Positions 1 through 64,000 of a stretch of DNA of 64,000 nucleotides are shown here, piece by piece. The stretch comes from a bacterium (GTDB lineage: Bacteria > UBP4 > UBA4092 > JAOAEQ01), in contig JAOAEQ010000014.1 of the NCBI GenBank assembly GCA_026416715.1, positions 22,106-86,105 of the forward strand, written 5' to 3'. The translations under genes and the position numbers were made by a program. The notes beneath the pieces were generated by a model. The model ran no database searches, was not told the origin of the DNA, and saw only the letters and a program-made list of their open reading frames with translations. Each line of letters begins with the position of its first letter. Position 1 is the first letter of the stretch.

Positions 1-59
1 ATTAAGGGAGTCAAATCATCTTCCAGCCCAATTTCTTCAATATCTATAGTATCAGCCAT
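1..59 (-). CDS. Start of a truncated unknown protein (5' end only)
   Basis: Reading leftwards from an ATG at 59 the frame is open to the window edge and gives 19 residues beginning MADTIDIEEIGLE, a very acidic N-terminus. An AGGA sits six bases upstream of the ATG, a plausible ribosome binding site. The gene follows the ankyrin-repeat gene on the same strand with a 44-base gap, so the two are probably co-transcribed. Too little is visible to name a family. Confidence 0.5.
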   Translation of the reverse strand, partial: MADTIDIEEIGLEDDLTPL

Positions 60-103
60 AATTTTCCTGAAATCAATACTATTCGGATACAGTCTCTCCT
101 TTG

Positions 104-760
104 TTATTCTTTCGCCCCAGCAGATTTTAGTAAGTTGACGAGTTCCGAATAGTTCCTATTCTGTGCGAATTTCAATGCAGTCCATCCATATCGGTCTTTC
201 GCATTCAGGTCAGCGTTTTTTCTGATGAGTAGTGATGCTATATCCAGCAACCCGTTACGAGCAGCAAACATTAACGCAGTTTCATTAAATATAGTTACGG
301 CGTTAACGTTTGCTCCACTTTCTAGAAGAAGTTCAACTATTTCCTGATGCTGATAATACACCGCAAAAATTAATGCAGTCCATCCAAACGCGGTTGTCGC
401 AATATTGGGGTTTGCCCCGTGGGATAATAATAATTTCGCTATTTCTATTCTTCCGAGCTTTGCAGCGAGCATTAACGCAGTCCAGTTCCGTTTATCCACC
501 GCATTAACATTAGCCTTATGTTCTAGCAGAAGTTCTACGATATCGGTTGTTCCATGTTTAACCGCAAAATGTAATGCTGGAACACCATCTGGTGATGTTG
601 TATTCGGGTCTATTCCGGCAGCGAGAAATAATGAAACAATCTTATCCTCTCCGGATTCAAGATATGAGAGAAAGGTTGCGGAACTGAACTCAATATTCAG
701 CCGTTTCAGTTCTTGACGTGCTGGTTCGGAAGATATATTCGACATAACATATCCCAGCAT
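104..760 (-). CDS. Ankyrin-repeat protein
   Basis: This 218-residue protein is almost entirely ankyrin repeats. About five and a half 33-residue units run from residue 30 to the C-terminus, with repeated signatures such as GWTALIFA, EIVELLLESGANVNA and DIASLLIRKNADLNA. No signal peptide or membrane segment is evident, so it is probably cytoplasmic. Ankyrin stacks bind other proteins; no catalytic domain is attached, so the partner cannot be read from sequence. It lies 16 bases downstream of the CHC2-GGDEF gene and probably shares its mRNA. A second in-frame ATG at 745 has a slightly better GGGA upstream and may be the true start. Confidence 0.85.
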   Translation of the reverse strand: MLGYVMSNISSEPARQELKRLNIEFSSATFLSYLESGEDKIVSLFLAAGIDPNTTSPDGVPALHFAVKHGTTDIVELLLEHKANVNAVDKRNWTALMLAAKLGRIEIAKLLLSHGANPNIATTAFGWTALIFAVYYQHQEIVELLLESGANVNAVTIFNETALMFAARNGLLDIASLLIRKNADLNAKDRYGWTALKFAQNRNYSELVNLLKSAGAKE

Positions 761-776
761 TTCAGGAATGTAAAGT

Positions 777-1637
777 TTAACTTGATTCCGCTAGTCGTAA
801 CGTCATCCGTCTCTTCTGAAGGGCTTCGGTAATCAATGATTTACTGGTTTTATGCGTTCGCCCTTTTTGTCCATCATACGTAGTTACACTATAATTAAAG
901 ATGATATTTTCAATCGGCATCGTCTGTAAAGTTGAGAAACTGCCATTGGTCAATTGTTTTTTAATTTTTCGTAGAAGGATAGTAACACCTTTTTCGTCTG
1001 TATCCGGGAGAATCAATAGAATCAATTCATCAGAATATTGTGCAACAATATCAATCCCACGAACTATTTTCGGTAACCAATTCGCTATTTCAACAATCAG
1101 CGTTTTTTTCGTCCAGTATTCTTGTGAAGGTAATCCAATGTTTTGAATATTGATTTCAAGGAGCACCAACGTTACCTTATTTTTTTGTCGTTCGGCACGG
1201 CGCATTTCCAAAGTAACAAGCCGATTGATTTGTTTCAAATCGGCTGGAAAATAATTTAATTCATCACTCGCGGTACTTATTCCCGATTCTTTCTGAACCC
1301 CAACGATTTCCGCTGCTTCTTTTTCAATCCCGAGTTTCGTTGCCCAAAATGTTACACTATCTATAAGGGGAATATTTTTACCAAGTGAATATAACTCTAA
1401 TAAGTTGCCACCCTTATATCCAGCACAAGGTACATACGAACATTTGAAATGCTTGCGGTCTAAATCTATTGCTAAACTTCGAACCACGGTATCTTTATGA
1501 ATCGGACAGAACACGCGCATCAAATTCCCATTAAAGGTTGCCTGATGCTTCTGGTCAATCCCTAATGCAGATAGCACCTCTTGCGGGGTTAATAGATTCA
1601 AGATGCGAGTAACTAAAATATCGAATTGCGTCGCCAT
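777..1637 (-). CDS. CHC2-type zinc finger fused to a degenerate GGDEF domain
   Basis: The N-terminal part (about residues 15-100) resembles the DnaG/CHC2 zinc-binding domain. C44 and H47 (CPIH) pair with C66 and C71 in FKCSYVPC, followed by GGNLLELYS as in primases. The C-terminal part (about 140-285) has the order and hydrophobic pattern of a diguanylate cyclase, with DIVAQYSDELILLILPDTD where active enzymes have a GGDEF signature. The GG is replaced by YS, so cyclase activity is unlikely; ligand binding or dimerisation is possible. There is no primase catalytic TOPRIM domain. No Shine-Dalgarno sequence is obvious before the ATG. The ankyrin gene follows 16 bases later. I know of no function for this fusion; domain calls are from motif pattern only. 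Confidence 0.7.
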   Translation of the reverse strand: MATQFDILVTRILNLLTPQEVLSALGIDQKHQATFNGNLMRVFCPIHKDTVVRSLAIDLDRKHFKCSYVPCAGYKGGNLLELYSLGKNIPLIDSVTFWATKLGIEKEAAEIVGVQKESGISTASDELNYFPADLKQINRLVTLEMRRAERQKNKVTLVLLEINIQNIGLPSQEYWTKKTLIVEIANWLPKIVRGIDIVAQYSDELILLILPDTDEKGVTILLRKIKKQLTNGSFSTLQTMPIENIIFNYSVTTYDGQKGRTHKTSKSLITEALQKRRMTLRLAESS

Positions 1638-1779
1638 AGTAGTATCTACTGCGAGTGTTTACGCTACGGACAAGTTTAGGTGTCAATGGCTATTAATGTT
1701 ATTTCTGTTTAAGTATACATTAGATAACAGACGATATGCAAGTCGAGAAAAGAAGAAATGAAATAATATATATTATCTC

Positions 1780-1808
1780 TTGACAAGAATGGGTTGCTAG
1801 CATAGGAT
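1780..1808 (+). promoter_or_regulatory. Sigma-70-type promoter upstream of fmdB
   Basis: TTGACA at 1780-1785 is separated by exactly 17 bases from TAGGAT at 1803-1808. It points toward the FmdB gene at 1953, leaving an untranslated leader of roughly 140 bases. The 315-base stretch 1638-1952 otherwise holds nothing I recognise; an AT-rich minus-strand ORF in it looks spurious. Confidence 0.5.
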
Positions 1809-1952
1809 AATTAGATAAAAATGAAGCTAAATTAATAGATTTTGATGTCGAAATAATCGAAAATTCAAGATATTTTAACGAATAAAAGACAAAATAACGT
1901 AGCGTTTTGTTGGTTTTGGACTTCAAGTTTATTATTAGGTTACGTCATCATT

Positions 1953-2186
1953 ATGCCAATTTATGAATTTCAATGTTTAAAATGCCATAAAATATTTGAA
2001 CGGCTGATTTTATCTAAACACGATATAACTGAAGTTGTCTGCCCGAAATGTAAGAGTAACCAGACTCGCCGGCTACTATCTCGATTTGGGTTAGGCGGAA
2101 ATTCGTCAGGAGAAAGCAAGGCGTCGGGAAGTAGTAGTGCTTCTTGTTCGACCTGTTCTGGAGGGGATTGTAGTTCTTGTAAATAA
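1953..2186 (+). CDS. FmdB-family zinc ribbon protein
   Basis: A 77-residue protein with the FmdB/CxxC_CXXC_SSSS regulatory zinc-ribbon pattern. It starts MPIYEFQCLKC, has a second CPKC pair near residue 32, and carries the typical low-complexity tail rich in Ser, Gly and Cys (SSASCSTCSGGDCSSCK). Family members are short putative regulatory or metal-binding proteins; the name derives from the formamidase locus and says little about function. The gene leads a plus-strand run with two membrane-protein genes 86 and 338 bases downstream. Confidence 0.85.
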   Translation: MPIYEFQCLKCHKIFERLILSKHDITEVVCPKCKSNQTRRLLSRFGLGGNSSGESKASGSSSASCSTCSGGDCSSCK

Positions 2187-2272
2187 CTTGACTCATTCGT
2201 TGATTTAAGATTAAACGATCATAATCCTCAACTAAAGGTGAACTAAAAAGGTCAAAGCAAGGAGATAATGAT

Positions 2273-2512
2273 ATGATTTTTCAGGTAATTATTGCAATAA
2301 TCATTTTTCTCATAGGATTTTATTGCGGGAAAATCTGGGTAACTAAACTTGCTGGGAAAACCATTTCGTTTTCGTTACGGAGTGCATTAACCGTAATTTT
2401 TTTAATTTTAGTCGCTATCATAATAATTGGTAGCATAATTTTTTCATACCGGCCGCAGGCAGGCGAAGAACCAATTTCTACGCCTGAACAGGTCGCTCCG
2501 CCAGTAAAATAA
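2273..2512 (+). CDS. Small two-helix membrane protein
   Basis: A 79-residue protein with two hydrophobic segments (about residues 3-19 and 38-60) separated by a short basic loop and followed by a proline-rich tail. A good AAGGAG lies upstream of the ATG. The next gene starts 12 bases after its stop, so the two are very likely co-transcribed and may form a membrane unit. I do not recognise a family. Confidence 0.7.
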   Translation: MIFQVIIAIIIFLIGFYCGKIWVTKLAGKTISFSLRSALTVIFLILVAIIIIGSIIFSYRPQAGEEPISTPEQVAPPVK

Positions 2513-2524
2513 ATTACAATCGAT

Positions 2525-3847
2525 ATGGAACCAAACCAAAACAAAAAGGATACCTTGAATCAAAATAATCTTGCTGAACCGCAATCCGCTGCGGAACCAC
2601 TGGTTCGGTTTCGATTGCTACCGTTTTTTCAAGAGGTTCGACTCACCAGCCCGAATTTCGTTTTCGGATTAACCCTTATTTTTATTGCCCTGCTCTGGAT
2701 AATCCTTTTCATCGCTCCCTTTACTAACCTCCAAATGATGACGCAGATGTTTGCGGCTTATGCCAGTGGGATGATAGTAACTTTTGTTCTGACTTTTTTC
2801 ATGACGCTTCTTGCCGGCATATTAAATTCAAAATACTCGCCCCGAGTCGTAGATGTTTTGTTCTCGCAGTGGACGATTGGATATATGTTTTTATTCATTG
2901 TAAGCATAATTTATGCCCTGTTGAATATTAAAGGAAACGTTTCTGAATGGCATCTCCGTTTCGGATTTGGTTTACTTTCAACCTGTTTATTCCTCTTAAT
3001 ACCCTATATTGTTTTCGTTAAAGAATATCTAAAACCGGCACAATATTTAGATAAAATTAAACGATATGCTATGTTAAAAATCCAGCATATGTCCGCGGAA
3101 ACCGAATCATTACCGGAGGAAATTAACCAAATAGATTATCTAGTGGTCAGCAGCCAGCGAGTAGATGATTATGATACTTTTGAAAAGGGATTGGAAAGTC
3201 TAGCGAATCTAATTGACTATTTACCGAATGAACAAACGAAACAGCATCTTATTCAGCGGTTTGAATCCATTGCCCGGTCGTTTATTACGAAACCGCATGC
3301 GCCGGTTATCGTTATCGGATATTTAGAAAAACTCGGGTTGAATGCAATCCAGTCATCTCGGTATGCTATCGTTCAACAGATCAATGAAGCGTTGATTAAC
3401 ATCGGCGAAGATGCAACGAAGATACATGGTACTTTTGTGGTGAATAGGATTATTGCGATTTTCAACCGTTTTGGCAAAGAAATCTGTTATAAAAAAGATT
3501 GGACTACGGTCACCAAACAGCTATTCCGCAATCTCGGTAATCTTGGCGACCAGTGTTTGAAACGGAAATTACCCGCCAGTTGTGAAGCGATTGCAAAAAG
3601 TCTTGGCGAACTTGGCGAACTTGTCGGAAAATCATCTGATTTTGAAGATTTAACCTATGAAGTGGTAAATTTACTTAAATCGTTATCACATACCGCAAAA
3701 TTAGCGGATTATGATGAAGTACGAAAAGCGATTGTTCTATCGTTAGGGAATATCGGCAAAGTTACGACCACACAGCCGGGATTAAAAGAATTAACGAGTT
3801 ATATTATTTCTGCTTGGGAACAAAGTTCTGAAGGATTGGAAATGTAG
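2525..3847 (+). CDS. Polytopic membrane protein with large helical cytoplasmic domain
   Basis: 440 residues. Four hydrophobic segments occupy roughly residues 45-170, the third following the string YSPRVVDVLF, which resembles the core of DUF2254-type membrane proteins. Residues 175-440 are soluble, rich in alpha helix, with repeated short units containing LGNLGD, LGELGE and LGNIGK that suggest HEAT-like or armadillo-like packing. A DUF2254 relationship is a guess from one motif and the topology. The gene is tightly linked to the small membrane protein upstream and is followed by a MEMO-family gene after 93 bases. Confidence 0.65.
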   Translation: MEPNQNKKDTLNQNNLAEPQSAAEPLVRFRLLPFFQEVRLTSPNFVFGLTLIFIALLWIILFIAPFTNLQMMTQMFAAYASGMIVTFVLTFFMTLLAGILNSKYSPRVVDVLFSQWTIGYMFLFIVSIIYALLNIKGNVSEWHLRFGFGLLSTCLFLLIPYIVFVKEYLKPAQYLDKIKRYAMLKIQHMSAETESLPEEINQIDYLVVSSQRVDDYDTFEKGLESLANLIDYLPNEQTKQHLIQRFESIARSFITKPHAPVIVIGYLEKLGLNAIQSSRYAIVQQINEALINIGEDATKIHGTFVVNRIIAIFNRFGKEICYKKDWTTVTKQLFRNLGNLGDQCLKRKLPASCEAIAKSLGELGELVGKSSDFEDLTYEVVNLLKSLSHTAKLADYDEVRKAIVLSLGNIGKVTTTQPGLKELTSYIISAWEQSSEGLEM

Positions 3848-3940
3848 ATGAAAAGAAGCAAGAAGTGAGATGTCAGAAGTTAGAAATTCATTTTGTTCTA
3901 TCTTACATGTTACATCTAACATCTTGCATCTGCTTGATTA

Positions 3941-4756
3941 ATGTTGATACGACAACCGAGTGTTAGTGGTCATTTATATCCCGCAGACCCTGAGAAGTTA
4001 AAAGACCTGATTCAATCATTTCTACCCAAGAAAAAAGGGGCACAGGAACCAGTATTAGGTATTATTGTTCCGCATTCGGGATATAACTTTTGTGGAAACA
4101 TTCTTGCCGCGACATATCAGCGGGTTGTTCTGCCGGAAACTATCATTATTTTAGGGCCAAACCATAGCCAACAGGGAGACCCGATGGCATTATTTGCTCG
4201 CGGGCTCTGGCAAACTCCACTTGGTGAGGTTGAAGTTGATACAAAACTAGCGCTGGAAATAAAACTGCATTCAAAAGATTTATTAGATGAACCGGAAGCG
4301 CATGAATCTGAACACGCGATCGAAGTCCAGCTGCCGATGTTACAATATTTCGCACAAAAAAAATTTAAGATTGTTCCGATTACAATAGCAACGTATAAAG
4401 ATGCTACGATTGGATTCGAGTTGGGGTTTGCGATTGCCCGCGCGATCAATACACTGAACAAACAAGTTACAATCATTGCGACTACCGATTTAACTCAAGA
4501 CGAATCGCAGGAAATGGCAAATCGGAAAGACCAACGGATTATCAATGCGATTCTGCGTCTCGAACCGCAGGGGGTCGTTACCACGATCCGACGGTATGGT
4601 GCAAAAGTTTGCGGAAGTGCTGCGGTGGTAGCAATGTTAACCGCAGTTAAAGAACTTGGCGCATCCCAAGCGGAATTAGTGCAATATGGTACTTCAGGCG
4701 ATGCTACCGGTGACTATTCAAAAGTCTGGGGATTCGCTGGAATTTTAATTAAATGA
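3941..4756 (+). CDS. MEMO-family protein (AmmeMemoRadiSam system protein B)
   Basis: 271 residues matching the MEMO family along its length: the N-terminal RQPSVSGHLYPADP, the VPHSGYNFCG segment, the GPNHSQQGDP segment and the EHAIEVQLPMLQ segment, which carry the conserved His and acidic residues of the extradiol-dioxygenase-like fold. In bacteria this protein is often encoded with an AMMECR1-domain protein and a radical SAM protein. Neither partner is in this window, so the protein is standalone here and its substrate is unknown. The ATG at 3941 has no clear Shine-Dalgarno sequence. Imperfect mirrored AGAAGT/ATCTAACATC words fill the gap before it. Confidence 0.9.
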   Translation: MLIRQPSVSGHLYPADPEKLKDLIQSFLPKKKGAQEPVLGIIVPHSGYNFCGNILAATYQRVVLPETIIILGPNHSQQGDPMALFARGLWQTPLGEVEVDTKLALEIKLHSKDLLDEPEAHESEHAIEVQLPMLQYFAQKKFKIVPITIATYKDATIGFELGFAIARAINTLNKQVTIIATTDLTQDESQEMANRKDQRIINAILRLEPQGVVTTIRRYGAKVCGSAAVVAMLTAVKELGASQAELVQYGTSGDATGDYSKVWGFAGILIK

Positions 4757-4861
4757 ACGAAATCGGTGGTCTGAAGTTTACCTCACGATCAGACTGGATT
4801 AGACTGAGCAATTGCCGATTTTTCTGGTTTGGTTTTATTTTCATAAGGAGGAACTACGGAA

Positions 4862-5725
4862 ATGAAGACTATCAAAGTTAAAGCGCCGGTGAGAATTGAT
4901 TTTGCCGGCGGTTGGACAGATGTTCCGCCATATTGCGAAGAAGTCGGTGGAACTGTGGTTAACGCTACTATCGATAAATATGTTGAGGGAACCTTTATTA
5001 TTGATGAACAAGACCGAATTAGTGTTCAATATCAGAGTGATATTCCGATATCTTCAGGGTTAGGAACCTCAGCAACCATGAATGTTGTCTGGTTGAAATT
5101 AGTCAAGAGTCAGGTTGAAAATTTTGCTATTGCAGAAAAATCGTTCTGGTTAGAGAAATTGCTCGGTATCGCGGGCGGTCGGCAAGACCAATATGCGTCA
5201 GCAATCGGTGGAATAAATTATATGATGTTTAATATGGATCAGACAACCGTTTTCCCGATTCAGGTTTCGCCTTCGTTTATTCAAGAAATGGAAGATAATA
5301 TGGTACTCTGTTATACCGGAAAAGCGCGATTATCCAGCAATATTATCACGGTGGTTATGAAAAATTTCAAAGAAGGTAACCGCGAAACAGTTACCGGTTT
5401 AACCCAAATCCGAACCGCAGCGCAATTGATGAAATCTGCATTAGAACAAGGAAACCTAAAAAAAGTAGCGGAACTGATTAATCAGAATTGGGATGGGCAG
5501 AAGAAACTCTCACCGGAAGTCTCAACTGAACAGATGGAATTATTATTCCGGTTAGCGTTTGCGCATGGCGCGATTGCTGGAAAAGCTTGCGGTGCAGGTG
5601 GCGGTGGTAGTCTCTTATTTATCGGCGATAAACAGAAAATTTCCGCTGCATTACAGGCGCACTGTCAAATTATTCCGTTCCATTTTGATTTCAACGGACT
5701 GCAGATTCAAATCCAAGAAAAATAA
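4862..5725 (+). CDS. GHMP-family sugar kinase (fucokinase / heptose-7-P kinase-like)
   Basis: 287 residues with the three GHMP-kinase signatures. These are an N-terminal APVRIDFAGGWTDVPPYC substrate motif, the phosphate loop PISSGLGTSATMN near residue 62, and the C-terminal CGAGGGGSLLF. The RIDFAGGWTD form is typical of kinases acting on free or phosphorylated sugars such as fucose or heptose-7-phosphate. It is shorter than HddA (about 330-340). A strong AAGGAGG precedes the ATG. It sits directly before the two UDP-xylose genes, which suggests nucleotide-sugar or surface glycan supply; the exact sugar cannot be told from sequence. Confidence 0.85.
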   Translation: MKTIKVKAPVRIDFAGGWTDVPPYCEEVGGTVVNATIDKYVEGTFIIDEQDRISVQYQSDIPISSGLGTSATMNVVWLKLVKSQVENFAIAEKSFWLEKLLGIAGGRQDQYASAIGGINYMMFNMDQTTVFPIQVSPSFIQEMEDNMVLCYTGKARLSSNIITVVMKNFKEGNRETVTGLTQIRTAAQLMKSALEQGNLKKVAELINQNWDGQKKLSPEVSTEQMELLFRLAFAHGAIAGKACGAGGGGSLLFIGDKQKISAALQAHCQIIPFHFDFNGLQIQIQEK

Positions 5726-5750
5726 AATAAAGGATAACGTACTCAGGATA

Positions 5751-5777
5751 ACGTATGACCATTAGAACCTCATACGT
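5751..5777 (+). repeat. Eight-base-pair inverted repeat before the UDP-glucuronate decarboxylase gene
   Basis: ACGTATGA (5751-5758) and TCATACGT (5770-5777) form a perfect eight-pair stem with an eleven-base loop. It lies 21 bases before the UXS start codon, just after two copies of GGATAACGTA. No Shine-Dalgarno sequence is visible between the hairpin and the ATG. It could be an operator or a leader hairpin. Confidence 0.4.
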
Positions 5778-5798
5778 AGTTCTTAGTACGAATATATA

Positions 5799-6740
5799 AT
5801 GCCTAGAACCGTTGTTACCGGCGGTGCCGGATTTATTGGGTCACATCTTTGTGACCGTTTAATTAAAGAAGGACATGAAGTTATCGCTATAGATAACTTG
5901 ATTACCGGAAACACTGATAATATTGCGCATTTACACAATCTACCGTTCAAGTTTATCAAACAAGATGTTACAGAATATATTTATATTGAAGGGAAAATAG
6001 ATTATGTACTCCATTTTGCCTCACCAGCGAGCCCCATTGATTATCTTGAATATCCCATTCAGACGCTCAAAGTCGGGTCGCTAGGAACCCATAAAGCGCT
6101 CGGATTAGCGAAAGCGAAACAAGCGGTTTTTTTACTCGCATCAACCTCGGAATGTTACGGTGACCCCTTAGTTCATCCGCAGCCCGAAAGTTATTGGGGT
6201 AATGTTAACCCCATTGGACCTCGAGGTGTGTATGATGAAGCGAAACGGTTTGCCGAAGCAATGACAATGGCGTACCACCGGGTTCATAAGATGAAAACGC
6301 ATATCGTTCGAATATTTAACACATACGGTCCACGTATGCGGATTCATGATGGTCGAGTTGTTCCGAATTTCATTTATCAAGCATTACATGGTCAACCGCT
6401 GACAGTCTATGGCGATGGCAGCCAGACGCGCAGTTTCTGTTATATTTCGGATTTAATTGAAGGGATATATCGTCTCTTACAAACTGATTATGCTGAACCG
6501 GTTAATCTGGGAAACCCGAACGAAATGTCAATACTTGCGTTTGCGCAGAAAATCAATGCATTAATGGGCAATAAATGTTCTATCGAATTTAAGCCATTGC
6601 CCGTCGATGACCCGAAACAACGGAAGCCAGATATTTCCTTAGCGAAGAAGTTGCTCGGTTGGGAACCGAAAGTTTCATTAGATGAAGGATTGAGACTCAC
6701 TATCCAATGGTTTCAAGATAAAAGCCGTTCAAATAGGTAA
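5799..6740 (+). CDS. uxs: UDP-glucuronate decarboxylase (UDP-xylose synthase)
   Basis: 313 residues of the extended SDR fold: the NAD-binding GGAGFIGSH at residues 8-16, STSECYGDP with the active-site Ser region, and the catalytic YDEAK within [14 protein letters not shown]. The [11 protein letters not shown] arrangement and the short C-terminal domain are characteristic of UDP-xylose synthases rather than dTDP-glucose dehydratases. The reaction is oxidation and decarboxylation of UDP-glucuronate to UDP-xylose in the cytoplasm. The neighbouring UDP-glucose 6-dehydrogenase makes its substrate, which strongly supports the call. Confidence 0.9.
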
Positions 6741-6799
6741 GGATTCGACTTTCCGCAATGCCTTATCCATATCGCAATTGCTCCTGAAAAATAATAAAC

Positions 6800-6829
6800 T
6801 TGGTTCAATAGACTGTTTTTATTTATAAT
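6800..6829 (+). promoter_or_regulatory. Probable promoter of the UDP-glucose dehydrogenase gene
   Basis: TTGGTT at 6800-6805 is 18 bases from a perfect TATAAT at 6824-6829. The start codon is at 6920, giving a leader of about 85 bases that ends in a strong AGGAGGG. Inside the leader is a short palindrome, AATCTA-A-TAGATT. The dehydrogenase can therefore be transcribed apart from the upstream genes. Confidence 0.45.
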
Positions 6830-6919
6830 ATTTGAATAAATCTAATAGATTAGATGAACTGGATGGTTCACCTACAATAATCAAGTTCTATATCTTATAG
6901 GTATAGGAGGGCATCTCGA

Positions 6920-8209
6920 ATGAAAGTATGTGTTATAGGAACTGGATATGTTGGATTGACAACCGGTGCAGTGTTTGCTGATTTAGGAAACGAAGTGGTT
7001 TGTGTCGATAATATTAAAGAGAAAATTGATATGTTGAATAAAGGGATTATGCCAATTTACGAACCTGGTCTCGAAGAAATGGTACATCGGAATAAAAAAG
7101 ATGGTCGGTTGATTTTTACGACGGATATAGCGTTTGGGGTTAAACGGTCAGAAGTGATTTTTATCGCAGTAGGTACGCCGCCAAAACCTAATGGCGAAAC
7201 CGATTTATCTCAGGTGGAAGCAGCAGCGATTAAGATAGCACAAAATCTTGATTCCTATAAAGTTATCGTTAATAAAAGCACGGTTCCGATTGGAACTGGT
7301 GATTTTGTTCGGCAGATCATTGAGGCTAACCGAAAAAAGAATGTTGATTTCGATGTGGTTTCAAACCCTGAATTTCTCAAAGAAGGTTCCGCAATTAATG
7401 ATACGCTCAATCCTGACCGAATTGTTATTGGCGCACCGAGCCAGAATGTTGCGATGAAACTATTAGAACTCTATGCGCCGCTAGAACGGCCTATGCTGAT
7501 TACCGACGTTTATTCAGCGGAAATGATTAAATATGCCAGCAACGCATTTCTAGCAACAAAAATCTCGTTTATTAATGCGATTGCGAACATCTGCGAAAAA
7601 GCGGGTGCGGATGTAACTGATGTGATTAAAGGAGTTGGTGCAGATTCACGTATCGGTCATGCGTTTCTTCAAGCTGGACTTGGTTATGGCGGTTCCTGTT
7701 TTCCAAAAGATGTCGAGTCGTTAATCCATACTTCCAGCAAGTTCGGGGAAGAGTTTAAGTTGCTCAAATCTGTTGTTGAAATAAATAAAATGCGGGTTCC
7801 TCGGTTTATCCAGCGGATGAAAAAAGAGTTGAAATCAATGAAAGGAAAAACTATTGCTATTCTTGGCCTTGCGTTTAAACCAAATACTGACGATTTGCGC
7901 GAAGCAAAATCGTTAGAAGTTATCCGTCTGTTACTCGATGAAGGAGCGAAAATTCAGGCGTATGATCCGATAGCAATTGAAAACTGTAAAAAAATCTTTC
8001 CAAAACTAAAATATTGTAATAATGCGTATGATGCAGCGAAAAACGCTGATGCTTTAGTTATCGTTACCGAATGGAATGAATTTAAATTCTTGGCGCTCGA
8101 CCGGTTGAAAGAAGTTATGAAACAACCGATTATCTTCGATGGACGGAACTTGCTTGACCCGAAGCGAGTGCGCGCTACCGGATTCAAGTACTTCGGAGTA
8201 GGACGATAA
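6920..8209 (+). CDS. ugd: UDP-glucose 6-dehydrogenase
   Basis: 429 residues, full length for the family. The N-terminal Rossmann motif GTGYVGLTTG binds NAD. The catalytic cysteine is C260 in GGSCFPKD, and the FKPNTDDLREA segment marks the C-terminal UDP-binding domain. The enzyme oxidises UDP-glucose twice to UDP-glucuronate, the substrate of the adjacent UDP-xylose synthase, so the pair forms a complete two-step route. It has its own probable promoter and a strong AGGAGGG ribosome site. The next gene, selD, follows after 95 bases. Confidence 0.95.
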   Translation: MKVCVIGTGYVGLTTGAVFADLGNEVVCVDNIKEKIDMLNKGIMPIYEPGLEEMVHRNKKDGRLIFTTDIAFGVKRSEVIFIAVGTPPKPNGETDLSQVEAAAIKIAQNLDSYKVIVNKSTVPIGTGDFVRQIIEANRKKNVDFDVVSNPEFLKEGSAINDTLNPDRIVIGAPSQNVAMKLLELYAPLERPMLITDVYSAEMIKYASNAFLATKISFINAIANICEKAGADVTDVIKGVGADSRIGHAFLQAGLGYGGSCFPKDVESLIHTSSKFGEEFKLLKSVVEINKMRVPRFIQRMKKELKSMKGKTIAILGLAFKPNTDDLREAKSLEVIRLLLDEGAKIQAYDPIAIENCKKIFPKLKYCNNAYDAAKNADALVIVTEWNEFKFLALDRLKEVMKQPIIFDGRNLLDPKRVRATGFKYFGVGR

Positions 8210-8304
8210 TCATAAATATTTATTTTCGAAATGCGAATGTCGAAACAAAAAAGACAAACTGCAATAACAACAATCAGATTTACTATCACAATGCAATAAA
8301 ATGT

Positions 8305-9351
8305 ATGGGCAAGAAGATTCGATTAACCCAGTATGCCAGTTGTTCCGGCTGAGCAGCGAAAGCGAGCCAGAAGGCACTCGCGCAAGTTCTGCGCGAGCTT
8401 CCGAAAATAACCCATTCGAATCTGCTCCTTGGTATCGATGTACCGGACGATGCTGGGGTATTCCGATTGAATCCATCGACTACTATCGTTCAAACCGTAG
8501 ATTTCTTTACTCCGATAGTTGACGACCCCTATGATTTCGGACAGATAGCCGCAGCAAATTCTGTTAGCGATATTTACGCTATGGGCGGAACGCCGGTTAC
8601 CGCATTAAACGTAGTTTGTTTTCCAACTGTAACACTGGGAACCAAAGTTCTCGCGGCGATACTTCGTGGTGGACTTGATAAACTTAACGAAGCGGGAGTA
8701 GTTATTGTCGGCGGACATACGGTAGAAGATGCGGAACCGAAATATGGAATGGCGGTAACGGGAATAGTTGACCCGAAAAGAGTTGTTACTATTGCAGGCG
8801 CAAAACCGGGTGACCAACTGATTCTAACTAAACCGCTAGGGATAGGCACGATAACGACTGCGCTGAAATTCGGGAAAGCGAATAAACAAGCGGTAGCGGA
8901 AGCGGTTGCTGTGATGAAACAACTCAATAAAACGGCGGCGCAGGTTATGACCCGACTCGGAGTTAATGCAGCAACCGATATAACCGGATTCGGATTGCTC
9001 GGTCATGCGTATGAAATGGCTGAGTTAAGTAAAGTCAGTTTGGCTATCAATGCCTTGCGGGTTCCTATTCTAACCCCAGCAATTCCGCTAGCGAAAAAAG
9101 GGGTCTTTTCCGGCAGCGCATCGAAAACACTTAATTTCTTACAAGGAAAACTTGGGATTAGTCCTGAGATACCGCAGTATCTCATCAACTTACTTGCAGA
9201 CGCCCAAACTTCCGGCGGACTCCTGATTTCTGTTCCGAAGAAGAAATCGCAGAAACTTTTATCCGCATTGCACAAGGCGGGAATACAAGAAGCAGTTACC
9301 ATCGGAGAAGTTATTCCTTCTAGCAAAAATAAAATAATAATATTCAGCTAA
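8305..9351 (+). CDS. selD: Selenophosphate synthetase containing selenocysteine (in-frame UGA)
   Basis: The frame from ATG 8305 runs through a TGA at 8350-8352 to a stop at 9351: 349 codons, the normal SelD length. The start reads MGKKIRLTQY, then ASCSG-U-AAK, where the UGA falls exactly at the catalytic Cys/Sec position (residue 16) three residues before the essential Lys (K19). Downstream come NLLLGIDVPDDAGVF and VQTVDFFTPIVDDPYDFG, then glycine-rich ATP-binding segments such as VGGHTVEDAEPKYG. SelD makes selenophosphate from selenide and ATP for selenocysteine and selenouridine synthesis. A gene finder that stops at UGA would start it falsely at TTG 8467. No selA, selB or tRNA-Sec is in the window. 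Confidence 0.93.
8377..8397 (+). promoter_or_regulatory. Candidate bacterial SECIS hairpin in selD
   Basis: CTCGCGCA (8377-8384) and TGCGCGAG (8390-8397) form a perfect eight-pair stem with the five-base loop AGTTC. The loop begins 33 bases after the UGA and contains a G followed by U near its 5' side, as expected for SelB-bound bacterial SECIS elements. A competing weaker hairpin, GCGAG/CTCGC (8362-8366/8377-8381), lies nearer the UGA. Placement inside the coding region right after UGA is the bacterial arrangement. Confidence 0.7.
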
Positions 9352-9423
9352 TTTTACATCATTCATTACGAGATATGATATACTAGTCACTTTTTAGAGT
9401 TTAGATAAGGAGATGAAAATAAC

Positions 9424-10620
9424 GTGTTCGGCAAAAATGTATTGATATTCATACTATGTTGTGCAATTTATTCTGTATCCAATGGAGGCACGTCGGTTAT
9501 GACACCGCAACAGCAATCACCAGGAAAAATCGTTCTTGAACTCCCGCCAACGTCTGGTAATCCGAGGAATAGTGAAGGAGCGTTCATCACGTTACGGGAT
9601 AATCGGATTCTATTTATATACAGTCATTTTACTGGGACGAGTAGTGCTGACCATGCTAGTTGTAGTTTAGCTCGATGTTATTCTACGGATAGCGGCGAAA
9701 CCTGGTCAAAGCCGGAAATATTTTTAACGGCAGATGAAGAAAAGGCAATGAATATCATGAGCGTTAGCTTACTGCGGATGCAGAACGGAGATATTGGTTT
9801 ATTTTACCTTATTCGAAAAGGATGGAATGATATGCGGTTATATCTTCGTCGATCTTCGGATGAAGGGCTAACGTGGAGTAATCCGATTTGTTGTATTCCA
9901 TCTTCAGGATATTTTGTTGTCAATAATGACCGGGTTATCCGATTACATTCTGGGAGACTGATTATTCCAGCGAATCTATTTCGGATGAAATATACCCCAG
10001 CGACAAGTTGGCAATCTCTTGACCATCGGGGAATCGCGATATTTTTTATCTCTGACGATGATGGTAAAACCTGGTATGAATCTGATAATTATCAGGTATT
10101 AACCGACGGCCCAACCCAATCCGGACTCCAAGAAACCGGAATTATAGAATTACAGGACGGTACGTTATGGGCATGGGCGCGAACTGATTTAGGCAGACAA
10201 TATCAGATGTTCTCGTATAACCATGGATTAACCTGGACAAAACCGGTCCCATCAATGTTCTGGTCACCCCTATCGCCCTTATCAATGAAACGCGAACCGA
10301 ATTCAGGTATTATCATAGCGGTCTGGAACCCCTATCCGATAGTTCATACCGGAAACTGGCCAGGACGAACCCCAGTCCGTGGTACCGATAGAAATCCATT
10401 AGTCCTTTCATTCAGTAAAGATGATGGGAAAACTTGGAGTGATTATTTTATTTTAGAACAAGAAGAAAAATCTGGATATTGTTACACCGCTATGCATTTC
10501 ACCGCGGATTCTCTGCTTCTAGCATATTGCGCTGGAAATATTGACCAGGATCGCGGTATTCTAAATCGGTTACGTATTCGGAAGATACCGTTCAAAGAAC
10601 TATTTACCCCACCGCAATAA
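9424..10620 (+). CDS. Secreted sialidase-like (BNR/Asp-box) protein
   Basis: 398 residues with an N-terminal hydrophobic export segment (about 5-20). Five Asp-box motifs spaced along the chain mark a six-bladed propeller: STDSGETW, SSDEGLTW, SDDDGKTW, SYNHGLTW and SKDDGKTW. This is the fold of exo-alpha-sialidases and related glycosidases. The overall arrangement, starting with an RNSEGAFITL segment, fits secreted sialidase-superfamily proteins. Whether the substrate is sialic acid is not certain, since the arginine triad cannot be verified by eye. The start is GTG, preceded by TAAGGAG eleven bases upstream. Confidence 0.8.
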   Translation: MFGKNVLIFILCCAIYSVSNGGTSVMTPQQQSPGKIVLELPPTSGNPRNSEGAFITLRDNRILFIYSHFTGTSSADHASCSLARCYSTDSGETWSKPEIFLTADEEKAMNIMSVSLLRMQNGDIGLFYLIRKGWNDMRLYLRRSSDEGLTWSNPICCIPSSGYFVVNNDRVIRLHSGRLIIPANLFRMKYTPATSWQSLDHRGIAIFFISDDDGKTWYESDNYQVLTDGPTQSGLQETGIIELQDGTLWAWARTDLGRQYQMFSYNHGLTWTKPVPSMFWSPLSPLSMKREPNSGIIIAVWNPYPIVHTGNWPGRTPVRGTDRNPLVLSFSKDDGKTWSDYFILEQEEKSGYCYTAMHFTADSLLLAYCAGNIDQDRGILNRLRIRKIPFKELFTPPQ

Positions 10621-10740
10621 TTCAGTCCATCCAAACCATCATAAATACTATAGCATTCCATGCGGATAAGAAATACCTCTTCTGCGCCAATCACTTCTCT
10701 AGAAGCAAATCTTAGAGTAGGTTAACCAAAAATTGTTTCT

Positions 10741-10783
10741 GGAGAGACTACGAACGAGATAATATCTCGTTCGTAGTCTCTCC
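10741..10783. repeat. Perfect 20-base-pair hairpin between convergent genes
   Basis: Bases 10741-10760 and 10764-10783 are exact reverse complements around a three-base AAT loop. The element lies in the 260-base gap between the sialidase-like gene (plus) and gpsA (minus). A flanking AATTG (10731) and CAATT (10785) could add an outer stem. There is no U-tract on either strand, so it is not a textbook terminator, but it could end transcription from both sides or act as a protein-binding palindrome. The rest of 10621-10880 shows nothing recognisable. Confidence 0.75.
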
Positions 10784-10880
10784 CAATTGGGTCGAGGGAT
10801 ATTTCGGAAAGAAATCGGGTAGAAATAAGAGTCAAGAAGCAAAGAAAAAACAATGTTGTAATAATTTTAAAGGAATAACA

Positions 10881-11888
10881 TTAGATATGTTCGAGCTCGG
10901 GTTTCGCATCCCGCATCATTAAATCGCTGACCGCTTGAATGGGTGGTTTATTCTGGTAGATAACGTGGTAAATTTGTTCGGTTATTGGCATTTCGATATT
11001 AAGTTCTTGCATAAGTTTATATGCCGCTTGAGTGGTTCTGACTCCTTCAACGACCATACCGATTTCATTTAACGCCTGCTGAACCGATTCTTTTTTCGCA
11101 ATTTTTTCGCCGAATGCTCGATTCCTTGAATGTCGACTGGTGCAAGTGACAACTAAATCTCCTAGACCGGTTAGCCCTGAGAAAGTCGATGGATTTGCAC
11201 CAAGTTTGACGCCAAGCCGACTAATTTCCGCTAATCCACGGGTGATTAACGCTGCTTTCGTATTATCACCAAATCCGAGTCCGTCAGATATCCCTGCGCC
11301 GATAGCAATGATATTTTTCAGTGCACCGCCTATTTCAACACCAGTTAAGTCCGGATTGGTATATACCCGGAACCGTGGAGTGAACATCAGGCTCTGGACA
11401 TATTCCATAGTGCTTTTATCAAATCCGGAAACGACCACCGTAGTTGGAATATCACGACTGACTTCTTCCGCATGGGATGGACCGGAGAGAACCGTTATTC
11501 GGGTATGATATTTCTCCGGGAGAACCTGCGTGATAACTTCCGACATCCGTAGATGCGTTTCCGCTTCAAGTCCTTTAGCGCAATTAACTATTGCTATCTG
11601 GTTAGAAATATAGGGGACTAACTGCTGGCAGACCGAGCGAATGGTATGTGATGGTAACGCTAGGAGAATCGCTTGCGAACCTTTCACTGCTTCCGTAAGT
11701 TCGTTGGTTATCCGAACCGAGTTCGGAATTTTTATCCCCGGTAGGAACCGATAGTGTTCCCGATGCTGTACCAAATTCGTAAACGCATTCGGGTCGAATT
11801 CCCAGAGCGAAACTTGTTCTCCTTTATTCGCTAATAACCGGGCGAGGGTAATCCCCCAACTCCCAGCACCTAAAACCGCAATAGACAT
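10881..11888 (-). CDS. gpsA: Glycerol-3-phosphate dehydrogenase (NAD(P)+)
   Basis: 335 residues from the ATG at 11888. A GTG at 11900 would add four residues, but GGTGA is placed better for the ATG. N-terminal GAGSWG is the NAD(P)-binding loop, NCAKGLE and GPSHAEEV are the substrate-domain motifs, and GALKNIIAIGAGI carries the catalytic lysine region. GpsA reduces dihydroxyacetone phosphate to sn-glycerol-3-phosphate, the backbone for phospholipids, in the cytoplasm. It is monocistronic here: a palindromic element and the terminator of the DUF362 transcript lie upstream. Confidence 0.95.
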   Translation of the reverse strand: MSIAVLGAGSWGITLARLLANKGEQVSLWEFDPNAFTNLVQHREHYRFLPGIKIPNSVRITNELTEAVKGSQAILLALPSHTIRSVCQQLVPYISNQIAIVNCAKGLEAETHLRMSEVITQVLPEKYHTRITVLSGPSHAEEVSRDIPTTVVVSGFDKSTMEYVQSLMFTPRFRVYTNPDLTGVEIGGALKNIIAIGAGISDGLGFGDNTKAALITRGLAEISRLGVKLGANPSTFSGLTGLGDLVVTCTSRHSRNRAFGEKIAKKESVQQALNEIGMVVEGVRTTQAAYKLMQELNIEMPITEQIYHVIYQNKPPIQAVSDLMMRDAKPELEHI

Positions 11889-11898
11889 ACAATCATTC

Positions 11899-11939
11899 AC
11901 CGCAGCGTTCGCTGAGAAAAAATATTTATTTTCTGCGGT
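11899..11939. repeat. Intergenic palindrome bounded by ACCGCAG/CTGCGGT (copy 1)
   Basis: ACCGCAG (11899-11905) and CTGCGGT (11933-11939) are exact inverted copies. A second eight-base pair, CGCTGAGA (11910-11917) and TCTCAGCG (11939-11946), is nested and offset. The element overlaps the region just upstream of the gpsA start. Two other intergenic elements in this window (15336-15402 and 27919-28000) have the same ACCGC...GCGGT ends. Confidence 0.55.
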
Positions 11940-11973
11940 CTCAGCGCGCGCTCAGCAGTGAATTATAATACCA

Positions 11974-12006
11974 TAAAAAAGGGCAGAATATAAATTCTGC
12001 CCTTTC
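11974..12006 (-). terminator. Rho-independent terminator after the DUF362 gene
   Basis: On the minus strand GGGCAGAAT and ATTCTGCCC form a nine-pair stem around a four-base loop, followed directly by a run of six T residues (11975-11980). It lies about 180 bases past the stop codon of the DUF362 gene and before gpsA, so it separates the two transcripts. Confidence 0.8.
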
Positions 12007-12183
12007 ATGAGCGAACCATAGGTAAGGTTATTCATCCTATCAACCAAAACTAAGTTAAGGAGGATAGGTCCGCCTTGGCTTAAGGGTTAAATCTTACCTG
12101 TGAAATCGCCCAAATGTTAAACGGAAGAACGGAGTTACCTTAGAACTGAAGAACTAATACAGTATGGTAGTTTCGTTCTTTCG

Positions 12184-13122
12184 TTAGACTTTTAGAATAT
12201 TGATTTTTTTCAAATCCGATTCGCCGAGCCCGAATTCAGTTGCGATTCTCAAATGCTCGAATTCGGTCGGTTGTCTGCCGAATAGCGTGGTGGCATATGC
12301 ATCCGCCGCTATCATATCCACGCTAGCGATAATCGTTTCTGTTAATTTAACATCAGCTGGATTTCCGCCTTGTGGTCCGTGGTTAGTGAGTATCCGATAT
12401 GCATCGATAACTGTTAAATTCGGTTTCCGGACCGTATTCAGTTCCGCTATTTTCCGGTCGTAATTAGCATGGATTTCGCCACGGTTCCCGCCAATAACCC
12501 CCATAATATTTTTCATTCCGAGCGTTAATCCTGCTAACCCATGATGTTTCGCTATGGGAACATTGATATAAACATCTGCATCCAGGAAATCCTGGTAGAA
12601 CAGCCAGGATTTAACCAAATCTCCACGCGGAACGTTCACTGATTTATACTTTCGGTTATCCATAAAATAGATGTTTCCACCGGCGGATTTAACCGCTGCT
12701 TCGATTCCAGAATTACTATAACATCGGCGTGGATCATTGCAGGTGTTATCGAAAACCTGGACTTCTTTCGCGCCGGCTGATAAACAGAGTTCAACTAGCG
12801 TTTTCACTACATCTGGATTAGTATTAGCGGCTTGTTCCGGACGTCGGTCCCAGCCAATATTCGGTTTCACCAGAACAATATCACCTTTTTTAACGAATTT
12901 TGCTATTCCACCAATTGCTGCTAACGCACGTCTAGTTAACGCCGCCGGCTCACCTTTCTGCGCTACTGCGATGATAGATTTTGCAGGAGAAGGAGTAGTT
13001 GCTGGAGATTGCCCCGCCTTGGCAGCGGTGAAAACGATGTTCGGGATACTTCCGACACCAGCAACTACTCCGGCGAAAAGAGCACCCTGTTTAATAAACT
13101 CACGGCGACTAACTTTTTTCAT
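12184..13122 (-). CDS. DUF362 domain protein with Tat signal
   Basis: 312 residues. The N-terminus has a twin-arginine motif (SRREFIKQG) and a hydrophobic stretch to about residue 36, so it is exported folded through Tat. The body matches the DUF362 family, with VLVKPNIGWDRRPEQAANT, VFDNTCNDPRRCY, YINVPIAKHHGLAGLTLGMKN and a C-terminal DMIAADAYATTLFG. The Tat signal suggests a bound cofactor, but no CxxC ferredoxin motif is present here. It overlaps the DUF6599 gene by 14 bases, so both are one translationally coupled operon. The molecular function is unknown. Confidence 0.85.
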   Translation of the reverse strand: MKKVSRREFIKQGALFAGVVAGVGSIPNIVFTAAKAGQSPATTPSPAKSIIAVAQKGEPAALTRRALAAIGGIAKFVKKGDIVLVKPNIGWDRRPEQAANTNPDVVKTLVELCLSAGAKEVQVFDNTCNDPRRCYSNSGIEAAVKSAGGNIYFMDNRKYKSVNVPRGDLVKSWLFYQDFLDADVYINVPIAKHHGLAGLTLGMKNIMGVIGGNRGEIHANYDRKIAELNTVRKPNLTVIDAYRILTNHGPQGGNPADVKLTETIIASVDMIAADAYATTLFGRQPTEFEHLRIATEFGLGESDLKKINILKV

Positions 13123-13984
13123 TTCGGTTTGACTTATCTTCTTCCCCAGATTTAACCCGTTTATATATCTCGTCAGCTAACTTTACTTCATTATCTTTTT
13201 GGAAGTTCAAGAATAGGATGATATAATTATCGAACAACCCAAATCGAATCGGGTCAGTCTCCTTTTGAGTTAAGAACGCTTGTCTAACTTCATCTTGATT
13301 CTGATATTCGACGATAATCACTTTTCCAATAATCTTGTTGAATTCATATTCTGCATAAACCGCATTTGTTTTCTCGGTCAGTTTCAAATCAATGTATTTA
13401 TTTACCTCTGGACAAACATTATTCAAAATCAATTTCTCATGGAAATAAACTATACTGCTTGGAATCAATCCTTGTTTAGGAAGTATTTTAACTAATCTCG
13501 GCTCCGAAGAAGTACTACTCGTCAGAAATTTTGCGATTTGTTTTCCAACTCTAATTAAATCAGTGGTCGATATTTTACTATCTAACCCTGCCGATATTCG
13601 AACATAATATTGCGCAACCCAGAAATCTAATAATCCCGGCGCGATAATCCCTTCGTTTCCGACATCGACGAATTCGTTACTTCCAAATCGGTTGAAACTA
13701 TAAATTCCGAATGCATCATCGGGAGTGCTCATATCATAAATATCAACCGAAATAGTTTCTCTTTTGTTCTGTTCGAATTCATAAACCGTAACATCTTTCA
13801 CGGCATAGGTATAATAGATTTCTGCAGCGCCGTTAATATGGTCGGTTAGTTTCTCTCGCGAATATACGACAGGTTTTTTCGTCTTAATCCAGCTCTGGAG
13901 CTTGATTTCAGCTGGTATCCCCGCAAAAGCGGATATAGTGATTATCAAGAACAATAGAGATAACAACCCAACCTTAAATTTCAT
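13109..13984 (-). CDS. DUF6599-like exported protein
   Basis: About 291 residues from the ATG at 13984, where MKFKVGLLSLLFLIITISAFA is a clear signal peptide. A GTG at 14002 lies inside the GAGGTGG ribosome site and is rejected as start. The mature part begins around a KLQSWIK segment and contains DHINGAAEIYYTYAV and PDDAFGIYSFNRFG, strings I associate with the DUF6599 family often found beside DUF362 proteins. No catalytic motif is evident. The two proteins, both exported and overlapping by 14 bases, probably work together in the periplasm. Confidence 0.75.
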   Translation of the reverse strand: MKFKVGLLSLLFLIITISAFAGIPAEIKLQSWIKTKKPVVYSREKLTDHINGAAEIYYTYAVKDVTVYEFEQNKRETISVDIYDMSTPDDAFGIYSFNRFGSNEFVDVGNEGIIAPGLLDFWVAQYYVRISAGLDSKISTTDLIRVGKQIAKFLTSSTSSEPRLVKILPKQGLIPSSIVYFHEKLILNNVCPEVNKYIDLKLTEKTNAVYAEYEFNKIIGKVIIVEYQNQDEVRQAFLTQKETDPIRFGLFDNYIILFLNFQKDNEVKLADEIYKRVKSGEEDKSNRNEKS

Positions 13985-14092
13985 GATACGATTAACTACC
14001 ACCTCGGTTTGCTTTTATATTAATAAGGGGCTATAAAAAATCTAATTGGTTTCAGCAATTTTGGATTTTGGAGAGATAAATTAAGTATAAAC

Positions 14093-14122
14093 AGTATACC
14101 ACTCGAAGGTAGGGTTTGTCAA
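14093..14122 (-). promoter_or_regulatory. Sigma-70-type promoter of the DUF6599-DUF362 operon
   Basis: On the minus strand TTGACA (14117-14122) is 18 bases from TATACT (14093-14098). It points toward the DUF6599 start at 13984, giving a leader of roughly 100 bases that ends in GAGGTGG. Confidence 0.65.
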
Positions 14123-14226
14123 AAGAAAACGGAATAATTTATAACTCTAATAATATCAATGGTTCTTATATGAAACCGAAGAATGGATTAATCCCTTTGC
14201 TGGTTAGTCATCCCGTTTCTTTGTTA

Positions 14227-15327
14227 TCAAGTTTTAGGATTGTTTTTTCTCCCTGCGGTTTCTAAAAAAACGATGATAATAAATATCGCGATCGCTTGTA
14301 TGAGAATAAGAAGAGATTCGAACCAATTCAGACGGCGGAGCAACATCGCGCTGAATCCGATACATATCGTAACTAAATAAATCGTTAACACTGCTTGCCA
14401 CTGAGTCATTCCAAGCGCAACGAGCCGATGTGAGAAATGGTTCTTATCCGCTTGATAGATGGGCAAATGCCGTTTCAGCCGGATTATCACTACTGATATC
14501 GTATCGAAAATCGGAACGCTTAAAACTAACAGCGGCATTATCACCGGTAAAATCGTCTGAGCTTCGGAAGAATAATAACTGCTTAAAACCGTTAACGTCG
14601 CTAATGCAAATCCGATAAACATACTTCCTGCATCGCCCATAAAGATTTTTGATGGATAGAAATTATACGGTAGAAATCCGGCAATCGCTCCACATAAGGT
14701 TAATAAAATAACGGCAATAAAATAATGGTCAAATTGGATTGAAAATAAAGCGAAAATAAACGCGGAAATAGCTGCGACTCCTGCCGATAATCCATCCATA
14801 TTATCCAGCAGATTGAACGCATTGGTTATTCCCGTTAACCATAATATTGTCAATATTCCAGCGAAATAAACGTTCGGAATGAACAACTCGATGCGAACGC
14901 CGAATAGCACGACAATCAATCCAGCAATAATCTGCCCAATGAGCTTCTGCATCGCTGATAACCGTTTCATGTCATCAATCAATCCAAGAATGAAAATAAC
15001 CAAACTGCCGAGAAATATTCCGAACAATTTATGAAGAACCGATTTGATGTTTGATAGATATTGGGTAACATCTTGGGTCAGGAAATGAAGTGATTGAGTG
15101 GATGGAGTTAATGCAATAATTAGTCCGATTCCGATAACGAGATTGAATGCAAGAAAAATTGCTACTCCTCCAAGGTAAGGTTTTACTTCCGTATGGATTT
15201 TCCGTTCCGTATCCGGATAGTCAACAATATCAAGCTTAAATGCTAACCGTCGAACTAGTGGAGTGAAAGTAACCGATAGCAAAAAAGCTGTGATAAATAC
15301 TATACCATAGATAAAAAACCAATTCAT
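14227..15327 (-). CDS. Polyprenyl-phosphate GlcNAc-1-phosphate transferase (WecA/TagO type)
   Basis: 366 residues with about ten hydrophobic helices, the layout of the MraY/WecA family. Diagnostic cytoplasmic motifs are GLIDDMKRLSAMQK (Mg-binding Asp pair), NAFNLLDNMDGLSAG and the histidine motif DKNHFSHRLV. NAFNLLDNMDG and the HFSHRL form point to the WecA/TagO branch rather than MraY. The enzyme transfers a sugar-1-phosphate from a UDP-sugar to undecaprenyl phosphate in the inner membrane, starting O-antigen, capsule or teichoic-type glycans. It is 74 bases downstream of argC, with a palindromic element between them. Confidence 0.9.
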   Translation of the reverse strand: MNWFFIYGIVFITAFLLSVTFTPLVRRLAFKLDIVDYPDTERKIHTEVKPYLGGVAIFLAFNLVIGIGLIIALTPSTQSLHFLTQDVTQYLSNIKSVLHKLFGIFLGSLVIFILGLIDDMKRLSAMQKLIGQIIAGLIVVLFGVRIELFIPNVYFAGILTILWLTGITNAFNLLDNMDGLSAGVAAISAFIFALFSIQFDHYFIAVILLTLCGAIAGFLPYNFYPSKIFMGDAGSMFIGFALATLTVLSSYYSSEAQTILPVIMPLLVLSVPIFDTISVVIIRLKRHLPIYQADKNHFSHRLVALGMTQWQAVLTIYLVTICIGFSAMLLRRLNWFESLLILIQAIAIFIIIVFLETAGRKNNPKT

Positions 15328-15335
15328 AACTTTTT

Positions 15336-15402
15336 ACCGCACGTACGCTCAACCTGCAGAGATATATTGATTCTCACCATCGAACTCTCCATTCTCTGCG
15401 GT
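15336..15402. repeat. Intergenic palindrome bounded by ACCGCA/TGCGGT (copy 2)
   Basis: ACCGCA (15336-15341) mirrors TGCGGT (15397-15402), and inside it GCAGAGA (15356-15362) mirrors TCTCTGC (15393-15399), so two overlapping stems are possible. It fills the gap between argC and the WecA-type gene and touches the argC stop codon. It shares terminal bases with the elements at 11899 and 27919. Confidence 0.5.
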
Positions 15403-16433
15403 TAAAGTAGTCCGGTGGTTTCTTTCAATCCGAACATAATGTTCATATTCTGAACCGCTTGTCCACCAGCGCCTTTTATGGTGTTATCTATTGCAGAGAA
15501 AATCAATATACTTCCGGTTCGTTGGTCTATTCCTAATCCAATATCACAGAAATTGGTATTAACCACATTAACTACTTGCGGGAATTCGCCTTGCGGGTAT
15601 ATGCGGATAAACGGTTTTCCCTTATAAAATTCAGTGTATAATGATACAATGCTATCAAGCTTAATCTTCTTTTTCGGTTTAACAAATATCGTACTCAGAA
15701 TTCCTTTATCAATTGGGATAACGTGCGGAATGAAAGTTATTTTTACCGTCTGCTTGGAAATATTCGTTAATTCTTGTTCGATTTCAGGAGTATGCTGGTG
15801 GATAGCAACTTTATAAGGTCGAATATTACCGTATAAATCAAGGAACATATTAAATCCGGGCTTATACGTTCTCCCAGCGCCAGATATTCCGGAATATGCG
15901 GAGATATAGATTTGATTCGGTTGCACGAGATGATTCGCTACAACCGGCGCTAATCCTAAAATAATACTAGTCGCATAACAACCGGGATTAGCGATTAGTC
16001 GCGCTTTTTTAATCCGGGATGCATTGAGTTCCGGCAGTCCGTAAACGGATTGTTTCAACAAATTCGGTTCTTCATGAGTATATTGATACCATTGCTTATA
16101 TTCGCTTGGTTCTTTTAATCGAAAATCACTCCCAATATCAATAATTTTAAGTCTATTGGATTGACGCAACAGGTCAGCGCCATATTTCATTGAACCACCA
16201 GCTGACCGGCAAATGAACACCACGTCTGATTGTGTCGCAATCGCAATCTTATCATATTCTTGCAACGGCAGCGAAACCAAACCTCGGAGAATAGGATGAA
16301 CTTGGTCAACTGTTTTCCCAGTACTGCTACTTGATTCCAAATAGGTTAATGTAACTTCCGGATGATGGAGCAGAATTTTAATCAATTCACCCGCAGTATA
16401 ACTGGCTGCACCGATGATACTTGCTTTAATCAT
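15402..16433 (-). CDS. argC: N-acetyl-gamma-glutamyl-phosphate reductase
   Basis: 343 residues. The N-terminal IIGAASYTAGELIKILLHHP is the NADP-binding part, NPGCYATS holds the catalytic cysteine, and the C-terminal domain contains HTPEIEQEL, FIPHVIPIDKGILSTI and NTIKGAGGQAVQNMNIM, all diagnostic. ArgC reduces N-acetylglutamyl-5-phosphate in arginine biosynthesis. No other arg gene is nearby. An AGAGGT precedes the ATG. Confidence 0.95.
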   Translation of the reverse strand: MIKASIIGAASYTAGELIKILLHHPEVTLTYLESSSSTGKTVDQVHPILRGLVSLPLQEYDKIAIATQSDVVFICRSAGGSMKYGADLLRQSNRLKIIDIGSDFRLKEPSEYKQWYQYTHEEPNLLKQSVYGLPELNASRIKKARLIANPGCYATSIILGLAPVVANHLVQPNQIYISAYSGISGAGRTYKPGFNMFLDLYGNIRPYKVAIHQHTPEIEQELTNISKQTVKITFIPHVIPIDKGILSTIFVKPKKKIKLDSIVSLYTEFYKGKPFIRIYPQGEFPQVVNVVNTNFCDIGLGIDQRTGSILIFSAIDNTIKGAGGQAVQNMNIMFGLKETTGLL

Positions 16434-16807
16434 GTTGATAAACCTCTTAGAAAAGCTAGAATAATAACGGATATAATATCATAACAAATCATTGGATTTC
16501 TATTCTCTTTTTTAAAAACAATAGAAAAAATTTGCGTTTGATATTTTAATTTTATAAGAAAACCAGTAAGATTGTATAAAAGATGTAAGTAGGGAACGTT
16601 TCCTGCGTAAGTTGGCTATTTTGTGTGTCCAGAATATGGAGGCGTGGCAGCATTAGGAAATTTGGTATTTGAGCAACTGGTTATGCCGGTTCGTGAATAA
16701 CCCCAAGTTTGGACTTAGAAACGACAGTGTTGATATACATCCTGTGGTTTTAACCTTGAATTAAGAAAAGAAAAACGCCTATTCTAAAATTTGGGTTAAT
16801 CGTTAAG
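16434..16807. other. 374-base gap with no recognised feature
   Basis: The stretch between the stop of the GH172 gene and the start of argC (both minus) is AT-rich next to argC. I found no credible ORF, RNA gene or strong terminator. The argC promoter must lie here or further upstream, but no consensus pair stands out. Confidence 0.5.
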
Positions 16808-17890
16808 TTAATACGGTAGTTCTTTTCGGTTTTTCCCGCCAGGCCAGTTTTCCAATCCACCAAACGCATAGGGAAGCCGGTCTTCAAACCGTCCGATTTC
16901 CGGTAACGGTTTCGTTCTCCCGATTTGATACCAATATGCGGTACTTGTCCAATCCCCTTGTCGGTCGTTCGCATGACCGTGTTCGATAGAAACTAGTAGT
17001 GACCGTTCAAAATATATTGGGTCTTCTATATGGAACCGATATTGAGAATGTTTGCCAGTATAATCCGCGTTTCCTTTAAAGTGGTATCCGAAATAAGGAG
17101 TACAATACGGCTGATGTAATCCATGGTAATTCCACGCACCACAAAAATAATCTTCAGTTCCAGTTCCATGTAGGTCTGGTGGCCATTTTTTACCGTCGAT
17201 GAAAATCATATCGTCTCCTTCACCCCACCAGCCGGGTTCATTGGTATCAATATGTAAACAACAGCCGACATAATGCCCTTTTCCTTGCGTATCGAGAATA
17301 ACATAATTATTTTTTCCAGTTGTATTTAAACGTTCGAGGTTCCCGCGAGCATTTTTCCCAATTTTTTCCGACTTCTTAACCACGAGTTGCCGACGCCAAT
17401 GCGCATGGAATCGCGCAAGGTCTTCCGGCACGTCATCCCATTCCTGATAATCAATATAGAAATAGAGGAAACTATCTTTATCAGCATCATTCGTTACGGT
17501 TATTTTCGCGCTCGTCGCATACGGCATCGGAAACCAGCAATTTAATCCCAGATAAAACGCTTGCAACGGGAGTGATTGGAAATACGTCGCTTTCCCATGA
17601 CCGAGTCCGAAAAAATCACCGAGCGGCGATAACACTGATGGCGTTTTTTCTCCATCCCAAAACATCCGAAGTACTAACCCACGAAGATTATTATCCGCTT
17701 CTTTAGTCGTCATCCAAATATGACGAATACATCCTGGCCCATTCATTTCTCCAAGCACCACTGTTTTCCCAGCGGGAATAATCCAGTTATCCGCATTTCC
17801 ACCGGTTACATCATACGACGACCAGCGCCGTGACCGTATTCCGGTTTTTAATTTCGCTAAACTTGATAATGAAGTTAATCCAAAATCCAT
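16808..17890 (-). CDS. GH172 (DUF2961) glycoside hydrolase
   Basis: 360 residues matching DUF2961 along most of the length. GPGCIRHIWMT, the central GEGDDMIFIDG and LHGTGTEDYFCGAW are family hallmarks; the acidic residues in the last two motifs correspond to the catalytic region described for GH172 furanosidases. There is no signal peptide, so this copy is probably cytoplasmic. Known members act on fructofuranosides or arabinofuranosides, and the substrate here is not predictable. It is transcribed divergently from a UroD-like gene across a 161-base AT-rich spacer that probably contains both promoters. Confidence 0.9.
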   Translation of the reverse strand: MDFGLTSLSSLAKLKTGIRSRRWSSYDVTGGNADNWIIPAGKTVVLGEMNGPGCIRHIWMTTKEADNNLRGLVLRMFWDGEKTPSVLSPLGDFFGLGHGKATYFQSLPLQAFYLGLNCWFPMPYATSAKITVTNDADKDSFLYFYIDYQEWDDVPEDLARFHAHWRRQLVVKKSEKIGKNARGNLERLNTTGKNNYVILDTQGKGHYVGCCLHIDTNEPGWWGEGDDMIFIDGKKWPPDLHGTGTEDYFCGAWNYHGLHQPYCTPYFGYHFKGNADYTGKHSQYRFHIEDPIYFERSLLVSIEHGHANDRQGDWTSTAYWYQIGRTKPLPEIGRFEDRLPYAFGGLENWPGGKNRKELPY

Positions 17891-18051
17891 AAATAAATCC
17901 TTTCAATTCCAACGATATTTGCTAATTCCATCAATTGAGTAATATTGTATCCTATCAAAATCATATTGAGCAACTTCTATAAATTTTGAGATATAATATA
18001 TTGATTTTTCGATATTTAATTTTATATCTTATATTAGTCTTTATTTAAATT

Positions 18052-19209
18052 ATGTTAAAAATTGATTTTGCGGAACATAACGCTGAAGTGAAAAAAGTTT
18101 GGGAAGCTTACCGCGCACGAAAACCGATTCGGGTCCCGATGATTCTTGGTACGAACACCCGATATTATATTTTTAACCGTGAAATTAATCCGGATAAAAT
18201 GATAACTTTCCAGCGGTATATTGAGAATCCGGACGTTATGTTCGAGGCGCAATTACAGTTTCAATACTGGTCTCGCCATAATCTGATTCAAGACGCTGAA
18301 CTTGGGCTCCCTTCAGACTCCTGGAAAATTTTTGTTGATTTCCAGAATTTTTATGAAGCGGCTTGGTTTGGTGCAGAAATACATTATTATGACGACCAAG
18401 TGCCGGATACGCTCCCGATCCTGAACGACGATAATAAACGTATGCTGTTTGACCGCGGAATACCCAATCCCTTCACAGGCGGGATAATGAAAAAAATTAC
18501 TGAATATTGGGAGTATTTCAATGAAAAATGCAAAACCTACCGATTCCATGGTATTCCAGTTGAAAACTTAGCACCAAGCGGTGCACTCGGAACTGACGGC
18601 ATTCTTACCGTAGCAACTAACCTGCGCGGGTCAGGATTGTATCTCGATTTCTACGATGACCCGGAATATGCAAAACAACTGCTCGATTTTGTTACCACAG
18701 CGATTATCGAACGGATTCGTGCGTGGCGGAAACGACTTGGGTATCCTGAACGAACACCAGGATTCGGGTACGCTGATGATTCGATTCAACTTATTTCAAC
18801 CGAGTTGTTTGAAGAGTTTGTTCTCCCCTGCCATAAACGGTTGATTGATGAACTCTCTGAAGGGAAAGGACCGAACTCATGCCATCTATGCGGTGATGTG
18901 ATGCGGCATCTGCCGATTATGAAGGAGAAACTAAATGTAACCATGTTCGATGTCGGTTTCCCGATAGATTTCGGTTGGATTAGAAAAACTTTAGGCCCGG
19001 ATGTTGAGATATCTGGCGGTCCACGAATCGATTTACTCTTACAAGAAACGCCGGAAACCGTTGAACAGGAAACCAAACGCATCCTTGAATCCGGTATAAT
19101 GGACGGGGGTCGGTTTATCCTACGCGAAGGAAATAATCTTGCTCCATTCACTCCGATAGAAAATATTCAAGCAATGTATTCCGCTTGTAAAAAATACGGA
19201 CGATACTAA
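18052..19209 (+). CDS. Uroporphyrinogen decarboxylase-like (URO-D superfamily) protein
   Basis: 385 residues of the URO-D/methyltransferase superfamily. The recognisable parts are in the C-terminal half: PGFGYADDSIQLISTELFEEF, the SCHLCGDV-type segment NSCHLCGDVMRHLP, and SGGPRIDLLL followed by ETPETVEQETKRIL. The N-terminus lacks the usual HemE arginine-rich uroporphyrinogen site, so heme synthesis is unlikely. Such paralogs occur near carbohydrate genes in many uncultured bacteria and in corrinoid methyltransfer systems. No corrinoid protein is adjacent. Specific substrate unknown. Confidence 0.8.
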   Translation: MLKIDFAEHNAEVKKVWEAYRARKPIRVPMILGTNTRYYIFNREINPDKMITFQRYIENPDVMFEAQLQFQYWSRHNLIQDAELGLPSDSWKIFVDFQNFYEAAWFGAEIHYYDDQVPDTLPILNDDNKRMLFDRGIPNPFTGGIMKKITEYWEYFNEKCKTYRFHGIPVENLAPSGALGTDGILTVATNLRGSGLYLDFYDDPEYAKQLLDFVTTAIIERIRAWRKRLGYPERTPGFGYADDSIQLISTELFEEFVLPCHKRLIDELSEGKGPNSCHLCGDVMRHLPIMKEKLNVTMFDVGFPIDFGWIRKTLGPDVEISGGPRIDLLLQETPETVEQETKRILESGIMDGGRFILREGNNLAPFTPIENIQAMYSACKKYGRY

Positions 19210-19334
19210 ATTTTCCCTGTGGTTACTATGATAAACGAGTAAAGTATACTCTATGTATTTATGATAGAGATTTTTTTTGTACCATACATCTGGGCCATGA
19301 TGACTTAACAGACCAAAATTTAAGAGGATAAAGC

Positions 19335-20387
19335 ATGCGAAAATTCACAAAGGTAAATATCATTATTTTTTTCATTGTTTTAAGTTCAATCGTTTATGCG
19401 GAAAAATTTATTCCGGCAACAGATTCGCGGTTGCAGTATATCGGCCGGGTTATTTCAGAAAATAGTATCGTTCATTTAACCTGGCCGGGTTCAGAATTGC
19501 ACGCTCGGTTCACAGGAACCACGCTACAGTTGGTTCTTGCGGAGTCAACCCGAAACTCTCTCTGGGTAAAAATAGATAACCAGGATTGGCAAGCGTTTAA
19601 TGTTCTATCAGATCAAACGGTTATCAATTTAACGCCGATAAAATTATCTCGTGGTACCCATACGTTTCGGGTGGTTAAAAAAACCGAATCCAGCTGGGGA
19701 CGATTATCTATTAAAGGAATTCTGCTCGATGATACTGCGAAATTATTGCATCCACCGAAACGGAAGAAATATCGTATCGAGTGTATCGGAGATTCGATTA
19801 CATCAGGATTTGCTGTGCATGGGAAATGGAGCGCAATCAACGATGACGCTCTAGCAACCTATGGTTTTCAAGCGGCAGAAGCAAGCGGCGCAGAAGTGTG
19901 GTTAACTGCACAATCTGGTATTGGTATCATTCGGAACTATAAAGCTACTGCTGAAGTCGGAACCATGCCGCTCCGTTATAGAAATCTCGAATTGTATAAT
20001 GATGCGGTAAAAGTTGATTTTACTAAATGGCAACCACATATTATCACGATCAATCTCGGTACGAACGATAACTCAGTTTCTGCGGATACTGCTACATTAG
20101 AAACGCGGTTTTTTGAATTTTTGACTGAACTGCGAACATTACATCCATCAAGTTGGATTCTCGTCCTACGTCCGTTCCATGGCTATTATGCGGAAAGTGA
20201 GAAAAAAGTAGTTGAACAGCGGAAACAAGCTGGAGATAAAAAAATTGCGTTTATTGATACCACTGGCTGGCTTGACCGAAAAACGGATTATACTGACGGC
20301 ACACATCCCAATCCAATCGGGCATCGGAAAGCAGCCGAGAAACTCATTCCGATTTTGAAATATTACCTTCACCGTAGAGAACACTGA
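19335..20387 (+). CDS. Secreted SGNH esterase, carbohydrate esterase family 2 type
   Basis: 350 residues. A signal peptide covers about residues 1-22. Residues 25-135 look like the beta-sandwich N-terminal domain of CE2 esterases (HLTWPGSELHARFTGTTL). The SGNH hydrolase domain follows, with GDSITSG holding the nucleophile (Ser154), NLGTND as block III and DGTHPNPIGH with the catalytic Asp and His. CE2 enzymes remove acetyl groups from xylan or glucomannan oligosaccharides. Export implies action on extracellular polysaccharide. A good AAGAGGAT precedes the ATG. Confidence 0.88.
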   Translation: MRKFTKVNIIIFFIVLSSIVYAEKFIPATDSRLQYIGRVISENSIVHLTWPGSELHARFTGTTLQLVLAESTRNSLWVKIDNQDWQAFNVLSDQTVINLTPIKLSRGTHTFRVVKKTESSWGRLSIKGILLDDTAKLLHPPKRKKYRIECIGDSITSGFAVHGKWSAINDDALATYGFQAAEASGAEVWLTAQSGIGIIRNYKATAEVGTMPLRYRNLELYNDAVKVDFTKWQPHIITINLGTNDNSVSADTATLETRFFEFLTELRTLHPSSWILVLRPFHGYYAESEKKVVEQRKQAGDKKIAFIDTTGWLDRKTDYTDGTHPNPIGHRKAAEKLIPILKYYLHRREH

Positions 20388-20412
20388 GACCGCAGTGAAA
20401 AATCAAAGTAGC

Positions 20413-20441
20413 TTGACAAGGAGGTTAGATAGTGCTAATCT
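20413..20441 (+). promoter_or_regulatory. Promoter of the CBM-repeat protein gene
   Basis: TTGACA (20413-20418) and TAATCT (20436-20441) are 17 bases apart. The start codon at 20484 is preceded by AAAAGGAGGG, giving a short leader of about 35 bases. Confidence 0.55.
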
Positions 20442-20483
20442 GAATATTCTAAAAATAATATATTTAAAAGGAGGGAAAGCAGG

Positions 20484-21956
20484 ATGAAAAAGCATTTAAT
20501 GTATTTCATCATGAGTCTAAGTTTGGTTTTAGTTACTGCAGGATTGGCGTTAACTAACGGAGATTTCGAATCCGGATTAGCTAATTGGATCGATTATTCT
20601 ACTGGAAGTGGGCAGGCAACAGCAGATTATGGGACTGCGCGTACAGGCGATTTTTGTGCAAAGTTATTCATGGGTGGAATCTCAGGATATGCAGAGATTG
20701 CCCAAGCGGAATCGGCAGCGAATATAGGAGAAACCTGGAAAGTTGAAGGATGGTGTTATAAAACTGGCGGGACTTGTTATTTCGGCTGGTATGATGGTCC
20801 TCAGATTTCGGTAACATCAGGGTCTTGGACGAAATATACCGATATGATTACTTTTAGTTCTGGAGCAACGAAAGAAGTTGATTTTTATCTCGGTGGAATG
20901 ATTGGCGCTACTGCGTATTTGGATGATGTCGTAACTTCAAAAGTTATACCCGCGATAAATACGTATGGTTCATTTGATTCCTCAGGTGATTTAGCGTATT
21001 GGTTATTTGAAAAATATGGTGACGCTACCACAGCCGGAACGCTTAACTGGGTGGCAAATTACAATGGGCAAACAGGGGTAGCGCAGATGAGCCAGAACGC
21101 CGGTGAAAAAGCTAAAATCACGCAGGTATTCTCGGTTCCGAGCACGGGCTGGTATACTGCTTCAGCTAAAGTCGCTACTGATATTTCCGACCCGACGAAA
21201 CAGCAAAAGGTCTATATATACCTGCAGGAATTATCTGCGAGTACTGCAATTATCGCTGCTGGGAATACCATTATTCAGCCGGGTAAAGGCGGGTTTGGTG
21301 GTGCGGGGAACTGGCGGGAGATAAAAATCTCGTTTTATACTAATGCAACGTTTATGGGAGTGCAGGTAGTTGGAATAAATCCTGCGGGTTCTGGAGTGAG
21401 TGGAAATTTATATATTGATGATGTTTGGGTTACCCCAGGTGCACCGCAACCAAGCGGAACCGTGAGTTTAGTTAATGCTGAGTTTACGTCTAACATCAAT
21501 AACTGGCTATTAGAACCCTATGGAGATGCGGGAGGTGCGGGGCCAGGCGCTGGAACGTGGGGTTGGGTAGGTAGTCAGGCTGGACGAAATGGAATTTTAG
21601 CCGGAGAACAATCAGCGGGACAAAAAGGGAAATTAACCCAGAATATAGATTTACCGCATGGAACTCATGATGCGCTATGTTCGTTATGGGTGTATAGCGG
21701 TGCAACATCAATGAGTGATACCCAGAAAGTGTATCTGTATCTATATAGTCTTAACAGCAGTAATGGAACGACAGTCATTGAAAGCGGAAATGCAATATTG
21801 CAACCCGGAAAATGGAACCAAGGGGGTTGGCGAGAGTTGAAGTTCGGGTATGCGCCGTATACAGGGTATAATGCGGTTCAGATAGTCGGGATTAATCCTA
21901 CTGGAAAACCGACCCAATATATTTATTTTGATAGCGTGTCCATACAGCAAGATTAG
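20484..21956 (+). CDS. Secreted protein with three carbohydrate-binding-like domains
   Basis: 490 residues with a signal peptide (about 1-23) and no catalytic domain. Residues about 25-155 resemble a CBM4/9-type jelly roll (NGDFESGLANW). Two further units of about 155 residues, roughly 160-320 and 325-490, are homologous to each other: both have a WLFEKYGDA/WLLEPYGDA start, AGEKAKITQ/AGQKGKLTQ, a KVYIYLQEL/KVYLYLYSL core and QVVGINPAG/QIVGINPTG near the end. That is an internal duplication. Likely role: extracellular or surface binding of polysaccharide. It converges on a secreted glycoside hydrolase gene across a shared terminator. Confidence 0.8.
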   Translation: MKKHLMYFIMSLSLVLVTAGLALTNGDFESGLANWIDYSTGSGQATADYGTARTGDFCAKLFMGGISGYAEIAQAESAANIGETWKVEGWCYKTGGTCYFGWYDGPQISVTSGSWTKYTDMITFSSGATKEVDFYLGGMIGATAYLDDVVTSKVIPAINTYGSFDSSGDLAYWLFEKYGDATTAGTLNWVANYNGQTGVAQMSQNAGEKAKITQVFSVPSTGWYTASAKVATDISDPTKQQKVYIYLQELSASTAIIAAGNTIIQPGKGGFGGAGNWREIKISFYTNATFMGVQVVGINPAGSGVSGNLYIDDVWVTPGAPQPSGTVSLVNAEFTSNINNWLLEPYGDAGGAGPGAGTWGWVGSQAGRNGILAGEQSAGQKGKLTQNIDLPHGTHDALCSLWVYSGATSMSDTQKVYLYLYSLNSSNGTTVIESGNAILQPGKWNQGGWRELKFGYAPYTGYNAVQIVGINPTGKPTQYIYFDSVSIQQD

Positions 21957-22003
21957 AAAACTAAAAGCTAGAAGATAGGGGGACAGAATCGAGGTAATAT
22001 AAT

Positions 22004-22038
22004 AAAAAGCAAAGTCCGAATTTCGGATTTTGCTTTTT
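22004..22038. terminator. Bidirectional terminator between convergent CAZy genes
   Basis: GCAAAGTCCGA (22009-22019) pairs with TCGGATTTTGC (22023-22033), one G-T wobble, three-base loop, flanked by A residues on the left and seven T residues on the right. Symmetry lets it serve both the CBM-repeat gene (plus) and the glycoside hydrolase gene (minus). Confidence 0.85.
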
Positions 22039-24270
22039 TTATTTTTCTGCGGTAAAACAGGAAAACCTTACCGGCGTTTGATAAGAACTCAGGGTAGTAA
22101 ACTCCGCCGGTTGTCGAGCGATATCCGAGAACCTGAGTTCATCTATTCTCGCTTGATAATACCGGTTTTGACCTGAAATAGCATCCGCACCGACTCGGAA
22201 CGTCATCGAGTTTGTTCCCGGTGTTATAAGTGCTACGGTAGTGTCAGCTACCAGATTCGGGATGATGTACCCTAGTTTAGTCCAATATAATTGAATCCGG
22301 TTCGTAGTGGTGTTGAGATATTGTACTACTGCAGCGATATGATACCAGGTATCCATTGACCAGACTAGCGGTGCGGTCTGAATCGAATTGGCAGGGGTTC
22401 CGGTTTCGAGTCGTATCGCACCATCGTGCATAACGCAAAGCATCCAACTAATTGTTCCAGCACTTCGCAATTCTGCTATCGTTTCATAATCATAGAAAAT
22501 CCACGGTGAGGTTACCCAAGCTTCAATCGTAAATGTTGACCTTGAAGCGAAGGTATCTGAATTACTCCGGGAGAGATACCGGCTATCTCCGAATCCATCA
22601 AAACAATATCTTAAACTCGTTGCTGAAGTTATTCCTTTTAATACCGAGCCGGTAATCGTTCCATGACGATTATTCCCAGAAGAATCATAAGCGGTTGTTC
22701 CGGTCATTTCATTACAATGCCAGATGAGAATCGTTGCCGTATCAGCTTGATATTCATTCGCTAAACCAACTTGCATCGCTGGTTTCGGTGGTTTCGGAAC
22801 GATTCCTACCGGTGTATCATATAGCGTCATACCACTTATTGTTGAATAATAGAGATATCCGCCTTGAAAATTCTGGCGTAATCCACCGGCGTAAGTATAT
22901 GCGGTACTTGTTGGAAAACCGAGTAGAAACCGGTTAGTACTTTGGATATACGTCTGCAGAAAAGTTGAAGTAACTAGAAACGTTCCGGAAGTGCTCGACA
23001 TAATCGCACAACGAAGTTGCGTGCCACCAGCGAACGTTTGCGCATAACCATAATCATACCAAAAAACATACGCAGTGCTTCCGATGCTGTTGATTGGCGA
23101 ACCGAGATTCGGTTGGCCACCGTTTTGAGTGAACCATTGCAATATGCTGGTGTTGATATTCAAGTTCGGATCTCTACCTTCATAAGAGCAAAGCGTACTA
23201 TAGTAACTCCATGCCGACTTCTTATTCCCACTGCTATCAAGGATTCCATAATACATCCCACCCGCAGGGTTATCTTCCAACTGGAACCAGATTGCTGTCT
23301 GCACAAACGGAGTATCGTTGAAGGTTAGATAACTTAAATTAACGTTTGTGGCTTGAACCGTGGTATCGACGTAGGAAGTCGTCCAGCCGACTTCGGTGAT
23401 AACTATCTTTTTATTGGTGGTAATACCCTCATACGTCGTATATGCGCTATAAACCCAAGCGAGATAATTATGGAGTTGCGCAGCCGTTGTAGTAGTACCT
23501 TGGTCAATATAAATATGTTGACCGATTAGGTCAAGTGGATAAGTTCCGGTTAGGGTTTTGTATACCGTCCAATGATTATGATTTATTCCCATAGAATAAA
23601 CGTTGCGAAGATACGTTGCGCCAGCGTTATCCGCAGAATAAATATCACCAATCGCATGACCGAATAATCCACCGGATAAGATTGTTATATCATTCCATCC
23701 TTTAGCAAGTTTAACCGCACTGGATACGCTATATAACATAGCAGCGAAGTTTGAGGGATAAATATAAAACCCACCCCAATAATATCCACCAGCAGAACTA
23801 TTCGTCCAACAGTTCGGTTCGTTCCATATTTCCCAAATTGCAACTTGGTTCCGATAGGTTGAAATGAGACTGGCTGCGGTTTCGGTATATGCTTGAATGT
23901 ACGCATTGTTTCCATCACCGCCGGTATGTTCATAGTTATTCGCACACCAATCTGCTTGCGTCCAACTGCCGGGAACGCTCGAATAATCTATCAACCCGAT
24001 AACCTGAATTCCATACTTTTTCGCGGTTGCAAATACGGTGCTATATTTCGACAGTAATTCAGCATTCCAATTTGCATATCCAGCAAGCCGAAGTTCAACC
24101 CGTATCCAGCCTGCTCCAGCGGAAACGAACCGCTGCGCTTTTGTATCATTAAACAAGATATTCGGTGGAACGGAATTATCAATCACCCAGCCGTTATCGC
24201 ATCCATGCGGACCAGCTGCATAAACCGATACCGTGAATAAAAGTATGAATATTAAGGTATATTTTCTCAT
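22039..24270 (-). CDS. Secreted modular glycoside hydrolase with LGFP and LamG modules
   Basis: 743 residues with a signal peptide (about 1-18). Residues 20-370 form a clan-A (beta/alpha)8 hydrolase: IWEIWNEPN holds the acid/base Glu and KKIVITEVGWTTS the nucleophile Glu, resembling GH5 or GH39-type families. Residues about 385-495 contain LGFP-like repeats (LLGFPTS, then GGLRQNFQGGYLYYS). Residues about 530-740 are a LamG/concanavalin-like lectin domain (AYDSSGNNRHGTITG, FTIEAWV, YHIAAVVQY). The exact GH family and substrate need a search. It converges with the CBM-repeat gene and shares its terminator. Confidence 0.82.
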   Translation of the reverse strand: MRKYTLIFILLFTVSVYAAGPHGCDNGWVIDNSVPPNILFNDTKAQRFVSAGAGWIRVELRLAGYANWNAELLSKYSTVFATAKKYGIQVIGLIDYSSVPGSWTQADWCANNYEHTGGDGNNAYIQAYTETAASLISTYRNQVAIWEIWNEPNCWTNSSAGGYYWGGFYIYPSNFAAMLYSVSSAVKLAKGWNDITILSGGLFGHAIGDIYSADNAGATYLRNVYSMGINHNHWTVYKTLTGTYPLDLIGQHIYIDQGTTTTAAQLHNYLAWVYSAYTTYEGITTNKKIVITEVGWTTSYVDTTVQATNVNLSYLTFNDTPFVQTAIWFQLEDNPAGGMYYGILDSSGNKKSAWSYYSTLCSYEGRDPNLNINTSILQWFTQNGGQPNLGSPINSIGSTAYVFWYDYGYAQTFAGGTQLRCAIMSSTSGTFLVTSTFLQTYIQSTNRFLLGFPTSTAYTYAGGLRQNFQGGYLYYSTISGMTLYDTPVGIVPKPPKPAMQVGLANEYQADTATILIWHCNEMTGTTAYDSSGNNRHGTITGSVLKGITSATSLRYCFDGFGDSRYLSRSNSDTFASRSTFTIEAWVTSPWIFYDYETIAELRSAGTISWMLCVMHDGAIRLETGTPANSIQTAPLVWSMDTWYHIAAVVQYLNTTTNRIQLYWTKLGYIIPNLVADTTVALITPGTNSMTFRVGADAISGQNRYYQARIDELRFSDIARQPAEFTTLSSYQTPVRFSCFTAEK

Positions 24271-24309
24271 GGTAAATAAATTCTATGAGCTCTAGGTTAA
24301 TTTTTGATT

Positions 24310-24882
24310 TTAACTCTTGATGAGATGCAGGAATTCATCTCGGGTCGCTGGTGCATTCCGGAACGCACCAAGCATAGATGAGGTTAACATCACCGAATTC
24401 TGTTTCTCGACTCCGCGCATCATCATACATAAATGCCGCGCTTCAATCATTACGCCGACCCCGAGGGCATTAATCGAATCTTTAATCATATACGCTATCT
24501 GTTCAGTCAACCGTTCTTGTATCTGTAACCGCCGGGCATACATATCAACCAACCGAGCGAGTTTACTCACCCCCAACACCTTTCCCCGAGGAATATAGCC
24601 GATATGACATTTGCCATAGAACGGAAGGAGATGATGTTCGCATAAACTATATATTTCGATATCTTTAACAATAATCATACTATCAGATTTCTGCGTAAAC
24701 ATCGCTTGGTTAATCAATTTCTGCGGGTCGCAGTGGTATCCGTGGGTTAAGAATTTATATGCTTCTGCGACCCGTTTTGGCGTTCTTATTAATCCTTCCC
24801 GGTCGGGGTCTTCTCCCAATTCAATGAGAATTTGTCGAACTAATTTAGCTATTTTCTCGGTGTCAACTGTTTTCGCGGTCAT
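24310..24882 (-). CDS. folE: GTP cyclohydrolase I
   Basis: 190 residues, standard length for Fol[19 protein letters not shown] supplies zinc ligands and active-site histidine, and [17 protein letters not shown] supplies the third zinc cysteine. It converts GTP to dihydroneopterin triphosphate, the first step of folate synthesis. Its start overlaps the end of folK by 20 bases, indicating translational coupling in a folate operon. Confidence 0.96.
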
Positions 24883-25396
24883 GCCGTAAAATCTCCTTTC
24901 GTAAATTTAATGTATATTCAGTTAATAATTCCATAATATGCCCTGCCATGGGTGCAACGATATCTTTCAGGGCAACATTATATTTTGGAATAGTGAGTTC
25001 TGGATTTAACTCATATAACGGAATCGCAATAAACGGGCGGGTTAATATCTGCGGGTCAGGAATCGTCAGAGTCTCCGATTCGATAACCAAATCGTTATAG
25101 AGCAGTAAATCGAGGTCAATCGTTCGAGGCGCAAATTTATCGGCGACCCGTTCTCGTCCGAGTTCAGCTTCAATCTGACGGAGCACCTCTTGTTTCAATT
25201 CAAATGGCGGTATCTTGGTTTCGATCTCAATAACCAAATTATAATATTTCGGCTGATTCGGTCGGTTAAATGCTTCCGTTAAATAGACATTTGAGATCTG
25301 CGTTATCTGAACTTGGATAAGCAGTAAACGAAGCGATTGCAGAATATTTTCTGCAGGATTAATATTCGACCCGATACCGATATACGCTTTCGGCAT
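24863..25396 (-). CDS. folK: 2-amino-4-hydroxy-6-hydroxymethyldihydropteridine diphosphokinase
   Basis: 177 residues with the HPPK pattern: AYIGIGSNI at the start, the EIE and [23 protein letters not shown] segment holding the metal-binding acidic pair, and PRPFIAIPL-like [13 protein letters not shown]. It pyrophosphorylates hydroxymethyldihydropterin. It lies between folB (9-base gap) and folE (20-base overlap). No folP is in the cluster, so the next enzyme is encoded elsewhere. Confidence 0.95.
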
Positions 25397-25405
25397 AAGT
25401 ATATT

Positions 25406-25759
25406 CTATTTGCGTTTCCTGATAATTTCAACCCCAACGCTTCGGGCAAACCGTAACGCAGCCGGTTTATCAACTCGCACTTGTACCTGCTGAACGAACG
25501 GATGTGCTAAACAGATGTTCGCAATAGATTCTGCTAATGCTTCAATAAGAAAATACTGTGAGGTTTCAACCTGAGCAACGATCTTCTTTTTAATCGCTCT
25601 ATAATCAACGGTATCTTCAAATCTATCAGTTTTCCCTGCTTTCATCAAATCGGCATAGAGAACAATGTTGATAACCACATCCTGTTTTTCTCGCCGTTCT
25701 TCCGGATTAATGCCGATGATACAACGCACCGTTAAATCGCTGATAATAATTCGATCCAT
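25406..25759 (-). CDS. folB: Dihydroneopterin aldolase
   Basis: 117 residues, the usual size. IIGINPEERREKQDVVINI, DTVDYRAIKK and FLIEALAESIAN carry the family's substrate-binding Glu and Tyr region, and VRVDKPAAL includes the catalytic lysine. FolB splits dihydroneopterin to hydroxymethyldihydropterin and glycolaldehyde. First of the tightly packed folB-folK-folE set. Confidence 0.93.
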   Translation of the reverse strand: MDRIIISDLTVRCIIGINPEERREKQDVVINIVLYADLMKAGKTDRFEDTVDYRAIKKKIVAQVETSQYFLIEALAESIANICLAHPFVQQVQVRVDKPAALRFARSVGVEIIRKRK

Positions 25760-25776
25760 ACCTAAATTTGCTGAAA

Positions 25777-25853
25777 AACTGAAGAACGCAAAAACGACAG
25801 AATTAATTTCTTTAATACCATTCGGTGTTCTTTCGTTTTTCGGTTCTTCCGTT
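25777..25853. repeat. Imperfect palindrome built from GAAGAAC/GTTCTT words
   Basis: The left part holds ACTGAAGAACGCAAAAACGA; the right part holds GTTCTTTCGTT (25827-25837) and GTTCTTCCGTT (25843-25853), roughly complementary. It sits between the SDR gene and folB. A similar arrangement, AACGGAAGAAC (12120-12130) against GTTCTTTCGTT (12175-12185), lies just after the DUF362 gene. Confidence 0.4.
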
Positions 25854-25860
25854 ATAACGT

Positions 25861-26592
25861 TTATTTTAGTAGATGTCTTCCGCCATCAACATTGATGATT
25901 TGCCCGGTGATAAAATCGCTTTTCAGGAGATAGATAACCGCTTCAGCGACATCGGTCGGATTCCCGTATTTTTTTAACGGAACGGTCTTTTTCAATTTAT
26001 CCAAATAATTATAATCTTTTCCCGGCGGGGGAAGAATCAAACCAGGAGCGACTCCGTTAACCATTATATTCGGAGCAAATTCGAGCGCCATCATCCGAGT
26101 TAGAACCGCTAACGCATGTTTACTCACGATATAGGCAGTATGGTTAAAATCATAACTATTGATTCGAGTATCCAAGAGATTGATAATATGTCCTTTTTTA
26201 ACCTGTTTCGCAAAGGAACGGCTTAACACCAGCGGGACCCAAGCGTTAACGTGGAGATGCTGAACGAAACTCGCATAGTCCACATCCTGGATAGTGTTCG
26301 GTAGAAAAATAGATGCACTGTTAATTAAGATATCGAATGAGCCGGTTAATTCGATTGCGCGAGATACCAGTTTCTCATAATCTTGCGGCTTTTCAAAATC
26401 TGCTTTCAGCAACCATACGTTCACACTCAGTGCCGTCAATTCTTTTTGCAGTCTTTTCGCTTCTGCTGCTGAATGCCGATAATGGATAACAATGTTTACT
26501 CCTTCTCCAGCAAGAGCTATAGCTATCTCGCGCCCGATTCGTTTCCCAGCTCCTGTAACCAGCGCTGTTTTACCAGATAACTTAGTACTCAT
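25861..26592 (-). CDS. SDR oxidoreductase, pteridine-reductase-like (FolM type)
   Basis: 243 residues of the classical short-chain dehydrogenase fold. TGAGKRIGRE has the TGxxxR form typical of PTR1/FolM pteridine reductases. NSAS is the NNAG-equivalent, and AYIVSK is the catalytic Tyr-x3-Lys. NLLDTRINSYDFNHTAYIV also resembles FolM. Its place at the head of a folate cluster supports a role as dihydromonapterin or dihydrofolate reductase, which could replace FolA, but this is inference. The start has CGGAG upstream. Confidence 0.8.
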   Translation of the reverse strand: MSTKLSGKTALVTGAGKRIGREIAIALAGEGVNIVIHYRHSAAEAKRLQKELTALSVNVWLLKADFEKPQDYEKLVSRAIELTGSFDILINSASIFLPNTIQDVDYASFVQHLHVNAWVPLVLSRSFAKQVKKGHIINLLDTRINSYDFNHTAYIVSKHALAVLTRMMALEFAPNIMVNGVAPGLILPPPGKDYNYLDKLKKTVPLKKYGNPTDVAEAVIYLLKSDFITGQIINVDGGRHLLK

Positions 26593-26700
26593 GACTACTC
26601 CGTCAATAAGAACGGATGAAAATTTTCGTCGCTGATTCGTCGATTCGCCACTCCATCTATTTGAATTAGGGTTTACATTTGTGTCGGATATATGTTCATC

Positions 26701-27906
26701 TCATCGGATTAATCCTACAAGTTTTTCCGGAGTAACCCGTTCCGCTTTACGAATCAACTCGCGCGCTTGCTCGACTTTATCCCAGACATTGCATAGCATT
26801 ACGCCACGAACAATATTGTCTTGTAAATAATATATTACGCCAGTATGATTGACTTCCTGCCAATCCGCGAAGGTTTCTAATGTTGAATTAATTTCACCGA
26901 CAGCTTCATATCCGAACTCAAACAAGTCGGAAAAGAAATACGGCATATAATCATACGATTCATTAGCGCCCGCCATGTTCCGCCCGGCATATTTTCCTTG
27001 GTTTAATGCATTATCCCAATGCTCAACTCGGAACAGCTGACCAAGCGCTTGATATGGGAATAGCGTATTATCTCCGGCAGCATAAATATCCTGATTTGAA
27101 GTTTGCAAATATTCATTAACGAGAATTCCGTTCCCAGTTTTCAATCCTGCAGCAGCGGCTAATCCGGTTTCCGGAATGATACCAATTCCAATGACAATCA
27201 AATCGGTTACTATCTGCTTTGCCGATTCGGTTTTTGTTATATATTGATTACCGAGCTTACTGATTGAAATCGGTTTATCTTCATTCAGGATTTTTATCCC
27301 ATGCTCGAGATAACGACTCTGAATTGCTTTTCCTAACGATTCGGGGAACACACGACTGACCGGATATGCCTCTGGAAATAGCATCGTTACTTCAATTTGA
27401 TTCATATTCAATGCAGCCGCAAGCTCTGTTCCAATAAACCCGCCACCAATGATTAACACTGACGGTTTTTGACTTATTCTCGTTTTCAATGTTAGATAAT
27501 CGTCAAGGGTACGAAAATAAATCAATCCATCTAAATTCCCTCCTTCAATAGGCAGCAGGCGCGGATTCCCACCGGTAGCTATCAGCAGTTTCTCATAATG
27601 ATATTCATTTTGTTTATTATCGAAAACTAGTTTCCGGATTGCATCAACTGCAACTGCTTTCGTGCCGAGCGTAAGTTTCACCCCAGATTCGGTATAAAAC
27701 TGATGATTATGTAAAAAGATATCCTCAACTTTCTTTTTCCCGAACCAAAGTTTTTTCGATAATGGCGGCCGGTCATACGGTAGCTGATTCTCATCACTTA
27801 ATAAAAGAATCGACCCGTTCGTATCTCGTTCGCGGATTCCCGCTATTGCAGATACTCCAGCTAATCCACCACCGATAATGATATATTGATAATGCTGAGT
27901 TATCAT
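26701..27906 (-). CDS. FAD-dependent NAD(P)H oxidoreductase (ferredoxin-reductase/AIF-like)
   Basis: 401 residues. IIIGGGLAGVSA near the N-terminus binds FAD, YDRPPLSK is the conserved segment after the first strand, and VLIIGGGFIGTELA near residue 157 is the NAD(P)H site. IYAAGDNTLFP closes the FAD domain. The C-terminal about 85 residues resemble the dimerisation/reductase-C domain. Family members pass electrons to ferredoxin, rubredoxin or Rieske proteins; no such partner is adjacent. No redox disulfide motif is seen, separating it from thioredoxin reductases. Confidence 0.85.
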   Translation of the reverse strand: MITQHYQYIIIGGGLAGVSAIAGIRERDTNGSILLLSDENQLPYDRPPLSKKLWFGKKKVEDIFLHNHQFYTESGVKLTLGTKAVAVDAIRKLVFDNKQNEYHYEKLLIATGGNPRLLPIEGGNLDGLIYFRTLDDYLTLKTRISQKPSVLIIGGGFIGTELAAALNMNQIEVTMLFPEAYPVSRVFPESLGKAIQSRYLEHGIKILNEDKPISISKLGNQYITKTESAKQIVTDLIVIGIGIIPETGLAAAAGLKTGNGILVNEYLQTSNQDIYAAGDNTLFPYQALGQLFRVEHWDNALNQGKYAGRNMAGANESYDYMPYFFSDLFEFGYEAVGEINSTLETFADWQEVNHTGVIYYLQDNIVRGVMLCNVWDKVEQARELIRKAERVTPEKLVGLIR

Positions 27907-27918
27907 ATTATTTATACG

Positions 27919-28000
27919 TTAACCGCTAAGAAGATGTTTAACCCGTAAAATATTTCTTTTCGCCCTTTGCGAATTATTCTTACCATCTTTGTGCGGTTAA
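27919..28000. repeat. Intergenic palindrome bounded by TTAACCGC/GCGGTTAA (copy 3)
   Basis: TTAACCGC (27919-27926) mirrors GCGGTTAA (27993-28000), and just inside AAGATG (27931-27936) mirrors CATCTT (27984-27989). The 82-base element lies upstream of the FAD oxidoreductase gene. The other 400 bases of the 27907-28420 gap contain a promoter and a leader hairpin (listed separately). Confidence 0.55.
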
Positions 28001-28265
28001 AGTTTTTAGTTTTGGATTTCTAGGTTCCGATTTATTTGCATAAATTATATGCTAAAGAGAAACCCTATTTCAAATTGAATCCGACAATTGAATAGCTTAA
28101 AGTCTTCCATTCATTCTCAACGCTTTCTCCATCGATAGCGAATAATGTTTATTGTATATTGAGGCAACAAATCACCATAAATTTTTTGTTTAATTATCCG
28201 TAAGAAGAATATCCGCTGTTATGTTTTATTATATAATAAAAAATCAAGTTTATAACCCTATTGTT

Positions 28266-28294
28266 TTGACTTTGAGACGAAAATCGGCTATAAT
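28266..28294 (+). promoter_or_regulatory. Near-consensus sigma-70 promoter
   Basis: TTGACT (28266-28271) and TATAAT (28289-28294) are separated by exactly 17 bases, the best promoter match in the window. Transcription would start near 28301, leaving about a 120-base leader before the GH10-like gene. Confidence 0.75.
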
Positions 28295-28351
28295 GGATTT
28301 AACCCTAAATTTATCAGTTATTCAACTCTTTTAGAGAACGATTCTGTTATC

Positions 28352-28408
28352 GGAGTGGGAACGGAATTGTTCCGATCAATTCCGTTTCCGCTCCACTCCA
28401 CTGTCGGA
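28352..28408 (+). promoter_or_regulatory. Leader hairpin before the GH10-like gene
   Basis: GGAGTGG pairs with CCACTCC and ACGGAATT pairs with AATTCCGT, enclosing a short loop, with an asymmetric bulge between the two helices. The structure lies within the 5' leader, ending about 12 bases before the ATG at 28421. It may regulate translation or mRNA stability. Confidence 0.5.
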
Positions 28409-28420
28409 ATAAAACTGTTT

Positions 28421-29557
28421 ATGAAAAGATATATGTTTCACTTGGTAACCGGTCTAATTTTATTGCTATCTCTATGGAACTGTGGATTTGGAAAAGATAT
28501 CCCTATCGAAACCCGAGGGGTATGGGTAGATAAATCGGATGTGTATAAAGGAAAAGACTATTTAATCTCGATGTTTGATAACCTAACTGCAGCGAATTTT
28601 AATACTGTTTACCTTCCGGTTCTCTATCGCGGATATGTCATTTACCCGAATAGCAAATATCTTCCGCAAGACCCAAAAGCAATTGAAATAGATAAAGATA
28701 TCCTCCGTTGGATGATTGAACAGGCGCATCGACGCAGGTTGCTCGTTGAATCTTGGCCTGAATTTGGATTTTATGCGTATTGGACTAAAAATGCCGCTAA
28801 CGATCCTTCCCGCGGGGTAATCTTGGATAAACATCCGGACTTAACCGCAATTGATATTACCGGACTTCCTTATCTGCATAATAAAGATTGGGGTGATTTC
28901 TATTCTCTCTGTCCGAGCAATCCACGTTCGCAGCGGATTATGATTGAGCTGCTCTGCGAACCGATTCAACGATATGAATTCGATGGATTAAACCTTGACC
29001 GGATTCGATATCCGACGAAAGATTTCTGTTTCTGCGCATATTGTAAAAAGCAGTTTAGAAAAGAAACAGGAATTAACCTAACTAAAGAGAGTTTAGAGAA
29101 CGAAGAAACATTAAGAACATTCTATACTTGGCGGAAAGAGCAGTTGAATAAATTTATGCAGAACCTTTCGAATAAAATTCGGAAAATGAAACCAGCTATC
29201 CTTATCACTGCAGATGTCTGGACTCCGAATGAAATTAATCCGAAAGGACAGGATTGGGGAACCTGGTTGAAAAAGGGATATATAGATATTGCGATTCCGA
29301 TGATGTATTGGAGTGACATCGAATCCGAATTAAATGCCTCATTGCAACTTTCAGCTAATCCTCGTCGAATTCTCGCTGGTATCAGTGCGGAGACCAATTC
29401 CTCGGAACAATTAGCCAACCAAATCGAACTCGCTCGGAACAAAAATTGCGGCGGAGTGGTTATCTGGTATCTCGGGAAACTCGAGGATAACCTTGCTTAT
29501 CTAAAAACCACTGTTTTTCACGAACCAAGCCAACCTTTTATTCCTAAAAATGATTAG
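28421..29557 (+). CDS. Exported GH10-like (DUF187-type) family protein
   Basis: 378 residues from the ATG at 28421, where MKRYMFHLVTGLILLLSLWNC forms an export signal; a GTG at 28355 falls inside the leader hairpin and is rejected. The body resembles the glycosyl-hydrolase-like family 10 / DUF187 proteins: ETRGVWVDKSDVYKG at the start, NTVYLPVLYRGYVIYPN, YEFDGLNLDRIRYPTKDFCFC, and PMMYW near the end. These are TIM barrels thought to act on bacterial surface glycans or peptidoglycan. A near-consensus promoter and a structured leader precede the gene. Confidence 0.82.
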   Translation: MKRYMFHLVTGLILLLSLWNCGFGKDIPIETRGVWVDKSDVYKGKDYLISMFDNLTAANFNTVYLPVLYRGYVIYPNSKYLPQDPKAIEIDKDILRWMIEQAHRRRLLVESWPEFGFYAYWTKNAANDPSRGVILDKHPDLTAIDITGLPYLHNKDWGDFYSLCPSNPRSQRIMIELLCEPIQRYEFDGLNLDRIRYPTKDFCFCAYCKKQFRKETGINLTKESLENEETLRTFYTWRKEQLNKFMQNLSNKIRKMKPAILITADVWTPNEINPKGQDWGTWLKKGYIDIAIPMMYWSDIESELNASLQLSANPRRILAGISAETNSSEQLANQIELARNKNCGGVVIWYLGKLEDNLAYLKTTVFHEPSQPFIPKND

Positions 29558-29582
29558 ACTATAACGGAATCCCGGCAAAAGA

Positions 29583-29618
29583 AATAGCCCTGGAAATCAA
29601 TTCATTCTCAGGGCTATT
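29583..29618. terminator. Hairpin between convergent genes
   Basis: AATAGCCCTG (29583-29592) and CAGGGCTATT (29609-29618) are exact inverted repeats with a 16-base loop. On the minus strand the stem is followed by TTCTTTT, so it probably ends the polyproline gene and perhaps also the GH10-like gene. Confidence 0.6.
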
Positions 29619-29674
29619 AGAATAGTCCATTACCGGCCGAAAAAATTAATTATTTTTATCCAGGTTCGTTTTTT

Positions 29675-30781
29675 CTACCTAATTCTTCGCTGTTGACCCG
29701 GTGGTGCGTTTTTGCTAGTATCAACTCCGAATCCCTTTTTCCCTCGCTGGCTCATTTCGGTAGGTTGTGCTGGTATGCCTTCCGGTTGTTTCCTCTCGAA
29801 CCCAGGTTGTTGACCAGGAAACTCTTTCCTTCCGAGAGTATTCCCTTCACCTTTAAACTCTTTTTCTTTCTTCTCAAATCCACGAACTTTCGGTCTTTCT
29901 TGGTTAAACGGTTCCGGCGGCGGTTCAGATTCATTCCCAGGCTGTTGTCCTGGCAATCCTTCTGTTTTCTTCTTTTCTAATCCCTTTTGTTGACCTGGGA
30001 ATTCTAACCGCCCGAACGCTTTTCCTTCACCTTTAAACTCTTTCTCGTTCTTCTCAAATCCACGAACTTTCGGTTCTTGCTCGGTCAACGGTCCAGCGAA
30101 TTTTACTGACTTGCCTTTACGGTGGGGAGATTTTATCTCATTCAACGCAAGTTTATGTTCTTTCGAAATATCTTCCCACCGTTTCCCTTTATTCCGGGCA
30201 ACCAGAATATCGCCGACTGGTTTCCCAGACCGGCTAGCGATATTAACCGCCGCAACGATTTCTCCCGGACGATATCCTTTTCGATGAATATCATCTATCT
30301 GGTGATAAGGAATACCATAATAATCGGAAGTTGCATGCAATACCGCTACCGACCAAGCATCTTTCTCGCGAATCCATCGTGGAGCATCCGGCGGTAATCG
30401 CAGTTCTCTAACCACAATCGACCAATCCCGTCTAGTTTTGTATGCATTGATAATATACAGCGGTGGCCGACGACTATAATGCGATAAATAGAGGATAAAA
30501 ACCACTTCATCCGGCGAAAGGTCATAATCTCGATAATAGCCATAAATTATCGGATACCCGATACCGAAATACCCACAACCAAGATTCAAAACCACATCGG
30601 TATAAAACCTATCATAAACCACGACTGGCGGAGCATTATGTGGTGGTGGCGGCGGTGGCGGTGGCGGTGGCGGTGAACCTATTCGGATAGAAATCGATAC
30701 ATCATCCGCTGATACCATAACAGAAAATAAACCTAACAATAAACTTAACACCACTGGTAACCACATTAGTTTCTTATTCAT
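29675..30781 (-). CDS. Exported polyproline protein with tandem C-terminal repeats
   Basis: 368 residues. A signal peptide (1-25) is followed by a run of eleven consecutive prolines at about residues 37-47. A Tyr/Gly-rich region and a folded-looking middle (about 85-205) follow. Two copies of a repeat of about 60 residues then run from residue 235, each beginning PKVRGFEK, then KEFKGEG, FPGQQ and EGLPGQQ or EGIPAQ. The tail is highly basic. I recognise no family. The proline run would need EF-P for translation. It has its own promoter and a palindrome in the leader. Confidence 0.7.
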   Translation of the reverse strand: MNKKLMWLPVVLSLLLGLFSVMVSADDVSISIRIGSPPPPPPPPPPPHNAPPVVVYDRFYTDVVLNLGCGYFGIGYPIIYGYYRDYDLSPDEVVFILYLSHYSRRPPLYIINAYKTRRDWSIVVRELRLPPDAPRWIREKDAWSVAVLHATSDYYGIPYHQIDDIHRKGYRPGEIVAAVNIASRSGKPVGDILVARNKGKRWEDISKEHKLALNEIKSPHRKGKSVKFAGPLTEQEPKVRGFEKNEKEFKGEGKAFGRLEFPGQQKGLEKKKTEGLPGQQPGNESEPPPEPFNQERPKVRGFEKKEKEFKGEGNTLGRKEFPGQQPGFERKQPEGIPAQPTEMSQRGKKGFGVDTSKNAPPGQQRRIR

Positions 30782-30808
30782 ATACTATTCCCTCCTTTTC
30801 ACCTAAAA

Positions 30809-30829
30809 CTATGGTAAATTACTTTACCA
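30809..30829. promoter_or_regulatory. TGGTAAA/TTTACCA palindrome in the polyproline gene leader
   Basis: TGGTAAA (30812-30818) and TTTACCA (30823-30829) are exact inverted copies around four bases. It lies between the predicted transcription start and the GGAGG ribosome site. The word CTATGGTAAA (30809-30818) recurs twice in the cyclophilin-trxB intergenic region. Confidence 0.55.
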
Positions 30830-30859
30830 AACTTAAAATTGTATTATTCTATCGATTTA

Positions 30860-30888
30860 ATTATACGCTATAATGTCATAGTGGGCAA
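30860..30888 (-). promoter_or_regulatory. Promoter of the polyproline protein gene
   Basis: On the minus strand TTGCCC (30883-30888) and TATAAT (30860-30865) are 17 bases apart. Start of transcription would be near 30853, upstream of the palindrome at 30812-30829. Confidence 0.5.
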
Positions 30889-30980
30889 ATGTAAATAAAT
30901 CAGCCTATGATTTTTATCGATTCCAGCGATTATATTTTTAGAACAACAGCTACCGAAAACGGATTCGCGATACCTGACTA

Positions 30981-31286
30981 CTATTTTTTCGTGACTTTTT
31001 CCTCTTTAAGAACATATTTCGCAAACAAAAATACAATTAGCGCAATAATCAATAAATCGATACATGCGCCAAATAAATGCCCGATTTTAATCTGCAAGTT
31101 TCCGTATCCGATAACGAAATTCTGCCAATCACCACTCGGGATAATCACCGCGATAATCGGCATAATTAAATCGGATACTAACGCGCCAACAAATTTCGTT
31201 ACGGCACCGCCCATAACTACGGCAATCGCTAATCCGATAACGCCATATTGTTTAAGAAACTCTTTAAATTCTTGAAATAGTCCCAT
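30981..31286 (-). CDS. mscL: Large-conductance mechanosensitive channel
   Basis: About 101 residues from the ATG at 31286; another ATG at 31292 adds two. The family pattern is clear: EFKEFLKQYGVIGLAIAVVMGGAVTKFVGALVSD for the first helix and pore, and a second helix GACIDLLIIALIVFLFAKYVL. It is short compared with E. coli MscL (136), mainly in the periplasmic loop and C-terminal bundle. The channel opens under membrane tension to release solutes. No Shine-Dalgarno sequence is seen, and the ompA terminator ends about four bases before the first ATG, so expression may depend on read-through. Confidence 0.9.
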   Translation of the reverse strand: MGLFQEFKEFLKQYGVIGLAIAVVMGGAVTKFVGALVSDLIMPIIAVIIPSGDWQNFVIGYGNLQIKIGHLFGACIDLLIIALIVFLFAKYVLKEEKVTKK

Positions 31287-31295
31287 AATCATGAT

Positions 31296-31333
31296 AAAAA
31301 AAGGGATTCAATTGAAATTGAATCCCTTTTTTA
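31296..31333 (-). terminator. Rho-independent terminator of ompA, abutting mscL
   Basis: On the minus strand GGGATTCAAT and ATTGAATCCC form a ten-pair stem with a four-base loop, followed by seven T residues. It is 14 bases past the ompA stop and runs almost into the mscL start codon. Confidence 0.85.
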
Positions 31334-31346
31334 TTTCTCCTTAACT

Positions 31347-32027
31347 TTATGGATTAGCTAACTCGATTTCAACCCGCCGGTTTTGCGCCATACCTTCTTT
31401 CGTTGCATTTGACGCGACTGGTCTGGTTTCGCCAAATCCAACCGCTTGCATCGTACCTGCAGGAACACCTTTCTCTTCAAGATACTTTTTCACTGCATTC
31501 GCGCGCGCTTCAGATAATTTCTGGTTATATGCATCTGACGCGCGGGAATCCGTATGTCCGGAAATAATAATCGCAGGATACCCGTTTTCCGCTAAGATTT
31601 TTGCCGCTTTATCCAACTCTTTCTTACCTAACGGTTTGAGTTCTGATTTATCAGTATCAAAGAAGACACTCGGTAGAACGAATAATACTTTTCTCGTTTC
31701 TTTCGGCACTTCTTTATACACAATTTTTTCTACCGGAACTTCTTTAATCACTTCTTTTTCAACAATTTTTTCTACCGGAACCTCTTTAATAACTTCTTTA
31801 ATTTCAACTTTTTCTGGACATTTTAAAACTTTACAGATTTCCGCATCGGTCATTCCAGCAATCCGGTTCCAATCCGCGCGGATATCCGCACATTTTTCCC
31901 ACGGACATTTGCCAGTTGGTGCTTTCTGCAAGCTATTTTTAATCTTAGCAACATGCACCGAAGCGCAACCAAAGATAAAGATTGCGATACTAATCAAAGC
32001 TAATATTGCTAGGGTTCTTCTAACCAT
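31347..32027 (-). CDS. OmpA/Pal-family lipoprotein
   Basis: 226 residues. The signal ends in a lipobox-like FIFGC, so the mature protein probably starts at Cys21 and is lipid-anchored. A charged spacer of repeated EVIKEVPVEKIV units (about residues 75-110) precedes the OmpA-like domain (about 115-226), which has the peptidoglycan-binding signature IIISGHTDSRASDAYNQKLSEARA and GFGETRPVASN. It would tether the outer membrane to the cell wall. Own promoter, GAGGAGGGG ribosome site and strong terminator, so monocistronic or with mscL read-through. Confidence 0.9.
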   Translation of the reverse strand: MVRRTLAILALISIAIFIFGCASVHVAKIKNSLQKAPTGKCPWEKCADIRADWNRIAGMTDAEICKVLKCPEKVEIKEVIKEVPVEKIVEKEVIKEVPVEKIVYKEVPKETRKVLFVLPSVFFDTDKSELKPLGKKELDKAAKILAENGYPAIIISGHTDSRASDAYNQKLSEARANAVKKYLEEKGVPAGTMQAVGFGETRPVASNATKEGMAQNRRVEIELANP

Positions 32028-32076
32028 ATACTGATTCCCCTCCTCTCTCTATTTGAAATAAAATAATATTGCGTTA

Positions 32077-32105
32077 AGTATATCACATTTAATATAAATC
32101 AACAA
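32077..32105 (-). promoter_or_regulatory. Promoter of the ompA-type gene
   Basis: On the minus strand TTGTTG (32100-32105) and TATACT (32077-32082) are 17 bases apart, about 50 bases before the start codon at 32027. Confidence 0.5.
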
Positions 32106-32255
32106 CTATTCCAGTACAAAAGATAATTTTCCAATTTGCCGATAGAATGCACTGAGAATCGCGAGCGCATTTAAATTTTTCGGGTGCGAATTGAGCCAGT
32201 GTCCAACCGCTTGTACGTTCCATAAATTACTACCTAATAAAAAGACAGGGTGCAA
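32106..32255 (-). CDS. Short orphan ORF or gene remnant after the cyclophilin gene
   Basis: A 49-codon frame beginning at TTG 32255 reads NLWNVQAVGHWLNSHPKNLN and ends SFVLE, with protein-like composition including two Trp. The frame is open a little further upstream to a stop near 32285 but has no ATG. It may be the surviving C-terminal end of a lost gene, or a small gene with a TTG start. It overlaps the -35 region of the ompA promoter. Low confidence. Confidence 0.25.
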   Translation of the reverse strand: MHPVFLLGSNLWNVQAVGHWLNSHPKNLNALAILSAFYRQIGKLSFVLE

Positions 32256-32313
32256 AAAGCAAAATTTTTGTACTTCGGTATTTCCTGCTTAAAACTTTGG
32301 AACTTATTATTTT

Positions 32314-33090
32314 TCATTTGTTCCATGGTCGAGTTGGAAATTTCCGAATTAGATATTCATATCGGTCAATTCGTTTCCCGGTTCTCTCGTCAAACAACGG
32401 CGTACCACCAGCATAAACCGTATCTTTGGCATCACCGAACGGATTCAAATTATTCTTTTTTAACCATGCATCAATTCGTCTTTTTTCTTCAGGAGAAATT
32501 CGACCGGTTACTTCAGGAGGAGCAATCGGTTTTGCTCTCGCTACATCAATCGCCTGTTTGGAACCGACTGATGACCTCGGAAGTTTTACCGTAACTTTTC
32601 GCATAACATCACCAACCTGAATTTTCTGAACAACATCCATTCCCTGTACCACCTGCCCGAAAATAGTATATTGTCCATCGAGCCAACTTGGCGTGCCTAA
32701 GCATATATAAAACTGACAGTCAGCGCTATTCGGATCCATTGCTCGCGCCATCGCAACTGTGCCCGGTTGATGTTTTAACGAGCTGAATTCTGCTGGAAGT
32801 TTAATTCCGGTTCCACCGGTACCGTTCCCCAGCGGGTCACCACCCTGAATAACAAATCCGGGAACAACCCGATGGAACGTTAATCCATCATAAAACTTCT
32901 GCTGGATAAGTTCAGTAATTCGCGCAACGGTTTTCGGTGCAACGTCCGGAAACATTTCAAAAACAATGTTTCCTTTATCAGTTTCGATGGTTACCATTGG
33001 TCTTTGTGTCTCCCTCTTGATATGATTTGGTGTCTCGGGATTCGTGGTTAAAACTGAAATAGCTAATAAACTAACTAAAACTAATTTCAT
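32314..33090 (-). CDS. Exported cyclophilin-type peptidyl-prolyl isomerase
   Basis: 258 residues. A short signal-like N-terminus (1-16) precedes a cyclophilin domain (about 32-175) with [37 protein letters not shown] and [14 protein letters not shown]. Catalytic Arg in FHRV and the QFYI segment are present. A C-terminal extension of about 80 residues is unusual: it is basic and ends in [13 protein letters not shown]. The protein would help fold periplasmic proteins. It is divergent from trxB; both promoter regions carry a CTATGGTAAA word. Confidence 0.88.
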
Positions 33091-33126
33091 AATTTAAACC
33101 TCCCTAAACATATATTAATTCTATAC

Positions 33127-33250
33127 TTTTACCATAGCGCAAACTGAAAAATTCTGCAAGCGAAATTCTAGTAACTTTATAGTGTAGTATGAGGTTCGAG
33201 TAAATTGCCTATCTGCAGTAATGTTTTCTTTTTTGTAAGCTATGGTAAAA
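33127..33250. promoter_or_regulatory. Twelve-base inverted repeat in the cyclophilin-trxB divergent region
   Basis: TTTTACCATAGC (33127-33138) and GCTATGGTAAAA (33239-33250) are exact inverted copies 100 bases apart. The right copy lies between the -35 and -10 of the trxB promoter, and the left copy lies at the corresponding place before the cyclophilin gene. This looks like a shared regulator site. Confidence 0.55.
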
Positions 33251-33260
33251 TTTATATAAT
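33233..33260 (+). promoter_or_regulatory. Promoter of trxB
   Basis: TTGTAA (33233-33238) and TATAAT (33255-33260) are 16 bases apart, 27 bases before the trxB start codon. The spacer contains CTATGGTAAAA. Confidence 0.6.
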
Positions 33261-33287
33261 AACCTAGCTATATGCGGAGAAATCTTT

Positions 33288-34205
33288 ATGGAAAACATCT
33301 ATGATGTAATTATCGTCGGTGGTGGTCCTGCCGGATTAACCGCTGGACTCTATGCATCTCGGTCGAAATTAAAAACTTTACTCCTAGAGCGATTCCTCCC
33401 CGGCGGTCAAGCGGCATTAACTGATTTTATTGAAAATTATCCCGGATTCCCTGATGGGATTAATGGCGTCGAGTTGATGCAGAAAATGGAAGCACAAGCG
33501 GTTCGGTTTGGCTTGCAAATTAATACTGATGAGGTAACGAAAGTAGGGTTGGCTCCGGATAATCTTAAACTAGTATCAGCCAATGATACTGAGTATCGCG
33601 CGAAATCCGTGATTATCGCTACCGGAGCCGAACCGAAAAAACTCGGAATTCCGGGAGAACTCGAATTCCGTGGAAAAGGGATTTCGTATTGTGCGACTTG
33701 TGATGGTCCATTATTTAAAGGGAAAGATTTAGCGGTTATCGGCGGGGGTGATTCCGCAGTTGAAGAAGGTATCTATCTAACTCGATTTGCTAAATCGGTT
33801 ACGCTGATTCATCGGCGAGACCAGCTTCGAGCAACGAAAATTATTCAGGAACGAGCGTTTGCGACACCGAATTTGCGGTTTATCTGGAATTCAGTTCCGG
33901 TAGAATTCATCGGAACAACTGCGGTTGAAGGAGTTAAAATTAAAAATGTTAAATCAAACGAAGTTTCTATAATTCCGGTATCCGGGGTATTCATCTATAT
34001 TGGGTTAGTTCCCCGCAGTGAAATGGTAAAAGACTTGGTTGCGTTAGATGAATCGGGAAGTATTATCACCGATACGACCATGGCAACTTCGGTTCCAGGA
34101 ATTTTTGCGGCTGGTGATGTGCGTAAAACTATCCTTCGTCAAGTAGCGGTTGCTGTCGGGGATGGAGCGACTGCTGCTTATTCCGCAGAAAAATATATTC
34201 AATAA
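33288..34205 (+). CDS. trxB: Thioredoxin reductase
   Basis: 305 residues, normal length. GGGPAGLTAGLYASR binds FAD, CATCDG holds the redox-active Cys135 and Cys138, GGGDSAVEEG is the NADPH site, and GIFAAGDVR closes the FAD domain. It reduces thioredoxin with NADPH in the cytoplasm. No thioredoxin gene is adjacent. Transcribed from its own promoter, divergent from a periplasmic isomerase gene. Confidence 0.95.
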   Translation: MENIYDVIIVGGGPAGLTAGLYASRSKLKTLLLERFLPGGQAALTDFIENYPGFPDGINGVELMQKMEAQAVRFGLQINTDEVTKVGLAPDNLKLVSANDTEYRAKSVIIATGAEPKKLGIPGELEFRGKGISYCATCDGPLFKGKDLAVIGGGDSAVEEGIYLTRFAKSVTLIHRRDQLRATKIIQERAFATPNLRFIWNSVPVEFIGTTAVEGVKIKNVKSNEVSIIPVSGVFIYIGLVPRSEMVKDLVALDESGSIITDTTMATSVPGIFAAGDVRKTILRQVAVAVGDGATAAYSAEKYIQ

Positions 34206-34257
34206 AAGCAATTCCGAAATCCGAATATCGAACCAAAATTGATGTATTTTGTGAAGT

Positions 34258-35742
34258 ATGAGGTTAACTTCAAAAGTAGGTTTACGGAATCTTATTATTA
34301 TTCTCCTGCTTGGTGCTGGGCTCCGATTATATCATCTCGGGTATGAAGATTTATGGGTTGATGAAATTTATACAATTCAAACCGCATCGCTTCCGTGGTC
34401 TGCTAGTTCACTGTCAAACTTACATCCACGCGATTTTCTCCATTTCGTATTCGATTTCGTGATCATGCGTTTCTGGTTGAAACTTGGAACCGACCCAGGT
34501 ACCGTTCGATTACTTTCCGCATTAGCGGGTATCGCCACGATCGGATTATTATTTGTTATCGGGAGAAAATTGTTTAACGACACCATTGGGCTACTCAGCG
34601 CTTTATTTCTCGCATTATCCTCATATCATATCTATTATTCACAGGAAGCTTGCGCTTATGCTCTGCAGGTTTTTCTTATTCTCGCAATGGTTTATTACTT
34701 CATTCGTGGATTCGAAGAAAATAAAGTCTATCTATGGATTATATTTACTATCCTAACAGTTTTAGGAATTGCAGTTCGTGAGTTTACAATGTTAACCTGG
34801 GTCGCACTAATGGGTTATGCTGGTATCTCAATTTTTTTTTGGCAGCGGAAACCGAACCGTATAGAGCTTTGGTTCGGTTCACAGCTATTGATTATTCTTT
34901 TTTGCAGCTTCGGACTATGTCTCTTTCTGAATCAAGCGGGTGCAGTGTTTTATGGCGAATGGATATCAAAACCTACATTCGAAGATATTGGAGAAACTTT
35001 TAACTACTTCAGTCTCGGCTGGCTGCAATGGGACATGCCAAATCTGGTGAGGAAAACCATTGTTCCAATATTCATTTTTCTATTCTTATATTCTCGATTC
35101 AACTTCAACAACTCTGAACCTAAAAAACTTCCTCTCGACCATAACCCTGGTTTAATGTTATGCTGGTACTTATTTATTATCCCACTTATCCTATTTTATC
35201 TGGTTTCTTTCAAAAAACCGATTTTTATACCGTATCGGTATGTAATCATTATTCTTCCTTTTTTCTATCTATTAATTGCATATAGCCTATCGAAAATACC
35301 TAAAAAGTTTATTCGGTATTCGCTACTAGCTATTGTAGTTTTCGGAATGATATTTGGTACAATAGCTTATCATCAGGCAACGAAGAAAATCCCGTGGAGT
35401 AAAATCTCTGCCGAAATTGACCGGAACGCGCTCCCGACTGATATCGTCCTAATTTATGAAGAATATTGGAAACATGGGTTACTTTATTATCAGCGATCGT
35501 CTATTCCAGTTTATCCGATTTATTTATGGAAAAATTTATCTGAACATTTCCAGGACTTAACAAAAGGGCATTCTCGCATCTGGTTGATTACAGTAGCATT
35601 CGGTGAGAAAGAAACGGTTGATGAAATCTATACCGAACTGAATACATTATACTCAAATCAACTACCGATACTATCTCTGCGAGTTAAACAGCCAGGCGGC
35701 GCTACCGTTAAACTAACGCAATTTTCAAATGATATTAAGTAG
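34258..35742 (+). CDS. GT-C membrane glycosyltransferase (ArnT/GT39/GT83-like)
   Basis: 494 residues with about ten to eleven hydrophobic helices. The first periplasmic loop contains DLWVDEIYT, the acidic pair expected of GT-C enzymes, and YYSQEACAYAL is a typical second motif of this superfamily. The C-terminal about 110 residues are a soluble periplasmic domain. Enzymes of this type move a sugar from a polyprenyl-phosphate donor to lipid, glycan or protein on the outer face of the inner membrane. Donor and acceptor are unknown. It is 52 bases after trxB and ends at a hairpin terminator. Confidence 0.8.
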   Translation: MRLTSKVGLRNLIIILLLGAGLRLYHLGYEDLWVDEIYTIQTASLPWSASSLSNLHPRDFLHFVFDFVIMRFWLKLGTDPGTVRLLSALAGIATIGLLFVIGRKLFNDTIGLLSALFLALSSYHIYYSQEACAYALQVFLILAMVYYFIRGFEENKVYLWIIFTILTVLGIAVREFTMLTWVALMGYAGISIFFWQRKPNRIELWFGSQLLIILFCSFGLCLFLNQAGAVFYGEWISKPTFEDIGETFNYFSLGWLQWDMPNLVRKTIVPIFIFLFLYSRFNFNNSEPKKLPLDHNPGLMLCWYLFIIPLILFYLVSFKKPIFIPYRYVIIILPFFYLLIAYSLSKIPKKFIRYSLLAIVVFGMIFGTIAYHQATKKIPWSKISAEIDRNALPTDIVLIYEEYWKHGLLYYQRSSIPVYPIYLWKNLSEHFQDLTKGHSRIWLITVAFGEKETVDEIYTELNTLYSNQLPILSLRVKQPGGATVKLTQFSNDIK

Positions 35743-35770
35743 TTTGCTGTTTGTTTGGGAAAGCTGGTTT

Positions 35771-35802
35771 AAACAAACTCCGAAGTTCGGATTTTGTTTT
35801 TT
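35771..35802 (+). terminator. Terminator after the GT-C gene
   Basis: AAACAAACTCCGA pairs with TCGGATTTTGTTT (one mismatch), three-base AGT loop, ending in a run of six T residues. The stem sequence resembles the terminator at 22004-22038. Confidence 0.7.
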
Positions 35803-35914
35803 CCGCAATATCGCTGCTGTGATTACCTCTTGCTTAAGCGCGATGTAAACCGCTGTTTTTCATTCAAACATCGCCGTGCTGTCGTTATCTCTAATGACTT
35901 CAAATCGTTCTGCT

Positions 35915-37336
35915 TCAGGTTTTCTGCACGCTAAACAACAAATAAAGTAATATGGCTACTTGGGGAACGATATGAATTAATATTCGGTCTAATGAGTGCG
36001 CAGGATGATACGTTACAAACGCAATACTGATAGTGTATATTCCGATAATCATTAACAGATATAACACCAGATATATCAACGTTGCGTTAATGTAGATTTT
36101 TTTGATATCCTTTTGTGAAAAGCAATATACCATTAACAAAATGATAAACGCTACCCAAAAGATATTCCAATTCTTCCAATTAAGCATTTCCTGACTTAAT
36201 AACATAAGTAAAGTTGGTATTCGGGATAAACGAAGATATATTTCCGGATGTATTAGCCGATTCCACGTAATCAAATCATTCTGGATGTTGTGTTCTATCT
36301 TAAAGAGAAACCAAGGCAAATAGATAACAAGTGCAGGAACGAAATATGCCAAGAGAATTATTTTGATTCTACTTAGAAGATTACTTTCACCTATTCCCTT
36401 CTTTTTACCGCTAAGATAAACGCAAATAATACCAGTAATAAGAAATAGCGCTACTCCTTCATTTTTAGTCCACATCGCTAACCCGGCAAAAATCGCTGCA
36501 TAAATCAACCATCCCATTTTTTCGGTTTGAAACCACCAATATACAAGAATAAAACTTGCAAAACCATAATATGCTAATGGTAAATCCGCTAAACCCAACG
36601 TACCGTGAATTACCATTTGGGGTATTGTAGCTAGAATAACCGTAAATAATAGTGGATAGTTCAAATTAAACTTTTCTTCTTTGCTAACAAAATAATAGCA
36701 GAGAATTAATATTAAAAGATAATATAAAGGCGATAAAATTTTGACGAGCGATTCGTTCCATTCGTTTATCCATAATGCAAGCCAGGTTTCACTAAGTGGA
36801 ATCAATAAGGGATAATCTGGATGCCCAAATTCTCGAGCAGTAAGCTGAAAATAAGATTTGGGAATAGTTTGTTCAGTATAAAATATCCTGCCTTTTAATC
36901 CCCAAATCGCCCAACTATCCCAATGGATAAACGGTGTAATAACCGTTTCACTAAAAACATAGATGATTTGAACAGCTAATAGGATAATGAGAATCCATGG
37001 AATCAAATTCTTTCTTTCGGTATGGAAAGCGCGAGGAATAAATTCTCGGATTTCAGAACTACATAGTTTATTATAGTTTCGATTCATTATCCCCAGGATA
37101 ACGGCAAAAACGACTACCGAGATTGTTAACAGCGATAAATGCCAACGGCGAACGATTAACGTGAAGAGAAACATTATCCAACTAACCAATCCAAACCCTA
37201 ATCCAAATCCGAACCCGAATTTTAATAATTTTGGAATCGCAATGTTCGTTTTTCGTTCTAGTAACACCACTAATTGCCAGCCTAAAAATAATGGGAGTAT
37301 TAAACTTATTGTCAACATTATTGCCGTGAAGATCAT
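35915..37336 (-). CDS. Polytopic membrane protein, probable GT-C glycosyltransferase
   Basis: 473 residues with about twelve hydrophobic segments. A loop near residue 135 reads HWDSWAIWGLKGRIFY, an Asp-containing motif typical of a group of uncharacterised GT-C proteins, and HPDYPLLIPL follows. A glycine/phenylalanine-rich helix (FGFGFGLGFGL, about residues 40-50) is notable. It is preceded 67 bases upstream by a single-pass membrane protein on the same strand and converges with another GT-C gene, so this area may decorate a surface glycan or lipid. Specificity unknown. Confidence 0.68.
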   Translation of the reverse strand: MIFTAIMLTISLILPLFLGWQLVVLLERKTNIAIPKLLKFGFGFGLGFGLVSWIMFLFTLIVRRWHLSLLTISVVVFAVILGIMNRNYNKLCSSEIREFIPRAFHTERKNLIPWILIILLAVQIIYVFSETVITPFIHWDSWAIWGLKGRIFYTEQTIPKSYFQLTAREFGHPDYPLLIPLSETWLALWINEWNESLVKILSPLYYLLILILCYYFVSKEEKFNLNYPLLFTVILATIPQMVIHGTLGLADLPLAYYGFASFILVYWWFQTEKMGWLIYAAIFAGLAMWTKNEGVALFLITGIICVYLSGKKKGIGESNLLSRIKIILLAYFVPALVIYLPWFLFKIEHNIQNDLITWNRLIHPEIYLRLSRIPTLLMLLSQEMLNWKNWNIFWVAFIILLMVYCFSQKDIKKIYINATLIYLVLYLLMIIGIYTISIAFVTYHPAHSLDRILIHIVPQVAILLYLLFSVQKT

Positions 37337-37403
37337 TTTGGCTCACCATTTGACTATTCAACCGTAAACATTATCCCTGCTATTTTAGTGTGTTGCAGGC
37401 GTG

Positions 37404-38297
37404 TTATTCTTTATTAGGTATAAGAATAAAAGCATTCTTATTATAACTAGTTAATCTTGAATACCCAGTATAACCTTTAAAAACCTGATAACATAGGGTA
37501 TATGGCTGCGGTTTCCCAAATCGAACTGCGACTTCTGCTGGGTTTCTGACCTTAGAATTTGCAAACATACGAATTTTTCCCTTGTTTGTGGTTAATATAT
37601 TGATTACAAAGGTATATTGAGTATTTGGTTTAACTTCAAGGTAGGGGTCTAAGACAAATGGGGTTCGAGGAGTACTTTGAGTATGTAAATTATTTTTAAG
37701 AATTGTTCGCAATAGGGTATCATTATGATAAATATCAAGCTTAATCCGGTCGTTATTCGTCCATGCATCATTGTCGATAAACAGGTTGATTTGCGATACC
37801 GAGTTTGTTTTCGACCCGGAAATCCACGATTGCCTGATAGTCTCCTCGGCATAGACATAGATAACTCTATCCGGATTTTTTATCGAAAAGTCTATCGGGT
37901 GAAACGCATATTCCCTTTTTGCAGCATTAGCACCCTCCGCGTGATAGACAATAAGATAATCCGGTTCTGGCGATAATTTCCTTGGATAAAGCAGATAATA
38001 ACCCAATCGTAATTGGTCTAGAGATCGATAGGTTTCCCAATTGATACTTTTATTCTCCGGAATAATCTGTTCACAAAATGCTACAAAATCCGGTAACTCT
38101 GTCCCCAATACTTTTCTTGATTTATCGGAGGAAGTTAATCCGGCATACGCATGAATATGCGAAATATAGGATTGATACTGATGATGAAAACTGTGCAATA
38201 ATCCTAGCAACCACGTGATGACCAAAATCCAACATAACTCTCTTTTGATTGTAGGTATACTCTTGGTTATTACCGTCAATTTATTTGATATAAACAT
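37404..38297 (-). CDS. Single-pass membrane protein of unknown function
   Basis: 297 residues with one transmembrane helix at about 22-40 after a basic N-terminus, so the rest is probably periplasmic. Residues 60-150 contain DFVAFCEQIIPENKSINWETYRSLDQ, a pattern like the soluble tails seen next to GT-C proteins. Residues 150-270 look like a beta-rich domain. No catalytic motif is recognised. Likely co-transcribed with the membrane transferase that follows. Confidence 0.65.
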   Translation of the reverse strand: MFISNKLTVITKSIPTIKRELCWILVITWLLGLLHSFHHQYQSYISHIHAYAGLTSSDKSRKVLGTELPDFVAFCEQIIPENKSINWETYRSLDQLRLGYYLLYPRKLSPEPDYLIVYHAEGANAAKREYAFHPIDFSIKNPDRVIYVYAEETIRQSWISGSKTNSVSQINLFIDNDAWTNNDRIKLDIYHNDTLLRTILKNNLHTQSTPRTPFVLDPYLEVKPNTQYTFVINILTTNKGKIRMFANSKVRNPAEVAVRFGKPQPYTLCYQVFKGYTGYSRLTSYNKNAFILIPNKE

Positions 38298-38444
38298 TTT
38301 TTTGCATGGTTTTTTTGTACCATAATTAATTTCTATGAATAAATTATATGCTATTTAAAGGCGGTTATCAAATGATTACATTGATGGTGTATTTTTGGAT
38401 TTGCATAGAAAAATTAGGTGAGAAGAAACGAAGACGAATACTGC

Positions 38445-38918
38445 TTAAAAGTATTTCATACTTTGTTTTTTGAACTCGCGCATGCTATAGAGAAGCTGAT
38501 AGTCGGTTATTCCGGTTTGTTGCGATATCCGGCGGACAACCCGCTCGCAATCTTTTTTCGTTTGCCCATGAACCATGGTATAAAGGTTATATTGCCAGTG
38601 CGGGTAGGTTACTCGTTCATAGCAATGACTTACTTCCGGGAATGATGCCATTATTTTACCGACCTGATTGACACGGCTTTTCGGAACCTTCCAGATAACC
38701 ATCGCATTCGCTTTAAATCCGATTTTACGATGATATACTATCGCACCAAACCGGCGAATTATCCCTTGTTTCAACCAGGTTCTGATTTTATTAATCACCC
38801 AACGCTCGCTCACTCCTAGCTGAACCGCAATATCCTGAAACGGCGTTAATGAATTCGGAATATCCTGCTGAAGGATAGCGATGAGTTTCTTTTCGATAGA
38901 AGTAAATTTTTTCGGCAT
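38445..38918 (-). CDS. ahbB: Siroheme decarboxylase subunit (AhbA/AhbB family, Lrp-like)
   Basis: About 157 residues from the ATG at 38918; a GTG at 38933 adds five. An N-terminal winged helix (LGVSERWVINKIRTW) is followed by an AsnC-like alpha-beta domain with RRFGAIVYHRKIGFKANAMVIWKVP and SFPEVSHCYERVTYP, then YNLYTMVHG, strings diagnostic of AhbB/NirD-type proteins. These decarboxylate siroheme to didecarboxysiroheme in the alternative heme pathway of anaerobes and archaea. Normally AhbA and AhbB act together; only one is here. It follows a six-heme cytochrome gene, consistent with heme supply. AhbA versus AhbB is a judgement. Confidence 0.8.
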   Translation of the reverse strand: MPKKFTSIEKKLIAILQQDIPNSLTPFQDIAVQLGVSERWVINKIRTWLKQGIIRRFGAIVYHRKIGFKANAMVIWKVPKSRVNQVGKIMASFPEVSHCYERVTYPHWQYNLYTMVHGQTKKDCERVVRRISQQTGITDYQLLYSMREFKKQSMKYF

Positions 38919-39103
38919 AACAATTCTGGTCACATATAAGTTGTTCGGGGCTTTGGTTCTTCCGTTCTTTCCTTAGATTGCTTTCGATAATGCCGGTTAT
39001 TTTATTCCACGGTATAGTTCGTCGACGAAGTCTGCTGCCCGCATCGCTTGCGGGAATCAGATTTATAGGATATCAGATAATTCGACCAATTCGAGTTTGC
39101 CTT

Positions 39104-39613
39104 TCAGCGACGCCGGTTTTTCTTATCCCATCCAGGATGACAATCAGAACATTTCGGTGTTTCTTTTCCTTTCTGATGGCAGGCGATACAACATTCCATA
39201 TTCGGAATGTGTGTTCTAGGTATTTTTTTACTCTGACTAATGTTCGGATGACATTGCTCGCAGGAAAGCTGATATTTTTGCGTATGGGTTTTATGCGAAA
39301 AAACAACGTTACGGTATATCTGCGGGATAACCGGGTTAACCTGGGGTCTCAGATGGGTATGACAGAGTAAACATTTCTCTGACGGTTTGGCAGTATTGAT
39401 CGAATGACAATTCGCGCAAATCGCCATTGTCGGGCGACCAGCTTTCGCTTCGGTAAACGTTTCCGGATGGCAAAATTCACAGGGTAAACCGCGGTCTCGA
39501 TGTAATTGATGATTAAACTTTATATCGTTTACTAACTCCTTACACCCGCTTGCAACCAACAGCCAGCATGGTATGAACAATACCCAATATACATACCTAT
39601 TCCTGTTTTTCAT
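39104..39613 (-). CDS. Hexaheme cytochrome c lipoprotein (class III / cytochrome c3-like)
   Basis: 169 residues. The signal ends in LLVASGC, a good lipobox, so the protein is a lipid-anchored periplasmic or surface cytochrome. Six CxxCH heme sites are visible: CEFCH, CANCH, CLLCH, CEQCH, CIACH and CSDCH. Extra histidines (FNHQLHRD, FSHKTH, RTHIPN) can act as distal ligands, as in c3 and c7 families. Role: electron transfer in anaerobic respiration. The downstream gene encodes a siroheme decarboxylase, 185 bases away. Confidence 0.88.
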   Translation of the reverse strand: MKNRNRYVYWVLFIPCWLLVASGCKELVNDIKFNHQLHRDRGLPCEFCHPETFTEAKAGRPTMAICANCHSINTAKPSEKCLLCHTHLRPQVNPVIPQIYRNVVFSHKTHTQKYQLSCEQCHPNISQSKKIPRTHIPNMECCIACHQKGKETPKCSDCHPGWDKKNRRR

Positions 39614-39661
39614 ACGGTAAGACCGGATACTCTGTTATTTTTCCGGACTGCGCTTTCTTTA

Positions 39662-39702
39662 GAGATAGATGAGAATTGAACAGTTCAATTCTCATCCATC
39701 TC
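39662..39702 (-). terminator. Nineteen-pair hairpin after the small basic ORF
   Basis: Bases 39662-39680 and 39684-39702 are inverted repeats with a single difference that becomes a G-U pair on the minus strand, so the stem is complete only in minus-strand RNA. It lies 49 bases past the stop of the small ORF and before the cytochrome gene. There is no good U-tract, so termination or mRNA-end protection are both possible. Confidence 0.5.
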
Positions 39703-39750
39703 CGTTAATACCTCACCAACAATCAACTTACACCGACATGTCTTTTAGTA

Positions 39751-39843
39751 TTATTTTTTATGTCCGTGACCGGCAGGAGCGCGACGTTTTGAAGCGCGTT
39801 TACATTTCCAGCGGAGTTTCCGTCTTTTTTTTCCGCGATTCAT
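39751..39843 (-). CDS. Ultrabasic 30-residue protein, possible small ribosomal protein
   Basis: ATG at 39843 opens a 30-codon frame: MNRGKKRRKLRWKCKRASK, then RRAPAGHGHKK. Eight Lys, seven Arg and two His out of 30 residues and a good CGAGGA nine bases upstream argue that it is a real gene. The composition and length resemble accessory small ribosomal proteins (bL37, bS22 or Thx types), though I cannot match it to one. Its ribosome site lies in a predicted stem. It sits alone between mlaF and the cytochrome gene, followed by a long hairpin. Confidence 0.55.
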   Translation of the reverse strand: MNRGKKRRKLRWKCKRASKRRAPAGHGHKK

Positions 39844-39849
39844 ATACTT

Positions 39850-39925
39850 CAGTCCTCGGTTAACTGTCTGAAATCCTAAGAAAACAATTTTCTTTTTAGG
39901 ATATACAATTTTAGACTAAGGACTG
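39850..39925 (-). promoter_or_regulatory. Structured leader of the small basic ORF
   Basis: In minus-strand RNA, CAGTCCT (39919-39925) pairs with AGGACTG (39850-39856). The latter overlaps the GAGGA ribosome site (39853-39857). Within this outer stem is a second hairpin whose base is ATCCTAA/TTAGGAT (39896-39902 / 39873-39879). A purine-rich AAGGAAGGAGGAAAAT lies just upstream with no start codon. The layout would mask the ribosome site. Confidence 0.5.
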
Positions 39926-39996
39926 TTATTTTCCTCCTTCCTTTTTTAATCTTTTCTCACATCAAAATCCTCATAACTTAGAAGATAAAAAGTATT

Positions 39997-40746
39997 TTAT
40001 CCGTTTTCAGTAATCGGACCTATCGCTTCACCAAAAACAAATTGTTTAACGATGGGATCTTTCGGATTTTCAAATTCTTTAACTGGCCCAATCGCTATAA
40101 TTTTCCCACGATATAGCATTGCGATTCTATCCGCAATCTTAAATGCGCTTTTCATATCATGCGTGACAACAACAGAAGTTACTTTCAATCGTTCGTTCAA
40201 TTCGATAATTAAATCGTTAATCATATCCGCATGAATCGGGTCAAGTCCGGTAGTTGGTTCATCGTATAGGATGATTTTCGGGTCGCGAGCTAACGCGCGC
40301 GCGAGTCCGACTCGTTTTTTCATCCCGCCACTCAATTCGCTTGGCATCATGGTTTCAATTCCGGATAAATGAACAAGTGCTAATTTTTCTTTGACAATCT
40401 GGCTGATTTCCTCTTCTGATAAATTAGTATGCTCATAGAGCGCAAATCCAACATTTTCTTTAACATTGAGCGAATCGAATAATGCCGCGTATTGAAAGAG
40501 CATCCCAAATTTCGATCGCACCCGATTTAATTCCGTTGTTGACATATTGGTTATATTTTCATTTTCAATCAGCACTTCACCGGAATCAGGTTTCATTAAT
40601 CCAATCATATGCTTCAAGAGAACACTTTTCCCTTCACCGCTGCCGCCAATAATTACCATGGTTTCTTGCGGCGCAATTTCCAAATCTATCCCGCGAAGCA
40701 CCTCTTTATTCCCTAACCGTTTATAGACATTTTTTAGTTTAATCAT
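39997..40746 (-). CDS. mlaF: Mla-type lipid transport ABC ATPase
   Basis: 249 residues. Walker A is GGSGEGKS, signature motif LSGGMKKRVGLARAL, Walker B ILYDEPTTGLDP, and the H-loop VVTHDM; the GMLFQYAALFDSL segment is typical of MlaF/Mkl. It powers phospholipid transport between inner and outer membranes with the permease MlaE. The permease gene lies 38 bases upstream. The usual MCE-domain substrate-binding gene (mlaD) does not follow; instead the small basic ORF is next. Confidence 0.92.
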   Translation of the reverse strand: MIKLKNVYKRLGNKEVLRGIDLEIAPQETMVIIGGSGEGKSVLLKHMIGLMKPDSGEVLIENENITNMSTTELNRVRSKFGMLFQYAALFDSLNVKENVGFALYEHTNLSEEEISQIVKEKLALVHLSGIETMMPSELSGGMKKRVGLARALARDPKIILYDEPTTGLDPIHADMINDLIIELNERLKVTSVVVTHDMKSAFKIADRIAMLYRGKIIAIGPVKEFENPKDPIVKQFVFGEAIGPITENG

Positions 40747-40784
40747 GTTAGTGTGGAATCACGCTTCCTATCATCTATGCAACC

Positions 40785-41582
40785 TTATTTCCACAGCGCT
40801 AAAATCCAAGTGGTTAAAAAATAATCGGATATTATGATTAAAATAATCGAACTAACTACGGCATTGCGGGTCGCCCGACCAACGCCTTCTGCACCGCCGC
40901 TCGTTTTGAATCCTTGATAACATCCGATAATCGCCACAATCCCAGCAAAAACCACGGTTTTAATCAACCCACTATATACATCGCGAAGCACTAGAAAATC
41001 CCGCGTGTTATTCAGATATAATTGCGGTGATATCCCGAGATTCGTTACCCCGACTAATAATCCGCCAAGAATTCCGATACTTAACGCTAAGATAGTTAAT
41101 AATGGGACAGCAGCGATTGCGGCAACAAATCGTGGCACGACGAGATATTGCACTGGATCAGTGGCTAAGGTTTCAAGCGCATCAATCTGTTCGGTAACTT
41201 TCATCGTTCCTATTTCAGCGGCAATTGAAGCGCCAACCCGAGCAGCTATCGAAAAAGCAGTGAAGACTGGCGCGATTTCGCGCGCTAACGCTATTGCCGC
41301 AATTCCTCCAGCATATAGGGTCGCACCAAATTTAGCTAATTGATACCCGGTTTGAAGCACCATTATCATCCCGATAAATACTGCGGTTAATAATACTATC
41401 GGTATAGATTCATACCCGATATAAAGCATCTGCCGAATAATATTATTCCATCGAAGTCGCGATTTATATATCCAAGAGATGGTCGAAAAAAATAAGAGCA
41501 TCATCTCGCCAATTTGGCGAATCATTTTCATTTGTTTCTGACCGAGCGCTGATAGATATGAAAAAAGTTTTATGTTATTCAT
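40785..41582 (-). CDS. mlaE: Mla-type ABC transporter permease
   Basis: 265 residues with five to six hydrophobic helices of the MlaE/YrbE family. Diagnostic strings are ALAREIAPVFTAFSIAARVGASIAAEIGTMKVTEQIDAL and LPRFVAA-like VVPRFVAAIAAVP. The AEIGTM-TEQIDAL region contacts the ATPase. Co-transcribed with mlaF. It follows dnaB after a 208-base gap with no recognised promoter. Confidence 0.93.
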   Translation of the reverse strand: MNNIKLFSYLSALGQKQMKMIRQIGEMMLLFFSTISWIYKSRLRWNNIIRQMLYIGYESIPIVLLTAVFIGMIMVLQTGYQLAKFGATLYAGGIAAIALAREIAPVFTAFSIAARVGASIAAEIGTMKVTEQIDALETLATDPVQYLVVPRFVAAIAAVPLLTILALSIGILGGLLVGVTNLGISPQLYLNNTRDFLVLRDVYSGLIKTVVFAGIVAIIGCYQGFKTSGGAEGVGRATRNAVVSSIILIIISDYFLTTWILALWK

Positions 41583-41790
41583 CCTGAAAAGTTATGGTTA
41601 GGGTTACGGCTTAAAAGTATCGATGTATCAGGTTATGGTCGTTATGGTCACGGATTAAAATCCAAACCTAAACTTTTCTAAACGATACTATCACCTTAAT
41701 CCTAACTCTAACTCTAACATTCAGTTACTTAGTTATTCCGTTTTGGGTGGGTTTGTATGGAATTGTTTATACGTTATGCATGGAACTGCC

Positions 41791-43236
41791 TTATAGTTCT
41801 TCCGTTGGAACATATGCATCTGCTGGAATCACATCATATCGTTTCGCTAAATTTTCAAACCGCGTATATTCTTCTAAGAATGCAAGTTTAACTGTTTTGC
41901 AGGGGCCGTTCCGCTGTTTTCCAATAATAATTTCTGCGGGTTTATCTTCTTCGCGAATTTCTTTTCCATCCATTCTTCGATAAAATTCTGCCCGATAGAT
42001 GAATAACACTAAATCAGCATCTTGTTCCAAAGCGCCGGATTCGCGTAAATCTGCTAGTTGCGGTCGACGGGATTCCCCGCGTTTTTCCGGGGCACGGCTT
42101 AATTGAGATATCGCTACTACTGGTAGGTGTAATTCTTTTGCTAACGCTTTTAACGAGCGGGATATCTCTGATACTTCCTGTTGTCGACTTTCAGCACGAG
42201 CTCGCCCTGACATCATCTGAAGATAGTCAATGATAATTAATCCCAACGATTGGTTATTCTGTAATAATTTTTGTTGTAATCGTCTCGCTTTTGCGCGCAA
42301 TTCCATGATTGAAAGTGCCGGAGTTTCATCAATAAATATTTGCGCTTGCGATAATCGCGATGCTGAATTAACCAGTTTCCCGAATTCTTTCTCTCCCAAA
42401 AGGCCTGATTGTATCTGTCGCATTGAAATTCGCGATTCGGTTGCGAGCATCCGGAGAACCAACTGTTCTTTTGACATTTCGAGCGTAAAAATGGCTACCG
42501 GAATCGGTGGGTCGTGGTCAATAGCGAGATTGCGTGCAATGTTTAACGCAAAGGCGGTTTTCCCCATCGAAGGCCGACCGGCAATGATAATCAGATCTGA
42601 TTTCTGAAACCCTGAAGTTAACTCATCAAGTTCGGTATATCCCGTCGGAATACCGGTAACCATTTTCTTATTCTGATAGAAACTTTCGACCTTTTCCATG
42701 CTACTTGATAACAGGTCTGATAGGGATGTAAATTCTTGCCGGCTTTTTTGCTGTGCGATATCAAAAATCAGTTTTTCTGCTGTTTCAACCATTGAATGGA
42801 TATCTTCCTCTGTGTTATATCCGAGCTGGGATATCTCCGCTCCAGCAAGAATTAATCGCCGAGCAGTAGCTTTATCACGAACAATCTGCGCATACTCCTG
42901 CACATTACTTACAGTAGCTACATTCTCTAATAAACTGGATAGATAATACGCGCCGCCAACTGAGTCTAACCGTCCGCGTCGCGTTAACTCTTCTGTTAGT
43001 GTTATCAGGTCAACCGCTCGGTTGCGCTCGTATAACGCCAGAATAGATTGATAGATAACGGTATGTGCGGTATGGTAAAAGGAAGATGGGTCTAGGATAT
43101 CTACCACAGTATCAATAGCGCGATTGTCGAAAATCAGCGCTCCTAACACTGCTCGTTCCGCATCAAGGTTATGTGGAAGCACCGACGATGCTGCTGAAAT
43201 TGTTCCGGAAGTTGAAATTATCGGTTGGGTTACCAT
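41791..43236 (-). CDS. dnaB: Replicative DNA helicase
   Basis: About 481 residues from the ATG at 43236; a TTG at 43263 would add nine and is less likely. PHNLDAERAVLGALIFDN starts the N-terminal domain. The RecA-like domain has Walker A GRPSMGKTAFALN, IIIDYLQMMSG as Walker B and SRAPEKR near the end. No intein is present. DnaB unwinds DNA at the replication fork. It lies downstream of rplI, the common rpsF-ssb-rpsR-rplI-dnaB order. Confidence 0.95.
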   Translation of the reverse strand: MVTQPIISTSGTISAASSVLPHNLDAERAVLGALIFDNRAIDTVVDILDPSSFYHTAHTVIYQSILALYERNRAVDLITLTEELTRRGRLDSVGGAYYLSSLLENVATVSNVQEYAQIVRDKATARRLILAGAEISQLGYNTEEDIHSMVETAEKLIFDIAQQKSRQEFTSLSDLLSSSMEKVESFYQNKKMVTGIPTGYTELDELTSGFQKSDLIIIAGRPSMGKTAFALNIARNLAIDHDPPIPVAIFTLEMSKEQLVLRMLATESRISMRQIQSGLLGEKEFGKLVNSASRLSQAQIFIDETPALSIMELRAKARRLQQKLLQNNQSLGLIIIDYLQMMSGRARAESRQQEVSEISRSLKALAKELHLPVVAISQLSRAPEKRGESRRPQLADLRESGALEQDADLVLFIYRAEFYRRMDGKEIREEDKPAEIIIGKQRNGPCKTVKLAFLEEYTRFENLAKRYDVIPADAYVPTEEL

Positions 43237-43433
43237 AGCCAAACTAAATCCAAAATCAGTCAACTAAATACTATCTCGCTTTGGATTGGGTAGTAGGAGC
43301 ATCGTTCTCCTGCTAGCTCTCCGTATCGGCCAGCGCACATTTGCACGCTATTAAAAACGGCTATTAAATTCCTCGGTTCATTGCGCGCAGGAGCGAATTT
43401 AGTTGGTTTTTGAATTTTACTATTCAGGTTAAT

Positions 43434-43880
43434 TTAGGTAGATTTTACCACTTGAACAACGGTCTCTGCAACTACTTCCGGTCCTAATTTTATCTGCACC
43501 GTATAATTACCTAGCGTCCTAATCGGTTCTGGTAACCGAATTTTTTTATGGTCAACGGAAATATTCTGTTTGGCTAATGCTTCAGCAATATCCGTTGCGG
43601 TAACTGAACCAAACATTTTATCTTCGGCACCTACGGTTACCGCAATCGTTATCGGCGTACGGTTAATCTGCTCGGCTAATGCCATTAGCTCCTGTTTTTG
43701 CTTTTCGAGTTCTTTTGCACGAGCTATCGCCTTCTGCTGCACCAATTGTATCGCCGATTCAGTTGCAGGATATGCGTACTTACGCGGAATTAAATAATTC
43801 CGTGCATAGCCATCCTTTACTTCAACGATATCACCATATTTTCCTAAATGTTCTATATCTTCACACAATACTACTTTCAT
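43434..43880 (-). CDS. rplI: Ribosomal protein bL9
   Basis: 148 residues, standard length. MKVVLCEDIEHLGKYGDIVEVK and GYARNYLIPRKYA form the conserved N-terminal rRNA-binding domain, joined by a long helix to the C-terminal domain. It sits between rpsR and dnaB in the classic operon order. Confidence 0.96.
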   Translation of the reverse strand: MKVVLCEDIEHLGKYGDIVEVKDGYARNYLIPRKYAYPATESAIQLVQQKAIARAKELEKQKQELMALAEQINRTPITIAVTVGAEDKMFGSVTATDIAEALAKQNISVDHKKIRLPEPIRTLGNYTVQIKLGPEVVAETVVQVVKST

Positions 43881-43961
43881 ACCTTATCCCTCAAATATTC
43901 TTGTTGCAGCCATCTTACCAGTACAATATCGGGTAGAAAAAGTTAGGTTGATCACGACCGA

Positions 43962-44249
43962 CTATTCTGCAACGTAAGGCAATAACGCCATATTCCGCCC
44001 GCGCTTAATCGCGATTTTTAACTGCCGTTGATGCCGAGCGCAGGTTCCCGAAATTCGGCGGGGAACGATTTTTCCCCGTTCTGTTACGAACCGCTTGATG
44101 CGGGCAATATCTTTATAATCAATTTTATCAATTTTATCACTACAGAAACGACATATTTTACGCCGGACAAACCGTTTTACCGGTACCGCAGTTTCACTTT
44201 TTTCTCGTGGAGACGTTCCCGTTTGTCCAGCAGAAAGTGTTGTTACCAT
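43962..44249 (-). CDS. rpsR: Ribosomal protein bS18 (zinc form)
   Basis: 95 residues. [15 protein letters not shown] and [19 protein letters not shown] are diagnostic; the CxxC and the later Cys/His suggest the zinc-binding form. It has about 20 extra N-terminal residues ([19 protein letters not shown]) that are probably disordered. S18 binds S6 on the 30S platform, and rpsF is in the same operon. Confidence 0.96.
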
Positions 44250-44326
44250 ATGCTTATTTGACCCTCCGAGTAAATCGCATCTTGTCTCTATGGTTATTTT
44301 TAGAAAAAGAAATAACTTTTAACATG

Positions 44327-44755
44327 TTAAAATGGAACTGAATCATCTGCTGCACCCGGTTCTTCTTCTCCATTCCCTTCAGGAATACCTGCAGAACCCG
44401 CAGTGTTTACGGGTTTCCCTATTTTCTCTATCGGCAGCACAGACATCGGTGAAGCCTGAACTTCAATTGTGGTTCGTTTCTGTCCATCTTGTGTTTCCCA
44501 GGAACGCGAGCGCAACCGCCCTTCAACAAATACTGACTTCCCTTTAGCTAAAAATTGTTTACAGATATCAGCTTGCTTACCCCAAACGACCACGCGAATG
44601 AATAATGTTTCATCCTGGAAGTTTCCAGACTGGTCTTTATACCGATGATTAACCGCTAGATCAAAACTTAACACTTGCGTTCCATTGGGTGTAAAGCGGA
44701 TTTCAGGATCCTTCGTTAAATTGCCAATTAAGGTAACCCGATTTAAATTTGCCAT
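44327..44755 (-). CDS. ssb: Single-stranded DNA-binding protein
   Basis: 142 residues. An OB-fold (1-105) with LNRVTLIGNLTKDPEIRFT and GRLRSRSWE, then a short linker and the acidic tip DDSVPF, the conserved docking peptide for replication and repair partners. Lies between rpsF and rpsR, as in many bacteria. Confidence 0.96.
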   Translation of the reverse strand: MANLNRVTLIGNLTKDPEIRFTPNGTQVLSFDLAVNHRYKDQSGNFQDETLFIRVVVWGKQADICKQFLAKGKSVFVEGRLRSRSWETQDGQKRTTIEVQASPMSVLPIEKIGKPVNTAGSAGIPEGNGEEEPGAADDSVPF

Positions 44756-44801
44756 AAAACGTATTCGCCCAACTCAATTTGCGGAAATGATGGTTCGCTG
44801 C

Positions 44802-45230
44802 TTATTCGGATAATTCGGTTGGTTTGGTATCGACTGGAACCGATTCTGTACCTCCAGTTGCTGCGATCGGTTCACTTTGTTCGTGTTCACCACGTTCAGT
44901 CAGTTCACCTTTTTGCTTTTTCGCAAACCGACTCTTGCGAACAACCTCCTGTTTAGTAGTAAAATTACGTAAAACCATTTCTTCATATTTTAAAAATTGT
45001 TTAAGTTCGTCAACTATGGTTGGTGGCGCGGAATAGTTAAAATATAAATAGATTCCTTCACTTCGTTTTCGTATTGGTGCCGCTAATTTCTGTTTACCCC
45101 AATTCTCCTGTTTTAACACTGTACCATTTTTTTCCTTAATAAATCCGGCAATTTTTTCACTTATTTTACCCAGCATTTCATCATTTATCGTGGGATCAAG
45201 CACAAAAAAAGTTTCATAGGTTACTGCCAT
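44802..45230 (-). CDS. rpsF: Ribosomal protein bS6
   Basis: 142 residues. YETFFVLDPTINDEM, NWGKQKLAAPIRKRSEGIYLYFNY and EEMVLRNFT are family features. A long, charged tail after residue 110 is typical of several lineages. First gene of the rpsF-ssb-rpsR-rplI set, with a GAGGTG ribosome site and a leader hairpin. Confidence 0.95.
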   Translation of the reverse strand: MAVTYETFFVLDPTINDEMLGKISEKIAGFIKEKNGTVLKQENWGKQKLAAPIRKRSEGIYLYFNYSAPPTIVDELKQFLKYEEMVLRNFTTKQEVVRKSRFAKKQKGELTERGEHEQSEPIAATGGTESVPVDTKPTELSE

Positions 45231-45244
45231 AGTTCACCTCATAC

Positions 45245-45274
45245 GTTAGCATATAATCATATCATAATGCTAAC
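45245..45274 (-). promoter_or_regulatory. Leader hairpin just before rpsF
   Basis: GTTAGCAT (45245-45252) and ATGCTAAC (45267-45274) form an eight-pair stem with an AT-rich 14-base loop, 14 bases before the rpsF start. Many bacteria have an S6:S18-binding leader here, but the CCG bulge of that motif is not seen. Confidence 0.4.
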
Positions 45275-45285
45275 AAAATCATTTA

Positions 45286-45840
45286 TTAATTATACTGATT
45301 CATAGCCTGCGTTATTCCATACTTAATGATAACCATTACAGCTTCCGCTGCTTTCATCACGCCTAATGTTATCTGTTCCATTTCCTGCGCACTAAATTCT
45401 GATAAAACAAAATCTACCACTTCATTCCCTTCAGGTTTTCCGATGCCGATTCGAACTCGCATAAATTGCGTGGTTCCTAACTGTTCCGCAATTGATTCTA
45501 ATCCATGATGACCGCCGCTTGTTCCCTGTCTGCGTATCCGAAGTTTCCCGAGTGGTAAATGGAAATCATCGCTAATAACGATTAGCGACGATGGGGATAA
45601 TTGCAACCGGTGCAACAGTTCACGAACCGCAATTCCACTTTGATTCATATAGGTTAACGGTTTCGCTAATACAATTTCTTCTACTCCGAGTTTTCCTTTC
45701 CCAGTAAGCGAATGGCATTGATGCTGCCGCAGCGGAATACCAAGTTGTTCCGCTAACCTATCAACAACCATGAATCCAAGGTTATGCCGGGTATTAGAAT
45801 ATCGTATTCCGGGATTCCCCAATCCAACTACCAGCCACAT
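45286..45840 (-). CDS. pth: Peptidyl-tRNA hydrolase
   Basis: 184 residues from the ATG at 45840, the normal length; a GTG at 45882 would add 14 residues that other Pth proteins lack. MWLVVGLGNPG, NTRHNLGFMVVD with the catalytic His, KPLTYMNQSG and GGHHGLESI are diagnostic. It releases tRNA from stalled peptidyl-tRNA. Lies between rplY and rpsF, a frequent arrangement. Confidence 0.95.
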   Translation of the reverse strand: MWLVVGLGNPGIRYSNTRHNLGFMVVDRLAEQLGIPLRQHQCHSLTGKGKLGVEEIVLAKPLTYMNQSGIAVRELLHRLQLSPSSLIVISDDFHLPLGKLRIRRQGTSGGHHGLESIAEQLGTTQFMRVRIGIGKPEGNEVVDFVLSEFSAQEMEQITLGVMKAAEAVMVIIKYGITQAMNQYN

Positions 45841-45914
45841 TGAATTTGTGGATTGCGGATAACGAATTACAACGTTAATCACCTACATCCAAAATCCGAA
45901 ATCCGAATCGACGA

Positions 45915-46634
45915 TTATTTCTTTTCTTCTTTCGCTTTTGATTCCGGTTTCTCTTTTGTTTCCTCAGCTTTTCCTTCCGCCTGGTCTAACAACTCTTCTT
46001 CCGTCGGTTTCTTGGTAATCAATTCCGGTTCGATTACTTCCTGAGTTACCGGTGCTTCTTCAGTTACTGCTTTCGGCGCAACTATGGTCATGACCACAGC
46101 GTCTGGCGGATCAGTCAACGTTACTCCCTCCGGTACTTTCAAATCGGAAATATGAATGGTGTGTCCGATTTTCAATGCGGTCACATCTACTTCTATTTTA
46201 TCGGGAATAAGCGTCGGTAAACATCGGACTTCTGCTTCTCGCACAATACATTCTAATATTCCACCTTCTTGTACCCCGATTGGAATGCCTACCGGAACAA
46301 TTGGAACCTGCGTGGTTAATTCTTTATCCAAAGAAATACGATAGAAATCTACATGGATATATTCTCGGGTAAGCGGATCTTTTTGCAATTCTTTTATAAT
46401 GACCGGTTGTTTAATCGCCTCATCGCTATGGTCGATTTCGAGATTTATCAGTACATTTTCGCCGGCACTCGAGCTTAGAATCCGATGAATATCTTTCAAT
46501 CCTACCTGAATCGGGATAGGCTCTTGTTGGGCGCCATAAACGATGCCGGGAATTGCCTGATGGAGTCGTAATTGACGACTTATTCCTTTTCCGGTTTTAT
46601 TTCGTTTCTGGGCATAGAGTGTTACTTGTTGCAT
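45915..46634 (-). CDS. rplY: Ribosomal protein bL25, long (CTC) form
   Basis: 239 residues. The N-terminal 5S-rRNA-binding domain (about 1-95) has KRNKTGKGISRQLR and GIVYGAQQEPIPI. A second beta domain (about 96-185) with PVGIPIGVQEGGILE follows. The last 50 residues are a Glu/Lys-rich tail. The two-domain form matches the CTC/TL5 type. Followed by pth, a common pair. Confidence 0.94.
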   Translation of the reverse strand: MQQVTLYAQKRNKTGKGISRQLRLHQAIPGIVYGAQQEPIPIQVGLKDIHRILSSSAGENVLINLEIDHSDEAIKQPVIIKELQKDPLTREYIHVDFYRISLDKELTTQVPIVPVGIPIGVQEGGILECIVREAEVRCLPTLIPDKIEVDVTALKIGHTIHISDLKVPEGVTLTDPPDAVVMTIVAPKAVTEEAPVTQEVIEPELITKKPTEEELLDQAEGKAEETKEKPESKAKEEKK

Positions 46635-46656
46635 AATTATTTCCTACTTTCATCGG

Positions 46657-47601
46657 TTACTGTGGAAACAATGCACTAACTGATGCATTATGATAGATAT
46701 TAGTTATGGCTTGCGCAAGGAGATTTGCAATAGATAAAACTTTTAATTTTGGACATTGTTTAGTTTTATCTCCGACTGCGATAGTATTCGTGATAACCAA
46801 TTCAGTTAATTCAGATGCAGCGATTCGCGTTAACGCGTTTCCGGAAAGAACCCCATGCGTGCATCCTGCATAAATCACACCTGCACCTTCCTGCTTCAAT
46901 ATCCTTACCGCTTCAACCATCGTTCCCGCTGTATCTACCATATCATCAAAAATGATTACATTTTTTTCAGCGACTTCTCCAATAATATTGACTACTTCAG
47001 CGTGGCCAGCTTTCGGTCGCCGTTTATCAACGATAGCCAGTGGCACGTCAAGTTTCCGGGCGAACGCGCGTGCACGTTTAACACTGCCAATATCCGGAGA
47101 TACCACTACCAGATTGGGTATCGCCAACCGCTTAAAATAATCTACCAGAATTTCCGTTGCAAAAAGATTATCCAACGGAATATCAAAAAACCCTTGAATC
47201 TGCCCAGCATGTAAGTCAACGGTTAATACTCTATCCGCGCCTGCAGTGGTGATTAAGTTGGCAACTAGTTTCGCCGTTATCGGGACCCGCGGTTGGTCTT
47301 TCCGATCTTGTCGGGCATAGCCATAATAGGGTAAAACCGCAGTTACCCGTCGCGCTGAAGCTCGTTTCAAGGTATCAATAATAATTAACAATTCCATTAA
47401 AGACTCATTCACGTGCGGTGCGGTTGGCTGAATGACAAATGTATCAATTCCGCGAACATTCTCGTTTATTTGAACAAATATTTCTCCGTCCGGAAAAGAA
47501 CTTACTTCCATATTCCCGACAGGAATGTTCAGCGATTCACAGATTTCTTTCGCAAGTAATGGATTCGCTCGACCGCTAAATATCTTAAAATCACTTGCCA
47601 T
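46657..47601 (-). CDS. prs: Ribose-phosphate pyrophosphokinase
   Basis: 314 residues. IFSGRANPLLAKEI at the start, RQDRKDQPRVPITAKLVA, DLHAGQIQGFFDIP and the PRPP-loop IIFDDMVDTAGTM are all conserved. It makes PRPP from ribose-5-phosphate and ATP for nucleotide, His and Trp synthesis. It precedes rplY by 22 bases. Confidence 0.96.
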   Translation of the reverse strand: MASDFKIFSGRANPLLAKEICESLNIPVGNMEVSSFPDGEIFVQINENVRGIDTFVIQPTAPHVNESLMELLIIIDTLKRASARRVTAVLPYYGYARQDRKDQPRVPITAKLVANLITTAGADRVLTVDLHAGQIQGFFDIPLDNLFATEILVDYFKRLAIPNLVVVSPDIGSVKRARAFARKLDVPLAIVDKRRPKAGHAEVVNIIGEVAEKNVIIFDDMVDTAGTMVEAVRILKQEGAGVIYAGCTHGVLSGNALTRIAASELTELVITNTIAVGDKTKQCPKLKVLSIANLLAQAITNIYHNASVSALFPQ

Positions 47602-47698
47602 ACGATATTTTATCCTGCGCGAAATGATTGTGCGGGTTTTTCAATGCTTGATTAATTTATTATCCTATCCTGCTCACGTCCTGCAATAAACGCCTTGA

Positions 47699-47938
47699 CT
47701 ATGGTTTCATCAATAATGCTATGATAACCACAATATATCCGCCAATAATTAGAATTGGTGATAGGATAGAGGCCCAATTATTTCCTTCAGGATTCGTTAA
47801 GGTTAGTAAGAAAAACCCGATAAAAATCGCTGTAAGTCCAATAATAAAACATACTTTTTTTCGTAACGCTTGTTTTTGCAACTCGGACGATAGATTAACT
47901 GGTTTACCTACCGAATCAATTTGTTCCTTATTAGCCAT
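47699..47938 (-). CDS. Small two-helix membrane protein (DUF3098-like?)
   Basis: 79 residues from the ATG at 47938, which has AGGTGG just upstream; a start at 47968 would add ten residues. Two helices (about 27-45 and 58-76) are joined by TNPEGNNWASILSP. The layout and the short loop resemble DUF3098-type proteins, but I am not sure. It lies between rplQ and prs in a housekeeping block. Confidence 0.65.
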   Translation of the reverse strand: MANKEQIDSVGKPVNLSSELQKQALRKKVCFIIGLTAIFIGFFLLTLTNPEGNNWASILSPILIIGGYIVVIIALLMKP

Positions 47939-48017
47939 AGGACCACCTGCGTTATTATTGAGCAACAATAACTTTTTGATAATCTCTGTGAAAAATTATT
48001 ATTCACTATTGAAAAAA

Positions 48018-48416
48018 TTAAGTATTTGCAGTTTCTTTCGTTTCTGAAGCAAGGCTCGATTCCGATTCAACAAATTCCAATCGCGCCATACGTGCGGTAT
48101 CGCCAACGCGACGCCCGAGTTTAATTATCCGGGTGTATCCACCGGGACGATTCTGGTATCGAGTTGCTATGGTCTCGACCAACTTTTTAGCCACCTCATT
48201 ATCTGGAATCCACGCCGCGATTCTACGGCGATTCGATAAACTCTTATTTCGGGCTACTGAAATTAATTTTTCTATAATCGGCTGAACCGCTTTCGCTTTC
48301 GATTCGGTGGTAACAATTTTTTCGGAAATAACCAGTGCTCGAATTAGGTTCCGGAATAATGCTTTTCGATGGGAAATCGTTCTCCCAAGTTTTTTGCCTG
48401 ACTTTCGATGTCGCAT
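48018..48416 (-). CDS. rplQ: Ribosomal protein bL17
   Basis: 132 residues. MRHRKSGKKLGRTISHRKALFRNLI is the conserved N-terminus and GYTRIIKLGRRVGD the conserved C-terminal motif. Last gene of the alpha operon, after rpoA. No Shine-Dalgarno sequence is visible before the ATG; two hairpins occupy the space after rpoA. Confidence 0.96.
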   Translation of the reverse strand: MRHRKSGKKLGRTISHRKALFRNLIRALVISEKIVTTESKAKAVQPIIEKLISVARNKSLSNRRRIAAWIPDNEVAKKLVETIATRYQNRPGGYTRIIKLGRRVGDTARMARLEFVESESSLASETKETANT

Positions 48417-48432
48417 AGTTAAAAAATATTGA

Positions 48433-48471
48433 TGCCATAAATGGCACCGCCCCAGAGCCTATGCTCGGGCG
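48433..48471 (-). promoter_or_regulatory. Two hairpins between rpoA and rplQ
   Basis: A GC-rich stem pairs 48448-48452 plus 48455-48458 with 48463-48471 (nine pairs, two-base bulge, CTAT loop). Next to it TGCCAT (48433-48438) pairs with ATGGCA (48441-48446), followed on the minus strand by ATATTTTTT. Together they resemble an attenuator just before rplQ. Confidence 0.5.
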
Positions 48472-48490
48472 AAGCCGTTAAGCAATAAAG

Positions 48491-49588
48491 TTATTTCGAC
48501 GGTTTTCGACCTCTTTTTCTCACTGCATGGATTTCTTCTGCTGGCGGGAGTATAACCTGCCCCCGTTCATTCAATTTACAACCTAACGACAATCCCATTT
48601 TCGCCAATAGTTCTTTAATCTCATTTAACGATTTCCGACCGAAATTCCGATATTTCAGCATTTCCGCTTCTGTTTTTAAAATCAAATCCCGGATCGTTTT
48701 TATTCCAGCGGATTTCAAACAGTTAAACGCTCGCACCGACAGCTCTAAATCATCAACAGTTTTATCTAGGATATCATTTGGAATCACTTGGCCAGTACCT
48801 GATATTTGCTTAACCACTTCCAACTCTCTCTCCTTTTCTTTTCCTTCTTCTTCGGGAGGAGGTCCACTACTATCTTCTTGAATACCTGCAACTAGAAATG
48901 ATTTAATGTTTTTGATATGGTCATCAATGATATCAGTCGCTTGTTTAATCGCTTCCTGCGGAGCAACCGCACCATTCGTCCAAATCTGAATCGTTAGCTT
49001 TTCGAAATCTGTTTGTTGCCCGACACGGATTTGTTCTATCTGATAATTAACTCGACGAATTGGTGAAAAAATCGAATCGAGCAATATGGTTCCTACCGGC
49101 AGATGCTGATAATGTTGCTTATTTCTTTCCGCAGGTACATATCCAATCCCCGCAGCAACGTCTAATTCCATCCGTAATGCTCCATCTTCATTTAGCGTTG
49201 CAATATGCTGTTCCGGATTTACTATAACAACATTCTGGTTCGACTGAATATCCTTAGCGGTAACCTGTTTTGGTCCGTGCGATTCAATATATAGTTTCTG
49301 CTTTTCCTCACCGATCAATCGCAGATGCACATTTTTTAAGTTGAGCAAAATATCTATCGTATCTTCCTGAACCCCAGGGATAGATTCAAATTCATTAGTT
49401 ATCCCATCAATTTTTACCGATACAAACGCCGCTCCCGGTATCGATGATAATAATATACGACGAAATACATTCCCTAGGGTAACGCCGTATCCGCGTTCTA
49501 ACGGTTCGATAATTAATTTCCCGTATGTCGCGGTTAAACTTTCTTCTTCCCACCGTAGATTTTTCGGCAGTTGCAATTCATTATGCAT
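48491..49588 (-). CDS. rpoA: RNA polymerase alpha subunit
   Basis: About 365 residues from the ATG at 49588, which has AGGAG five bases upstream; a TTG at 49609 overlaps that site and is rejected. The N-terminal assembly domain has EPLERGYGVTLGNVFRRILLSS. The C-terminal DNA-binding domain has RAFNCLKSAGIKTIRDLI and FGRKSLNEIKELL. It is longer than E. coli RpoA (329), from a charged linker near residues 240-265 and a basic tail. Confidence 0.96.
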   Translation of the reverse strand: MHNELQLPKNLRWEEESLTATYGKLIIEPLERGYGVTLGNVFRRILLSSIPGAAFVSVKIDGITNEFESIPGVQEDTIDILLNLKNVHLRLIGEEKQKLYIESHGPKQVTAKDIQSNQNVVIVNPEQHIATLNEDGALRMELDVAAGIGYVPAERNKQHYQHLPVGTILLDSIFSPIRRVNYQIEQIRVGQQTDFEKLTIQIWTNGAVAPQEAIKQATDIIDDHIKNIKSFLVAGIQEDSSGPPPEEEGKEKERELEVVKQISGTGQVIPNDILDKTVDDLELSVRAFNCLKSAGIKTIRDLILKTEAEMLKYRNFGRKSLNEIKELLAKMGLSLGCKLNERGQVILPPAEEIHAVRKRGRKPSK

Positions 49589-49684
49589 AGTTACTCCTAC
49601 TCTTTTCAACCCAATCGTATTCTTTACTCAAGAACACGATTAGGGTCATTTTTGTGATATCCGGTGTAATCCAAACGCTAACTT

Positions 49685-50311
49685 TTATTTGGAGTATAGC
49701 TCGACTATGAGCTGTTCTTTTATCGCAACCGGGATTTCATCTCGACTCGGGATGTTCAATAACTTCCCTTCCATTTTATCCAGATTCCGCTCTAACCAAG
49801 GTAACGGTTCCTGACTCCCAGCCATAGCTGTTGCTCGTTTAACGCTTGGGATTTCACGACTTTTTTCTCTAACCGAAATAACTTGTCCTGTAGAAACTAA
49901 ATATGATGGGATATCTATTTTCCGATTGTCTACTAGAATATGTCCATGAAGAACCAGCTGACGCGCTTCATCTCGAGACGTAGCAAATCCCAATCGATAC
50001 ACTAGATTATCTAACCGTCGCTCAAGCAACTGCAGAAGATTTGATCCAGTAATACCGGGCAATCGTTCTGCTTTAACAAAATATCCACGAAATTGCCGCT
50101 CAAGTATTCCGTACATACTTTTTAACTTTTGCTTTTCCCGTAATTGTATTGCGTATGCAGACAGCTTAGCCCGTTGTTGACCATGCTGCCCGGGAGGATA
50201 CCCACGCCGGGTTAACGCACATTTTTCACTATAACATCTCGTTCCTTTTAAAAATAATTTGACTCCCTCTCGGCGACATACGCGACAAGCTGCTCCTGTA
50301 TTTCTAGCCAT
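49685..50311 (-). CDS. rpsD: Ribosomal protein uS4 (zinc form)
   Basis: 208 residues. The N-terminus has four cysteines (CRVCRREG, then CYSEKCAL), as in zinc-binding S4. The S4 RNA-binding domain holds [30 protein letters not shown]4 nucleates 30S assembly and often represses its own operon. Between rpsK and rpoA, standard order. Confidence 0.96.
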
Positions 50312-50400
50312 AATTTAAACCTCATAACCCCAACAATCTAACTTATATTCATGAAAGCATAACGGTAGTAAACTACCGTATTCTCCATCAAGTGTATTCA

Positions 50401-50781
50401 TTATACTCTTCTTCGTTTCGGTGGACGACATCCGTTATGTGGTATCGGAGTTATATCTTTTATAACGCTAATATCCAATCCTACCGCTTGAATAGCGCGA
50501 ATTGCTGATTCACGCCCTGCACCAGGACCTTTGACATAAACCTCAACCTGTTTTAGTCCTAGTGCTAACGCTTTTTTCGCCGCTGCTTCAGCGGTAACCT
50601 GCGCAGCAAAAGGCGTACTTTTTCGTGACCCTTTAAATCCTTGCGAACCAGCTGATGCCCAAACCAATGCGTTTCCTGAAGTATCTGTAATAGTAACGAT
50701 GGTATTATTAAACGTTGCCTGGATATATGCAATTCCGTTCGTTGGATATGATAGAACTTTTTTCTTTTTCCCGACTGCCAT
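50401..50781 (-). CDS. rpsK: Ribosomal protein uS11
   Basis: 126 residues. [37 protein letters not shown] and [18 protein letters not shown] are conserved. A GGAGG precedes the start. Part of the alpha operon. Confidence 0.97.
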
Positions 50782-50806
50782 GCCTCCTCCTTATTCGCTA
50801 AACAAA

Positions 50807-51220
50807 CTATTTTTTCTTTTCTTCAGTTTTCGGGGTCATTTTTGCCACCGCAGCTTTTCGTAAAACGCCAACGGTTTTCCGCGGTCCTTTTCTGGTTCGC
50901 GCATTCGTATGTGTTCGCTGTCCTCGAACAGGCAGATTTCTTCGGTGTCGCAACCCGCGATATGAACCGATATCCATTAATCGCTTAATATTCGCGGTGA
51001 TTTCACGCCGTAATTCTCCTTCAACCTTATGCTCGCGCATAATTAAGGTATTTATCCGGCTTACCTGCTCGTCAGTTAAGTCTTTAACGCGAATATCAGG
51101 ATTAATATTTAATTCTTTTAAAATTTTGTTCGATAAACTCCTGCCAACGCCAAAAATATACATCAACCCGATTTCAACTCGTTTATCTTTAGGAATATCT
51201 ATTCCAGCGATTCTAGCCAC
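50807..51220 (-). CDS. rpsM: Ribosomal protein uS13
   Basis: 137 residues from a GTG at 51220 ([14 protein letters not shown]). A perfect TAAGGAGG is placed five bases before it. The frame is open further upstream, which would add 35 residues overlapping rpmJ, but no S13 has such an extension. [29 protein letters not shown] is the conserved C-terminal part. Contacts the head of the 30S and tRNA. Confidence 0.95.
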
Positions 51221-51242
51221 AATAAACCTCCTTAACCTTTGG

Positions 51243-51356
51243 TTAACCCTGACGTTGTTTATGACGCGGATTGCTACAGATAACGCGAACCACCCCGTGC
51301 CGTCGAATAATCCGACATTTTTCACAAATTTTTTTCACTGATGCTTTAACTTTCAT
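51243..51356 (-). CDS. rpmJ: Ribosomal protein bL36 (zinc form)
   Basis: 37 residues, too short for many gene finders. [19 protein letters not shown], then [18 protein letters not shown]. The zinc ligands are Cys11, Cys14, Cys27 and His32, the C+ form. Located between infA and rpsM as expected. Confidence 0.97.
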
Positions 51357-51374
51357 AGCTTTTTACCTAGCTCA

Positions 51375-51593
51375 TTATTTACTGCGATAAATAATTCTGC
51401 CTCGAGATAAATCATACGGCGATAATTCTAATTTTACTTTATCCCCTGGAAGGATGCGAATAAAATTCATGCGCATTTTCCCAGAAACATGCGCTAAAAC
51501 TTTATGTCCGTTCTCTAATTCTACCCGAAATGTTGCGTTCGGTAATGTCTCCACGACAACACCTTCAACTTCAATTGCTGGTTCCTTTGCCAT
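51375..51593 (-). CDS. infA: Translation initiation factor IF-1
   Basis: 72 residues, standard length. The OB-fold signature [41 protein letters not shown] is complete, ending [13 protein letters not shown]. Placed between map and rpmJ. Confidence 0.97.
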
Positions 51594-51613
51594 AATAAGG
51601 ATTATTATTCAGT

Positions 51614-52362
51614 TTAATATCCACTCGTTAATACTCGCGGACCATTCCTGGTTACAGCAACCATATGTTCAAAATGGGCAGATGCCTGTCGGTCGCGAGT
51701 TACTACCGTCCAATGGTCATCAAGGAGCTCTACCTCATGCGTCCCCATATTAACCATTGGCTCGATTGCTAATATCATCCCTTCTTTTAAGCGGATACCT
51801 TTCCCGGGTTCACCAAAGTTTGGTATCGGCGGGTCTTCATGAATTGCAGTCCCAATCCCATGGCCTACATAATCTCGAACTACGGCAAATCCTGCTGATT
51901 CTACATAACTCTGGATGGCATACGAAATATCGCCAACCCGATTATTCACTTGCGCAGCCGCAATCCCCCGTTCTAACGCTGTTCTGGTTACAGCAATTAA
52001 TCGAAGTCGCTCTGGAGTCACCTCTCCAACCGGAACGGTTATTGCCGCATCCGCAAACACCCCATCACGTTCTATTCCGACATCTATACTGACAATATCG
52101 CCTTTCACCAACCGACGCTCTGACGGAAGCCCATGAACAACTATTTCATTAATTGAAACGCAAATATTCGCCGGATACCCGCGGTATCCTTTAAACGCTG
52201 GAATTGCCCCTTGCGAGCGAATATATTCTGCAGCAAATTCATCCAGTGCAGCAGTCGTTATTCCTGGAACGATTTTTTTTTTAATTCGATTAATACTTGA
52301 CTAACTATTCGCGCATTCCGAGCAATTCGTTCTATTTCATCAGCTGATTTATAGGTTACCAT
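51614..52362 (-). CDS. map: Methionine aminopeptidase type I, frame broken at a poly-A run
   Basis: Translation from ATG 52362 gives 30 good residues (YKSADEIERIARNARIVSQ) up to a run of ten A (52273-52282), then four off-frame residues and a stop at 52258. From that run on, the next frame continues without a stop as IVPGITTAALDEFAAEYI to the end at 51614. Joined, the product is 249 residues, the normal MetAP length. All metal ligands are intact: Asp in SIDVG, Asp in FADAA, His in DYVGHG, Glu in AIEPM and Glu in AHFEHMV. One extra A or a -1 ribosomal slip restores the frame. Sequencing error, transcript slippage or real mutation are all possible. The start overlaps adk by 14 bases. Confidence 0.85.
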
Positions 52363-53011
52363 TTATTTTATTTGATAATTCGCTGATAATCCGGTTAAAA
52401 ATTGAGTTAACATCTAGTCCGCCATCAATGGATATTAACAAACCCGTTCGTTGATAGAAATGGAGCAGAGGCTCGGTTTTCTCTATATATTCCTTTAGTC
52501 TTTTTTTAACTGTGGTCTCATTATCATCAGGTCGCTGGATTAACCTACCCCCGCAGAGATCGCAGATTTCCGTTTGTTTCGGCGGCTGGGTTACTAAATG
52601 ATACACCGCTTGACACTGACTACATACGCGCCGATTGCTCAACCGCTGAATAATAGTTGTCTCGGTCACATTTAAATAAATTACCGCATGTAATTTGCGA
52701 TTGTGTTGTGTAAGCCATTGGTCGAGCGATTGCGCTTGCGCCACCGTTCTCGGAAATCCGTCTAGAACAAACCCCACAATACAATCATCATGCTGTAGCC
52801 GCTGTTCTACCATCTGAATAATTAGTTCATCTGGAACCAATTTCCCCGCACTTACGAACGAATCCGCTACTGTACCTAATTGCGTTTTCCGGCTTATCTC
52901 TTGGCGTAAAATATCTCCAGTTGAAATATGCGGAATATGATAATATTCAGCTAACCGAACCGCTTGTGTCCCTTTACCAGAACCTGGTGCTCCTAACAAT
53001 ATCAGTCGCAT
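52349..53011 (-). CDS. adk: Adenylate kinase (zinc-LID form)
   Basis: 220 residues. GAPGSGKGTQA is the phosphate loop, FVLDGFPRTVAQAQ is conserved, and the LID domain has a CSQC and CDLC pair, as in zinc-binding Adks. It interconverts ATP, AMP and ADP. Lies between secY and map. Confidence 0.97.
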   Translation of the reverse strand: MRLILLGAPGSGKGTQAVRLAEYYHIPHISTGDILRQEISRKTQLGTVADSFVSAGKLVPDELIIQMVEQRLQHDDCIVGFVLDGFPRTVAQAQSLDQWLTQHNRKLHAVIYLNVTETTIIQRLSNRRVCSQCQAVYHLVTQPPKQTEICDLCGGRLIQRPDDNETTVKKRLKEYIEKTEPLLHFYQRTGLLISIDGGLDVNSIFNRIISELSNKINGNL

Positions 53012-53015
53012 GAGA

Positions 53016-54401
53016 TTACCAACTTCTCGCTTTCAGTTTCCCCTTTTTCAAAAAACCATCGTAATGTCGCATCAATAGATGGGATTCTATCTGTTTCATC
53101 GTATCTAGAGCTACGCCTACAACAATTATTAATCCGGTACCACCAAGATTACTCGCTATCGAATATGGAACATCTAATAGAATGTTTACTGTTTCAGGTA
53201 TTATCGCTACCAATGCTAAAAACACTGCTCCGGCTAGGGTAATTCTCGTTAGGATTCGATCAATTAGATCTGACGTGGACTTCCCCGGCCGGACTCCGGG
53301 AATAAACGCACCATATTTTTTTAGGTTATCTGCCGTATCTACTGGATTAAAAGTTACCGCAGTATAAAAATAACAAAAGAATATGATAAGTAGTACATAT
53401 AACACGGTATAGAGATTAAATATTTTCAAAATATAAAATAATGGGATATTCTCAAACCGAACCGGAATAAAATAATATAAACTATAACTCGAACTCGGAC
53501 TCAGCATTTGCCCAATTTTATAAAACAACCCTTCTTGTCCACTAAAAAACGATGCTATCGTTGCCGGAAACATTAAAATTGATGAAGCAAAAATTATCGG
53601 AATAACTCCGGCATGATTTAAGCGTAATGGGAGATAGGTAGTGGTTCCGCCCATAATTCTCCGCCCGACTACACGTTGTGCATGCTGAATTGTCAATCTT
53701 CGTTGCCCTTGCGTCATAACAATAATCGCTGCACTAACCACTAAAAACATGACTACTAACATAATCGCTGAAAAAATATTCATTTGCCCTAGTTTTATCT
53801 CTTGAATAGTATTTCTAATCGCATCCGGCATCCGTGCTACTATCCCAGCAAAGATGATTAACGATATCCCGTTGCCGATTCCTTTCTCAGTAATCTGTTC
53901 TCCTAGCCACATTAAAAACGCAGTCCCTGCTGTTACCGTTAATACCATCATTAATTGGAACTTTATGCCAGGATTAATCACTACCCCTTCCCAGCCACGA
54001 ATCATGACTGATAAACCCCACGCCTGGAAGGCGGTCAATAATACCGTCCCGTATCGAGTATATTGCACGATTTTCTTTCGGCCAGCTTCCCCCTCTTTCT
54101 GCAACCGTTCTAGATATGGCACCACTACTGTTAATAGTTGAAGTATGATCGATGCTGAAATATACGGCATAATACCCAACGCAAAAATCGAAAGCTGCTT
54201 GAACGCGCCTCCGCTAAACATATCAATAAACGCAAATAATGTTCCGGCTTGTCCGGCAGTCGCTGCGGTTAATGCATGCGTATTTATCCCCGGAACAGGA
54301 ATATGCGCTCCAATACGGAACACGGCTAACAGGAAAAGGGTATAGAGTACTCTTTTCCGCAAATCTGGTATATTAAAAATATTCGCTAATGCTTTAAACA
54401 C
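53016..54401 (-). CDS. secY: Protein translocase subunit SecY
   Basis: 461 residues with ten hydrophobic helices. FRIGAHIPVPGI, the plug-region DMFSGGAFKQLSIFALGIMPYI, GGTTTYLPLRLNHAGVIPIIFA and the C-terminal GGTGLIIVVGVALDTMKQIESHLLMRHYDGF are conserved. It is the core of the Sec channel in the inner membrane. Starts two bases after rplO ends. Confidence 0.97.
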   Translation of the reverse strand: MFKALANIFNIPDLRKRVLYTLFLLAVFRIGAHIPVPGINTHALTAATAGQAGTLFAFIDMFSGGAFKQLSIFALGIMPYISASIILQLLTVVVPYLERLQKEGEAGRKKIVQYTRYGTVLLTAFQAWGLSVMIRGWEGVVINPGIKFQLMMVLTVTAGTAFLMWLGEQITEKGIGNGISLIIFAGIVARMPDAIRNTIQEIKLGQMNIFSAIMLVVMFLVVSAAIIVMTQGQRRLTIQHAQRVVGRRIMGGTTTYLPLRLNHAGVIPIIFASSILMFPATIASFFSGQEGLFYKIGQMLSPSSSYSLYYFIPVRFENIPLFYILKIFNLYTVLYVLLIIFFCYFYTAVTFNPVDTADNLKKYGAFIPGVRPGKSTSDLIDRILTRITLAGAVFLALVAIIPETVNILLDVPYSIASNLGGTGLIIVVGVALDTMKQIESHLLMRHYDGFLKKGKLKARSW

Positions 54402-54403
54402 GA

Positions 54404-54850
54404 TTAACTCCGTTTAATCGCTTCGCCGCCAGCTGAGCGGATTTTGTTCTCTGCGGCGGCAGAAAATGCATCCGCTATTACGGTTAATTTCCGCGATAGT
54501 TCTCCGTTGCCAAGTACTTTAAGTTTATCAAACCGAGTTTTAATTATTCCGCGGTCTTTTAATATTTTGATATCTATTGTATCGACTCCGGTCAATCGTT
54601 CTAAATCTGACAGATTAACGACTGCATACTCAATTTTCTGAAATACATTCCGAAACCCACGTTTTGGGGTTCGGCGAATTAATGGCATTTGTCCCCCTTC
54701 AAACCCTGGGGATTTCTTGCCGCCGGAACGAGCTAAACTTCCTTTATGTCCTCGACACGAGGTTTTACCATGACCGCTCCCGGGACCGGTTCCAACCCGC
54801 TTCCGGCGATGCCGTGCACCTGGAATAGTTTGTAATTCGTTTAGTCGCAT
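54404..54850 (-). CDS. rplO: Ribosomal protein uL15
   Basis: 148 residues from the ATG at 54850 (MRLNELQTIPGARHRRKRVG). An upstream in-frame ATG at 54940 would overlap rpsE and is rejected. GTGPGSGHGKTSCRGHKG and SRSGGKKSPGFEGGQMPL-type segments are conserved. In most bacteria rpmD (L30) lies between rpsE and this gene; here only a 37-base gap remains, with no L30. Confidence 0.95.
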   Translation of the reverse strand: MRLNELQTIPGARHRRKRVGTGPGSGHGKTSCRGHKGSLARSGGKKSPGFEGGQMPLIRRTPKRGFRNVFQKIEYAVVNLSDLERLTGVDTIDIKILKDRGIIKTRFDKLKVLGNGELSRKLTVIADAFSAAAENKIRSAGGEAIKRS

Positions 54851-54887
54851 AGATATACCTAATTCACTGCTAACAGATAGCGAGCAG

Positions 54888-55391
54888 TTATCCTTCTGAT
54901 TCGGGTGTTCGTTCTCGTAATAATGCAATTTGTGATTCATCTTTTATGTTTTTCAGGCATTCAAATGTCGCCTGAACAACATTAATTGCATTATTTGATC
55001 CTAATGATTTCGTTAAAACGTCTTTAATACCCGCAGTTTCTAAAACCGCTCGAACCGGACCACCGGCAATAACTCCGGTTCCGGGTGAAGCTGGTTTTAA
55101 TAATACTTTTGCTGCACCATATCGGCCGATAATTTCATGCGGAATCGTCGTTCCTTTCAAAGGAACAGTAATAAAATGCTTTTTTGCTAATTCGGTTCCT
55201 TTCCGAATCGCATCTGCAACTTCATTTGCTTTGCCAAACCCGAGTCCAACATGACCAGCTCCATCGCCAACTACAACTACCGCACTGAAACTAAACCGAC
55301 GTCCACCTTTCACGACTTTAGCGACGCGATTTACGCGAACTACCCGTTCTTCAAGTTTAACCTCATCTAAATGTAATGTTGAGTTCACCAT
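54888..55391 (-). CDS. rpsE: Ribosomal protein uS5
   Basis: 167 residues. [27 protein letters not shown] and [15 protein letters not shown] form the N-terminal domain; [22 protein letters not shown] the C-terminal domain. Standard place between rplR and rplO. Confidence 0.97.
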
Positions 55392-55415
55392 AAAAAATTC
55401 TAACTGAAATTATTT

Positions 55416-55775
55416 TTAAAATTTTAAGCCGCCAGCTCTAGCAGCTTCCGCTAGCGCTTTAATTCGACCATGGTAACGAAACCCACCACGGTCAAATACT
55501 ACTTCTCGAATATCTTTAGCTAACGCCTTTTTGGCGATCAATTCCCCGACAATTTGCGCAGTTCGAATCGTTTTGCTACTCCCCTTCTCGTTAGCAAATT
55601 CTGGAGACAGCGTCGATGCGGCAACCAGTGTGGTCTGGGTTGAATCATCAATAATCTGGGCATAGATATGTCGGTTGCTTTTATATACTGCTAACCGCGG
55701 GCGCATTTTAGTTCCCCGAATTCTTTGACGAATTCGCAAATGCCTTTTCTTAATTGCTTGAAATTTTTTTAACAT
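55416..55775 (-). CDS. rplR: Ribosomal protein uL18
   Basis: 119 residues from the ATG at 55775; a TTG at 55790 would add five. [27 protein letters not shown] and [26 protein letters not shown] are the family ends. It binds 5S rRNA. Confidence 0.96.
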
Positions 55776-55816
55776 AATACTTATTCTCAACTATATAACC
55801 AGCTATGAAGTTTAAA

Positions 55817-56389
55817 TTATTTCGTTGGTGCTCCGGTTACTCCAGTTTTACCGGTTTTTCGACGAATCCGCTCCTGAACATATTTAACCCCTTTACCTTT
55901 ATACGGTTCAGGCGGACGAAGTCTCCGGAGCTCTGCAGCTACTTCACCAACGAGATATTTATCTGCTCCTTGAATATGGATAATGGTATTCTTTTCAACA
56001 CCAGATGAAACTTCTGTAGTCACAGTTATTCCTTTAGGCAACTGATAAACATTCGGATGCGAATGTCCTAATAACAGGGTTAACTTATCTCCTTGCACTT
56101 GAACCCGATACCCTACACCAACAACTTCTAAATCTTCTTGGTATCCTTTGGTAACCCCATGAATCATATTCTGCAATAGACTTCGAGCTAATCCATGTAA
56201 TGCTTTTGTTTCCCGCTGCTCATTCATTCTCGTCAATATCAATTTCCCATCTTCTTGTTTACAGGCAATCCCTGGTGGAATTTGATATTGGAAGCTTCCT
56301 TTCGGGCCTTGAATACTAACGAGTCCTTCATTTATTTCAACGTTAACCTCAGATGGTATGATTATTGGTTGTTTCCCTATGCGCGACAT
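55817..56389 (-). CDS. rplF: Ribosomal protein uL6
   Basis: 190 residues. MSRIGKQPIIIPSEVNVEI at the start and RPPEPYKGKGVKYVQERIRRKTGK near the end are conserved; internal domain duplication typical of L6. Between rpsH and rplR. Confidence 0.97.
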   Translation of the reverse strand: MSRIGKQPIIIPSEVNVEINEGLVSIQGPKGSFQYQIPPGIACKQEDGKLILTRMNEQRETKALHGLARSLLQNMIHGVTKGYQEDLEVVGVGYRVQVQGDKLTLLLGHSHPNVYQLPKGITVTTEVSSGVEKNTIIHIQGADKYLVGEVAAELRRLRPPEPYKGKGVKYVQERIRRKTGKTGVTGAPTK

Positions 56390-56439
56390 TGTTGCTTATC
56401 CTTATACGTACAATAAAATTCAGCTTGATTTGACTATTG

Positions 56440-56832
56440 CTACCAGACTTTACAAAGAAGTTCTCCGCCAACTTTAAGTTGACGTGCTTCTTTGTCAGTC
56501 AAAATACCTTTTGAGGTGCTAACTATTAGCACACCCAGTCCACTTAAGACCTTAGGAATACGATCGTAACCCGCATACCGTCGAATTCCGGGGGTGCTAA
56601 CTCGTTCAATACCTCGAATAGCTCTTTGTTTATCCGGTCCGTATTTTAAGTAAATCTTTATTACACCCTGTTTTCGGTTTTTCACTAATTTATAATTCTT
56701 AATAAACCCTTCGGATTTAAGAATCCGAGCAATTTCCAATTTAACTTTTGAACTGGGTACTTCTACCTTTTCATGTCCAGCAGAATTCGCGTTGCGAATT
56801 CTGGTTAACATATCGGCAATAGGATCTGTCAT
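56440..56832 (-). CDS. rpsH: Ribosomal protein uS8
   Basis: 130 residues. [20 protein letters not shown] and [33 protein letters not shown] are diagnostic. S8 commonly represses the spc operon in bacteria by binding its mRNA; no such site was checked here. Confidence 0.97.
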
Positions 56833-56907
56833 AATGTATATTTCGAATTTTGGATTGCGAAGATTACCCTTCGTAATCCGCGTTTCGCAATGTATCCCAA
56901 AATAACC

Positions 56908-57093
56908 TTACCAGCTCGATTTAATTACCCCAACAATTTCTCCTTGTCGAGCTAACATACGAAAACATATTCGACACATATTAAACTTTCGGAGATATCC
57001 TCGAGGACGACCACAGAGGGGACATCGATGATATTTCCGAGTCGAAAATTTTTTCGGGGCTAATGCTTTAATGCGTAAAGATTTTTTTGCCAA
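56908..57093 (-). CDS. rpsN: Ribosomal protein uS14 (zinc form)
   Basis: 61 residues from a TTG at 57093, which has AAAGGAG eight bases upstream. A longer frame from 57159 would run into the rplE end and is rejected because S14 type Z is 61 residues. CPLCGRPRG and CRICFR supply the four zinc cysteines. Confidence 0.95.
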
Positions 57094-57170
57094 TCTTACT
57101 TCTCCTTTATTTAGTGCAAATGTTAAGAAGGAACGCGGTATCGGGCTACCGTATTTCACCTAAGTAGAAT

Positions 57171-57743
57171 TTATTGCGCAGCGAATGGCATTCCCAATCG
57201 TCGCAATAATTCTCGCGCTTCCTGGTCGGTTTTCGCAGTAGTCACAATAGTAATATCCATTCCCTGGGTGCGCGTTACTTTATCTAAATCAATTTCCGGA
57301 AAAATTAACTGTTCTCGAATCCCAAAAGTATAACTTCCGCGCCCATCAAACGACCGAGGTGATAATCCGCGAAAATCGCGTATTCGTGGTATAGCGATAT
57401 TCACCAACCGGTCGAAAAATTCATACATTCTTGCTCCGCGCAAGGTTACTTTACAGCCAACCGGCATCCCTGCACGAATTTTAAAATTAGCAATGGATTT
57501 TTTTGCTCGAGTGATAATCGGTTTCTGTCCGGTAATAAGAGCTAAATCGTTAACCGCAGCATCAAGTGCTTTAATATCACGCGCACCTTCACCAACCCCC
57601 ATATTAACAACAATCTTTAATAGCCGCGGTACTTGCATGATATTCGAATATCCGAATTGCTTACTCAATTCATGCGCTACTTTATCACGATAGAGCTTTT
57701 TTAGTCGTGGTATTTTCTTCGATGGTAGCGTATTGTTGTCCAT
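57171..57743 (-). CDS. rplE: Ribosomal protein uL5
   Basis: 190 residues. [38 protein letters not shown] and [20 protein letters not shown] are conserved. It binds 5S rRNA and tRNA at the P site. Confidence 0.97.
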
Positions 57744-57769
57744 AGTTCAATAACACCTAGTTAATTTAA

Positions 57770-58123
57770 TTATTCTTCTTTGCCCAACGTTTCACCACAT
57801 TTAACGCAAATTCTAGTTGGGCGCCCTTCAACTCGCAAAATTCTTATTCTTCGGGGTCGGTTACATTTCGCACAATATAAGCCCAGCTTACCGACATCGA
57901 TCGGCGCTTCTTTTTCGATAATACCACCTTTCGGATTACTCTGAGTAGGCCGACTATGCCGTTTAACAAAATTAACTCCTTCAACAATTACTTGACGATT
58001 TTTAGTAAAAACGCGCAATACGGTTCCCCGTTTATTTTTATCTTTTCCGCTTAATACTACAACCAAGTCACCTTTGCGGATATGCAATTTTTTTGGTATA
58101 CCGGTAAAAATTCTTTTTTTCAT
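57770..58123 (-). CDS. rplX: Ribosomal protein uL24 with C-terminal zinc ribbon
   Basis: 117 residues. The KOW motif LHIRKGDLVVVLSGKDKNKRGTVLRV is at the N-terminus. The C-terminal part has CAKCNRPRRIRIL and CVKCGETL, a four-cysteine ribbon seen in many bacterial L24. Confidence 0.96.
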   Translation of the reverse strand: MKKRIFTGIPKKLHIRKGDLVVVLSGKDKNKRGTVLRVFTKNRQVIVEGVNFVKRHSRPTQSNPKGGIIEKEAPIDVGKLGLYCAKCNRPRRIRILRVEGRPTRICVKCGETLGKEE

Positions 58124-58126
58124 AAA

Positions 58127-58495
58127 TTATACCACTTCCGGTGCTAACGAAATGATTTTTAGAAATTTTTTCTCGCGCAATTCGCGGGCAACAGGACCAA
58201 AAATTCGGGTTCCACGCGGTTCCATTTGGTCATTAATCAACACGGCTGAATTCCGGTCGAATCGAAGCCAAGAACCATCATTACGCTTATATTCTTTTGT
58301 GGTTCTAACCACCACGGCTTTCGCAATGTCACCCTTCTTAACCATGCCATCTGGAATCGCATCTTTAACCGCAACGACAATCACATCACCAATTCTCGCA
58401 TAGCGAATCCGCGAATATCCTAAAATTCGAATGCATTTGACTTTTCGTGCGCCGGTATTATCGGCAACATCTAAATTCGTACCAACAGGAATCAT
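58127..58495 (-). CDS. rplN: Ribosomal protein uL14
   Basis: 122 residues from the ATG at 58495 ([19 protein letters not shown]), preceded by GAGGT. A longer frame from 58555 overlaps rpsQ and is rejected. [25 protein letters not shown] is the conserved end. Confidence 0.96.
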
Positions 58496-58538
58496 AACTA
58501 TATACCTCTTTATCAGACGAAAAACTTCGTCCTTCTTT

Positions 58539-58811
58539 CTATATTTCTCCTTCAACGGTACTGCGACGTAAGACTTTAACCACCCTCCATCTTTTCAATT
58601 TAGAAATAGGTCTAGTTTCCTGGAGTAAGACCGTATCCCCGGGTTGAACCGTTTCGTGTTCATCATGGGCATATATTTTTTTCGTACGGATAATTCTTTT
58701 TTCAAACAGCGGATGTCGGATTAATCGAGCTATCTGAACTACTGCTGTTTTTCTCGTTTTTCTTCTTAATACGGTTCCAATTTGTCTTTTTTTCTTCGTG
58801 GTGACTTTCAC
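58539..58811 (-). CDS. rpsQ: Ribosomal protein uS17
   Basis: 90 residues. [37 protein letters not shown] and [20 protein letters not shown] give the OB-fold signature of S17. Confidence 0.96.
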
Positions 58812-58835
58812 GGTTTTGTCTTTCTCCTCTATATT

Positions 58836-59042
58836 CTATCGCTTTTTTAACTCACGTTCTCTAATGACAGTTTTGATCCGCGCGAGGATGCGGCGCGTAT
58901 TCCGCAATAACCGCGGATTTTCTATCTGGCCAGTTGCCTTTTGAAATTGCAACTTTCTAATCGCTTCTATGGTATCACGATGCGCTTGTTCCAATTCGAC
59001 ATCACTAAGCTCTCGAATATCTTTTATCTTTTTAATATCCAC
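58836..59042 (-). CDS. rpmC: Ribosomal protein uL29
   Basis: 68 residues. ELSDVELEQAHRDTIEAIRKLQFQKATGQIENPRLLRNTRRILARIKTVIRER matches the two-helix hairpin of L29. Sits near the peptide exit. Confidence 0.96.
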   Translation of the reverse strand: MDIKKIKDIRELSDVELEQAHRDTIEAIRKLQFQKATGQIENPRLLRNTRRILARIKTVIRERELKKR

Positions 59043-59094
59043 AATTATCCCCTCGTTCTCTTATGGTTAGACCATAAATTTTCTTAGCGATATG

Positions 59095-59499
59095 TTATCG
59101 GGAAATAAATCGAGTTTTTATCGGAAGCTTATGACCCGCTAATCGAATTGCTTCCCGAGCTACCGATTCCTCCATCCCGTCCAGTTCAAATAAAATTCGA
59201 CCTGGTTTAACTGTCACAACCCAAAATTCAGGTGCCCCTTTTCCTTTTCCCATTCGAGTTTCTGCTGGCTTTTTAGTTAATGGTTTATCCGGAAAGACTC
59301 GAATCCAGATTTTTCCGCCGCGTTTTATATGTCGGGATAGCGCAACTCGCGCTGCTTCCAACTGAAAGTTATAAACCCAGCCACAGTTTAATGCTTGCAT
59401 CGCGTATTTACCGAAGTTTATCTCTGAACCACGATAGGCGACCCCACGCATTCGACCCTTTTGCATTTTACGATATTTAACTCTTTTAGGTAATAACAT
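59095..59499 (-). CDS. rplP: Ribosomal protein uL16
   Basis: 134 residues. [47 protein letters not shown] and [23 protein letters not shown] are conserved. Binds tRNA at the A site region. Confidence 0.97.
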
Positions 59500-59586
59500 A
59501 ATTGTACCTGTTTAAATGCAATGAATAGAAATATTCATTTCCTTTTACGAATAACTATCCTGAAACATTATGTGTATAATTCATTG

Positions 59587-60237
59587 TCAGCTTTTTGGTT
59601 GTTGGCTACTCTCTTTATACACTTCGCCTTTAAATATCCACGTTTTAACTCCAACCTTACCATAGGTGGTATTGGCTTCTGCGGTTCCATAATCTATTTT
59701 AGCTCGCAACGTGTGGAGTGGAACCCGTCCCTGACGATACCATTCATACCGCGCCATTTCTGCGCCATCAAGCCGACCAGAACATGAAACCTTTATCCCT
59801 AATGCCCCAAGTTTTATGGCGGTTGCAACCGCTTTTTTTATTGCACGACGAAATCCAACCCGTTTTTCCATTGCAGCGGCTACGCTTTCAGCGACCAACT
59901 GGGCATCAAGTTCCGGTCGTGTAACTTCGTGAATATCTACCGTCATCTCTTTTTTGGTTTTCTCGCGCAATTCGCTTTTCAGCTTATCTATTTCCGACCC
60001 TTTTCTACCAATAATTATTCCAGGTCGTGCTGCATAAATGTGGACTCGTGCACGATTTTGTGTCCGTTCAATTTCAATCCGAGAAATCCCTGCTTGATAT
60101 AATTTCTCCTTAATATATTTTTTTATCATTAAGTCTTCATGGAGAATAGCAGCATAATCTTTCTCGGCATACCAGCGACTTCGCCATGTTTCAGTTATTC
60201 CAAGTCTCAATCCAATCGGATGAGTTTTTTGTCCCAT
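59587..60237 (-). CDS. rpsC: Ribosomal protein uS3
   Basis: 216 residues. [14 protein letters not shown] starts the protein, the KH domain holds [13 protein letters not shown], and [27 protein letters not shown] is conserved. Helps unwind mRNA at the entry tunnel. Confidence 0.97.
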
Positions 60238-60284
60238 AATATTATCCTTCGCTCTGTTATTATCATCTTATGGTATTCTATTTT

Positions 60285-60629
60285 TTAGCTCTGGCTATCT
60301 AAAATAACCGTGATATGGCTAGTCCGTTTCCGAATTCGACCGGCACGGCCCATTGCTTTCGGCCGCCATCGTTTCGCCCAGCGAAGCATCGGACCCGGCC
60401 CCAACCGAAGTTCCCGGATATACAAATTCTCGGAAACAACATTTTTATCTTTATTTTGCGCGTTAGCGATTGCTGAACGAATCAATTTCTCTAAAATTCG
60501 CGCACTTTTATTCGGAACAAATCGTAAGATTTCCAGCGCTTCACTCGCTTTTTTCTTACGCACCATATCGAGTGCTAATTTCATTTTTGTCGTTGAAATT
60601 CGCGTATATCTTGCTGTTGCAGAATACAT
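60285..60629 (-). CDS. rplV: Ribosomal protein uL22
   Basis: 114 residues. ARYTRISTTKMKLALDMVR, SAIANAQNKDKN and RWRPKAMGRAGRIRKRTSHITVIL are family hallmarks. Lines the peptide exit tunnel. Confidence 0.96.
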   Translation of the reverse strand: MYSATARYTRISTTKMKLALDMVRKKKASEALEILRFVPNKSARILEKLIRSAIANAQNKDKNVVSENLYIRELRLGPGPMLRWAKRWRPKAMGRAGRIRKRTSHITVILDSQS

Positions 60630-60693
60630 CGTTTCTTCTCCAGGTTTACCTATTCTTCTTATCAGTATATCATTATTTCCTATTCACGGTATT

Positions 60694-60978
60694 CTATTTG
60701 ATTGCGGTTGACCGTTCAGTATGATGTCCGTGAGCTCGGAAGGTTCGGGTATGGGAAAATTCACCTAGTTTATGTCCAACCATATTTTCGGTGATATATA
60801 CCGGAATAAACTTTTTCCCATTGTGTACTGCAAAGGTATATCCGACCATTCTAGGCGTAATCGTGCATCGGCGCGACCAGGTCTTAATTACACTTTTTTC
60901 CCCGGAACGATCCATTTTATCAAGTTTTTTGATTAACTTCTCATCAACAAACGGTCCTTTTTTTAATGAACGACCCAT
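60694..60978 (-). CDS. rpsS: Ribosomal protein uS19
   Basis: 94 residues. [67 protein letters not shown] is nearly invariant. Binds with S13 in the 30S head. Confidence 0.97.
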
Positions 60979-60988
60979 AGTTTACCCT

Positions 60989-61819
60989 TTACTTTTTCCT
61001 CCTGCTAATAATCCATTTATCGGTAGCTTTATTACGACGGGTTTTATATCCCCGTGTAGGCTGTCCCCACGGTGTTACCGGATGTCGCCCCCCGGACGTT
61101 TTCCCTTCACCACCACCCAGCGGATGATCTATCGGATTCATTGCGACCCCACGCACGCTCGGTCGAATCCCTAGCCAACGCGACCGACCAGCTTTGCCAA
61201 TAGAAATCATTTCATATTCCGCATTTCCGACTTGTCCGATGGTAGCACGGCAGTTCTGGTTAATTAACCGAATTTCACCAGATGGTAATTTAACATGGGC
61301 ATAGTTTCCTTCTTTTGCAATAATCGTTACACCGCAACCCGCACTACGCGCTAGCTGTCCTCCTTTTCCCGGTTTTAGCTCGACATTATGCACCACCGTA
61401 CCAGCTGGTATATTTCGAATCGGCATACAGTTTCCCGGAAGTATTGGAATTTCTGGGTCATCGCCCGAAAGAACAGTCGCTCCTTCTTTTAATTCAAGGG
61501 GAGCAATAATGTATCGTTTCTCCCCATCAAGATAGTGTAGTAACGCAATGTTTGCAGACCGATTTGGGTCATATTCTATAGCAGCAACTTTTGCGGCTAT
61601 TCCATCTTTATCCCGTTTGAAATCAATTATACGATATTGCACTTTATGCCCACCGCCAATATGGCGAGTGGTAATTCGTCCTTGATTATTCCTTCCGCCG
61701 GTCTTTTTTAGGGGACATATTAACGATTTAACCGCTCCGATCGGCTTATCTGATTTATAGACTAATGTTGTTCTCCAGCGCAATCCCGGTGTCGTTGGTT
61801 TATATGTTTTTAGTGGCAT
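60989..61819 (-). CDS. rplB: Ribosomal protein uL2
   Basis: 276 residues from the ATG at 61819 ([18 protein letters not shown]); a TTG at 61825 adds two. [40 protein letters not shown] and [29 protein letters not shown] contain the residues near the peptidyl-transferase centre. Confidence 0.97.
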
Positions 61820-61892
61820 ACACAACTACCTTTTTTATTTAATAAACATAATAGTTTCGGATATTTGTCGTGCTTCTCGCTACAGTGTCTTA

Positions 61893-62180
61893 TTAGATAA
61901 ACTCTATTTTTTCACCTTGTTTAACCGTAACAATAGCTTTTTTATAATCCGGTCGTTTCCCAAGCCGACCTCGAACCCGACGCCATTTCCCTTTAACCTT
62001 AACCGTATTAACGGCAACCACGTTAACCTTAAACTGCTTTTCGATCGCTTTTTTTATTTCGATTTTATTAGCTGTTGTAGCAACGAGAAACGTATATTGA
62101 TTTTTCGACTCCGCTAATCGTGTAGTCGCTTCTGTTTGATATGGTTGTATAATTATTTGTTCCGATGAAATTAATGGCAT
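61893..62180 (-). CDS. rplW: Ribosomal protein uL23
   Basis: 95 residues. QPYQTEATTRLAESKNQYTFLVATTANKIEIKKAIEKQFKVNVVAVNTVKVKGKWRR-type core is conserved. Docks trigger factor and SRP at the tunnel exit. Confidence 0.95.
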   Translation of the reverse strand: MPLISSEQIIIQPYQTEATTRLAESKNQYTFLVATTANKIEIKKAIEKQFKVNVVAVNTVKVKGKWRRVRGRLGKRPDYKKAIVTVKQGEKIEFI

Positions 62181-62203
62181 AACCTCTATCCTGTTTTAAT
62201 AAT

Positions 62204-62836
62204 TCATTTCGCTCCTGCTAATTGGCTCTGGATTGTTTCTAAAGCTGCCTTCGTAAAAATGATTCGGTTATATTTCAATAAATCAAATACATTAATATTT
62301 TGAATAGTTAAAAGCTTAGTATTTGCAATGTTTCGGATCGATTTCATCAGCGGTTCGTTCGGTTGTTCGATGATAACCAATATACTCCCGGTAAGGTTCA
62401 GGTTCTTAAACAAACTAACTATCTGTTTTGTTTTAATTTCAGGCAATTCGAATCGTTCAAGAACAAGGATCGCCCCCTCTCGGAATCGAATCGCAAGAAC
62501 CGACCGTAGTGCTAATTTTGTTTTCTTTTTATTGATAGCTTGTTTATATGATCGGGGTTGCGGACCAAAAACCACACCACCACCAACCCAGAGCGGTGAC
62601 CGATTCGATCCAGCCCGCGCGCGACCTGTTCCTTTTTGTCTCCACGGTTTAGCGCCACCGCCACTAACCAGCGCCCGATTTTTTGTTGCTGCGGTTCCTT
62701 GCCTACGATTCGCTAACTGTGCAACAAGTTTCTCGTGGATAACCGCAGGATTTGGCTCCGCATTAAACAGTTCGTCCTGCAAAACCATCTCTCCCGTTAT
62801 TTCTCCTGTTATGGTATGAATAGGAATTGTGTTCAT
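62204..62836 (-). CDS. rplD: Ribosomal protein uL4
   Basis: 210 residues. The tunnel loop GGAKPWRQKGTGRARAG and FGPQPRSYKQ are diagnostic; the C-terminal part is the globular domain. In E. coli L4 represses the S10 operon; no equivalent leader can be judged here. Confidence 0.96.
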   Translation of the reverse strand: MNTIPIHTITGEITGEMVLQDELFNAEPNPAVIHEKLVAQLANRRQGTAATKNRALVSGGGAKPWRQKGTGRARAGSNRSPLWVGGGVVFGPQPRSYKQAINKKKTKLALRSVLAIRFREGAILVLERFELPEIKTKQIVSLFKNLNLTGSILVIIEQPNEPLMKSIRNIANTKLLTIQNINVFDLLKYNRIIFTKAALETIQSQLAGAK

Positions 62837-62862
62837 AATAAAACTGTATAAAAGAATTCAAC

Positions 62863-63510
62863 CTATTTTTTGACCGTATGTTTTATTTCTACTATTCCGG
62901 AATTCCAACCTGGGATACTCCCTTGAATAAGTAAAATATTTCGTTCCGCATCAACACCGCGGATTGTTAATCCCTGGATAGTGACACGTTCAACGCCCAT
63001 ATGTCCTGGTAACCGTTTTCCTTTAAGAACTCGAGACGGATCCGCACTGGTTCCGATTGAGCCCGGTTCCCGATGAAACATAGAGCCACGCGATGCTCGA
63101 CCACCTTTCCAATTATGTCGTTTCATTCCACCAGCAAACCCTCGCCCTTTGCTTGTACCAGCAACATCAACTTTTTCGCCAACTTTAAAAATTTCAGCGC
63201 AGGTTATTTTCTGACCCAACTTAACTGAATCTGTACCAATAAGTTTGAACTCCCGAAAATGATTAATTGGTATTTCTGTTAATCCCGCTTTTTTTAATAT
63301 CCCTTTAATTGCCGAATTTACTTTCGGAACCGATTTCGATTGCGAATAACTAAATCCAAGTTGAACTGCGTTATATCCTTCTTTTTCAACCTGTTTAATT
63401 TGTGTCACATACCCCGGTCCAGCTTCAACCACAGTTACTGGAACCACTTCACCGGTTTCGGTAAATATCTGGGTCATTCCGATTTTTTTGCCTAAAAACC
63501 CTGACAACAT
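62863..63510 (-). CDS. rplC: Ribosomal protein uL3
   Basis: 215 residues from the ATG at 63510 (MLSGFLGKKIGMTQIF); an upstream TTG at 63528 adds six and overlaps the ribosome site. GTSKGRGFAGGMKRHNWKGGRASRGSMFHREPGSIG is the conserved loop that reaches the catalytic centre. Confidence 0.96.
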   Translation of the reverse strand: MLSGFLGKKIGMTQIFTETGEVVPVTVVEAGPGYVTQIKQVEKEGYNAVQLGFSYSQSKSVPKVNSAIKGILKKAGLTEIPINHFREFKLIGTDSVKLGQKITCAEIFKVGEKVDVAGTSKGRGFAGGMKRHNWKGGRASRGSMFHREPGSIGTSADPSRVLKGKRLPGHMGVERVTIQGLTIRGVDAERNILLIQGSIPGWNSGIVEIKHTVKK

Positions 63511-63563
63511 AAAATATTCTCTTCCCAACTGATAATTATTGATTATAATACCTTGTTGTAACG

Positions 63564-63878
63564 TTATAACTTTATCTCAACATGAATCCCTGGCGGTAAA
63601 TCAAGCTGAGTTAGTTTATCTAATGTCTTTTGCGTCGGATCCACAATATCTAACAACCGTGAGTGGGTGCGCATTTCAAACTGTTCCCGTGACTTTTTAT
63701 CTACATGCGGTGAACGCAGTACGGTATACCGACTAATTTTCGTCGGCAATGGTATCGGACCAACTACTTTCGCACCAGTATCAATTGCTGCCGCAACAAT
63801 CTGTTTCGCTGAACGATCTAATAGTTCATGGTCGTATGCTTTTAAACGGATCCTGATTTTTTGATTTATCGGTGCCAT
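63564..63878 (-). CDS. rpsJ: Ribosomal protein uS10
   Basis: 104 residues. [61 protein letters not shown] is conserved. First gene of the S10 operon, downstream of tuf. S10 also forms NusE in antitermination. Confidence 0.97.
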
Positions 63879-63923
63879 AATTCTCTAAGATTGTTAACCT
63901 TCTGAATATTGAATATAATCCTC

Positions 63924-64000
63924 TTATTTAATGATTTCGCTGACCACGCCTGCGCCGACGGTATGGCCTCCTTCCCGAATGGCGAACCGTAACCCTTGCT
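63924..64000 (-). CDS. tuf: Elongation factor Tu, C-terminal end only
   Basis: The last 24 codons before a TAA stop at 63924 read QGLRFAIREGGHTVGAGVV, then SEIIK. This is the near-invariant C-terminus of EF-Tu domain 3. The rest of the gene lies beyond the window. It precedes rpsJ by 45 bases, the usual str/S10 junction. Confidence 0.95.
   Translation of the reverse strand, partial: QGLRFAIREGGHTVGAGVVSEIIK

Follow-up and report, generated by a model that had tools for sequence, protein, structure and literature searches.

A selD gene with an in-frame UGA and a predicted selenocysteine in the N-terminal metal motif of MvhA-type hydrogenases

RESULTS

The reading frame of selD extends through an in-frame UGA

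The window, a 64-kb stretch of bacterial DNA, contained a selD gene with one in-frame TGA codon. The following features were located in and around this codon.

8305..9351, + strand: selD, selenide, water dikinase; 348 aa, selenocysteine (Sec) predicted at residue 16
8350..8352, + strand: UGA codon predicted to be read as Sec, at the catalytic Cys/Sec site (Cys/Sec column of 82 selD genes)
8467..9351, + strand: shortened ORF expected from standard gene calling; 294 aa, TTG start
8362..8381, + strand: candidate bacterial SECIS hairpin; stem GCGAGCC / GGC(AC)UCGC, loop AGAA at 8369-8372
8377..8397, + strand: second hairpin, CUCGCGCA-AGUUC-UGCGCGAG, found in the minimum-free-energy fold of 8345-8400

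As the original prediction had proposed, the selD frame continued upstream of the TTG through a single TGA (8350-8352); it began with the ATG at 8305 and ended with the TAA at 9349-9351. The N-terminal residues were MGKKIRLTQYASCSG-U-AAKASQKALAQVL..., and the predicted Sec opened the motif U16-A-A-K19, which has a Lys three residues past the UGA (UxxK). A naive ORF call from the TTG at 8467 dropped 54 N-terminal residues, and the description of selD as hidden was fair as regards ORF callers. The read-through SelD matched TIGR00476 with 374.7 bits (cut-off, 125), residues 6-314 aligning with positions 1-310 of the 311-position profile, and contained AIRS and AIRS_C domains. It also aligned over most of its length with the solved SelD proteins 3u0o and 2yye. 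In these alignments the UGA fell on the catalytic Cys, confirming the placement of the TGA exactly at the Cys/Sec site with the Lys three residues on.

The catalytic codon was then compared via tblastn in a set of 82 selD genes, which consisted of 80 loci plus two genomes of the host's phylum. The codon was TGA in 37 genes (a count that includes the window's own gene, L016, once) and TGT or TGC in 45, and nothing else was found; hence, the alignment with SelD homologs that had been suggested as a check gave Cys or Sec at this column in 82 of 82 cases. According to their records, the genes with UGA came from Chloroflexota, Planctomycetota, Geobacter, Thermodesulfobacteriota, Thermodesulfovibrio, and Clostridia-like taxa, and those with Cys came almost entirely from Bacilli. 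The one other genome of the host's phylum that was compared also had a UGA-containing selD. Judging from this alignment, the UGA at the Cys/Sec column of selD is not a product of chance. The statement that some SelD proteins carry Sec agrees with published data, since about 19% of the SelD genes in a prokaryote reference set do so (PMC4561486).

One could argue that the UGA is a real stop codon or a sequencing error, and that selD is either a pseudogene or begins with the TTG at 8467, from which an ORF does indeed run. However, TGA was present at the same codon in 36 other selD genes, including that of the phylum's second genome, and the TTG form would have neither the catalytic residue nor the conserved Lys. 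The presence of Sec machinery in the genome (see below) also speaks against a real stop or a pseudogene, and we regard this explanation as very unlikely compared with a UGA that is read as Sec.

Two hairpins lie downstream of the selD UGA

Bacterial SECIS hairpins come straight after the UGA. In folding of the selD sequence, the hairpin at 8362-8381 placed its 4-nt loop 17-20 nt past the UGA and the loop G 18 nt past it, which was also the placement of hairpins in other UGA-containing selD genes. The folding signal of the post-UGA region was modest and came from a single sequence (z, -1.73; 14 of 200 synonymous shuffles were as low). In a broader comparison with synonymous-codon shuffles, the region after the catalytic codon was more stably folded in 30 UGA-containing selD genes (mean z, -1.05; 60% below -1) but scarcely so in 30 Cys-containing selD genes (mean z, -0.22; 20% below -1). 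An Rfam scan of the 64-kb window yielded no match. We infer that the hairpin at 8362-8381 is a candidate SECIS element. In longer folds, the stronger 8377-8397 hairpin forms at the expense of the first one, which leaves the exact selD SECIS ambiguous. This second hairpin has a perfect, GC-rich 8-bp stem, lies within the selD coding sequence, and competes with the candidate SECIS; it may be an alternative SECIS candidate or incidental.

The genome encodes the machinery for Sec decoding

The host genome (2.96 Mb in 64 contigs, estimated to be 100% complete and 0.4% contaminated) was searched for selA, selB, and tRNA-Sec (selC), and all three were found. A single tRNA-Sec scored above the Rfam cut-off (contig C7; 70.7 bits versus 47), and ARAGORN agreed in calling it tRNA-SeC with the anticodon tca. 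The adjoining selB was a 638-aa frame that matched TIGR00475 with 417 bits over positions 2-580 of 581, the C-terminal part included. The selA gene, located on contig C11, encoded 457 aa and scored 608.5 bits over profile positions 1-443 of 455. Thus, all four genes of the bacterial Sec-decoding trait (selA, selB, selC, and selD) were present, with selC beside selB; selA and selD, in contrast, sat apart from that pair. These findings support the proposal that the organism decodes UGA as Sec.

In the pathway that these genes suggest, SelD would make selenophosphate, its predicted activity, and SelA would use the selenophosphate to make Sec-tRNA-Sec. SelB would bring Sec-tRNA-Sec to the ribosome on meeting a hairpin just past the selD UGA. 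Because selenophosphate from SelD would feed Sec-tRNA-Sec synthesis, SelD would depend on its own product.

A screen for UGA-interrupted frames yields one strong case, mvhA

To look beyond selD, we screened about 35% of the genome (1.04 of 2.96 Mb) for UGA-interrupted frames; the screened stretches included contig C36, which was picked by an mvhD search. In the first 908 kb, 17-18 frames were interrupted by TGA versus 16 by TAG, and TGA interruptions in the screen were no more common than those by TAG (16) or TAA (44). As the screen showed no excess of TGA, its candidates count only together with homology. The same numbers bear on the idea that UGA is read genome-wide as another residue, such as Trp, and not specifically as Sec. 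Such a reassignment is at odds with the similar TGA and TAG counts in those 908 kb, with the positions of the selD and mvhA UGA codons (both at Cys), and with the presence of a tRNA-Sec whose anticodon is tca. We came across nothing in its favor and consider it extremely improbable, and Sec-specific decoding remains the preferred reading.

In the roughly 1.04 Mb screened, one strong UGA-interrupted case emerged.

L158 (G000:C36), 16550-18010: MvhA/VhuA-like hydrogenase large subunit gene (mvhA), UGA at 16739

This gene bears out, for at least one locus, the expectation that other genes are hidden or truncated by UGA: a standard ORF caller starts mvhA at 16757, and the first 69 residues are lost, including the metal motif.

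Several other candidates were dropped, namely, frames fused to tRNA genes (L147 and L151), a leader frame ahead of a normal start (L140), and short chance frames. On contig C36 itself, Sec was rejected for HdrA, whose motif is DCAAC (i.e., Cys), and for MvhD, which has no TGA. A separate observation was made on contig C3 (L135:11816-12196), where a protein with a zinc ribbon and a DUF2007-like part has an in-frame UGA in the linker. The match was weak (22.9 bits versus a cut-off of 25.7), and the UGA could be a case of read-through, a mutation, or an error. In the phylum's other genome (G001), a peroxiredoxin gene (L109, about 1500-1870) has an in-frame UGA within DDTPGU, a motif that matches the known TxxU selenoprotein form of peroxiredoxin. 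The screen overlooked this Sec-peroxiredoxin on the G001 loci and is therefore not exhaustive.

Further searches of the host genome found no molybdopterin oxidoreductase/formate dehydrogenase, selenouridine synthase, or HesB-like protein. Two AhpC-type matches were found, neither of which contained a UGA, and a GRDB search gave no match anywhere, controls included. The absence of a detected formate dehydrogenase sets the host apart from most Sec-using bacteria, as FdhA is found in 67 of 75 (89%) of them (PMC1794560).

The missing families would fit a circular, self-serving system in which Sec decoding is kept solely for SelD, and SelD is reported as the single selenoprotein in some YbbB-containing species (PMC1794560). 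Against this stands the UGA-containing mvhA on C36, a contig whose GC content is similar to that of the rest of the genome, and we think that a SelD-only system is unlikely. Taken together, the sequence comparisons indicate that the selD product is almost certainly a selenide, water dikinase with a catalytic Sec16 and that the Sec system would also serve at least one further gene, the UGA-containing mvhA. As part of an Hdr-Mvh cluster, this gene encodes a [NiFe]-hydrogenase large subunit of the MvhA/VhuA-like type.

The mvhA UGA replaces a Cys of the N-terminal metal motif

The N-terminal metal motif of the C36 MvhA was RICGVUPGAHH, in which the UGA corresponds to the second Cys of CxxC; in the C-terminal DPCxxC motif, both Cys codons (TGT and TGT) were kept. 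The protein matched the solved MvhA 5odc with an E value of 7.6e-123. The alignment was ungapped around the UGA site and paired residue 64 with the second Cys of RICGIC in 5odc. C36 MvhA belongs to PF00374, and its best NCBIfam match was VhuA (NF041785; 431 bits, under the cut-off of 800).

Neighboring genes included hdrC-, hdrB-, and hdrA-like ORFs, a NuoF-like ORF, a NuoG-HdrA-like fusion, mvhD, mvhG, and a gene for a HycI maturation protease; the names hdrB, hdrC, NuoF, NuoG, and mvhG were assigned by reading the sequences, not by search. The homology to 5odc and the mvhDG-hdr context place the gene in the MvhA/VhuA type (group 3c-like). In methanogens, the Hdr-Mvh type of complex bifurcates electrons. 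HdrA seemed to be split in the C36 cluster (L158:9999-14908), as a 275-aa N-terminal HdrA ORF was followed two genes on by an HdrA-like part behind a NuoG-like protein.

The same UGA codon is found in Nitrospirota homologs

Among 37 genomes with a Sec-SelD, the same mvhA UGA codon was found in a Thermodesulfovibrio. A search of 395 genomes of its phylum (Nitrospirota) revealed eleven more, giving 12 Nitrospirota UGA-mvhA genes (L171, L199, L202, and L218-L226) in two further clades. Each of the 13 UGA-mvhA genes had its TGA precisely at the codon for the second Cys of that N-terminal motif (CxxC) and retained both C-terminal Cys residues; the other 51 mvhA homologs that were compared had Cys at this codon. 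Several of the UGA-mvhA genes were on contigs of 1.8-2.0 Mb belonging to the Thermodesulfovibrio group, which makes an assembly error unlikely. When Sec or Cys was mapped onto a tree of 56 MvhA proteins, a quick tree with long branches, well-supported branches forced at least three changes.

A hairpin with a 5-8-bp stem and a 6-8-nt loop, which includes a G about 24 nt past the UGA, followed the mvhA UGA codon. Its sequence was CAGCCU-CAGUGA-AGGCUG in the Thermodesulfovibrio group and UAUGGCCU-CGGGUA-AGGCCGUA in the host. This SECIS-like hairpin formed in 11 of the 13 UGA-mvhA genes, with the other two register-shifted by two, versus 9 of 38 Cys homologs. Relative to synonymous shuffles, the UGA genes had a mean z of -1.26, compared with -0.53 in the Cys genes. 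Two Cys-containing mvhA genes (L227 and L228) lie within the Thermodesulfovibrio Sec clade and have lost the loop G and one outer pair of the hairpin; they are a natural Sec/Cys switch pair.

DISCUSSION

The Sec-containing SelD described here is an ordinary case of a well-known type and is not new to biology. It shares TIGR00476, the catalytic column, UxxK, and full length with known Sec-SelDs such as those of Haemophilus influenzae (HI0200m, named in PMC1914089) and Aquifex aeolicus (2yye). The flank CSGUAAK is without the second Cys of the Escherichia coli GCGCK, as are many of the Sec-SelDs that were compared. What differs is mainly the host, whose phylum is represented by two genomes.

In the case of the hydrogenase, the difference lies in the active site. 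The Ni and Fe of [NiFe] hydrogenases are bridged by the second Cys of each CxxC, and the first Cys of each serves as a terminal Ni ligand; in the known [NiFeSe] enzymes, Sec takes the position of the first C-terminal Cys, which corresponds to Cys530 (PMC7324405). C36 MvhA shares the PF00374 superfamily and a Sec predicted at an active-site Cys with the [NiFeSe], VhuA/VhuU, and FrhA selenoproteins. Unlike these proteins, it has CxxU at the N-terminal motif and keeps both Cys residues of the C-terminal DPCxxC, so that the classical [NiFeSe] hallmark, Sec at the first Cys of that motif, is not present. A 2026 review and census gives UxxC alone for FrhA and MvhA, with no CxxU (PMC13188914). Since the site is the N-terminal second Cys and the census lists UxxC rather than CxxU, the predicted Sec is a different ligand from that of the known [NiFeSe] enzymes. 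By homology, it would bridge Ni and Fe.

A literature search that reached a minority of the subscription journals turned up no account of a [NiFe] hydrogenase whose N-terminal motif contains Sec. One report attributes, in passages that do not name the Sec site, a "selenocysteine-containing hydrogenase (MvhA2DG)" to Desulfobacterium autotrophicum (PMC2702500). The host and Nitrospirota, including Thermodesulfovibrio, very probably share a class of MvhA/VhuA-type [NiFe] hydrogenases in which Sec replaces the second Cys of the N-terminal pair, by homology the predicted Ni-Fe bridge, and not the terminal Ni ligand as in known [NiFeSe] enzymes, with at least three changes on the tree.

With the selD result, a thinly sampled phylum gains a Sec-using organism, and a gene that would be cut short in automatic annotation is corrected. 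This organism appears to be without formate dehydrogenase, the usual reason to retain Sec. The part worth pursuing is the hydrogenase that was reached via selD rather than the SelD itself. Thermodesulfovibrio is a genus with cultured members, and the presence of UGA-mvhA in this group makes the prediction testable by selenium analysis, EPR, or crystallography. If the prediction is true, a bridging Se would be new active-site chemistry for [NiFe] enzymes.
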